Source: an uncultured Reyranella sp. (GTDB taxonomy: Bacteria; Pseudomonadota; Alphaproteobacteria; Reyranellales; Reyranellaceae). From it: a stretch of 33,793 nt of DNA. Under the pieces are notes generated by a model. It was not told where the DNA came from, made no database searches, and saw only the letters and a program-made list of their open reading frames with translations. The stretch is taken from positions 1-33,793 of the forward strand of contig CALDNT010000097.1 in NCBI GenBank assembly GCA_937915145.1. The letters are read 5' to 3'. The position numbers and the translations under genes were made by a program. Shown here piece by piece: positions 1 to 33,793 of this stretch (position 1 is the stretch's first letter; every line of letters begins with the position of its first letter).

Positions 1-110
1 CAGGTGGGCGCTCAACCTGTGTCACAACATTTGTCTCAACTTGGTGTGACACCTTGGGGTGTGACAGAAGGGCGGTCGGGCACTTTTCTCGATCGGGCCT
101 GAGGTGAACC
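1..110. promoter_or_regulatory. Leader with three TGTGACA boxes
   Basis: This gene-free stretch precedes the first coding region. TGTGACA occurs at 45-51 and 60-66 in direct orientation, 15 bases apart, and in inverted form (TGTCACA) at 20-26. The 43-53 segment GGTGTGACACC is itself a near-palindrome with 5-base arms. Repeated boxes in front of an operon may be regulator half-sites; no regulator can be named. A ribosome binding site, GAGGTG, lies at 101-106. The real 5' limit of the region is outside the window. Confidence 0.3.
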
Positions 111-488
111 ATGAACGACGACATCGGCCGTCTGGCGACGCGCGAATACGCGGTGATGCTGCCGGACGGCACCACCGCCCGGCTGGCGTTCGCGCTGTGC
201 GATCCCGGCCGCGACAACGCGCTGGCGCGGCATGCCCGCAGGCGCGAGGCCGTGGCCTTCGGCCTGCTGGGGTTCGAGGGCTTCGCCGAGGCGCCGGCCA
301 ACCCGGTGCTGTGGGTCCAGACGACGGCCGGGATGGAGATGACCGTTTCGGACAGCGACGACCGGCCGGGGCCCGAGCTGCAGCGGCTGATTGCGCGTCA
401 CTTCGCCCTGTTCTTTGATGCTATCAGTGACGTGGCGCCGGGACTGTCGGTGCTGCCGCTGCGCGCCGGGGAGGACCGTCCATGCTGA
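111..488 (+). CDS. Hypothetical protein
   Basis: This 125-residue protein was not recognised. The ATG at 111 has GAGGTG at a normal spacing upstream. The protein looks soluble and globular, with no signal peptide, membrane segment or metal motif, and is rich in Ala, Arg and Asp. Its stop overlaps the start of the metallophosphoesterase gene (ATG at 482, TGA at 486-488), so the two are probably translationally coupled. Possible roles include an accessory or regulatory partner of the phosphoesterase, but only the coupling supports that. A second long frame over the same bases is a high-GC shadow. Confidence that it is a gene is good; function is unknown. Confidence 0.7.
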   Translation: MNDDIGRLATREYAVMLPDGTTARLAFALCDPGRDNALARHARRREAVAFGLLGFEGFAEAPANPVLWVQTTAGMEMTVSDSDDRPGPELQRLIARHFALFFDAISDVAPGLSVLPLRAGEDRPC

Positions 489-1276
489 TCGCCCAGATTT
501 CCGACATGCACCTGAAGGGCGAGGGCGAGCTGCTCCATGGCCGGGTTGACACCACGGGTTTCCTCGAACGCGCGGTGGCGCATCTGAACGCGCTCGACCC
601 CCGGCCCGATATCGTGCTGGCGACCGGCGATCTGGTCGAAAACGGCCTGCCGGCGCAATACGCCAATCTCCGGCGCGTGCTGTCGGCGCTCGCCATGCCG
701 GTCTATCTGATCCCGGGCAATCACGATCTCCGCGACGCGCTGCGCGGGGCGTTCCCCGACCATGGCTACCTGCCGGGCGAGGGCTTCCTGCAATACACGG
801 TCGAGGGAATGCCGGTGCGGCTGATCGCGCTCGACACGCTGGTCGAGGCCAGGAACCACGGTGAACTGTGCGACGTGCGGCTCGACTGGCTGGAGGCGCG
901 TCTGGCCGAGCAGGACGGCCCAACCCTGCTGTTCATGCATCATCCGCCGTTCGACGTCGGTATCGAGAGGATGGACGGGATGCGCCTGACCGCAGGCGGC
1001 GAGCGGCTCGCGGCGCTTGTCCGGCGCCATCCCAATGTCGAGCGCGTGGTCTGCGGCCATATCCATCGCCCGATCCAGATGCGCTGGGCCGGCACCCTGG
1101 CCTCGATCGCCCCCAGCACTGCCCATCAGGTGACGCTCGATCTGCGGGCGGGCGCGAAGCTTTCGATGCGGATGGAACCGCCGGGGGTTGCGCTGCACCA
1201 GTGGCGGCCGGGCAGCGGGCTGGTGACGCACCTCAGCTACGTCGGCGACTATGAAGCGCCGCAGAAGTCCGGTTGA
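482..1276 (+). CDS. Metallophosphoesterase (class III cyclic-nucleotide phosphodiesterase-like)
   Basis: This 264-residue protein carries the full calcineurin-like metallophosphoesterase motif set: D8-x-H10 (SDMH), GD50 in ATGDL, GN80-H81-D in PGNHD, H153-H154 in MHHPPF, and GH193-x-H195 in GHIHRP. These residues bind a di-metal centre. The motif order and length fit the CpdA/Rv0805-type group that hydrolyses cAMP or other phosphodiesters in the cytoplasm. Substrates vary widely in this family, so cAMP is only a candidate. There is no signal peptide. The gene overlaps the preceding orphan and is followed 13 bases later by a glutathione S-transferase, suggesting one transcript. Confidence 0.85.
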   Translation: MLIAQISDMHLKGEGELLHGRVDTTGFLERAVAHLNALDPRPDIVLATGDLVENGLPAQYANLRRVLSALAMPVYLIPGNHDLRDALRGAFPDHGYLPGEGFLQYTVEGMPVRLIALDTLVEARNHGELCDVRLDWLEARLAEQDGPTLLFMHHPPFDVGIERMDGMRLTAGGERLAALVRRHPNVERVVCGHIHRPIQMRWAGTLASIAPSTAHQVTLDLRAGAKLSMRMEPPGVALHQWRPGSGLVTHLSYVGDYEAPQKSG

Positions 1277-1289
1277 GGACGTGCAGGAC

Positions 1290-1937
1290 ATGAAGCTTTT
1301 CTCCGGTCCACTCAGCATGTTCGGCGCCAAAGTGGAAATCGCCGCCCGCGAGAAGGGGCTCGATTTCGAGCTGGTGATGGTGCCGTTCGAGATGAAGACG
1401 CTTTACGAGCCCAAGCACCCCGAGGTGTCGCGCATCAATCCCAAGCGCCAGGTGCCGGTGCTGGTCGAGGGCGATCTCGAGCTCTTCGATTCGACCCAGA
1501 TCTTCGAATACCTCGAGACCTTGAAGCCCGAGCCGCCGCTATGGCCCGCCGATATCAGGGAGCGCGCCCGGGCGCGCCTGCTGGAGCACAAATCCGACGA
1601 GGTCTATTTCCCGCACATCGTCCGCCTGATGGGCAATCCCGAGGCGGCCGGCGCGCATGATGGTGCCGCCCGCTTCTACGACGAGATGGAACGCACCCTG
1701 GGCAGCCGCGAGTGGTTGGCCGGCGATTACAGCTACGCCGACATCGCCTTCTACATGGCGCAACTCTTCGGTGACCGCATGGGCGCGCCGATGGGCGAGG
1801 CCCATCCCCGGCTGCAGAAATGGCGCGAGCGCATGGGCGCCCGTCCGCCGGTCCGCCAGGTGGCGGGCGCCATGGGCCGGTATCTGCTGTCGATCGGCCG
1901 CAAGCTGCCGGATTTCATGGCGAGGCTCAGCGCCTAG
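1290..1937 (+). CDS. Glutathione S-transferase family protein
   Basis: The 215-residue protein has an N-terminal thioredoxin-like GST domain (about residues 1-78) with the hallmark stretch NPKRQVPVL containing the cis-Pro before beta-3, followed by LFDSTQIFEYL, the Asp/Glu-Ser pair that holds the gamma-glutamyl group. An alpha-helical C-terminal domain follows, with WLAGDYSYADIAFY matching the conserved N-capping box region. The reading frame is open from 1251, but the ATG at 1290 gives the standard GST N terminus (MKLFSGPLS) and avoids overlap with the phosphoesterase. The substrate is unknown. It lies 2 bases before the hydrolase start and is probably cotranscribed with it. Confidence 0.88.
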   Translation: MKLFSGPLSMFGAKVEIAAREKGLDFELVMVPFEMKTLYEPKHPEVSRINPKRQVPVLVEGDLELFDSTQIFEYLETLKPEPPLWPADIRERARARLLEHKSDEVYFPHIVRLMGNPEAAGAHDGAARFYDEMERTLGSREWLAGDYSYADIAFYMAQLFGDRMGAPMGEAHPRLQKWRERMGARPPVRQVAGAMGRYLLSIGRKLPDFMARLSA

Positions 1938-1939
1938 CG

Positions 1940-2536
1940 ATGCCGGACATCCTCTTTCTCCCTGGCGCCGGCGCTTCGCCGGAGTTCTGGAAGCCGGTCG
2001 GGTCACTGTTGCCCGCGGACTGGCCAAAGCACTATTTCAGCTGGCCGGGCCTTGGCCATCAGCCGCACGATCCTGCGATCAACGGCATCGACGATCTCGT
2101 GCAACTGGTTGCCGCACGGATCGACCGGCCGGTCGACCTGGTGGCGCAATCGATGGGTGGGGTGATCGCGGCGCGCATCGCGCTCGAACGGCCGCAGATG
2201 GTGCGCCGGCTGGTGCTGTCGGTGACTTCCGGCGGCGTCGACATGGCCGGGCTCGGCGCCGCTGACTGGCGGCCCGACTACCGCCACTCGTTTCCGCAGG
2301 CCGCCGGCTGGATCACGGCGGCCAGGTCGTCCGCGAGCCTGCCGGTCGAGGGTATCGCGGCGCCGACTCTGCTGATCTGGGGCGATTCCGACCCGATCAG
2401 TCCGGTGGCGGTCGGCCAACATCTCGCTGCACGCCTGCCCAACGCCCGACTTGAGATTGTGCCGGGCGGCAACCACGACGTGGCCGCTACCCACCCGGAT
2501 CGGGTGGCGGCATTGATCGCCCGCCATTTGGCCTGA
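1940..2536 (+). CDS. Alpha/beta hydrolase
   Basis: This protein of 198 residues has the alpha/beta-hydrolase pattern: an oxyanion-loop segment LPGAGASPEFW near the N terminus, a nucleophile elbow AQSMGG with Ser71 as the likely nucleophile, a late acid in IWGDSDPIS and a catalytic His in PGGNHDV. The lid is short, so this is a compact member of the family. The ATG at 1940 is chosen because it gives the family N terminus MPDILFLPG and lies directly after the GST stop; the open frame extends upstream to 1820 only as overlap with GST. The substrate (ester, lactone or thioester) cannot be read from sequence. Confidence 0.85.
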   Translation: MPDILFLPGAGASPEFWKPVGSLLPADWPKHYFSWPGLGHQPHDPAINGIDDLVQLVAARIDRPVDLVAQSMGGVIAARIALERPQMVRRLVLSVTSGGVDMAGLGAADWRPDYRHSFPQAAGWITAARSSASLPVEGIAAPTLLIWGDSDPISPVAVGQHLAARLPNARLEIVPGGNHDVAATHPDRVAALIARHLA

Positions 2537-2578
2537 CCTGCTTTTCCGCACACGCGTCGCGCAATGAGGCGGCGCGCT

Positions 2579-3166
2579 CTAAGCCGTGTCGAGGCGGCCC
2601 GTGACCGAGAGGCCGCCATCCGGCAGGCGGCGCATGACCACGATCTCGCCGCTGCCGGGAAAGACTTCGCTCAAGGCGGTGATCACGACCTGGTGCGTGA
2701 CCAGCACCATCGGTTGCGCGAGGTCCTGCTGGCCGAGCCATATCCGCAGCGCCTGGGTCTGCTGGAGTCCGCGCTCGCGGTCGCGCACGAACGAATTGAG
2801 CAAAGGCTGCGGCGTCACCGCGCCCAGTCCGAGCAGGGTCGCCGTCTCGGTGCAGCGGCACCACTGGCTCGACAGGACGCGGGCCTGGGCGATGCCGTTG
2901 CGGCGGAACAGGTCGCCGATGCGGACGGCCTGCGCGCGGCCTTCGGCCGAGAGGATGCGTTGGGTCAAGCAATCGTCGAGACGAAAGCCCGGTGGATCGT
3001 TGTTTCCCGGCGCCAGCGCGTGGCGGATGAGGGCAAAGTGGCCGCCGCCGCGGAGGGCAGCCCAGATGTCCGTCGCCGGCTGCGCGCGGGCGGCGCTGGC
3101 GAGCGGCAGGCCGAGCAGGGCAGTGACGAACGCCCGGCGCGCGAACCGGGCGCCCGCCGCCGTCAT
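2579..3166 (-). CDS. Histidine phosphatase family protein, exported
   Basis: The protein of 195 residues belongs to the phosphoglycerate-mutase-like histidine phosphatases. The catalytic N-terminal motif reads LIRHALAPG, with R48 and H49 and Ala in place of the usual Gly. The second catalytic His is in LVTHQVVI, and an Arg lies in the SSQWCRCTETA region. The N terminus MTAAGARFARRAFVTALLGLPLASAARAQ is a signal peptide with a twin Arg before the hydrophobic core, a possible Tat signal, and an ARA-Q cleavage site. A periplasmic phosphatase is likely. The gene overlaps the upstream dehydrogenase by an ATGA junction, so it is translated in the same operon. The substrate is unknown. Confidence 0.82.
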   Translation of the reverse strand: MTAAGARFARRAFVTALLGLPLASAARAQPATDIWAALRGGGHFALIRHALAPGNNDPPGFRLDDCLTQRILSAEGRAQAVRIGDLFRRNGIAQARVLSSQWCRCTETATLLGLGAVTPQPLLNSFVRDRERGLQQTQALRIWLGQQDLAQPMVLVTHQVVITALSEVFPGSGEIVVMRRLPDGGLSVTGRLDTA

Positions 3167-4053
3167 GGCTTGATCGTCCGCCCCAGGACCTTCTCGTAGA
3201 CCCGCAGGATCGACGCACTGTCGTCGGCACCGAAGCCCATGCTGCGCGCCATGCGTTGCAAATTGTGCGTGGCGGAGCCCTGCGGCAGCGGCACGTCCAG
3301 CTCGTCGGCGAGTTCCATCGCCAGATGCAGGTCCTTGTGGGCGAGGTTGAGCGCAAAGGACGGCGGCGAGAACTCGCCCTTCAGCGCGCGCTGCGAGAAC
3401 ATCCTGAAGGCGTTGGAATTGCCGCTGGCGTTGGAGATCACCTGGATCAGCTTCTCCGGGTCGAGGCCGGCGGTGACGCCCAGCATCAGCCCCTCGGCTG
3501 CCGCTGCCATATTGCAGAACGACATCATGTTGTTCACCAGCTTGGCCACGGTGCCGGTGCCGAGTTCGCCCATGTGGATCACGTTGGCGCTGAACGATTG
3601 CAGCACCGGCAGGGCGTCGTCGAATACCTTCTTGTCGCCGCCGACCATGATGGCGATGGTGGCGGCCTCGGCGCCGACGACGCCGCCGCTCACCGGGGCG
3701 TCGAGCATGGCGATGCCCTTGGCGGCCATGGCGGCCCCGATCTTCTTCACCATCGAAGGCGCATTGGTGCTGAGGTCGATGTAGGTCTGGCCCTTGCCGA
3801 TGTTGGCGAGAATGCCGTTGTCGCCCAGCGTTACCGCCTCGACGTCGCGCGGCATCGGCAGCGACGTCATGACGATATCGGCGCCCTTGGTCGCCTCCGC
3901 CACCGACTTGGCCGCCGTGGCGCCGAGGTCGGTGCAGGTCTTGACGGCCGCCGGGTTCAGGTCGAACACGGTCACGGCGTGATTGCTCTTCTTGATAATG
4001 TTGCGGCACATGGGACCACCCATGTTGCCGACGCCGATGTATCCGACCTTCAT
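3163..4053 (-). CDS. mmsB: NAD(P)-dependent 3-hydroxyisobutyrate dehydrogenase-family enzyme
   Basis: The 296-residue protein has the complete beta-hydroxyacid dehydrogenase signature: GxGxxG (G7-V-G9-N-M-G12) for the dinucleotide, the substrate motif DAPVSGG (118-124), and the catalytic Lys171 in GTVAKLVNN. The C-terminal domain contains HKDLHLA, which shapes the active site. The family includes 3-hydroxyisobutyrate dehydrogenase (valine breakdown), tartronate semialdehyde reductase and related imine or semialdehyde reductases. A valine role is plausible because other propionyl/C4 acyl-CoA genes lie in the window, but the substrate is not proven. A strong GGGGAGG ribosome binding site precedes the ATG at 4053. 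It is followed by the histidine phosphatase with an ATGA overlap. Confidence 0.85.
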   Translation of the reverse strand: MKVGYIGVGNMGGPMCRNIIKKSNHAVTVFDLNPAAVKTCTDLGATAAKSVAEATKGADIVMTSLPMPRDVEAVTLGDNGILANIGKGQTYIDLSTNAPSMVKKIGAAMAAKGIAMLDAPVSGGVVGAEAATIAIMVGGDKKVFDDALPVLQSFSANVIHMGELGTGTVAKLVNNMMSFCNMAAAAEGLMLGVTAGLDPEKLIQVISNASGNSNAFRMFSQRALKGEFSPPSFALNLAHKDLHLAMELADELDVPLPQGSATHNLQRMARSMGFGADDSASILRVYEKVLGRTIKP

Positions 4054-4136
4054 CGATTCCTCCCCAAGAGAATGTGCCGAATGACTATACGACAGATTTG
4101 GCGGCGCCTAATGTTGCTGAGCGGAAAGCGTGGCGA

Positions 4137-4802
4137 ATGATGGCAAGAAAAAAGACCCAGACGCAACGTCCGCGGCGCTTGCCGCACGGGCTGGAGGCCG
4201 AGACCTTCTCGATCAAGGAGGCGGCGGCGATCGCCGATCTTCCCGGCAAGACGGTGCGCAACGAGATCTACCTCGACCTCTTCCGCGTCGAACTCGACGA
4301 CAAGTCGCACGTGACAATCAGCGCGCGTGGCGTGATCTATCTTCGCCTGTTCCGCCTGCTGCCGGTCTATCTCGGCCCCAAGGACCGCAACGCACTGTCA
4401 CGGATGCTGGCCGAGGGGTGGCCGGGTGCCGAGGGCTGGGTCCGCAAGGGCGACCTGATGTCCAAAGGCATGGTGACGCTGGATGTCGGCGCCGCCGAAC
4501 GCGAGGCAATCGAACGTATGCGGGTCTTCGTCCGCGGTCGCCGGCGCATCGAGAGCGATACCGGTGGGCCGGCCGGCGAAATGCTGTTCAAGGATACGGC
4601 CATCCGTGTCCGCGTCGTCGGTGCGCTGCTGGCCCGTGGGGCCGATCCCGTGCGGACGCGCGATGCGTTCCCTCCGCTCGATGCCGATGACATCGCATTT
4701 GCCGCCATGTTCGCGCGCCTCAACAAGGGGCCGGGTTCGGCATCGTCCGGCCGTGCCCGTGCCGCGCGCGAGTTCCGCTACCGGCCGATCGGCGAGCGCT
4801 GA
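4137..4802 (+). CDS. DUF433-domain protein with N-terminal helix-turn-helix-like region
   Basis: The protein has 221 residues from the ATG at 4137; another ATG follows at 4140, and the frame stays open back to 4074. GGAAAG just upstream supports 4137/4140. The C-terminal part, FKDTAIRVRVVGALLARG then FPPLDADDIAFAAMFAR, matches the DUF433 (VapB-like) pattern in which a GT-R-hV core precedes a small DNA-binding fold. The N-terminal FSIKEAAAIADLPGKTVRNEI resembles a MerR-type helix-turn-helix. DUF433 proteins are often antitoxins paired with a DUF5615 PIN-like nuclease, but no such partner is adjacent. It may be a solitary DNA-binding regulator. The spacing to the divergent dehydrogenase is 83 bases. 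Confidence 0.65.
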   Translation: MMARKKTQTQRPRRLPHGLEAETFSIKEAAAIADLPGKTVRNEIYLDLFRVELDDKSHVTISARGVIYLRLFRLLPVYLGPKDRNALSRMLAEGWPGAEGWVRKGDLMSKGMVTLDVGAAEREAIERMRVFVRGRRRIESDTGGPAGEMLFKDTAIRVRVVGALLARGADPVRTRDAFPPLDADDIAFAAMFARLNKGPGSASSGRARAAREFRYRPIGER

Positions 4803-4900
4803 CGGCTTCCGCACGCCAACCTGGAACGGCATCCTGCCGTCGATCGCGAGAGGTCCAACGGCGAATGGCCGATAAACCGCTGCATCCGGGTGCTTGACGA

Positions 4901-6172
4901 TTGAGCGAACAACCCGCCCGCGACGCCGAGCGCGCCCGCGACCTCCGCCGTATCAAGCTTGCGGCGACATCCCTGCTTGTCGTCATGGCGGCTGTATTCG
5001 GCGTCGCACGGCACTTCGAGTCGGCGCACGCGGCGTGGGGCTACGTTGCGGCCTTTGCGGCGGCGGCGATGATTGGCGGCCTCGCCGATTGGTATGCCGT
5101 CGTGGCGTTGTTCCGGCGCCCGCTGGGGCTGCCGATCCCCCACACTGCCATCATCCCGCGCAACCACCTGCGCATCGCCGATACGCTGGGTGAGTTCATC
5201 GAGCGCAATTTCCTCGCCCCCGAACCGGTCGAGGCAAGGCTGCGCGAGGTCGATTTCGCCGGCCTGGTGGCGGAGTGGCTGGCCGATCGCGAACATAGCG
5301 CAGCGCTTGCGCGCTTTGTCCTGCGACTGCTGCCACAGACCCTGGCCGCCATCGACCAGTCCGGCCTCAAGGGCTTTATGGGCAGGCGCATCATGGCCGA
5401 GCTCGAGCGCATCGAGCTCGCGCCGCTCGCCGCGGGCTTGCTGAGCGCCGTCACCGAGAAGGGCCGGCATCAGCGCCTGCTCGACGAGCTTCTGGGTGCG
5501 CTCGAAAAGGTGCTGGCCAACGAGCAGGCGCTGGCGGCGCTGCGTGAGAAGATCCGCAACGAGCTGCCGGCACTGTTCAATCTCTACCGCGCCGATGCCT
5601 ATCTGCTGCGCAAGATCGTGGCGTCGAGCGGGGCCTTCATCCAGGAAGCGCGGGTCGACCCGCATCACCCGCTGCGCCGCGAGTTCGACGGTTTTGTGAC
5701 GAACTTCATTGTGCGCCTGCGCGGCTCGGACGCGTTCGCGCGCCGGGCCGAAGAGGTCAAGCGCGACCTGCTGGCGCGGCCTGAGGTCGCGGCCGTGGCT
5801 GAGGGTGCCTGGGAGAGCTTGCGCTCATTTCTGGAGAAGGATGCCGTCGCACCCGACAGCCAGATCCGCCGGCAGCTCGAAGCCATGCTGGTAGATATCG
5901 GCAGCCAACTCGCGCGCGATCCCGAGATTCGCGCTGAAATCAACCGTGGCATGGTACGGGTGCTGGCTGACTTCGTGGAGAGCCAGAAGAACGGTGTCGG
6001 CCGCTTCATCGCCGATCAGGTCAAATCCTGGGATATCGACATGCTGATCGGCCGCATCGAACTCACGGTCGGTCGCGACCTGCAATATATCCGCTTCAAC
6101 GGTGCCATGATCGGCGGGCTGGCCGGATTGGCCTTGCACGCCCTTGAGCAGGGGTTGAAGCTGTACCTCTGA
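4901..6172 (+). CDS. DUF445-family membrane protein
   Basis: This protein of 423 residues is a DUF445 (YjiN-like) family member. Two hydrophobic segments lie near the N terminus (about 18-37 and 45-65), followed by the conserved stretch GGLADWYAVVALFRRPLG and IPHTAIIPRNH that typifies the family. A long charged helical region follows, and a final hydrophobic segment MIGGLAGLALHALEQG lies at the C terminus. The topology suggests anchoring at both ends with a large soluble central part. The biochemical function of the family is not established. The start is a TTG at 4901 with only a weak ribosome binding site; the 98 bases before it hold no gene. The phasin follows 15 bases later. Confidence 0.82.
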   Translation: MSEQPARDAERARDLRRIKLAATSLLVVMAAVFGVARHFESAHAAWGYVAAFAAAAMIGGLADWYAVVALFRRPLGLPIPHTAIIPRNHLRIADTLGEFIERNFLAPEPVEARLREVDFAGLVAEWLADREHSAALARFVLRLLPQTLAAIDQSGLKGFMGRRIMAELERIELAPLAAGLLSAVTEKGRHQRLLDELLGALEKVLANEQALAALREKIRNELPALFNLYRADAYLLRKIVASSGAFIQEARVDPHHPLRREFDGFVTNFIVRLRGSDAFARRAEEVKRDLLARPEVAAVAEGAWESLRSFLEKDAVAPDSQIRRQLEAMLVDIGSQLARDPEIRAEINRGMVRVLADFVESQKNGVGRFIADQVKSWDIDMLIGRIELTVGRDLQYIRFNGAMIGGLAGLALHALEQGLKLYL

Positions 6173-6187
6173 CCGAAGGAGGTTCGC

Positions 6188-6613
6188 ATGGCCGACCCAG
6201 CAAAGAACTTCACCGACATGTTCAAAAGCCTCGGTGAGCAATTCAAGGTCCCAGCTTTCGACATGGCGAAACTCATGGAGAGCCACCAGAAAAACCTCGA
6301 GGCCATGACCAAGTCGTGGCAGGCGATGACGGGCGGCGCCAGCGCGGTTGCCACCAAGCAGCGCGAGATTTTCGAGGCGGCCATGAAGGACATGGCCGAG
6401 GTGGCGCAGGCCTATAAGCCGGGAGGCAGTCCGCAGGACGCGATGGCCAAGCAGGCCGAGTTCGCCAAGAAGGCGATGGAGGCGGTGATGGCCAACACCC
6501 GCGACATCGCCGAGCTGGTGCAGAAGTCGAGCACCGAGGCCTTCAAGATCGTGCAGGATAGGATGAAGGAATCCTATCAGGAAATTCAGACCAGCGTGGA
6601 CAAGAAGTCGTAG
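6188..6613 (+). CDS. phaP: Phasin family protein
   Basis: The 141-residue protein is almost entirely amphipathic helix rich in Ala, Lys, Glu and Met, with phasin-type segments such as AMTGGASAVATKQREIFEAA and FAKKAMEAVMANTRDIAELV. Phasins coat polyhydroxyalkanoate granules and control their number and size. There is no signal peptide or membrane segment. A very strong ribosome binding site, AAGGAGG, sits just before the ATG, suggesting high expression. It begins 15 bases after the DUF445 gene and may be read from the same transcript. The gene symbol is by family only: other alphaproteobacterial phasin-domain proteins exist, and no PHA synthase is present in this window. Confidence 0.85.
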   Translation: MADPAKNFTDMFKSLGEQFKVPAFDMAKLMESHQKNLEAMTKSWQAMTGGASAVATKQREIFEAAMKDMAEVAQAYKPGGSPQDAMAKQAEFAKKAMEAVMANTRDIAELVQKSSTEAFKIVQDRMKESYQEIQTSVDKKS

Positions 6614-6794
6614 GGGGGCCTGCCAGCCTGCCGATCCGGCGTTTCCCGCGGGTTTTGGGTGACGAATGTGCTCGCGTCGACGGTCGCGCGGGCCTTTCGG
6701 GGGGCGCATGATTTCCGCTATGATGGCTCCGGAATTTCGCCAGCCTTGATGGAAGCATCATTTTCCGGCGGTGGCGTGAATATTGGGGAAGCCA

Positions 6795-7232
6795 ATGGCT
6801 ACGAAAATGCTGTTTGCCACGATGCTGGGGGGGCTGGCGCTTGCCGCCTGTGATCCCTTGCCCAAGCCCCTTTACACAGAAGTGACGCCGCCCGCCTCGT
6901 TCCGGACCGAAGCGGACGGGGTGCGTGTCGACAACGAAGGCTATCAACTCGATGCCGAAGGCTACCGGATCAACAAGCGCGGCCAGCGGATCGGCATGGT
7001 CGATGTCCAGGCGAAGACGGCCGGCGACAAGTCCAATGCGGTGGCCGGGTACTGGATCAGTGCGAGCGGCGAGACGGCACCGGGCAGCGTCGCGACGCCC
7101 AGCGGCGGAGGCGCGGGCAGTGGCCCCGGCAGCATCATGAACTCGACGCTGCCGACACCGGCGACCATGCCTCAGCAGGCACCGATCTCGCCGACGTCGG
7201 GCAACGTCGCGCCGCCGCCGGGTTATCGCTGA
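6795..7232 (+). CDS. Small lipoprotein with tandem heptad repeats
   Basis: The 145-residue protein begins with a lipoprotein signal MATKMLFATMLGGLALAAC, with Cys19 as the lipidation site and Asp at +2. Residues 38-65 form four tandem seven-residue units ending in Arg or Gln with Gly at the fifth position (Gly42, 49, 56, 63): TEADGVR, VDNEGYQ, LDAEGYR, INKRGQR. The C-terminal third is low-complexity, rich in Gly, Pro, Ser and Thr, ending in PPPGYR. The open frame extends to 6783, but the ATG at 6795 has GGGGAAG upstream and gives the best signal peptide. Its function is unknown; a periplasmic, membrane-anchored role is inferred. Confidence 0.75.
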   Translation: MATKMLFATMLGGLALAACDPLPKPLYTEVTPPASFRTEADGVRVDNEGYQLDAEGYRINKRGQRIGMVDVQAKTAGDKSNAVAGYWISASGETAPGSVATPSGGGAGSGPGSIMNSTLPTPATMPQQAPISPTSGNVAPPPGYR

Positions 7233-7375
7233 GAATTTCGGCTGATCGATCCTGATGTCGGTGGCCGCAAGGCGCGCTTCGTCGACCTCCTTCCGGGATC
7301 CAAGGACATCGGGCGCGGAGACGCCGACGGAGCCGGCTTGACCCGCCAACGGCCTCTCGTCACAAGTCGGCTCCC

Positions 7376-8695
7376 ATGATCGCTCCAATTGTCCGCTTTG
7401 CGCCGAGCCCCACAGGCTTGCTGCATGTCGGCAACATTCGTGCTGCGCTGTTCAATTGGCTGTTTACCAAACGCCACGGCGGCACGTTCATTCTGCGCCT
7501 GGACGACACCGACCGAAGCCGCAGCAAGTCGGAGTTCGAGGTGGCGATCGAGCGCGATCTCCTGTGGCTCGGCCTCGACTGGGCTCGCAAGGAAAGACAG
7601 TCCGACCGAATCGGACACTACGACGCGGCGCGCGAAGCGCTCATAGCCACCGGACGCCTCTATCCCTGCTACGAGACACCTCAGGAACTCGACTTCCGGC
7701 GCAAGCGCCTGCTCGCGCAGGGGCGGCCGCCGGTCTACGACCGCGCCGCGCTCAAGTTGTCGGATGCCGATCGTACGCGTCTTGAAAGCGAGGGCCGCCG
7801 GCCGTACTGGCGCTTCAAGCTCGCGTCGGAAGAAGTGCGCTGGGACGATCTGGTGCGCGGGCCGCAGCACATCGATGAGGCAAGCCAGAGCGATCCGGTG
7901 CTGGTCCGCGACGACGGCACCTATCTCTACAGCTTCACGTCGGTGGTCGACGATATCGCCTTCGGTATCACGCATGTGATCCGCGGCGAGGATCACGTCA
8001 CGAATTCAGGCGCGCAGATCCAGATGTTCCAGGCGCTGGGTGCCAATGCGCCGGTCTTCGCGCATCTGCCGTTGCTGGTCGACGCGACGGGCGGCGGCCT
8101 GAGCAAGCGCGCAGGTTCCCTGGCGGTCGCCGATCTCCGGGAACGCAGCATCGAGGCGCTCGCCGTTTGCGCGCTTCTGGCGCGGCTCGGCACGGCCGAT
8201 CCGGTGGAGCCGGTGGCCGCGCTCGACACGCTTGTGGAGACGATCGATTTCGCCCGCGTTGGACGCGCCGCCGCGCGCTTCTCGGAGGAGGAACTGGCGC
8301 AGTTGAACGCGCGGACCCTGCATATCCTGCCCTACGAAGCCGTACGCGCACGCCTCGCACAAGATCCGGGCGAGGCCTTCTGGCTCGCGGTGCGCGGCAA
8401 CCTGGTGACGCTCGCCGATGCCGCGGGTTGGGCCGACGTCGTGCGCGGCCCGATCGAACCCGCGATCGAAGACGCTACTTTTCTGACCGACGCCGCGACC
8501 AAGCTGCCGCCGGAGCCATGGGACGACACGACATGGAAAGCATTTACGTCGACGCTGGGCCGCAAGGGCCGCGCGCTGTTCCATCCGCTCAGGCTTGCGC
8601 TCACCGCGCGCGAGACCGGCCCGGAGATGGCGAAGCTGTTGCCGCTGATCGGGCGGGCGAAGGCCGAGGCGCGCCTCAGGGGCCAGAGGGCATAA
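7376..8695 (+). CDS. gltX: Glutamyl-tRNA synthetase
   Basis: This 439-residue class I aminoacyl-tRNA synthetase charges glutamate onto tRNA. The N terminus has RFAPSPTGLLHVGN, with the HIGH-type motif at 17-20, then the ILRLDDTDRSRS substrate motif, and the second class I signature is GGLSKRAGS around residue 240-247. The C-terminal anticodon-binding region is compact. The sequence around the second motif departs from the common KLSKRHGA form, as is seen in one of the two GluRS types carried by many alphaproteobacteria. Whether it charges tRNA-Glu, tRNA-Gln or both cannot be read here. The last 20 bases overlap the convergent GDT1-family gene. Confidence 0.92.
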   Translation: MIAPIVRFAPSPTGLLHVGNIRAALFNWLFTKRHGGTFILRLDDTDRSRSKSEFEVAIERDLLWLGLDWARKERQSDRIGHYDAAREALIATGRLYPCYETPQELDFRRKRLLAQGRPPVYDRAALKLSDADRTRLESEGRRPYWRFKLASEEVRWDDLVRGPQHIDEASQSDPVLVRDDGTYLYSFTSVVDDIAFGITHVIRGEDHVTNSGAQIQMFQALGANAPVFAHLPLLVDATGGGLSKRAGSLAVADLRERSIEALAVCALLARLGTADPVEPVAALDTLVETIDFARVGRAAARFSEEELAQLNARTLHILPYEAVRARLAQDPGEAFWLAVRGNLVTLADAAGWADVVRGPIEPAIEDATFLTDAATKLPPEPWDDTTWKAFTSTLGRKGRALFHPLRLALTARETGPEMAKLLPLIGRAKAEARLRGQRA

Positions 8696-9242
8696 AGATC
8701 GCGGCGATCCCCAGTGCCGCGAACAGGCTTGCAGCGATCAGGCGCACGACCTTGAGCGGCAATCGCTTGGCGATGGCGTCGCCGAACAGCACCACCGGTG
8801 CGTTGGCCAGCATCATGCCGAGTGTCGTGCCAGCGGTGACCAGGATCAGCGAATTGAACCGGGCGGCCAGCGCCACGGTGGCGATCTGGGTCTTGTCGCC
8901 GATCTCGACGATGAAGAAGGCGACCAGCGTGGCAAGAAAAGCGCCGGCCCGGCGCGCGGTCTGCGGACCCTCATCGGCCTTGTCGGGGATCAGGCACCAC
9001 GCCGCCATGCCAAGGAACGCCGCGACCAGGATCCAGCGCATCGTTTCTGCACCGACCCAGCCGGCGACGGCGGCGCCTGCCCAGGCGGCCAACGCATGGT
9101 TGGCCAGGGTGGCGATCAGGATGCCGAGGATGATCGGCACCGGTTTGCGATAACGTGCCGCCAGCACCAGGGCTAGAAGTTGAGTCTTGTCGCCGATCTC
9201 GGCCACGGCAACGACGGCGGTCGAGGTGAAAAACGCTTCCAT
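8676..9242 (-). CDS. GDT1/TMEM165-family transporter (UPF0016)
   Basis: The 188-residue membrane protein has the two diagnostic E-x-G-D-K-T motifs, at 15-20 and 113-118, each inside a hydrophobic helix, giving an inverted-repeat layout with about six membrane segments. Family members move Mn2+ or Ca2+ against cations, and bacterial relatives such as MneA export manganese. Its role here is probably cation homeostasis at the inner membrane. The ATG at 9242 starts the family-typical MEAFFTSTAVVAVAEIGDKT. A strong AAGGAG lies further upstream but has no start codon at a suitable distance. It is transcribed divergently from cysS and convergently with gltX, which it overlaps by 20 bases. Confidence 0.85.
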   Translation of the reverse strand: MEAFFTSTAVVAVAEIGDKTQLLALVLAARYRKPVPIILGILIATLANHALAAWAGAAVAGWVGAETMRWILVAAFLGMAAWCLIPDKADEGPQTARRAGAFLATLVAFFIVEIGDKTQIATVALAARFNSLILVTAGTTLGMMLANAPVVLFGDAIAKRLPLKVVRLIAASLFAALGIAAIFMPSGP

Positions 9243-9395
9243 TGGCGGCCATTTGCACGACAAGAACGCTTCGGATAAACTGAAAAAATGTCGCTCCTTC
9301 CGTTCCCCGGCGCATATAGCGCGCGATGTAAGTAAATCCCCCGCCCAGCCAGGGCGTCCGGATTTCGTATACGTTTGATCGGGGAGAAGGGGACC

Positions 9396-10727
<1,332 letters not shown>

Positions 10728-10730
10728 TCT

Positions 10731-10770
10731 TGTCATCCTGAGCGAAGCGAAGGATCCTTCGGCTTCGCCG
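10731..10770. repeat. Intergenic repeat with inverted arms (possible bidirectional terminator)
   Basis: The segment starts TGTCATCCTGAGCGAAGCGA, which matches a short element seen between genes in many bacterial genomes. GCGAAGC at 10742-10748 pairs with GCTTCGC at 10762-10768 around the 12-base palindrome GAAGGATCCTTC (10749-10760), so a hairpin can form on either strand. It sits between the convergent cysS and ABM-domain genes, a position suited to a bidirectional terminator. Only one copy is present in this window. Confidence 0.6.
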
Positions 10771-10784
10771 CACGATGATACGGA

Positions 10785-11093
10785 TCACGTGTTGGGCATC
10801 TTTCGCTCAGGCCCGAGTTCGTAGCACTTCACCATGACGGACTTGGGCCGGAGGTCGCGCAGCGCCTTCAGGAATGCCGCCATGTGCGGCGTGGCGAAAT
10901 GATCTTTCAGCGCCTGCTCGTCCTTCCACCATTCGCGCACCCGCATCAGGTCGGGTTCGAGCAGGTCGAAGGCGTAGTCGTAGCCGGCGCAGCCGGGTTC
11001 GGCACGCGACGCCTCGATCATCGGCCGTGCGACGGTGCGGACCTGCTCGGCCTGTGCCGGGTCGAAGCGGGCATCTGCAAGAACGATCAACAT
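10785..11093 (-). CDS. Antibiotic biosynthesis monooxygenase (ABM)-domain protein
   Basis: The 102-residue protein fits the dimeric alpha+beta ABM/YgiN fold: an N-terminal strand MLIVLADARF, a helix region, then GCAGYDYAFDLLEPD and MRVREWWKDEQALKDHFATPHM, which is the family-typical core with the W-x-x-x-x-A-x-x-x-H pattern. Members include quinol monooxygenases and proteins that handle small reactive metabolites; the substrate here is unknown. A GGGAG ribosome binding site precedes the ATG at 11093. It starts 11 bases after the thioesterase stop, so the two genes form an operon. Confidence 0.85.
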   Translation of the reverse strand: MLIVLADARFDPAQAEQVRTVARPMIEASRAEPGCAGYDYAFDLLEPDLMRVREWWKDEQALKDHFATPHMAAFLKALRDLRPKSVMVKCYELGPERKMPNT

Positions 11094-11104
11094 GGCGGGC
11101 TCCC

Positions 11105-11878
11105 TCAACGCTTCTCGAAGATGACGCTCTGCACGGCGCGGCCGAAATAACCTTTGATATCGGCCAGGCGTGCGGCGGCGATGCCGACAGAGTCCGGCCC
11201 GACCCAGGTTTCGGCGTCGAGCAGTATCCACTCGCCGACGGGCTCGCGGCCGAGGCTGACAGTGAGGTCGGCATTGATGAACGTCCAGTCGCTCATGCTG
11301 AACACCGACGACGTGCCGTTGCAGAAATCGGCGGCGATGGCGGCGCGCATCAGCGGCGAGATCGCGCTCTCGGCGACGATCGGCCGCGTCGCCTGATACC
11401 AGACGGCGGCCGGCCCCGGGACGCGGAAACTACCCTTCGCCAGGCGCATCTCGATCCCCTTGAGAAACGGCGTTTCGGTGGCGAAGAAGTCGGGTGGGCT
11501 GCAGAGGTCCGGAAACGGAAGCTCGACCGCCGGTCCGCTGGCGATCGCCGGCACCTCGCGGGGATCGGTGCGGATGCGTAGTGCGCTCGCGCGTACGACC
11601 TCCACGCCATCTGCCAGCAGGCGTACCGAGACGAGCTGGATCTTGCGGCCTTCGCGGACAACCTCGGTCTCGACGGCGAGCGGCGCTACCGGCACCGGTC
11701 GCATCAGGTCGACGGTGAGCCGGGCCACGCGCATCGGGACGGGCGACGGCAACCTCTCCACCGCCCAGCAGATCAATGACGAAGGGGCGGCGCCATGTTG
11801 CAGTCTGGCGTCCCATGGACCGCCTGCGGACGCGCTGGTCTCGGCGGTGGCACCTTTGACGCGATAGATCGCTTCCAT
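11105..11878 (-). CDS. Acyl-CoA thioesterase family protein (TesB/4HBT-like)
   Basis: This 257-residue protein looks like a double hot-dog acyl-CoA thioesterase: GGPWDARLQHGAAPSSLICWAVE resembles the first hot-dog helix with its conserved HGG/A turn, RLTVDLMRPVP is the typical strand after it, and the C-terminal hot-dog contains WTFINADLTVSLGREPVGEWILLDAETW. It should release free acids from CoA thioesters in the cytoplasm; chain-length preference cannot be told. It is the first gene of a two-gene operon with the ABM protein and is divergent from the ArsR cassette, sharing the 125-base region between them. The start ATG at 11878 gives a natural N terminus. Confidence 0.85.
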   Translation of the reverse strand: MEAIYRVKGATAETSASAGGPWDARLQHGAAPSSLICWAVERLPSPVPMRVARLTVDLMRPVPVAPLAVETEVVREGRKIQLVSVRLLADGVEVVRASALRIRTDPREVPAIASGPAVELPFPDLCSPPDFFATETPFLKGIEMRLAKGSFRVPGPAAVWYQATRPIVAESAISPLMRAAIAADFCNGTSSVFSMSDWTFINADLTVSLGREPVGEWILLDAETWVGPDSVGIAAARLADIKGYFGRAVQSVIFEKR

Positions 11879-11966
11879 TCACTCAACTCCATGCCTGCCC
11901 GGTCGGCGCGCTTTCATAGGTATCGCCCGGATATCCTGCAATTGCGATGACGCGGCGGGTAATGGC

Positions 11967-11995
11967 TTGACGGTCTGATTTGTATTTAACATAAT
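11967..11995 (+). promoter_or_regulatory. Sigma-70-type promoter of the ArsR cassette
   Basis: TTGACG at 11967-11972 and CATAAT at 11990-11995 are separated by exactly 17 bases, close to the consensus -35 and -10 elements. Transcription should begin near 12001-12003, directly at the ATG at 12004, implying a leaderless first gene. Confidence 0.65.
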
Positions 11996-12003
11996 AGTTA
12001 AAT
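11984..12003. promoter_or_regulatory. Perfect palindromic operator upstream of the ArsR-family gene
   Basis: ATTTAAC at 11984-11990 and GTTAAAT at 11997-12003 are perfect inverted 7-base arms around ATAATA. The site is AT-rich in a GC-rich region, covers the -10 hexamer and touches the start codon. This is a normal place for autorepression by an ArsR/SmtB-type dimer. Binding by the protein encoded next to it is inferred. Confidence 0.7.
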
Positions 12004-12360
12004 ATGGATCAGCTATCCCAAACCTTCGCGGCCCTGGCCGACCCCACCCGCCGCGCCATCCTGGCGCGCCTTGCCGCGGGAGCGGCCACCGTTGGCGACA
12101 TCGCCGAGCCGTTCGACATATCGCTGCCCGCGGTGTCGCGGCATCTGAAAGTGCTGACAGAGGCAGGTCTGATCGAGCGGCACACTGAAGCGCAGTGGCG
12201 GCGTTGTGAGCTTCGCGGTGAGGGAATGCGGGCGGCCGCCGACTGGATCGAGTTTTACCGGCAGTTCTGGGAGAACCAGCTCGACCGGCTGGACGACTTC
12301 CTCAAGCGCACCGCACCCGAAACCACGAAAGGAAAGAGCCGTGCCCGACACAAGCCTTGA
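12004..12360 (+). CDS. ArsR-family winged-helix regulator
   Basis: The 118-residue protein has the ArsR-type winged helix: ALADPTRRAILARLA at the start, VGDIAEPFDISLPAVSRHLKV as helix-turn-helix (about residues 32-58), and the wing GLIERHTEAQWRRCEL. The usual metal-binding Cys residues (ELCVCDL) are absent, so it is unlikely to sense metals; it belongs to the group often paired with SRPBCC proteins. It probably represses its own operon by binding the palindrome at 11984-12003. No ribosome binding site precedes the ATG, fitting a leaderless message. The 3' end overlaps the SRPBCC gene by 20 bases. Confidence 0.88.
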   Translation: MDQLSQTFAALADPTRRAILARLAAGAATVGDIAEPFDISLPAVSRHLKVLTEAGLIERHTEAQWRRCELRGEGMRAAADWIEFYRQFWENQLDRLDDFLKRTAPETTKGKSRARHKP

Positions 12361-12808
12361 TGCCAACGCGCTTCGCATCACGCGCACCTTCGACGCCACG
12401 CGCGAGCGCGTGTTCGACGCCTGGGCGAAACAGGATCATTTCGTCCAGTGGATGTGCCCGCCCGGTGTGGAGATAACGGTCTGCGAGATCGACGTGCAGC
12501 CGGGCGGCGCTTGGCGCGTCGGCGCCCGCCACGACAGCGGTCGGGTCTTCGCTTCGTCAGGCAAGTATGTCGAGGTCAAGCGGCCCGAGCGTCTGGTCTT
12601 CACCTGGGCGCATCATGCCGATGGCGACTTTGCCAGGCCGCGTGGTCACGAGACGACGGTGCGCATCGAGTTGCGCGCGGTGGGCGACAAGACCGAGTTG
12701 ACCCTGATCCATGGGCCGTTTGCCGACACGCCCGGCATGGACGACCACAATGCCGGCTGGACCGGCTCGTTCGACAAGCTCGCGGCTTTTCTCAGGAGGG
12801 CAGCATGA
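12341..12808 (+). CDS. SRPBCC (AHSA1-type) family protein
   Basis: This 155-residue protein matches the AHSA1-like START/SRPBCC fold: ITRTFDATRERVFDAWAKQDHFVQWMCP at the N terminus, WRVGARHDSGR and KYVEVKRPERLVFTWAH in the middle, and GWTGSFDKLAAFL at the end. The fold has a hydrophobic ligand pocket; the ligand is unknown. The start is a GTG at 12341 with AAAGGAAAG just upstream. It overlaps the ArsR gene by 20 bases and ends in an ATGA overlap with the DUF899 gene. ArsR-SRPBCC pairs are widespread, and the SRPBCC protein may hold the signal molecule for the regulator or act on it. Confidence 0.88.
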   Translation: MPDTSLDANALRITRTFDATRERVFDAWAKQDHFVQWMCPPGVEITVCEIDVQPGGAWRVGARHDSGRVFASSGKYVEVKRPERLVFTWAHHADGDFARPRGHETTVRIELRAVGDKTELTLIHGPFADTPGMDDHNAGWTGSFDKLAAFLRRAA

Positions 12809-13500
12809 CCATCTCACGCATCGTTTCCCACGAGGAGTGGCTCCTCGCCCGCAAGGCCTTTCTCGTGAAGGAGAAGGCCTTCACCAAGGCCCGCGAAGAC
12901 CTGGCGCGCGAGCGGCGCGAGTTGCCGTGGGTGCGAATCGACAAGGCCTATTCCTTCGATGGACGCGAAGGCCGGCTTGCCCTGGCTGACCTCTTCGGCG
13001 GTATGAGCCAGCTCGTCGTCTATCACTTCATGCTCGGTCCCGACTGGAAGGAGGGCTGCCCGAGCTGTTCCTTCTGGGCCGACAATTACAACGGCGTCGA
13101 CGTCCATCTCGCCCATCGCGATACGGCACTCGTCGCGGTTTCGCGGGCACCCCTGGACAGGATCGAGGCCTATCGGAAGCGCATGGACTGGAGCTTCCGC
13201 TGGGTATCGTCGGCCGCCAGCGATTTCAATTTCGATTTCGCCGTGTCGTTCCCGCCGGAGAAGGGCGACGACCCCAACTACAATTTCGGCACCGTCAAGT
13301 TCGGTGGCGAGGAGGCTCCGGGCTTCAGTGCGTTCCGGCGCGGTGACGATGGCGCGATCTATCGCACCTATTCGACCTATGGGCGCGGTCTCGACGCCAT
13401 CAACGGCACCTACCAGATGCTCGACCTGACATCGAAGGGCCGCGATGAAAGTGGTTTGCCCTGGCCGATGGCCTGGGTACGCCGCCACGACCAGTACTGA
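12805..13500 (+). CDS. DUF899-family thioredoxin-like protein
   Basis: The protein has 231 residues. The conserved DUF899 features are visible: REDLARERRELPWVRI near the N terminus, the LADLFGG-x-SQLVVYHFM strand, the EGCPSCSFWADNYNG motif with Cys85 and Cys88, and a C-terminal YSTYGRGLDAINGTYQMLDL stretch. The fold is thioredoxin-like and the CPSC pair suggests redox activity, but the biochemical role of the family is not defined. The ATG at 12805 follows CAGGAGGG and forms an ATGA overlap with the SRPBCC gene, indicating translational coupling. A small unrecognised gene follows 15 bases later. Confidence 0.88.
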   Translation: MTISRIVSHEEWLLARKAFLVKEKAFTKAREDLARERRELPWVRIDKAYSFDGREGRLALADLFGGMSQLVVYHFMLGPDWKEGCPSCSFWADNYNGVDVHLAHRDTALVAVSRAPLDRIEAYRKRMDWSFRWVSSAASDFNFDFAVSFPPEKGDDPNYNFGTVKFGGEEAPGFSAFRRGDDGAIYRTYSTYGRGLDAINGTYQMLDLTSKGRDESGLPWPMAWVRRHDQY

Positions 13501-13515
13501 TCCAGGAGAGAGCCG

Positions 13516-13689
13516 ATGGCGGAGATCGGTATCCTCGGTCTTCGTTGGCATTTCACGGACGATCGCAATCTCGTTGGTGATAATGTGACTGCGGAGGACT
13601 TGTTCCTTGCGCAGATCTGCGTCTACTTTTTCGAAGTTCCCGAGTTCAGGGCGACGGATCCTCAGTTCAAGCCGCGGTTGGCGGCTTAG
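13516..13689 (+). CDS. Small hypothetical protein
   Basis: This 57-codon reading frame begins at an ATG preceded by CAGGAGAG at normal spacing (13502-13509), 15 bases after the DUF899 stop and 11 bases before the DUF427 start. The predicted product is acidic to neutral, with an aromatic patch ICVYFFEVPEF and the N terminus MAEIGILGLRWHF. No family was recognised, and no signal peptide or strong membrane segment is visible. Its spacing within the operon and its ribosome binding site argue for a real gene; it could also be the remnant of a longer one. Confidence 0.5.
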   Translation: MAEIGILGLRWHFTDDRNLVGDNVTAEDLFLAQICVYFFEVPEFRATDPQFKPRLAA

Positions 13690-13700
13690 GAGCGGGCGGC

Positions 13701-13982
13701 ATGAAGGCAGTCTGGCACGGTCAGGTGATCGCGGAGAGCGACCGAACTCTCGAGGTCGGCGGCTATCGCTACTTTCCGCGCGATTCAGTTCGCATGGATT
13801 TGCTGCGGATGGCACCCAAGAGCGCCAGTGACCTCGAATGCCCCCACGGTGTGCAATTTTACGATGTCACCGACGGAGTGGCAGCCAGCAAACGCGCAGC
13901 GTGGTCCTACGAGGAACCGCAGCCCAAGATGAAACCGGTCGATCACTGGATGGGCTTCTGGGAAGACGTCGAAATCGGCTAG
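13701..13982 (+). CDS. DUF427-family protein
   Basis: The 93-residue protein is a DUF427 single-domain member: VWHGQVIAESDRTLEVGGYRYFP is the family N terminus with the W-x-G-xx-hA pattern, followed by LECPHGV-x-FYDV and a Trp-rich C-terminal WSYEEPQP-x-MKPVDHWMGFW. It is small and cytoplasmic, with no known catalytic activity. GGAG lies close to the ATG at 13701. It closes the ArsR-SRPBCC-DUF899 run, and a hairpin at 13997-14022 follows. Function can only be guessed from neighbours: possibly part of a response to a reactive small molecule. Confidence 0.85.
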   Translation: MKAVWHGQVIAESDRTLEVGGYRYFPRDSVRMDLLRMAPKSASDLECPHGVQFYDVTDGVAASKRAAWSYEEPQPKMKPVDHWMGFWEDVEIG

Positions 13983-13996
13983 GGTCTTTCCGACGC

Positions 13997-14022
13997 CGCT
14001 ATGGCCACTGGCGGACATAGCG
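13997..14022. terminator. Possible hairpin between convergent genes
   Basis: CGCTATG at 13997-14003 pairs with CATAGCG at 14016-14022, with a further GCC/GGC pairing inside. The hairpin lies just after the DUF427 stop and before the convergent exported orphan. There is no clear T tract, so terminator function is uncertain. Confidence 0.3.
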
Positions 14023-14072
14023 CCGACCCGCTGACGGGGGAGGAAAGCGATTCTGATCCAGCCCGAAAGACT

Positions 14073-14672
14073 CTAGCGGGCTGCGGCGATCGCGGTGATC
14101 ATCAGCGGAGTCGTCATGCCGATTACCACGTCGCCGACCTTGATCTTCTTCAGCATGTCCTGCTTGGCGATCGAGGTCGCGGAATAGGTGCGAACAGCGC
14201 CACCGCGACCGTCGATCACCGAAACCGTGTTGTTCGCCAGATCGACAGCGACCACGGTGAGCGTGAACCGTCCGGTTTCGATATCGAGCTGATTTGGCTT
14301 GGGGCTCATCTGGTCCTGGCGCGCTTCCCGCGAACCCGGACCTTTCTGGCGCAGGTTCAGCATGGTCACGACTTCAGTATAGGTCACGTTGGCCAGGGAA
14401 CCGTCGTCAATGGCGGCGAGGTTCGGTACGCCTGCGGCGACCGGCAGGAGCAGCAACCGGCCGGTGGGGAGGGTGAAGGCGACGGTACGGGTGTCGGGGT
14501 CAATCGTCTCGACCGTTACGCGGGCAGTCACGGTGTCGTTGAACGATACGCCCTCGCGCGGCACCGCCTGTATCTGTGCCGTAGCCTGCCGCTCGGGCAG
14601 ACCGATGCCTACCGCCAGCACCGCTGCAAATGTGGAAAAGCTCGCAGTCCACTTGATCGAACGGATAGTCAT
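14073..14672 (-). CDS. Hypothetical exported protein
   Basis: The 199-residue protein was not recognised. The N terminus MTIRSIKWTASFSTFAAVLAVGIG followed by ATAQ looks like a Sec signal peptide, so a periplasmic location is likely. The mature part reads as beta-rich: repeated strands such as VTARVTVETIDPDTRTVAFTL and FTLTVVAVDLANNTVSVIDG suggest two small beta domains of similar layout. The frame is open five codons further upstream from a GTG at 14687; the ATG at 14672 is preferred because GTGAGG lies before it and the signal peptide starts there. No cysteine is present in the mature part. It stands alone, convergent with DUF427 and divergent from ccr. Confidence 0.7.
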   Translation of the reverse strand: MTIRSIKWTASFSTFAAVLAVGIGLPERQATAQIQAVPREGVSFNDTVTARVTVETIDPDTRTVAFTLPTGRLLLLPVAAGVPNLAAIDDGSLANVTYTEVVTMLNLRQKGPGSREARQDQMSPKPNQLDIETGRFTLTVVAVDLANNTVSVIDGRGGAVRTYSATSIAKQDMLKKIKVGDVVIGMTTPLMITAIAAAR

Positions 14673-14842
14673 CGGCGTGTACCTCACAAAACCCTACCGC
14701 GCCGGACAATAGCGATCCGAAGCGGGCACGCAACACCGAACGCCGAGCCGGATTCATGCGAAATATACCCCACAATATGGAATTTCCGCCGGCGGCGGGT
14801 AATTTTATTGTTTTCCCCCTGCGTCATTCGTTCCGATTCGTA

Positions 14843-14874
14843 TTTTGTGCATTGCACTCTCGCTGTTGCAGCAA
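14843..14874. promoter_or_regulatory. TGC-rich palindromes upstream of ccr
   Basis: GTGCATTGCAC (14847-14857) has perfect 5-base arms around one base. Nine bases on, TTGCAGCAA (14866-14874) has perfect 4-base arms. The 9-mer TTTTGTGCA (14843-14851) recurs in the etfB leader at 22243-22251. TGC-rich palindromes recall the sites reported for PhaR-type regulators of polyhydroxybutyrate genes. The rest of 14673-14904 shows only a ribosome binding site (CAGGAGG) before ccr. Confidence 0.45.
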
Positions 14875-14904
14875 TAGTTTCGCTGCATCGCAGGAGGCTT
14901 TGCC

Positions 14905-16194
14905 ATGTCAGTTGTCGCTTTCGCGGCCCGCCCGCACCCGACGGCCAACCAGCCGCAGAAAGAACTCTACGAGGTCGGTGAAATTCCGCCGCTCGGCCAC
15001 GTGCCGAAGAACATGTACGCTTGGGTGATCCGGCGTGATCGCCACGGTCCGCCCGAGCAGTCCATGCAGCTCGAGGTCGTGCCCACGCACACCATCGGCG
15101 AAGACGAAGTGCTGGTCCTCGTGATGGCGGCCGGTGTCAATTACAACGGCGTCTGGGCGGGCCTCGGCCTGCCGATTTCGCCGTTCGACGTCCACAAGCA
15201 ACCGTTCCACATCGCCGGCTCCGATGCCTCGGGCATCGTCTGGGCGATCGGCGCCAAGGTGAAGCGCTGGAAGGTCGGCGACGAGGTCGTGGTCCACTGC
15301 AACCAGGACGATGGCGACGACGAGCAGTGCAACGGCGGCGACCCGATGTTTTCGACCAGCCAACGCATCTGGGGTTACGAAACGCCCGACGGTTCCTTCT
15401 CCCAGTTTTGCCGGGTGCAGGCGCGCCAGCTCATGAAGCGGCCGCAGCATCTCACCTGGGAGGAGAGCGCCTGCTACACGCTGACGCTGGCCACCGCCTA
15501 TCGCATGCTGTTCGGCCATCGCCCGCACATCCTGCGGCCCGGGCACAAGGTGCTGGTGTGGGGCGCAGCCGGCGGCATCGGTTCGATGGCGGTGCAGCTC
15601 ATCGCGACGGCCGGCGCCAACGCCATTGGTGTCATCTCCGATCCCTCGAAGACGGATTTCGTGATGTCGCTCGGCGCCAAGGGTGTCATCAACCGCAACG
15701 ACTTCGACTGCTGGGGCCAGCTCCCCGACGTCGACGATCAGAAGGGCTACGCGGAATACATGAAGAAGGTGCGCAAGTTCGGTGCCGCCATCTGGGAGCA
15801 CACCGGCAAGGGCAACGACGTCGACTTCGTGTTCGAGCATCCCGGCGAGCAGACCTTCCCGGTGTCGTGCAACATCGTGAAGCGCGGCGGCATGGTGGTG
15901 TTCTGCGCCGGCACGACCGGCTACAACCTCACCATGGACGCGCGCTTCGTGTGGATGCGCCAGAAGCGCATCCAGGGCAGCCACTTCGCCAACCTGCTGC
16001 AGGCGAGCCAGGCCAATCAGCTGGTGATCGAGCGTCGCATCGATCCCTGCATGAGCGAGGTCTTCGACTGGGCCGATATTCCCAAGGCCCACACCAAGAT
16101 GTGGAAGAACAAGCACAAGCCCGGAAACATGGCCGTGCTGGTCTCGTCCAAGCGGCCCGGCCTGCGCACTCTCGAAGACGCGCTCGAGGATTGA
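14905..16194 (+). CDS. ccr: Crotonyl-CoA carboxylase/reductase
   Basis: The enzyme reductively carboxylates crotonyl-CoA with NADPH and CO2 to ethylmalonyl-CoA, the committing step of the ethylmalonyl-CoA pathway. The 429 residues match the family length. Visible features are the N-terminal GEIPPLGHVPKNMYAWVIRR, the NYNGVWAG segment with Asn81, the medium-chain dehydrogenase nucleotide motif GAAGGIGSMAVQL (220-232), and RIQGSHFAN with His360; the Asn and His probably correspond to the CO2-contacting residues of studied enzymes. CAGGAGG precedes the ATG at 14905. The methylsuccinyl-CoA dehydrogenase gene starts 7 bases after its stop. Plain enoyl reductases lack this N-terminal extension. Confidence 0.95.
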   Translation: MSVVAFAARPHPTANQPQKELYEVGEIPPLGHVPKNMYAWVIRRDRHGPPEQSMQLEVVPTHTIGEDEVLVLVMAAGVNYNGVWAGLGLPISPFDVHKQPFHIAGSDASGIVWAIGAKVKRWKVGDEVVVHCNQDDGDDEQCNGGDPMFSTSQRIWGYETPDGSFSQFCRVQARQLMKRPQHLTWEESACYTLTLATAYRMLFGHRPHILRPGHKVLVWGAAGGIGSMAVQLIATAGANAIGVISDPSKTDFVMSLGAKGVINRNDFDCWGQLPDVDDQKGYAEYMKKVRKFGAAIWEHTGKGNDVDFVFEHPGEQTFPVSCNIVKRGGMVVFCAGTTGYNLTMDARFVWMRQKRIQGSHFANLLQASQANQLVIERRIDPCMSEVFDWADIPKAHTKMWKNKHKPGNMAVLVSSKRPGLRTLEDALED

Positions 16195-16201
16195 CCGGCT
16201 G

Positions 16202-17836
16202 ATGGTCGTTGAAAACCTGCTCGGCCTCGCCGCCGAGGCCGAGACTGCTGCCGACCGCTACGAGGCGGCGGCGCGCGAAGCGGTCCGCAAGCTGATTGCG
16301 CCCAAGGGCAAGGTCGATCCGGAGCTGCTGGAGCGCGAACAGTTTGCCGCCCACGGTTTTGCCTGGATCGCGACCTACGTCTCTGCAATTCGTCAGATGC
16401 GGCGCTGGGCCGAGGCAAGTGCGGCGGGCGAACTCGAGCAGCTCATCCTTCAGGTGGCTCTCGGCGAGTATCTCACCCAGCTCCAGGGCGGCATCGCCAT
16501 GAGCCAGGTCGAGATTGTACGGCCGGCCGACCTCGGCGCCGACGCAGAGGCGCTCGATACGCCTGCCGTCCGCAAGTTGATCGCGGCCAACACGTCGACC
16601 GCGAGGTTGCGCATCGCCGAACTGATCGCCGACGGCCTCGATACCGGCGACTTCGGTGCGCTCGCCCTTGGCGACGCGGCGCTGGAGGAAGTGCGCCGCC
16701 AGTTTCGCCGCTTCGTCGACGCCGAAGTCGGGCCGCATGCCCACGGCTGGCACCTGCGCGACGAGCTGATCCCGCTGCCGGTGGTGCAGCAGATGGCCGA
16801 GCTCGGCGTCTTTGGCCTTACCGTGCCGGAGGAGTGGGGCGGCCTCGGCATGGGCAAGCTCGCGATGTGCGTGGTCACCGAGGAACTGTCGCGCGGCTAT
16901 ATCGGCGTGGGCTCGCTCGGCACGCGCTCCGAGATCGCGGCCGAACTGATCCGCGCCGGCGGCACCGAGGACCAGAAGAAGCGATATCTTTCGCGCATCG
17001 CCTCGGGCGAGATTTTGCCGACGGCGGTGTTCACCGAACCCAACACCGGCTCCGACCTCGCGAGCCTGCGCACCCGCGCCGTGCTCGAGGGCGACACCTA
17101 CAGGATCAACGGCAACAAGACCTGGATCACCCACGCCGCCCGCGCCGATATCATGACCTTGCTGGCGCGCAGTGATGCGTCGAAGCCCGGCTACAAGGGC
17201 CTGTCGATGTTCCTGGCCGAGAAACCCCGGGGCGACGAGGCCGATCCGTTCCCCGCCGAGGGCATGAGCGGCGGCGAGATCCGCGTGCTGGGCTACCGCG
17301 GCATGAAGGAATACGAGATCGGCTTCGACGGTTTCGAGGTGCCGGCGGCCAACCTGCTGGGCGGCAAGGAGGGCCAGGGTTTCAAACAGCTCATGGCGAC
17401 CTTCGAGAGCGCGCGTATCCAGACCGCGGCGCGTGCCGTCGGGGTGGCGCAGAATGCGCTCGAACTCGGCCTGCGCTACGCCAAGGACCGCATCCAGTTC
17501 GGCAAGCCGCTCTATGCCTTCCCGCGTGTCGCCGGCAAGATCGCCTGGATGGCGGTCGAGACCATGATCGCCCGCCAGCTCACCTACTTTGCGGCGCGTG
17601 AAAAGGACCAGGACCGCCGCTGCGACATCGAGGCCGGCATGGCCAAGTTGCTGGCCGCGCGCGTCGCCTGGAGCAACGCCGACAATGCGCTGCAGATCCA
17701 CGGCGGCAACGGCTATGCGATGGAATATCCCATCAGTCGCGTGCTGTGCGACGCCCGCATCCTCAACATCTTCGAGGGTGCGGCCGAGATCCAGGCGCAG
17801 GTCGTGTGCCGCGGGCTGCTCGAGGGCCGGAACTAG
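16202..17836 (+). CDS. mcd: (2S)-methylsuccinyl-CoA dehydrogenase
   Basis: This 544-residue flavoprotein is an acyl-CoA dehydrogenase with an N-terminal helical extension of about 150 residues, typical of methylsuccinyl-CoA dehydrogenase. The core has FGLTVPEEWGG, the substrate/FAD loop TEPNTGSDLASLRTRA, KTWITHAARAD, and the C-terminal IHGGNGYAMEYP and IFEGAAEIQ, where Glu525 sits at the position of the catalytic base of many relatives. It oxidises methylsuccinyl-CoA to mesaconyl-CoA in the ethylmalonyl-CoA pathway and gives electrons to ETF. It lies 7 bases after ccr, so the pair is one operon, and this context supports the specific call over isovaleryl-type dehydrogenases. Confidence 0.9.
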   Translation: MVVENLLGLAAEAETAADRYEAAAREAVRKLIAPKGKVDPELLEREQFAAHGFAWIATYVSAIRQMRRWAEASAAGELEQLILQVALGEYLTQLQGGIAMSQVEIVRPADLGADAEALDTPAVRKLIAANTSTARLRIAELIADGLDTGDFGALALGDAALEEVRRQFRRFVDAEVGPHAHGWHLRDELIPLPVVQQMAELGVFGLTVPEEWGGLGMGKLAMCVVTEELSRGYIGVGSLGTRSEIAAELIRAGGTEDQKKRYLSRIASGEILPTAVFTEPNTGSDLASLRTRAVLEGDTYRINGNKTWITHAARADIMTLLARSDASKPGYKGLSMFLAEKPRGDEADPFPAEGMSGGEIRVLGYRGMKEYEIGFDGFEVPAANLLGGKEGQGFKQLMATFESARIQTAARAVGVAQNALELGLRYAKDRIQFGKPLYAFPRVAGKIAWMAVETMIARQLTYFAAREKDQDRRCDIEAGMAKLLAARVAWSNADNALQIHGGNGYAMEYPISRVLCDARILNIFEGAAEIQAQVVCRGLLEGRN

Positions 17837-17858
17837 GGACGAAGCCCGAAAGATCTTC

Positions 17859-18230
17859 CTAACGCCGGGTGTTTTCGTCGAGCCATTTCCGGGCGGCGTG
17901 GATGCTCTTGAAGGTTTTCACCGGCCGGTCGCCTTCGGTCATTTTGGCGAATTGCTCGACGATGTCGCTGCGCGCCGGATCGACCACGAACGCGGTCGGG
18001 CCGCGGGGCATATCCTTGGCATTCGATCGCGCCAGTGTCGCCAGCGCTTCCAGAGCCGTAGCGTCGACAGTCGAAACGCCGATCGAGACATCGATGATCT
18101 TGCGGTACGGCCAGGCGCCGGTTGCGACGAACTGCTGCGCCGCACCGATGATGTCGTCGACGGTTACCGCGCCCTGGATGACCGCGACCACCATGCGGTT
18201 TGGATGGGAGATGTCGAGATAGATTGGCAT
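17859..18230 (-). CDS. Small STAS/SpoIIAA-like hypothetical protein
   Basis: The 123-residue protein resembles the alternating strand-helix layout of STAS-type domains: MVVAVIQGAVTVDDII, a central YRKIIDVSIGVSTVD, then a helix ALEALATLARS and the strand RGPTAFVVD, ending in a helix FKSIHAARKWLDE. This is a fold-level impression; no phosphorylatable Ser motif is clear. It lies alone, ending 22 bases from the convergent mcd gene, with only a weak ribosome binding site before the ATG at 18230. The 169-base stretch upstream (18231-18399) is shared with the divergent dioxygenase gene; TATAGT at 18365-18370 could be a -10 element for that gene. Confidence 0.7.
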   Translation of the reverse strand: MPIYLDISHPNRMVVAVIQGAVTVDDIIGAAQQFVATGAWPYRKIIDVSIGVSTVDATALEALATLARSNAKDMPRGPTAFVVDPARSDIVEQFAKMTEGDRPVKTFKSIHAARKWLDENTRR

Positions 18231-18399
18231 GGTGCGAGTCTACACCGGCCGCGATCGAATTCCCCCCCTTGTTTGATGACAGTCGAGTTGCGCCGGTTCC
18301 GCGCCGGTTGGGAAGCAAAGACCTCGAGTGTCGGTTGTGTTTTCCCCTGGCGATCGTTCCAAGCTATAGTCGGCGGGAAAATTCGGAGGAAGGTGAGCC

Positions 18400-19284
18400 A
18401 TGGAAGGATCGCTGCGCGGCAATGCTGGCCCTCGCTATCGCGCCGTCGCCGACGAAAGCGCACCGTACGAGACCATCACCGTCGATAGGCTGACGCCGAT
18501 CGTGGGCGCGGAAATCGCCGGTATCGACCTCGCCCAGCCGCTCTCCAACCGCCAGCAGGACGAACTTCACCGCGCGCTGGCGGAAAACCTCGTCATCTTC
18601 TTCCGCGATCAGCACATCACGGCCGACCAGCACCTGGCCTTCGGCCGCCTGTTCGGCAACCTGCATGTTCATCCGGCGGCACCGTCGGAGCCGGGCAAAC
18701 CCGAGTTGATGATCATCCATGCCGACAAGGACTCACCGCGCGCCAACGGCGAGGGCTGGCACACCGATGTCAGCTGCGATCTCGAGCCGCCGATGGGCAG
18801 CATCCTGTATATCAAGACCTGTCCGCCCAAGGGCGGCGATACGCTGTTCGCCAGCATGTACGCCGCCTACGAGGCGCTGTCGGATCGCTTGAAGGCCTAT
18901 CTCGAGGGCATGACGGCGATCCACGACGGCGAACAGGTCTATCGCGGCCTCTATGCAAACCACGGCGTGGCTGACAAGCCGCAGTATCCGCGGGCCGAAC
19001 ATCCGGTCGTGCGCACGCACCCGGTGACGGGTCGGAAAGCACTCTACGTAAACCGCGGCTTCACGCGTGGTCTGGTCGGCGTGCCGCGCGACGAGAGCGA
19101 CGGCATCCTGCGCTATCTCTACGAACACCTGGAGAATCCGTTGTTCCAGTGCCGCTTCCGCTGGCGTGAGAATTCGATCGCCTTCTGGGACAATCGTTGC
19201 GTCCAGCACCGTGCGATGTGGGACTATTGGCCCCATACGCGCAGCGGCAATCGCGTGACCGTGGCCGGCGACAAGCCCTTCTGA
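18400..19284 (+). CDS. TauD/TfdA-family Fe(II)/2-oxoglutarate dioxygenase
   Basis: The 294-residue enzyme shows the facial triad of this family: H121-x-D123 in GEGWHTDVS and the distal His270 in CVQHRAM, with Arg281 or Arg285 in the C-terminal HTRSGNR for the 2-oxoglutarate carboxylate. The N-terminal GAEIAGIDLAQPLS is family typical. It should hydroxylate a small organic acid, sulfonate or amine and release CO2 and succinate; it cannot be assigned specifically to taurine. A good ribosome binding site, GGAGGAAGG, lies upstream of the ATG at 18400. It is followed 8 bases later by a HAD hydrolase and then an amine oxidase, suggesting one catabolic operon. Confidence 0.9.
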   Translation: MEGSLRGNAGPRYRAVADESAPYETITVDRLTPIVGAEIAGIDLAQPLSNRQQDELHRALAENLVIFFRDQHITADQHLAFGRLFGNLHVHPAAPSEPGKPELMIIHADKDSPRANGEGWHTDVSCDLEPPMGSILYIKTCPPKGGDTLFASMYAAYEALSDRLKAYLEGMTAIHDGEQVYRGLYANHGVADKPQYPRAEHPVVRTHPVTGRKALYVNRGFTRGLVGVPRDESDGILRYLYEHLENPLFQCRFRWRENSIAFWDNRCVQHRAMWDYWPHTRSGNRVTVAGDKPF

Positions 19285-19292
19285 ATTTTCGC

Positions 19293-19940
19293 GTGCTGGT
19301 CATCTTCGACTGCGACGGCGTGCTGGTCGACAGCGAGCCGCTGTCGAACACCTGCTTTGCCTGTGCGCTGGCGCGCGAAGGCCTCGACTGGAGCGTCGAG
19401 GAGACGATGCGGCGCCTGATGGGACGGTCGATGAAGTCCTGCGTCGAGATCGTCGAAGGCGTGTTGGGGCGCAGGTTGCCGGACGGCTTCGTCGATCGCC
19501 TGCAGGCCGATACGATGCAGGCCTTTCATGATTCACCGCTCCAGCCCGTGCGCGGCATCGCAGACGTCGTCGATGCGATCGAAGCGGCCGGCGCGGCCAC
19601 TTGCGTGGCGAGTTCGGGCGGACTCGACAAGATGCGCGTGACGCTCGGCATCACCGGCCTGTGGAACCGCTTCGAGGGGCGTATCTTCAGCGCCTCGGAG
19701 GTGCCGCGGGGAAAGCCGTTCCCCGATCTCTTTCTGTACGCCGCACTGCGCATGAACGAGCCGCCCTTCGCCTGCACGGTGGTCGAGGATTCCCTGCCGG
19801 GGATCGAAGCCGCCCGCGCGGCCGGGATGCGCACGATTGCCTATATCGGCGCGCCGTATGCCGACGCTGCTGCGTTGCAGACGGCGGCCGGCGAATGGGT
19901 CGACGATATGCGCAAGCTGCCCGCTCTGGTCGGACGATGA
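19293..19940 (+). CDS. HAD-superfamily hydrolase (beta-phosphoglucomutase-like)
   Basis: The protein has 215 residues from a GTG at 19293. Motif I is IFDCDGVLVDSE with Asp6 as the nucleophile and Asp8 as the acid/base. The cap helices follow, then motif II in CVASSGG, motif III Lys in PRGKPFPDLFLYAA, and the motif IV acid in VVEDSLPGIEAA. This pattern fits subfamily IA phosphatases and phosphomutases of the beta-phosphoglucomutase group. The frame is open back to 19197 inside the dioxygenase gene; the GTG is preferred because motif I sits close to the start, although its ribosome binding site is poor. It ends in an ATGA overlap with the amine oxidase. Confidence 0.85.
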   Translation: MLVIFDCDGVLVDSEPLSNTCFACALAREGLDWSVEETMRRLMGRSMKSCVEIVEGVLGRRLPDGFVDRLQADTMQAFHDSPLQPVRGIADVVDAIEAAGAATCVASSGGLDKMRVTLGITGLWNRFEGRIFSASEVPRGKPFPDLFLYAALRMNEPPFACTVVEDSLPGIEAARAAGMRTIAYIGAPYADAAALQTAAGEWVDDMRKLPALVGR

Positions 19941-21358
19941 CCGGAACATGGTCGATGGGATCGGGCAAGGCCGAGCGCATCGTCGTGGTCGGCGCTGGCA
20001 TGGCGGGACTGGTGGCGGCGCGCCTGCTGCAGGATTCGGGGTTCGTCGTCACCGTCCTCGAAGCGCGGGACCGGCCGGGCGGCCGCGTCTGGACCGACGA
20101 TCGCCTCGGCGCGCCGCTCGATCTCGGCGGCTCGTGGGTCCACGGAGTAGATGGCAATCCGCTGACGCTGTGGTGCGAAAAGCTCGGTATCGGTCTCATC
20201 GAATCGCAAGGCGAGCGCCTGCTGATCGACAGACGTGCCACGGCGACGACACGCGAGGGCCAGCGCCGTCGCGCGATCATGGGGCGCCTGGCCTTCAAGG
20301 CCGCCATCGAGTGGGCGAGCTGGAAGAGCAAGGCAATGGCTCGCGTCTGGGGCCCGCGTTCGGTTTCGGTGAAGCAGGCGGTGGAGCCGCTGCTGCATGC
20401 CCGGTGGTTGCCGGAGATCGACCGGCTGGTGGTGGCGACTTTCATCGAGATGAGCGAAGGCGTGCAGGGCGCGCCGTGGGACATGGTGTCGGCCGAGGAG
20501 TGGTTCCCGACCGAGGGGCTCGATCGCAACGCCCAACCCAGGGGCGGCTTCCAGCCACTGATCGCCGATGCAGCACTTGGTCTCGACATCCGCTACGGCG
20601 CGGCCGTCGAGCGGGTCGGCTGGACTGGCTCAGGGGCGACCGTGGCCCTGCAGGGCGGCGAGAGCCTGGCGGCGGACCGGGCGGTGATCGCCGTCCCCGC
20701 GGGCCTGCTGCGCGCCGGTTTGCCGCTCGTTGATCCGGCACCGCCGGCAGCGCAACGCGCCGCGCTCGACCGGCTGGGTTATGGCGGCGGCATCCTGGCC
20801 AAGCTCTACCTGCGATTTCCACGGCGTTTCTGGCCCGAGCAACCGAAATGGTTCGGACGCCTGCCGGACGCGCCCGACCGCCGCGGCACCTTCAATACCT
20901 GGGTCAGCCATGAACAAGAGACCGGCCTGCCGATCCTTCTGAGCTTCGCCAATGGCGACACCGCCATCCGGCTCGACCGCACCGCGAGCGACGAGGAAGT
21001 CACGGCCGTGGCGATGCGTTCGTTGCGCGCCATGTTCGGCGATGACATTCCCGCACCCGAAGCGATGGCCTTCCCGCGCTGGCTGAGCGATCCATGGTCG
21101 CGTGGCGGTTATTCTTATCCCGGCGTCGGCAGCGATCCGGATGACGGTGCCGCCCATGCGCGGCCGCTCGGCGGGCGCGTGTACTTTGCCGGAGAGGCGA
21201 CCGAGCCGGTGGAATACGGCACGGTGCATGCAGCGCTGTGGTCGGGCGAGCAGGCGGCCGAAGCGATCTTCCGGGCGGCGACCGGGGTTGCAGCGACGCG
21301 CGGGGCGCGGCCGTGGGCCACCGCTCGCGCTGGTGCCGGCCGTCATAATGGGAGATAG
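19937..21358 (+). CDS. FAD-dependent amine oxidase
   Basis: This 473-residue flavoprotein starts with a dinucleotide-binding fold (RIVVVGAGMAGLVAARLL then VLEARDRPGGRVWT) and the LGGSWVHG motif of flavin amine oxidases. The C-terminal FAD motif is RVYFAGEATEPVEYGTVHAALWSG. Residues around FNTWVSHEQETG and PRWLSDPWSRGGYSYP match the substrate domain of polyamine and monoamine oxidase-like enzymes. It should oxidise an amine with oxygen as acceptor; the substrate is unknown. No signal peptide is seen, and an initial ten-residue tail precedes the fold. Translation is coupled to the HAD gene (ATGA). An Ala/Arg-rich tail ends the protein. Confidence 0.88.
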   Translation: MTGTWSMGSGKAERIVVVGAGMAGLVAARLLQDSGFVVTVLEARDRPGGRVWTDDRLGAPLDLGGSWVHGVDGNPLTLWCEKLGIGLIESQGERLLIDRRATATTREGQRRRAIMGRLAFKAAIEWASWKSKAMARVWGPRSVSVKQAVEPLLHARWLPEIDRLVVATFIEMSEGVQGAPWDMVSAEEWFPTEGLDRNAQPRGGFQPLIADAALGLDIRYGAAVERVGWTGSGATVALQGGESLAADRAVIAVPAGLLRAGLPLVDPAPPAAQRAALDRLGYGGGILAKLYLRFPRRFWPEQPKWFGRLPDAPDRRGTFNTWVSHEQETGLPILLSFANGDTAIRLDRTASDEEVTAVAMRSLRAMFGDDIPAPEAMAFPRWLSDPWSRGGYSYPGVGSDPDDGAAHARPLGGRVYFAGEATEPVEYGTVHAALWSGEQAAEAIFRAATGVAATRGARPWATARAGAGRHNGR

Positions 21359-21381
21359 AACGGGGCGGAGGGAGATCTACG

Positions 21382-21594
21382 ATGAATATCGCCGGGGTCC
21401 TGTTTGTTCTGGTGATCGTTTCGGGGCTGGCCACGCTCGGCATGCTGTTCGCGGGCCTGATCAGCATGAGCCGCAACGTCGACGGATCGGTCGACGGTGC
21501 CAGGCGAAGCAACCGCTTCATGTGGTGGCGCGTGCGTCTCCAGTTCCTGACGATCGTCTTCATCATCCTGTGGTATCTGGCTAGCCGGGGCTGA
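21382..21594 (+). CDS. HIG1-domain small membrane protein
   Basis: The 70-residue protein has two hydrophobic segments, VLFVLVIVSGLATLGMLFAGL and LQFLTIVFIILWYLAS, joined by a short polar loop SMSRNVDGSVDGARRSNRFM. The second segment follows NRFMWWRVRLQ, which resembles the NKLMRxRVxLQ pattern of HIG1-domain proteins (Rcf1 in mitochondria, respiratory supercomplex factors). In alphaproteobacteria such proteins are often called twin transmembrane proteins. A very strong ribosome binding site, GGAGGGAG, precedes the ATG. It ends 4 bases before the PduO gene, which suggests coordinated expression with the cobalamin/ETF genes. Its direct role here is not known. Confidence 0.72.
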   Translation: MNIAGVLFVLVIVSGLATLGMLFAGLISMSRNVDGSVDGARRSNRFMWWRVRLQFLTIVFIILWYLASRG

Positions 21595-21598
21595 AGCG

Positions 21599-22195
21599 AT
21601 GGCGGTCAATCTCACCCGCATCTACACGCGCGGCGGCGACGCCGGGCAGACTTCTCTTGGCCGTGGCGAGCGCGTTGCCAAGCACGATATCCGCGTCGAG
21701 GCCTATGGGACGGTCGACGAAACCAATTCAGTCATCGGTCTTGCCCGCAGCGCCATCGCCCATGCCATTCTCGGCGATCCTCGTTTTGGCGAAGCGGCCG
21801 CGATGCTCGGCCGCATCCAGAACGATCTGTTCGACCTCGGCGCCGATCTTTGCACGCCCGAGGGCCAGGCCAAGCGCGGCGAGGGCGCGCTGCGCATCGT
21901 GCCAAGCCAGGTCGAGCGTCTGGAAAAGGAGATCGACGCCATGAACGCCGAACTCGCACCGCTCAAGTCGTTCATTCTGCCCGGTGGCAGCGAGGTCGCG
22001 GCCCGGCTGCATCTTGCCCGTACGATCGCGCGCCGCGCCGAACGCTGCGTGACCCGTCTCGCGGTCGAACAGGCGATCAACCCTGAGGCGATCAAGTACA
22101 TCAATCGTCTCTCCGATCATTTGTTCGTGCTGGCGCGGCGGCTCAACGACAATGGTGCGGCCGATGTTCTGTGGGTGCCGGGGGGTGGGCGTTAG
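21599..22195 (+). CDS. PduO-type ATP:cob(I)alamin adenosyltransferase
   Basis: The enzyme adenosylates cob(I)alamin to coenzyme B12, needed by ethylmalonyl-CoA and methylmalonyl-CoA mutases. The 198 residues show the PduO signature TRGGDAGQTSLGRGERVAKHD at the N terminus, then EAYGTVDETNS, and the C-terminal ARTIARRAERCVTRL with the conserved Arg and Glu. It differs from the CobA type. The ATG at 21599 lies 4 bases after the HIG1 stop. Its place between ccr/mcd and etfBA-hbd makes sense, because the ethylmalonyl-CoA pathway contains two B12-dependent mutases, though neither mutase gene is in this window. Confidence 0.92.
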   Translation: MAVNLTRIYTRGGDAGQTSLGRGERVAKHDIRVEAYGTVDETNSVIGLARSAIAHAILGDPRFGEAAAMLGRIQNDLFDLGADLCTPEGQAKRGEGALRIVPSQVERLEKEIDAMNAELAPLKSFILPGGSEVAARLHLARTIARRAERCVTRLAVEQAINPEAIKYINRLSDHLFVLARRLNDNGAADVLWVPGGGR

Positions 22196-22236
22196 ACACC
22201 TCAAGTTGTTGAAAGATCAAGGAAAATGCTTCCACT

Positions 22237-22271
22237 CTGCGGTTTTGTGCAGCGCGACATAGTCTTGACAT
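22237..22271 (+). promoter_or_regulatory. Candidate regulatory region of etfBA
   Basis: Within the etfB leader, CTGC (22237-22240) and GCAG (22249-22252) form an inverted pair, and TTTTGTGCA (22243-22251) is identical to the 9-mer over the ccr palindrome. A -35-like TTGACA lies at 22266-22271, but no good -10 is found 17 bases downstream, so the promoter itself is unsettled. Confidence 0.35.
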
Positions 22272-22350
22272 GATCGCCTGAGGACCCGTACACGAAAAAC
22301 CCTTCGCCGGGCGGGTGGTCCGGCCGCAACTCACCAATAGGCGCAACGCG

Positions 22351-23100
22351 ATGAAAGTGCTGGTCGCGGTCAAGCGGGTCATCGACTACAACGTCAAGAT
22401 CCGCGTAAAGGCCGACAACACGGGTGTCGAGACGGCGAACGTCAAGATGTCCATGAATCCCTTCGACGAGATCGCCGTGGAAGAGGCGCTCCGCATGAAG
22501 GAGAAGGGCCTCGCGACCGAGGTCATCGTCTTTTCCGCCGGCCTTGCCCAATGCCAGGAAACGATTCGGACCGCCTTGGCGATGGGCGCCGACCGTGGTG
22601 TTCTTGTCCAGACCGATACTGAACTGCAACCGCTGGCGGTCGCCAAGCTCCTGAAGGCCGTGGTCGACAAGGAACAGCCCGGTCTGGTGATTGTCGGCAA
22701 GCAGGCGATCGACGACGATTCCAACCAGACCGGCCAGATGCTGGCCGCGCTCCTCGGTTGGTCGCAGGGTACGTTTGCCAACAAGCTCAACATCGCCGAC
22801 GGTTCGGCCGAGGTGAAGCGGGAGGTCGACGGCGGTCTCGAGAACATCAAGATCAAGCTGCCGGCGGTGATCACCACCGACCTGCGCCTCAACGAGCCGC
22901 GCTATGCGTCGTTGCCCAACATCATGAAGGCCAAGAAGAAGCCGATCGAGGTTCTGGCGCCCGACGCGCTGGGCGTCGATATTGCACCGCGCCTGAAGAC
23001 GCTCAAGGTCGAGGAGCCGCCCAAGCGCAAGGCCGGTATCAAGGTGAAGTCCGTGGCGGAACTGATCGACAAGCTGCGCAACGAAGCGGGAGTGATCTGA
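22351..23100 (+). CDS. etfB: Electron transfer flavoprotein beta subunit
   Basis: This 249-residue subunit binds AMP and pairs with EtfA to carry electrons from acyl-CoA dehydrogenases to the quinone pool. The N terminus [20 protein letters not shown] is diagnostic. The conserved [22 protein letters not shown] lies around residues 112-133, and [14 protein letters not shown] near the end is the recognition-loop region. The frame is open to 22315, but the ATG at 22351 gives the standard N terminus and length. The ribosome binding site is weak. The 155-base leader (22196-22350) has TTTTGTGCA at 22243, a CTGC/GCAG inverted pair and TTGACA at 22266. etfA follows after one base. Confidence 0.95.
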
Positions 23101-23101
23101 A

Positions 23102-24037
23102 ATGGCCGTTCTCGTGGTTGCCGCACATGACGGCAAGACTGTTCGCGCCAATGTCGCCAACGCCGTGACGGCGGCGGCGCAGATGGATCCCGACGTGCAC
23201 GTGCTGGTCGCCGGCAGCGGTGCCGACGAGGCTGCGAAGTCCGCTGCAGCGCTCCAGGGCGTCGCCAAGGTGCTTCACGTCGAGGACGCGGCCTATGCCA
23301 ACTGGCTCGCCGAAGATATCGCACCGCTCATCGTCAAGCTGGCGCCGGCCTACGGCCATGTCGTGATGGCCGCCGACTCTGTCGGCAAGAACGTCGCACC
23401 GCGCGTCGCCGCGCTGCTTGATGTGGCGCAGGTTTCCGAAGCCATCCAGGTCGTCTCGCCCGACACCTTCGTGCGGCCGATCTATGCCGGCAACGCCATG
23501 GCGACGGTGCAGTCGGCCGACAAGATCAAGATCGTGACGATCCGCCCGACCAACTTCAAGGCGGCCGCTACAGGCGGTTCGGCGGCGGTCGAAAAAGCCG
23601 ATGCTGCCAGCGCTGCGGGCCTGTCGACGTTCGTCGGTGCCGAGCTTTCCAGGAGCGAGCGGCCCGAACTTACCAGCGCCAAGATCGTCGTTTCCGGCGG
23701 CCGTGGCCTGGCCAGCGGCGAGAATTTCAAGATGCTCGAGACGCTGGCGGACAAGCTTGGTGCAGGGCTCGGCGCCAGCCGCGCCGCCGTCGATGCCGGC
23801 TACGTGCCGAACGACTACCAGGTCGGCCAGACCGGCAAGGTGGTCGCGCCCGACCTCTATATCGCCATCGGCATCTCCGGTGCGATCCAGCATCTCGCCG
23901 GCATGAAGGACAGCAAGACCATCGTTGCCATCAACAAGGACGAGGAAGCGCCGATCTTCCAGGTGGCCGACTATGGCATCGTCGGCGATCTGTTCCAGAT
24001 CGTTCCGGAACTGACAGCAGCGGTCGAAAAGAAGTAA
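23102..24037 (+). CDS. etfA: Electron transfer flavoprotein alpha subunit
   Basis: The 311-residue protein is the FAD-binding subunit of ETF. The C-terminal half shows the family fold: [37 protein letters not shown], and [10 protein letters not shown] near residue 259, which holds the flavin, followed by [21 protein letters not shown]. It receives electrons from Mcd and other acyl-CoA dehydrogenases through EtfB and passes them to ETF:ubiquinone oxidoreductase, which is not in this window. It lies one base after etfB and 22 bases before hbd, so the three genes form an operon. The N-terminal VVAAHDG and length are standard. Confidence 0.95.
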
Positions 24038-24059
24038 AGCAACCCCAGGGGTACCCACC

Positions 24060-24932
24060 ATGATCAAGCGCATCGGCATCATCGGTGCCGGCCAGATGGG
24101 CAGCGGTATCGCCCACGTCTGCGCGCTCAAGGGGTTCGACATCCGTCTTGCCGATGTCGACCAGGCGCATATCGACAAGGGCATCGATGCCATCAACCGC
24201 AACATGGACCGGCAGATCGGTCGCGGCATGATCCGGCCGGAAGACAAGGACGCGGCGCTCAAGCGCATTTCGACGGCGCTCGATTACAAGCCGTTTGCCG
24301 ACTGCGATCTGATCGTCGAGGCCGCGACCGAAAACGAGGCGGTGAAGCGCGAAATCTTCAAGAAGGTCTGCGTCGACCTGCCGTCGAACGTCCTGCTTGC
24401 CACCAACACCTCGTCGATCTCCGTGACGCGCCTGGCGGCGGTGACCGACCGGCCCGGCAAGTTCATGGGCATGCATTTCATGAACCCCGTGCCGATGATG
24501 GGGCTGGTCGAGCTGATCCGGGGCATCGCCACGGAGGAAGAGACCTTCCGCACGGTACGGGAGGTCGTGGTCAAGCTCGAGAAGAAGCCGGTCAATGCCG
24601 AGGATTTCCCGGCCTTCATCGTCAACCGCATCCTGCTGCCGATGATCAACGAGGCGGTCTATGCTCTCTACGAGGGCGTGGCGAACGTCGAGGCGATCGA
24701 CACCGGCATGAAGCTCGGCGCCAACCATCCCATGGGCCCGCTCGAACTGGCAGATTTCATTGGCCTCGATACCTGCCTGTCGGTCATGCAGGTGCTGCAC
24801 GAGGGCTTGGCCGATTCCAAGTACCGGCCGTGCCCGCTGCTGACGAAGTACGTCGAGGCCGGGTGGATCGGGCGCAAGGTCAAGCGCGGCTTCTATGACT
24901 ATTCAGGCGAGCGTCCGGTTCCCACTCGATAG
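24060..24932 (+). CDS. hbd: 3-hydroxyacyl-CoA (3-hydroxybutyryl-CoA) dehydrogenase
   Basis: The 290-residue enzyme converts (S)-3-hydroxybutyryl-CoA and acetoacetyl-CoA with NAD(H). The N-terminal GIIGAGQMGSGIAH is the dinucleotide motif. The catalytic region shows NTSSISVTRLA, MGMHFMNPVPMM with the active-site His, and FIVNRILLPMINEA. The C-terminal domain contains LGANHPMGPLELADFIGLD, typical of the short FadB2/PaaH/Hbd type. It follows etfA by 22 bases. In this setting it may feed C4 acyl-CoA for ccr or act in butyrate and hydroxybutyrate metabolism. Its product is the S isomer, whereas PHB synthesis uses R. The length is normal. Confidence 0.93.
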   Translation: MIKRIGIIGAGQMGSGIAHVCALKGFDIRLADVDQAHIDKGIDAINRNMDRQIGRGMIRPEDKDAALKRISTALDYKPFADCDLIVEAATENEAVKREIFKKVCVDLPSNVLLATNTSSISVTRLAAVTDRPGKFMGMHFMNPVPMMGLVELIRGIATEEETFRTVREVVVKLEKKPVNAEDFPAFIVNRILLPMINEAVYALYEGVANVEAIDTGMKLGANHPMGPLELADFIGLDTCLSVMQVLHEGLADSKYRPCPLLTKYVEAGWIGRKVKRGFYDYSGERPVPTR

Positions 24933-24993
24933 CGGTTTCGGAACATGAAGCGGTTGATGGTTGCCCTGGCCGTAGCCGTCGGTCCGCCTGCTG

Positions 24994-25200
24994 ATGCAGG
25001 ACCCTGGCCAGCGGCGGCTGCAGATCGCCGAGGGCGATCGCACGGCGACGCTGAACGTCGTGCCGTTCAACGACGACATGTCCCAGCTCATGATCGCCGG
25101 CCACGCCGGTCCGGGTGAAGGTCTGACCTCGTCATTGGTCGTTCAGGCGGTGCTTCGCATCTGCAAGGAAATGAGCAAGCATTGCGAAGTCGGCGGCTGA
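24994..25200 (+). CDS. Small hypothetical protein, possibly frameshifted
   Basis: A 68-residue open frame begins at an ATG without a ribosome binding site. The body, LQIAEGDRTATLNVVPFNDD to RICKEMSKHCEVGG, looks like a small folded domain with two Cys near the end. A second ATG at 24945, in another frame, encodes MKRLMVALAVAVG, a plausible start of a signal or anchor segment, then runs into unlikely sequence and stops at 25118. A one-base shift near 24982-24990 would join both parts into one exported protein of about 85 residues. It lies 61 bases after hbd. The family is unknown and the start is uncertain. Confidence 0.45.
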   Translation: MQDPGQRRLQIAEGDRTATLNVVPFNDDMSQLMIAGHAGPGEGLTSSLVVQAVLRICKEMSKHCEVGG

Positions 25201-25243
25201 CGCGTCAGACAGTTGGGCGCGTCGGCGCCAGGGTGGGCGTCTT

Positions 25244-25798
25244 CTAGCTTTGGCCGGCGATCGCCGCCTTCATGAGAGCCACCCCTTCGGGCATGTCCCA
25301 ATCGGCATCGCCTTCCAGGCGGCCCAGTTCGCGACCGGCCGGATCGACCAGGATCGATGTCGGCAGCAGCGACACGTCGAGCCCCTGCATGGCCTTGCGG
25401 CCCTTGTCGAAATAGATGCCGAGGTGAGTCAGCTTCCGGTCCTTGTAGAACGGCGCAACTCTGGGCCGCGACGCTCCATCGATCGACAGCGGCAGGACGA
25501 GAAACTTGTCCTTGGGGAACATCGCCTGCAATCGGTCGAGGCTCGGCATTTCCTTGACGCAGGGCGTACACCAGGTCGCCCAGAAGTTGATCAGCAGCGC
25601 CCTGCCGCGGAAATCGGCGAAGCGCAGCGGCTTGTCGTTGGCATCCTGGAATTCGAGGTCGGGCAGGGGCTTTGGCGTCTGGGCCTTCTTGAATCTGCTC
25701 ATTTCGCCCGCGGCCCTTGCCGGCAACGCCACGGCCGCCAGGGCGCCCGAGAGAATGTACCTCCGGCCAGGGAGGAAATTGAGAGCAGGATATGCCAT
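25244..25798 (-). CDS. TlpA-family thiol:disulfide oxidoreductase
   Basis: The 184-residue protein has a signal/anchor segment at the N terminus (PGRRYILSGALAAVALPARA) and a thioredoxin-like domain with the active site NFWATWCTPCVKEMPSL (Cys77 and Cys80) and a cis-Pro in SLLPTSILVDPAG. It should work as a periplasmic reductant, for example in cytochrome c or oxidase copper-centre maturation. AGGAA at proper spacing supports the ATG at 25798. It lies 35 bases from the divergent argH; this tlpA-argH arrangement is common in alphaproteobacteria, so both genes probably share regulatory sequence. The exact redox partner is unknown. Confidence 0.88.
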   Translation of the reverse strand: MAYPALNFLPGRRYILSGALAAVALPARAAGEMSRFKKAQTPKPLPDLEFQDANDKPLRFADFRGRALLINFWATWCTPCVKEMPSLDRLQAMFPKDKFLVLPLSIDGASRPRVAPFYKDRKLTHLGIYFDKGRKAMQGLDVSLLPTSILVDPAGRELGRLEGDADWDMPEGVALMKAAIAGQS

Positions 25799-25833
25799 AA
25801 GCCGCGTTCCTACAGGATCGATGGTACGAATTC

Positions 25834-27276
25834 ATGGCACGAAAGAACACGGCTGCGCGAGCGCGCAAGAGCGGCTCCAACACGATGTGGGGCGGCCGTT
25901 ACAAGCTCGGACCGGCGGAAATCATGGAGCGGATCAACGCTTCCATCGGTTTCGACCGCCGGCTCTATGCGCAGGACATCGCGGGCTCTCTGGCGCATGC
26001 CGATATGCTGGTGGCGCAGGGCATCATCACGGCCAAGGACGGCCGCGCCATCCGGCGCGGGCTGCTGAAGGTTCGCGAGGAGATCGAGAGCGCAAGGTTC
26101 AAGTTCTCGACCAGGCTCGAGGACATCCATTTCAATGTCGAAGCGCGGCTGACCGAACTGATCGGACCGGCCGGCGGACGGCTGCATACCGCGCGTTCGC
26201 GCAACGACCAGATCGCGCTCGATGTGCGGCTGTGGGTACGCGATACGATCGACCGGTTCGAGTTCATGCTGCGCGACCTGCAAGCCGCGCTCATCGACCG
26301 TGCCGAGCAGTATTCGGCCACGATCATGCCGGGTTTCACCCATCTGCAGACGGCGCAGCCGATCACCTTCGGCCATCATCTGCTGGCCTATGTCGAAATG
26401 GTCGGCCGTGACCGCAGCCGCTTCGCCGATTGCCGGGCGCGGCTGAACGAATCGCCGCTTGGCGCCGCCGCGCTCGCGGGCTCGCCGCATCCAATCGATC
26501 CGCGCAAGACGGCCAGGGCGCTGGGCTTCGACCGGCCGATGGCCAATTCGCTCGATGCCGTGTCCGACCGCGACTACGTGATCGAGTTCATTGCTGCCGC
26601 TTCGACCACGGCGGTGCATCTGTCGCGCCTCTCCGAGGAGATCGTGATCTGGTGCTCCGCGCCGTTCCGTTTCATCTCGCTGTCGGATGCCTTCACCACC
26701 GGCAGCTCGATCATGCCGCAGAAGCGCAACCCCGACGCCGCCGAACTGACGCGCGCCAAGGTCGGTCGCATCGTCGGCGCCTTCGTGGCGCTCTGCACCA
26801 TCCTGAAGGGCCTGCCGCTCACCTATGGCAAGGACATGCAGGAAGACAAGGAGCCGCTGTTCGACGCCGCCGACTCGCTGGAGCTCGGCATTGCCGCGAT
26901 GGCCGGCATGGTGCGCGACCTCAAGGCCAATCCCGAGCGCATGCGCGCCGTGGCTTCGGCCGACTATTCGGTGGCCACCGACCTCGCCGACTGGCTGGTG
27001 CGCAAGGTCGGCCTGCCGTTTCGCCAGGCCCATCACGTGACGGGCCGGCTGGTCGGCGTCGCCTCCGACAAGGGCGTCGATCTCGACAAGCTGTCGCTGG
27101 CCGAGATGCAGGCGATCGAACCGAGTATCGATCGCAGCGTCTACCGCGTGCTCACCGTCGAAGCGTCGGTCGGCGCCCGCAAGAGCTTTGGCGGCACCGC
27201 ACCCGCCAATGTCGCGCGCTCCGTCGTGGAAGCGCGCCGGCGGTTCCTCGGAGCCGCGAAGGGACGCAGCCGATGA
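25834..27276 (+). CDS. argH: Argininosuccinate lyase
   Basis: The last enzyme of arginine synthesis, it splits argininosuccinate into arginine and fumarate. The 480 residues are the usual length. Features include [23 protein letters not shown] near the N terminus, [28 protein letters not shown] with the catalytic His region, and the fumarase-superfamily signature [11 protein letters not shown] from residue 290. The first fifteen residues are a basic tail ([13 protein letters not shown]). The ATG at 25834 has only a weak ribosome binding site. It overlaps lysA by ATGA. In some relatives a small lipoprotein gene lies between argH and lysA; none is here. Confidence 0.96.
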
Positions 27277-28559
27277 GCTTCTTTGCCTACAGGAACGGCG
27301 AGATGCACGCCGAAGGCGTGGCGCTAGCCTCGGTCGCCGCTCAGGTCGGCACACCCTTCTACTGCTACTCCGCCGGCGCCTTGCGTGCGGCGTGGAAGGA
27401 GTTCGCCGACGGCATCAAGGGCATGAACGCCCCCCACAAGGTTGGTGTCTGCTATGCCATGAAGGCCAACAGCAGCCTGGCCGTCATCCGTCTGTTCGGC
27501 GAGCTGGGTGCCGGAGCCGACATCGTCTCGGTGGGCGAGATGCGCCGTGCGCTCGCGGCCGGCATTCCGGCTGCCAACATCGTCTACTCGGGGGTCGGCA
27601 AGAAGGCTTCGGAATTGATGGAGGCCCTGCAGGCCGGAGTCGGCCAGATCAATGTCGAGAGTTCGGCCGAGATCGAAACGCTCAATGCCGTCGCCGGCCA
27701 GGTCGGCGCCAAGGCCGTCGTGACCATTCGGGTCAATCCCGATGTTGACGCCGGGACGCACGCCAAAATCACGACCGGACGCAAGGAGAACAAGTTCGGC
27801 ATCGACATCGATCTCGCGCGTGAGGCCTTTGCGCTGGCCGGCCGCCAGCCCAACCTCAGGGTCGCGGGCGTGGCCATGCATATCGGCTCACAGCTCACCT
27901 CTCTCGAGCCCTACCGCGCCGCCATCGTGCGGGTCCGCGAGCTGATCGGGCAGCTGCGCACCGACGGCCATCATATCGACCGTTTCGACCTCGGCGGCGG
28001 CCTGGGGATTGTTTACTCGGACGAGAAATTGCCATCGATCGCGGATTTCATGGCGGTGGTCGCCAGGGAGACCAAGGGACTAGGCTGCGAACTGACTTTC
28101 GAGCCGGGCCGGCGTCTCGTCGGCGAAGCGGGAGTGCTGGTGGGCGAGGTGATCCTCGTTAAGCCCGGCTCGGCGAAGACTTTCATCATTGTCGACGCGG
28201 CGATGAACGACCTCATCCGGCCGACGCTCTACGAGGCCTGGCACGATATTTTGCCGGTTCATCAGCCACGCCCCGATGCCGCCACGATCCGCTGCGATAT
28301 CGTTGGACCGATCTGCGAATCGGGTGATTTCCTGGCACAAAACCGTGATATGGCGCCGCTGGCTGCCGGAGACCTCGTCATGATACGCTCGGCCGGAGCC
28401 TATGGGGCGGTCATGGCGTCGAGCTACAACAGCCGCCCGCTGGCGCCGGAAGTGATGGTCGATGGCACGCGATTTGCGGTTACCCGGCCAAGACCGACGG
28501 TCGACGAGATGCTCCAGGCCGAGCGGTTTCCGCCCTGGATGGAGCCGGTGAAGGCCTAG
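27273..28559 (+). CDS. lysA: Diaminopimelate decarboxylase
   Basis: This 428-residue PLP enzyme decarboxylates meso-diaminopimelate to lysine. The fold-type III barrel has the PLP lysine Lys64 in CYAMKANSS, the HIGSQLT strand, the phosphate loop GGGLGI, and [11 protein letters not shown]. The C-terminal domain carries [12 protein letters not shown], with the conserved Cys-Glu-Ser that completes the active site across the dimer. The frame remains open far upstream inside argH, but the ATG at 27273 gives the proper N terminus and an ATGA overlap with argH, so translation is coupled. The DUF4175 gene follows 13 bases after its stop. Confidence 0.96.
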
Positions 28560-28572
28560 TCAAGGGGAAGCG

Positions 28573-31152
28573 ATGGACGCCAGCCAGACCTCGACGATCG
28601 AAGCGCCCGGCTTGCGGCGCAAGATCGCCGTGGCGTGGGCGGCGCTTGCGTGGGAAGGGCTTTGGCCGCGGCTCGCGCCGCTGCTGGCGTTCGCGGCCCT
28701 GTTCGTGGCCGCCGCCCATTTCGACCTTTTCGCCGGTCTCGAACCTTGGGTTCATACAGGTCTGCTGGCCGTTCTGGCGCTCGCGCTGGGCGGGTTGGGC
28801 TGGTGGCGCCTGCGCCGGTTTGCCTGGCCGGAACGGGAAGCCGCGATCCGCCGTCTCGAGCGCGACAGCGGCGTGCCCCACCGTCCACTGGTGGCGGTAC
28901 AGGACCATCTTGCCGCCGGCGAGGGCGATCCGATGGCCGCCGCCCTGTGGGACGCTCACCGCCGCCGCGAGGCGGCGCGTCTGGCCGGCCTGGAGAACAA
29001 GGCCGCACACCCCGGGCTCGCCGCGCTCGACACCTGGGCGCTGCGTCTGGTGCCGGTGCTGCTTTTGATCGTGGCCGTCACCAGCGCCGGCGGTTGGCGC
29101 AGTGATCGCATGGAGGCGGCTTTCACGCCGGCCTTTCCGCCGCCGCCGCCGGTGGTCGCCAATCTGTGGATCGCCCCCCCGGCCTATACGGGCAAGGCAC
29201 CGATTTATCTCGACGTCAACGATCGCGACAAGCTTTTGCGCGTCCCTGTCGGAAGCAAGCTCGCCGGTTTCGTCGACGATGTCCGCGGTCGCAAGCCGCC
29301 GCAACTCGCGATCGACGGCAAGGCGACCGATTTCGCCACCGTCGGCAAGGGCAAGTATCAGGTCGAGCAGGTCATCACCGAGGGCAAGCAGATCTCTCTG
29401 CAGGCCCGCGGCGACGAGCAGGCACGCTGGAAACTGCACGTCATTCCCGACCTTGCCCCGACCATAGAGTTCGCCCGCCCGATCGGCGTCGACAAATGGT
29501 CGACCAAGATCGAATACATCGCCGGCGACGATTTCGGCATAACCGGCGTTCAACTCCAGATCCGCCTGCATGGCAGTGTTCTGGGCGATGATGCCTTGAG
29601 TGACGACGCCGAGCCCGAGGTGCTGCGCATCGACCTGCCGGTCGCGGGCAACTCCAAGAAGGTGTCAGACACGTTCGTGCGCGACCTCACCAGCCACCCG
29701 TGGGCCGGACTCAAGGCCACGGTGATGCTGTTCGCGTCGGATGCCATCGGCCAGAAGGGCCGCAGTTCGGTCGAGACCTTTCTGTTGCCCGAGCGGGTGT
29801 TCAACGACCCGACGGCGCGCGCCCTGATCGTCTTGCGCAAGGCGTTGACGCGCGATCCCAAGGGCTTCCAGGTCGATGTTGCCGATGGCATGCGCATGAT
29901 CCAGATCCGGCCGGAAAGCTATCGCGACGATCCGGTGGTGCAGCTTGGGCTTCGCGTCGGCGCGGCGCGCCTGGCGCCGAACGGCGACAAGACCAACGTC
30001 GTCGACAAGGAAAACATCACGGAGATGCAGAAGCTTCTCTGGGATCTTGCGATGCATCTGGAGAATGGCGCCACGTCCGACGCCGAACGGGCGCTCGAGC
30101 AGGCGCGGCAGGAACTGCGTGACGCCGTGCAGCGCCAGGCCGGTGACGAAGAGATCGAGCGCCTGATCCAGCAGCTCTATGACGCGATGGCGCGCTGGCA
30201 GCGCGAACTCGCCGAGAAGATGAAGGATCCCGAGGAACGCCGCCGCATGCAGGAGCAGGCGGAAAAAATGGATCCCAACAACACCATCACCGGCGACGAC
30301 CTTCAGAAGATGCTCGACAAGATTCGCGAGATGGCCAAGAACGGCGATCGCGAGGGCGCCAAGCGGGCGCTCGAAGAGCTGCGCAAGATGATGGAAAACG
30401 CCACGCCGATGATGGCCCAGCCCGGCCAGCAGCGCCAACCCGGCCAGCAGCGCGGCGAGCAAGGTCAGGGCAATCAGCAGGGCCGCGAGATGATGAACCA
30501 GCTCGACCGGCTGTCGCGGCGCCAGAACCAGCTTCTGGGTGAGTCCGAGCGCGAGGGCCGCCAGGGTCAACAGGGCCAACGCGGCCAGCAGGGGCGTCAG
30601 GGTCAGCAAGGTCAACCGGGCCAGGGCCAGCAGGGCCAGCCTGGCCAGGGCGGCGGTCAATGGGGTGAACAGCAGCGCGGTCAGCAGGAAGGTCTGCGGC
30701 GCCAGCTTGGCGACCTCATGAACCGCCTCGACGAGAACGGCATGCCGATGCCCGAATCGCTCGGTCGGGCCGAACGTTCGATGCGCGAGGCCGAGGAATC
30801 ACTGCGGCGCGGCGATCCGCGTGACGCAACGCGCTCGCAGCGGCGTGCTCTCGACAACCTCCAGCAGGGAATGGGCGATCTGGCCGAACAGATGCGCCAG
30901 CGCGGACCGGGCAACGGTCAGGACCTCGCCGAGATCGAGGAGCGCGAACGTCGGAGCGAGGATCGCGATCCGCTCGGCCGTTCCGACGGCAACTACGGCG
31001 ATGCCGTGGATACCGGCACCGACAAGATTCCGCTCGAACTTGAGCGTCAGCGCAGCCGCGAAATCCTTGACGAACTGCGCCGCCGTGCCGGCGAACAGCT
31101 TCGGCCGAAGGACGAACTCGATTACATCGACCGTCTGTTGAAGACCTACTAG
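28573..31152 (+). CDS. TIGR02302/DUF4175-family membrane protein
   Basis: The protein of 859 residues has three hydrophobic segments in the first 180 residues (about 33-55, 58-78 and 157-175), then a large region with beta-rich parts (such as PPVVANLWIAPPAYTGKAP) that is probably periplasmic. From about residue 500 it is highly charged and helical. Residues 616-707 are low-complexity, dominated by Gln, Gly and Arg with QGQ and QPGQ units. The C-terminal part regains order and ends RPKDELDYIDRLLKTY. The family is widespread after lysA in alphaproteobacteria; its function is not known. A ribosome binding site (AAGGGGAAG) precedes the ATG. Confidence 0.85.
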   Translation: MDASQTSTIEAPGLRRKIAVAWAALAWEGLWPRLAPLLAFAALFVAAAHFDLFAGLEPWVHTGLLAVLALALGGLGWWRLRRFAWPEREAAIRRLERDSGVPHRPLVAVQDHLAAGEGDPMAAALWDAHRRREAARLAGLENKAAHPGLAALDTWALRLVPVLLLIVAVTSAGGWRSDRMEAAFTPAFPPPPPVVANLWIAPPAYTGKAPIYLDVNDRDKLLRVPVGSKLAGFVDDVRGRKPPQLAIDGKATDFATVGKGKYQVEQVITEGKQISLQARGDEQARWKLHVIPDLAPTIEFARPIGVDKWSTKIEYIAGDDFGITGVQLQIRLHGSVLGDDALSDDAEPEVLRIDLPVAGNSKKVSDTFVRDLTSHPWAGLKATVMLFASDAIGQKGRSSVETFLLPERVFNDPTARALIVLRKALTRDPKGFQVDVADGMRMIQIRPESYRDDPVVQLGLRVGAARLAPNGDKTNVVDKENITEMQKLLWDLAMHLENGATSDAERALEQARQELRDAVQRQAGDEEIERLIQQLYDAMARWQRELAEKMKDPEERRRMQEQAEKMDPNNTITGDDLQKMLDKIREMAKNGDREGAKRALEELRKMMENATPMMAQPGQQRQPGQQRGEQGQGNQQGREMMNQLDRLSRRQNQLLGESEREGRQGQQGQRGQQGRQGQQGQPGQGQQGQPGQGGGQWGEQQRGQQEGLRRQLGDLMNRLDENGMPMPESLGRAERSMREAEESLRRGDPRDATRSQRRALDNLQQGMGDLAEQMRQRGPGNGQDLAEIEERERRSEDRDPLGRSDGNYGDAVDTGTDKIPLELERQRSREILDELRRRAGEQLRPKDELDYIDRLLKTY

Positions 31153-31159
31153 GTGTTTG

Positions 31160-31177
31160 ATCCCGGACGCGGGATTT
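31160..31177 (+). terminator. Possible terminator hairpin after the DUF4175 gene
   Basis: ATCCCG (31160-31165) and CGGGAT (31170-31175) form a 6-bp stem around GACG, followed by only two T residues. A second inverted pair, TCGTTT (31194-31199) and AAACGA (31205-31210), lies next to the hpt stop on the other strand. Both lie between convergent genes, as terminators would. Confidence 0.4.
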
Positions 31178-31213
31178 GGCCGACCGTTTGATGTCGTTTA
31201 CCGGAAACGATGG

Positions 31214-31753
31214 CTAAGCTGTCTTCTCCACCACGCCGATGTACGGCAGGCCGCGAAAGCGGTGAGCCCAGTCGAGCCCGTAGCCCACGAGGAATTCGTC
31301 GCCGGCCTCGAAGCCGACGAAATCGGCCTTCAGTTCCGTGCGCCGTTTCATCGGCTTGTCGAGCAGCGTGCAGATCGAGACGCGCCGCGCGCCGCGCTCT
31401 TCCAGCAGGTTCTTGGCGAAGCTGAGTGTCAGGCCGGACTCGAGGATATCGTCGACCAGCAGAACGTCGCGATCCCGCACGTCGTCGACGATGTCGCGCA
31501 CGATCCGCACGCTGCCGCTGCTTTCCATTCCGGTGCCGTAGCTGGACAGGGTGAGAAAATCCATCGACCAGTCGGCGCCGGCCAGGCTGAGTGCCCGGAT
31601 CAGATCGGCCGCGAAGACGAAGCTGCCCTTGAGCACCGAGACCACCAGCGTGTCGGCCGGCAGCTTTGCCGCCAGGTCCGCGGCCATTACGTCGACGCGG
31701 GCCGCGATTTCAGCCGCGGAAAAGCGGATCGAGACGGTGGGGCGGTCGGGCAT
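31214..31753 (-). CDS. hpt: Hypoxanthine phosphoribosyltransferase
   Basis: This 179-residue purine-salvage enzyme joins hypoxanthine (or guanine) to PRPP. The PRPP loop is VLLVDDILESGLTL (97-110), with Asp101 and Asp102, and Glu in place of the more usual Asp before the Ser/Thr-Gly. SVLKGSFVFAADL (about 39-51) is the pyrophosphate loop, and DFVGFEAGDEFLVGYGLDW near the end closes the base pocket. The length fits the family. The ATG at 31753 lies 11 bases after the zinc-ribbon gene stop, so both are likely cotranscribed. The ribosome binding site is weak. Confidence 0.92.
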   Translation of the reverse strand: MPDRPTVSIRFSAAEIAARVDVMAADLAAKLPADTLVVSVLKGSFVFAADLIRALSLAGADWSMDFLTLSSYGTGMESSGSVRIVRDIVDDVRDRDVLLVDDILESGLTLSFAKNLLEERGARRVSICTLLDKPMKRRTELKADFVGFEAGDEFLVGYGLDWAHRFRGLPYIGVVEKTA

Positions 31754-31764
31754 GGCTGTGCTCG

Positions 31765-32460
31765 CTATTCGATGGCGGGGACGATGTCGGTGGTGCCGGT
31801 TGGCGGATCGTCGAGCGTCTGGCTGAAACTCAGCCGCGCACCGGGTCCGATCGGACCTTCGATCAGCACATAGCTGCGCTCGCCCAACAGGTCATCGTTC
31901 TTGCGGAAGATCACGCGCAGTTTGCTGGTCGACCCCGGGCCATTGCCGGTATTGACGACCTCGCCGCGCACGACATAGCGGCCGTCGACAAGCTCAATCT
32001 TGCTGGCGTCGAGGTCGATCTCAAGCCGCGCCTTGGCGGGAGGGGCCGGGCGGATTTCCTTCGATGGCGCCACCGACAGGATACGCAGCGTGTCGAGGTT
32101 GAGGAGCGGCCGCCATTCCGGCGGCAGCCGGTCGACGATCCGGTCCCGGTAGGCGAAGGCCGCGACGCCGAGCACGACGACCAGACCTATGGCGGCCGCC
32201 AGCCACCGGCCCCAACGGCTATTCGGCTGCGGTCGTGTGAGCGTCGGCAGGTCTGCGCCCTGGGTCTGTGGGTGGATCGCGAAATCCGGTACGGCCGGCT
32301 GTTCCGGCGGCTTGGGGGCCGTGGGCTCCGCCGGCGTCGCCCCGAGCTTCTCGAACCAGCGATGGTCGCATCGGGCACACTGGACCGTGCGGCCGGACGG
32401 GCCGATCGCCACCGGATCGACGGCGTATCGCGCGCCACAGTTTGAACAGGTAACTTGCAT
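31765..32460 (-). CDS. MJ0042-type zinc-ribbon membrane protein (DUF3426-like)
   Basis: The 231-residue protein starts with a zinc ribbon, MQVTCSNCGARYAVD then VQCARCDHRWF, with ligands Cys5, Cys8, Cys28 and Cys31. A Pro- and Ala-rich linker follows, then one transmembrane segment WLAAAIGLVVVLGVAAFAY, and a C-terminal domain of about 110 residues (VVRGEVVNTGNGPGSTSKLRVIF) resembling the DUF3426/FxLYD beta-sandwich. The zinc ribbon probably faces the cytoplasm and the beta domain the periplasm. The frame is open to a GTG at 32481; the ATG at 32460 is preferred because the family usually begins right at the zinc ribbon. Its role is not established. Confidence 0.82.
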   Translation of the reverse strand: MQVTCSNCGARYAVDPVAIGPSGRTVQCARCDHRWFEKLGATPAEPTAPKPPEQPAVPDFAIHPQTQGADLPTLTRPQPNSRWGRWLAAAIGLVVVLGVAAFAYRDRIVDRLPPEWRPLLNLDTLRILSVAPSKEIRPAPPAKARLEIDLDASKIELVDGRYVVRGEVVNTGNGPGSTSKLRVIFRKNDDLLGERSYVLIEGPIGPGARLSFSQTLDDPPTGTTDIVPAIE

Positions 32461-32502
32461 GATGAGAGCGGGGAAGTTCACTAGATGTGCTTGCGGCTGG
32501 AC

Positions 32503-32527
32503 GTTAGGCCACTAAAACTGGCCTTAC
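32503..32527. promoter_or_regulatory. Inverted repeat between zinc-ribbon and acyltransferase genes
   Basis: GTTAGGCCA (32503-32511) and TGGCCTTAC (32519-32527) are inverted with one mismatch around seven bases. The site lies between two divergent genes and could be an operator. No regulator is suggested by the neighbours. The rest of 32482-32611 shows nothing else. Confidence 0.3.
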
Positions 32528-32611
32528 AAGCAACACCGGTTTTCTCGCAACTTACATTCCCATGATTCCTGCCGTCACGCTCGAACGCAGCGCCTTCACA
32601 GTGAGACCGTT

Positions 32612-33343
32612 GTGATCGGTCTTGGGGTCCGTTCGTTTTTCTTCAACGTCGGCTGGTATGTCGGATCGGCCGTGATCGCCATCGTCGGCGCGCCGATCCT
32701 GCTGCTGCCGCGCCGTTGGGTGATTGCCTGGTCGCATTTCTGGATTGCCTTCTGTCTTGGCTGGCTGCGACTGACCTGCCGCCTCACGCACCGCCTCAGT
32801 GGTCTGGAGAACATGCCGACCGGCCCCGTCATCATTGCCTGCAAGCATCAGTCCACCTGGGAGACGCTGGCCTATGCACTGCTTTTTCCGGATGCCGCGA
32901 TCATCCTGAAGCGTGAGCTGCTGTTCATTCCCGTCGTTGGCTGGGCGATGGCGCGGGCCGGCCACATCGGCGTCGAGCGCGGCGACGGCGCCAAGGCGCT
33001 GCGTGGATTGGTGCGGCAGGCCAGGGCGGCGCTGGCCGAGGGCCGCTCCGTCCTGATCTTCCCCGAGGGCACGCGCACGCCGGTTGGGTCTCAGCCCCCC
33101 TACCAGGTCGGTACTGCCGCCCTCTATCGCCAACTCGGGGTACCGGTCGTGCCGGTGGCACTCAATTCGGGTGTCTTCTGGGGGCGTCGCAAATTCATCA
33201 AGTGGCCGGGCGTCATCGACGTCGAAGTATTGCCGGAGATCCCGCCGGGACTCGACCGCAGGGCCTTCATGGCGATCCTGCGGGAGCGGATCGAGGGCAC
33301 GACGGCCCGGCTGGTGGCCAAGGCTCAAAAAATACAACCATAG
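32612..33343 (+). CDS. plsC: 1-acyl-sn-glycerol-3-phosphate acyltransferase family protein
   Basis: The 243-residue membrane enzyme should acylate lysophosphatidic acid to phosphatidic acid in phospholipid synthesis. A hydrophobic N terminus (GWYVGSAVIAIVGAPILLLP and WIAFCLGWLRL) precedes the acyltransferase motifs: HQSTWE at 79-84 (His with Glu in place of the usual Asp in H-x4-D) and FPEGTR at 150-155. VVPVALNSGVFWG is the later conserved block. The start is a GTG at 32612 with little ribosome binding site; no better start lies nearby. It is divergent from the zinc-ribbon gene. Specificity for lysophosphatidic acid is by family and not shown here. Confidence 0.86.
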   Translation: MIGLGVRSFFFNVGWYVGSAVIAIVGAPILLLPRRWVIAWSHFWIAFCLGWLRLTCRLTHRLSGLENMPTGPVIIACKHQSTWETLAYALLFPDAAIILKRELLFIPVVGWAMARAGHIGVERGDGAKALRGLVRQARAALAEGRSVLIFPEGTRTPVGSQPPYQVGTAALYRQLGVPVVPVALNSGVFWGRRKFIKWPGVIDVEVLPEIPPGLDRRAFMAILRERIEGTTARLVAKAQKIQP

Positions 33344-33356
33344 ATATATTTCTATG
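33339..33356. repeat. AT-rich inverted repeat over the plsC stop
   Basis: CATAGA (33339-33344) and TCTATG (33351-33356) are perfect inverted arms around TATATT. The repeat covers the plsC stop codon and lies in an AT-rich patch (33327-33378) unusual for this window. It may be a terminator or an operator for the next gene. Confidence 0.35.
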
Positions 33357-33409
33357 AAGTTCTTCAACCGCTAAAATGGGCCTTGCTCATCTGCGATTGG
33401 AGAGACGAC

Positions 33410-33793
33410 ATGTCGGTTGAGATTCACGTTTGTTGGCAAGGTGATCTGGCAGCGGATAAGGCGAAGCTCAAGACGGTGCTTGGCAGTCTCGGCTTCGAAG
33501 CGACGGTCCTCTACGAATTTAGCGAGGCTGAAGCGTTCTGGCCGATTGATCTGGCGGGACTCAAGACCGGAGTCGAAATCTATCTCGATGAAGATTTGAC
33601 TGCGATTCGAGAGGACTATCCTGTCCTGGCGGCCGCTCTCGAGGGTCGGGACAAGATGGCAACCTTTCGGTTCCGCGGAAATGCTGCCGAAGCAGGGACG
33701 GCGCTCGCCCTGGCGGCTGCCCTCACAAGACTCGGCAACGCAATTATTTACGACCCGCAAGGCGAAGCTTTCATGTCGGCCGACGAAGCCGTG
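33410..33793 (+). CDS. Hypothetical protein, partial (runs off window)
   Basis: The first 128 codons are present without a stop; the gene continues past the window. An ATG at 33410 has GGAGAG at good spacing (33400-33405). The product starts MSVEIHVCWQGDLAADKAKL and contains segments that read as strand and helix in turn (VEIYLDEDLTAI, AATFR-like FRFRGNAAEAGTALALAAAL, IIYDPQGEAFM). It is acidic, soluble and without a signal peptide. No family was recognised. A TAAAAT at 33372-33377 could serve as a -10 element. Its codon use and the AT-rich upstream patch differ slightly from the rest of the window, which may hint at later acquisition. Confidence 0.6.
   Translation, partial: MSVEIHVCWQGDLAADKAKLKTVLGSLGFEATVLYEFSEAEAFWPIDLAGLKTGVEIYLDEDLTAIREDYPVLAAALEGRDKMATFRFRGNAAEAGTALALAAALTRLGNAIIYDPQGEAFMSADEAV

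Follow-up and report, generated by a model that had tools for sequence, protein, structure and literature searches.

Predicted PhaR-like operators before ccr and etfBA in an ethylmalonyl-CoA gene neighbourhood of Reyranella

The stretch of DNA analysed here (the window) is one whole contig of 33,793 bp (CALDNT010000097.1) in the 4.77-Mb genome of an uncultured Reyranella sp. (GenBank assembly GCA_937915145.1). Between positions 14905 and 24932, about 10 kb of the forward strand includes genes for crotonyl-CoA carboxylase/reductase (ccr), an acyl-CoA dehydrogenase, a cobalamin adenosyltransferase, the electron transfer flavoprotein (etfBA) and 3-hydroxybutyryl-CoA dehydrogenase (hbd), an ethylmalonyl-CoA neighbourhood. 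The ccr gene (14905..16194; TIGR01751, 608 bits) encodes a protein sharing 94–95% identity with those of Reyranella relatives and 95–96% with those of two further MAGs. The gene 7 bp 3’ of it (16202..17836) encodes a 544 aa acyl-CoA dehydrogenase, presumably methylsuccinyl-CoA dehydrogenase, although it reached no equivalog model. The gene for a PduO-type cobalamin adenosyltransferase (21599..22195; TIGR00636, 190 bits) lies immediately 5’ of the etfB leader. etfB (22351..23100; 24 same-genus orthologues including that of the window) and etfA (23102..24037) match ETF beta and alpha models below their cut-offs, and are followed by hbd (24060..24932; NF005715, 518 bits, over the cut-off). In many same-genus genomes, too, ccr and etfB are found on one contig. 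A phasin gene (TIGR01841, 72 bits) is present on the same strand at 6188..6613.

Two palindromes had been placed 31–58 bases before the ccr start by the initial annotation, and these coordinates were confirmed: GTGCATTGCAC occupies 14847-14857, 48–58 bases 5’ of the start at 14905, and TTGCAGCAA occupies 14866-14874, 31–39 bases 5’ of it. The 9-mer TTTTGTGCA, said to recur before etfB, indeed has exactly two copies in the window, one spanning 14843-14851 and the other 22243-22251; shuffled windows contained a mean of 0.04 copies, and two copies were reached in 0 of 100 shuffles. A further element, TAATTTTATTGT, is located at 14800-14815, some 45 bp 5’ of the ccr site; it occurs in all 22 same-genus ccr leaders and has a terminator-like stem standing 5’ of it. 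The divergent gene (14073-14687) may be the one to which this element belongs.

It had been proposed that the 9-mer marks a regulon site of PhaR type. The published PhaR motif of Sinorhizobium meliloti is WNWD2NYGCRNYGCRNH2WNW (PMC12542648), and a symmetrised matrix was derived from 25 PhaR sites of this organism tested by EMSA, 17 bound efficiently and 8 weakly (PMC12542648). Scanning of the whole window with this matrix supported the proposal, as exactly the ccr and etfB leaders took the first two ranks: the best site starts at 14842 before ccr (18.3 bits) and the second at 22242 before etfB (17.0 bits), while the third reaches 10.0 bits, a gap of 7 bits below the etfB box. Simulated DNA of the same composition gave 0.03 sites of at least 17 bits per window and 4.6 per genome. 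The core NYGCRNYGCRN is matched by GTGCATTGCAC, by GTGCAGCGCGA in the etfB leader and by another element before ccr, CTGCATCGCAG. Read against the published arms WNWDD...HHWNW, the ccr box has one outer mismatch (the last W is G) and the etfB box two; the inner positions fit in both.

The bare core YGCRNYGCR turns up often at the 65% G+C of this genome. Its 42 copies in the window are no excess over the 63 expected, and it was dropped as evidence; the signal is thus carried by the T-rich or AT-rich arm and the TGCA letters. In the genome, GTGCANTGCAC occurs exactly at four places and, with at most one mismatch, at 107; the reversed pattern gives 49. One copy of GTGCATTGCAC, on contig C66, falls inside a sigma-factor-like ORF, in its opening 30 bp when the ORF is read at its longest.

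The predicted PhaR-like box of the ccr leader, with GTGCATTGCAC as its core, spans 14842..14862 on the forward strand and encloses a putative -35 hexamer, TTGCAC (14852..14857), which is paired with a putative -10 hexamer, TAGTTT (14875..14880). A consensus RNA polymerase promoter scan of this leader called no promoter and missed both hexamers, which were recognised by the pattern TTGCA[AC]-N17-TANNYT, present in 22 of 22 same-genus ccr leaders. The second PhaR-like core, CTGCATCGCAG (14883..14893, forward strand), had been missed by the initial annotation; it lies 36 bp from the first box, overlaps the Shine-Dalgarno stretch and, at 7.4 bits, is too weak to call by itself. Its sequence is exactly CTGC-N3-GCAG, which we take to be the site of the PhaR proteins of Paracoccus denitrificans and Rhodobacter sphaeroides; the TGC-rich PhaR sites of these species are described at phasin and phaR promoters and, to our knowledge, not for ccr. 

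The predicted box of the etfB leader spans 22242..22262 on the forward strand, with its core GTGCAGCGCGA at 22247-22257. Just 3’ of it, the alignment of etfB leaders disclosed a putative promoter TTGACA-N18-TACACG on the same strand, with the -35 hexamer at 22265..22270 and the -10 at 22289-22294; a consensus promoter scan of this leader called none. The boxes of both leaders are within 100 bp of a start codon and adjoin conserved hexamers, at places where consensus promoter scans were negative.

Both boxes are conserved within the genus. Of the 29 ccr loci in the set of relatives, scoring covered 27, the partial matches L124 and L125 being left out, as was the paralogue L126. All 22 same-genus ccr leaders, window included, retain the box, with scores of 14.0–19.4 bits and positions of -52 to -57 from the start, and the etfB box is retained in 24 of 24, with at least 16.0 bits. 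The second YGCRNYGCR core stands 35–37 bp 3’ of the first box in 17 of the 22 ccr leaders, where it occurs in nine spellings that all retain YGCRNYGCR, and is missing from the remaining five. The palindrome TTGCAGCAA (14866..14874, forward strand) did not hold up as a conserved site: it was found in 1 of 22 leaders, YGCARCAATA being present at that place in all 22, and was rejected as an operator, its palindromic form being particular to the window.

The same boxes were sought elsewhere in the genome by scoring 20 stretches from the matches listed for two patterns (the first 100 of 144 for one and of 127 for the other). The expectation that such sites would precede further PHB and acyl-CoA genes was borne out in part; among such genes, phaC, phaA/B, mch, mcl and pcc were not located. 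Two boxes (27.9 and 20.6 bits) flank a TTGACT/TAAATT-like promoter before a second phasin gene (TIGR01841; G000:C94:43851), and PhaZ is preceded by a box of 19.1 bits. Two boxes of 16.4 and 16.2 bits, 22 bp apart, lie at -86 and -64 from the likely true start of a gene on contig C220. Against a methylmalonyl-CoA mutase model with a cut-off of 876 bits this gene scores 555, well short of it, while a fragment of 456 residues on C102 scores 808; by exclusion, we take the gene to be ethylmalonyl-CoA-mutase-like (ecm-like). The leader of phaR itself holds a weak box of 11.7 bits. No box was found in the mcm leader (best score 2.6 bits), and mcm was rejected as a regulon member. So was the phasin of the window, to which the initial annotation had pointed; its leader reaches -1.2 at best. 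The genome hence holds two phasin genes, that on C94 with strong PhaR-like boxes and that at 6188-6613 without any.

Other predicted boxes precede a family III CoA-transferase gene (17.4 bits), a gene for a periplasmic binding protein (16.4 bits) and a DksA-like gene (16.0 bits, with a second site of 23.4 bits further upstream; G000:C65:3702-3790, L218), and one site of 19.6 bits on C229 has no identified gene beside it. A box of 26.0 bits (G000:C128:23303; L219 2002) is located 33 bp before dusB (nifR3) in a dusB-ntrB arrangement, the ORF after dusB being ntrB-like as named by eye. Nitrogen regulation, too, may receive input from PHB status by way of dusB-ntrB.

Conservation was followed across Alphaproteobacteria in the best 80 of 595 candidate ccr loci, picked by protein similarity only. 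One locus, L083, was without a leader and was excluded; six of the 79 usable leaders are Reyranella-like, some of them from genomes also in the same-genus set. A box of at least 12 bits was present in 74 of the 79 (68 of 73 without the six Reyranella-like loci) and of at least 14 bits in 70, compared with 28 of 858 among the other leaders of these loci, those overlapping the ccr leader being set aside; the background becomes 76 of 912 if divergent neighbours sharing the ccr leader are counted. The motif is thus commoner before these acyl-CoA genes than elsewhere, as had been anticipated. With 100 symmetric position-permuted matrices, a mean of 6 and a maximum of 21 of the 79 ccr leaders scored above each matrix’s own 3% background; the real matrix gave 71. 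In a de novo count, made with no matrix, TGCA-N1-TGCA headed the palindromes over-represented in ccr leaders, being present in 31 of 79 compared with 32 of 912.

The control leaders near ccr reached 12 bits in 0 of 25 cases for etfA, 0 of 23 for hbd, 4 of 70 for acyl-CoA dehydrogenase, 1 of 31 for the adenosyltransferase and 0 of 4 for argH. For etfB leaders near class ccr loci the figure was 14 of 27, one Reyranella locus included, and for those outside the genus in the set of relatives 3 of 6 (L152, L153 and L156; below in L151, L154 and L155). Among ecm leaders 58 of 66 had a box of at least 12 bits, in 51 of them at a site common to ccr. As ccr and ecm diverge from one intergenic region in 55 of the 66 loci, a box in such a region is not assignable to ccr alone; separate ecm leaders had a box in 6 of 11. 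Five of the 79 ccr leaders fell below 12 bits, of which L042, L069 and L078 have ecm leaders below 12 bits as well, while ecm is preceded by a box in L031 and L091.

The genome search yielded one phaR gene, on the minus strand at C78:11177-11359 (PF07879, 3.5e-30; TIGR01848, 148.7 bits, over the cut-off). Genomes of 50 of the 80 class loci were queried for the regulator and 49 have it; the exception, L061, is a MAG in which a strong ccr box (21.9 bits) was found and PhaR was not. Since nearly all of these genomes have PhaR, co-occurrence in box-bearing genomes is uninformative, and PhaR-less genomes were sought instead. PhaR was present in 242 of 387 class genomes, and 7 of 144 PhaR-less genomes searched contained a strong ccr match. 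The box was absent from all seven, no leader exceeding 5.3 bits, against its presence in 74 of 79 class leaders (Fisher p 1.5e-7), although the seven amount to about three independent cases because five come from one family. One of the seven matches, with 50% identity and from a genome whose listed contamination is 6%, is perhaps not orthologous, and on both counts the contrast is no more than suggestive.

Considered together, the sequences make it very probable that the sites before ccr and etfBA-hbd are operators of PhaR, a transcription factor that binds PHB granules, and that these granules, by titrating PhaR, would bring about joint derepression of these genes with the ecm-like gene, the phasin and the depolymerase. 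The sites and their places before the genes are seen directly in the sequence; PhaR is named as the binder on the strength of an independent motif tested by gel shift and of the co-occurrence, from which we infer it. Both the direction of regulation and the role of PHB as its signal are carried over, by analogy, from the published model, in which PHB sequesters PhaR and so relieves repression (PMC12542648).

The thought that the palindromes arose by chance, raised at the outset, draws on how common the bare core is, with 42 occurrences in the window where 63 are expected; the first and second ranks in the window, the simulation, the conservation in genus and class and the permuted-matrix control all speak against it, and it was rejected as scarcely credible. 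The sites could instead belong to another acyl-CoA regulator, either a TetR activator of CcrR type or a CoA-ester sensor of ScfR/RamB type, and resemble PhaR sites by convergence. CcrR does activate ccr in Methylorubrum extorquens (as cited in PMC4207312), and RamB, an ScfR factor, binds CoA esters of the ethylmalonyl-CoA pathway in Paracoccus (PMC10370305). Yet the motif was recovered with a matrix from PhaR sites alone, and here it also precedes a phasin gene and the PHB depolymerase gene, classical targets of PhaR. Sites of RamB type, moreover, comprise a pair of near-identical boxes separated by 18 bp (PMC10370305), a layout that does not fit the ccr cores, which are 36 bp apart from centre to centre in the window and 35–37 bp in the genus, with the second missing in 5 of 22 leaders. 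Convergence of this kind is improbable.

A larger share of doubt, still well short of an even chance, attaches to the reading that PhaR does bind both leaders but chiefly activates, or only fine-tunes expression with no switching by PHB. Because the etfB box stands before the putative -35, PhaR could act there in either direction, and PhaR proteins that activate are on record: both activation and repression are reported for that of Bradyrhizobium diazoefficiens (PMC10888616), and that of Ralstonia eutropha activates phaP3 (PMC12849132). At ccr, on the other hand, the putative -35 is inside the box and the second core falls near the transcription start, a repressor layout, so that repression by occlusion is favoured; in S. 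meliloti, the motif stands before only seven PhaR-activated genes (PMC12542648). PhaR probably acts on the ethylmalonyl-CoA pathway as a repressor.

Under repression relieved by PHB, free PhaR in the cytoplasm would bind the ccr and etfBA-hbd operators; at ccr, it would occlude the putative -35 from the main box and, with the weaker second box at the transcription start, block transcription. PHB synthesis and the ethylmalonyl-CoA pathway use the same pool of 3-hydroxybutyryl-CoA. As PHB builds up, granules would titrate PhaR off, and ccr, the dehydrogenase gene downstream, etfBA-hbd and the distant ecm-like gene would be derepressed together with the phasin and depolymerase genes. The higher levels of Ccr, dehydrogenase, EtfBA-Hbd and Ecm would then open a drain for the shared C4 pool.

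PhaR boxes, PHB sensing and wide PhaR regulons are already known. The boxes described here resemble the PhaR/AniA operators of S. meliloti (phaP1, phaP2, phaZ, zwf, gltA; PMC12542648) in the 21-bp palindrome with the core NYGCRNYGCRN and, save for one or two outer positions, AT-rich arms, in the occurrence of single or paired boxes around the -35, here a putative one, and in the phasin and depolymerase targets common to both; they differ in that here ccr, etfBA and an ecm-like gene are among the predicted targets, and the main text of PMC12542648 contains neither the word “ethylmalonyl” nor “electron transfer flavoprotein”. Repeated TGC and TGC-rich character are shared with the PhaR sites of P. 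denitrificans and R. sphaeroides (as cited in PMC10888616). In M. extorquens, a phaR mutant was altered in the partitioning of acetyl-CoA flux (Korotkova 2002, as cited in PMC6520949), a phenotype cited there with no operator described for ccr, ecm or etf. Searches of open-access literature turned up nothing on PhaR sites at, or PhaR action on, ccr, ecm or etfBA.

The conserved sites suggest that carbon storage and the ccr pathway of carbon assimilation are placed under one switch. For the class as a whole, the chances lean slightly towards PhaR being a general switch between PHB load and the ethylmalonyl-CoA pathway, acting through ccr-ecm and etfBA operators at the 3-hydroxybutyryl/crotonyl-CoA branch and, in Reyranella, also on dusB-ntrB. 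PhaR-like operators before ccr, ecm and etfBA would offer a direct and testable mechanism for the split of acetyl-CoA between storage and assimilation in alphaproteobacteria, and the predicted operators may serve as a handle for engineering PHB or products derived from the ethylmalonyl-CoA pathway.
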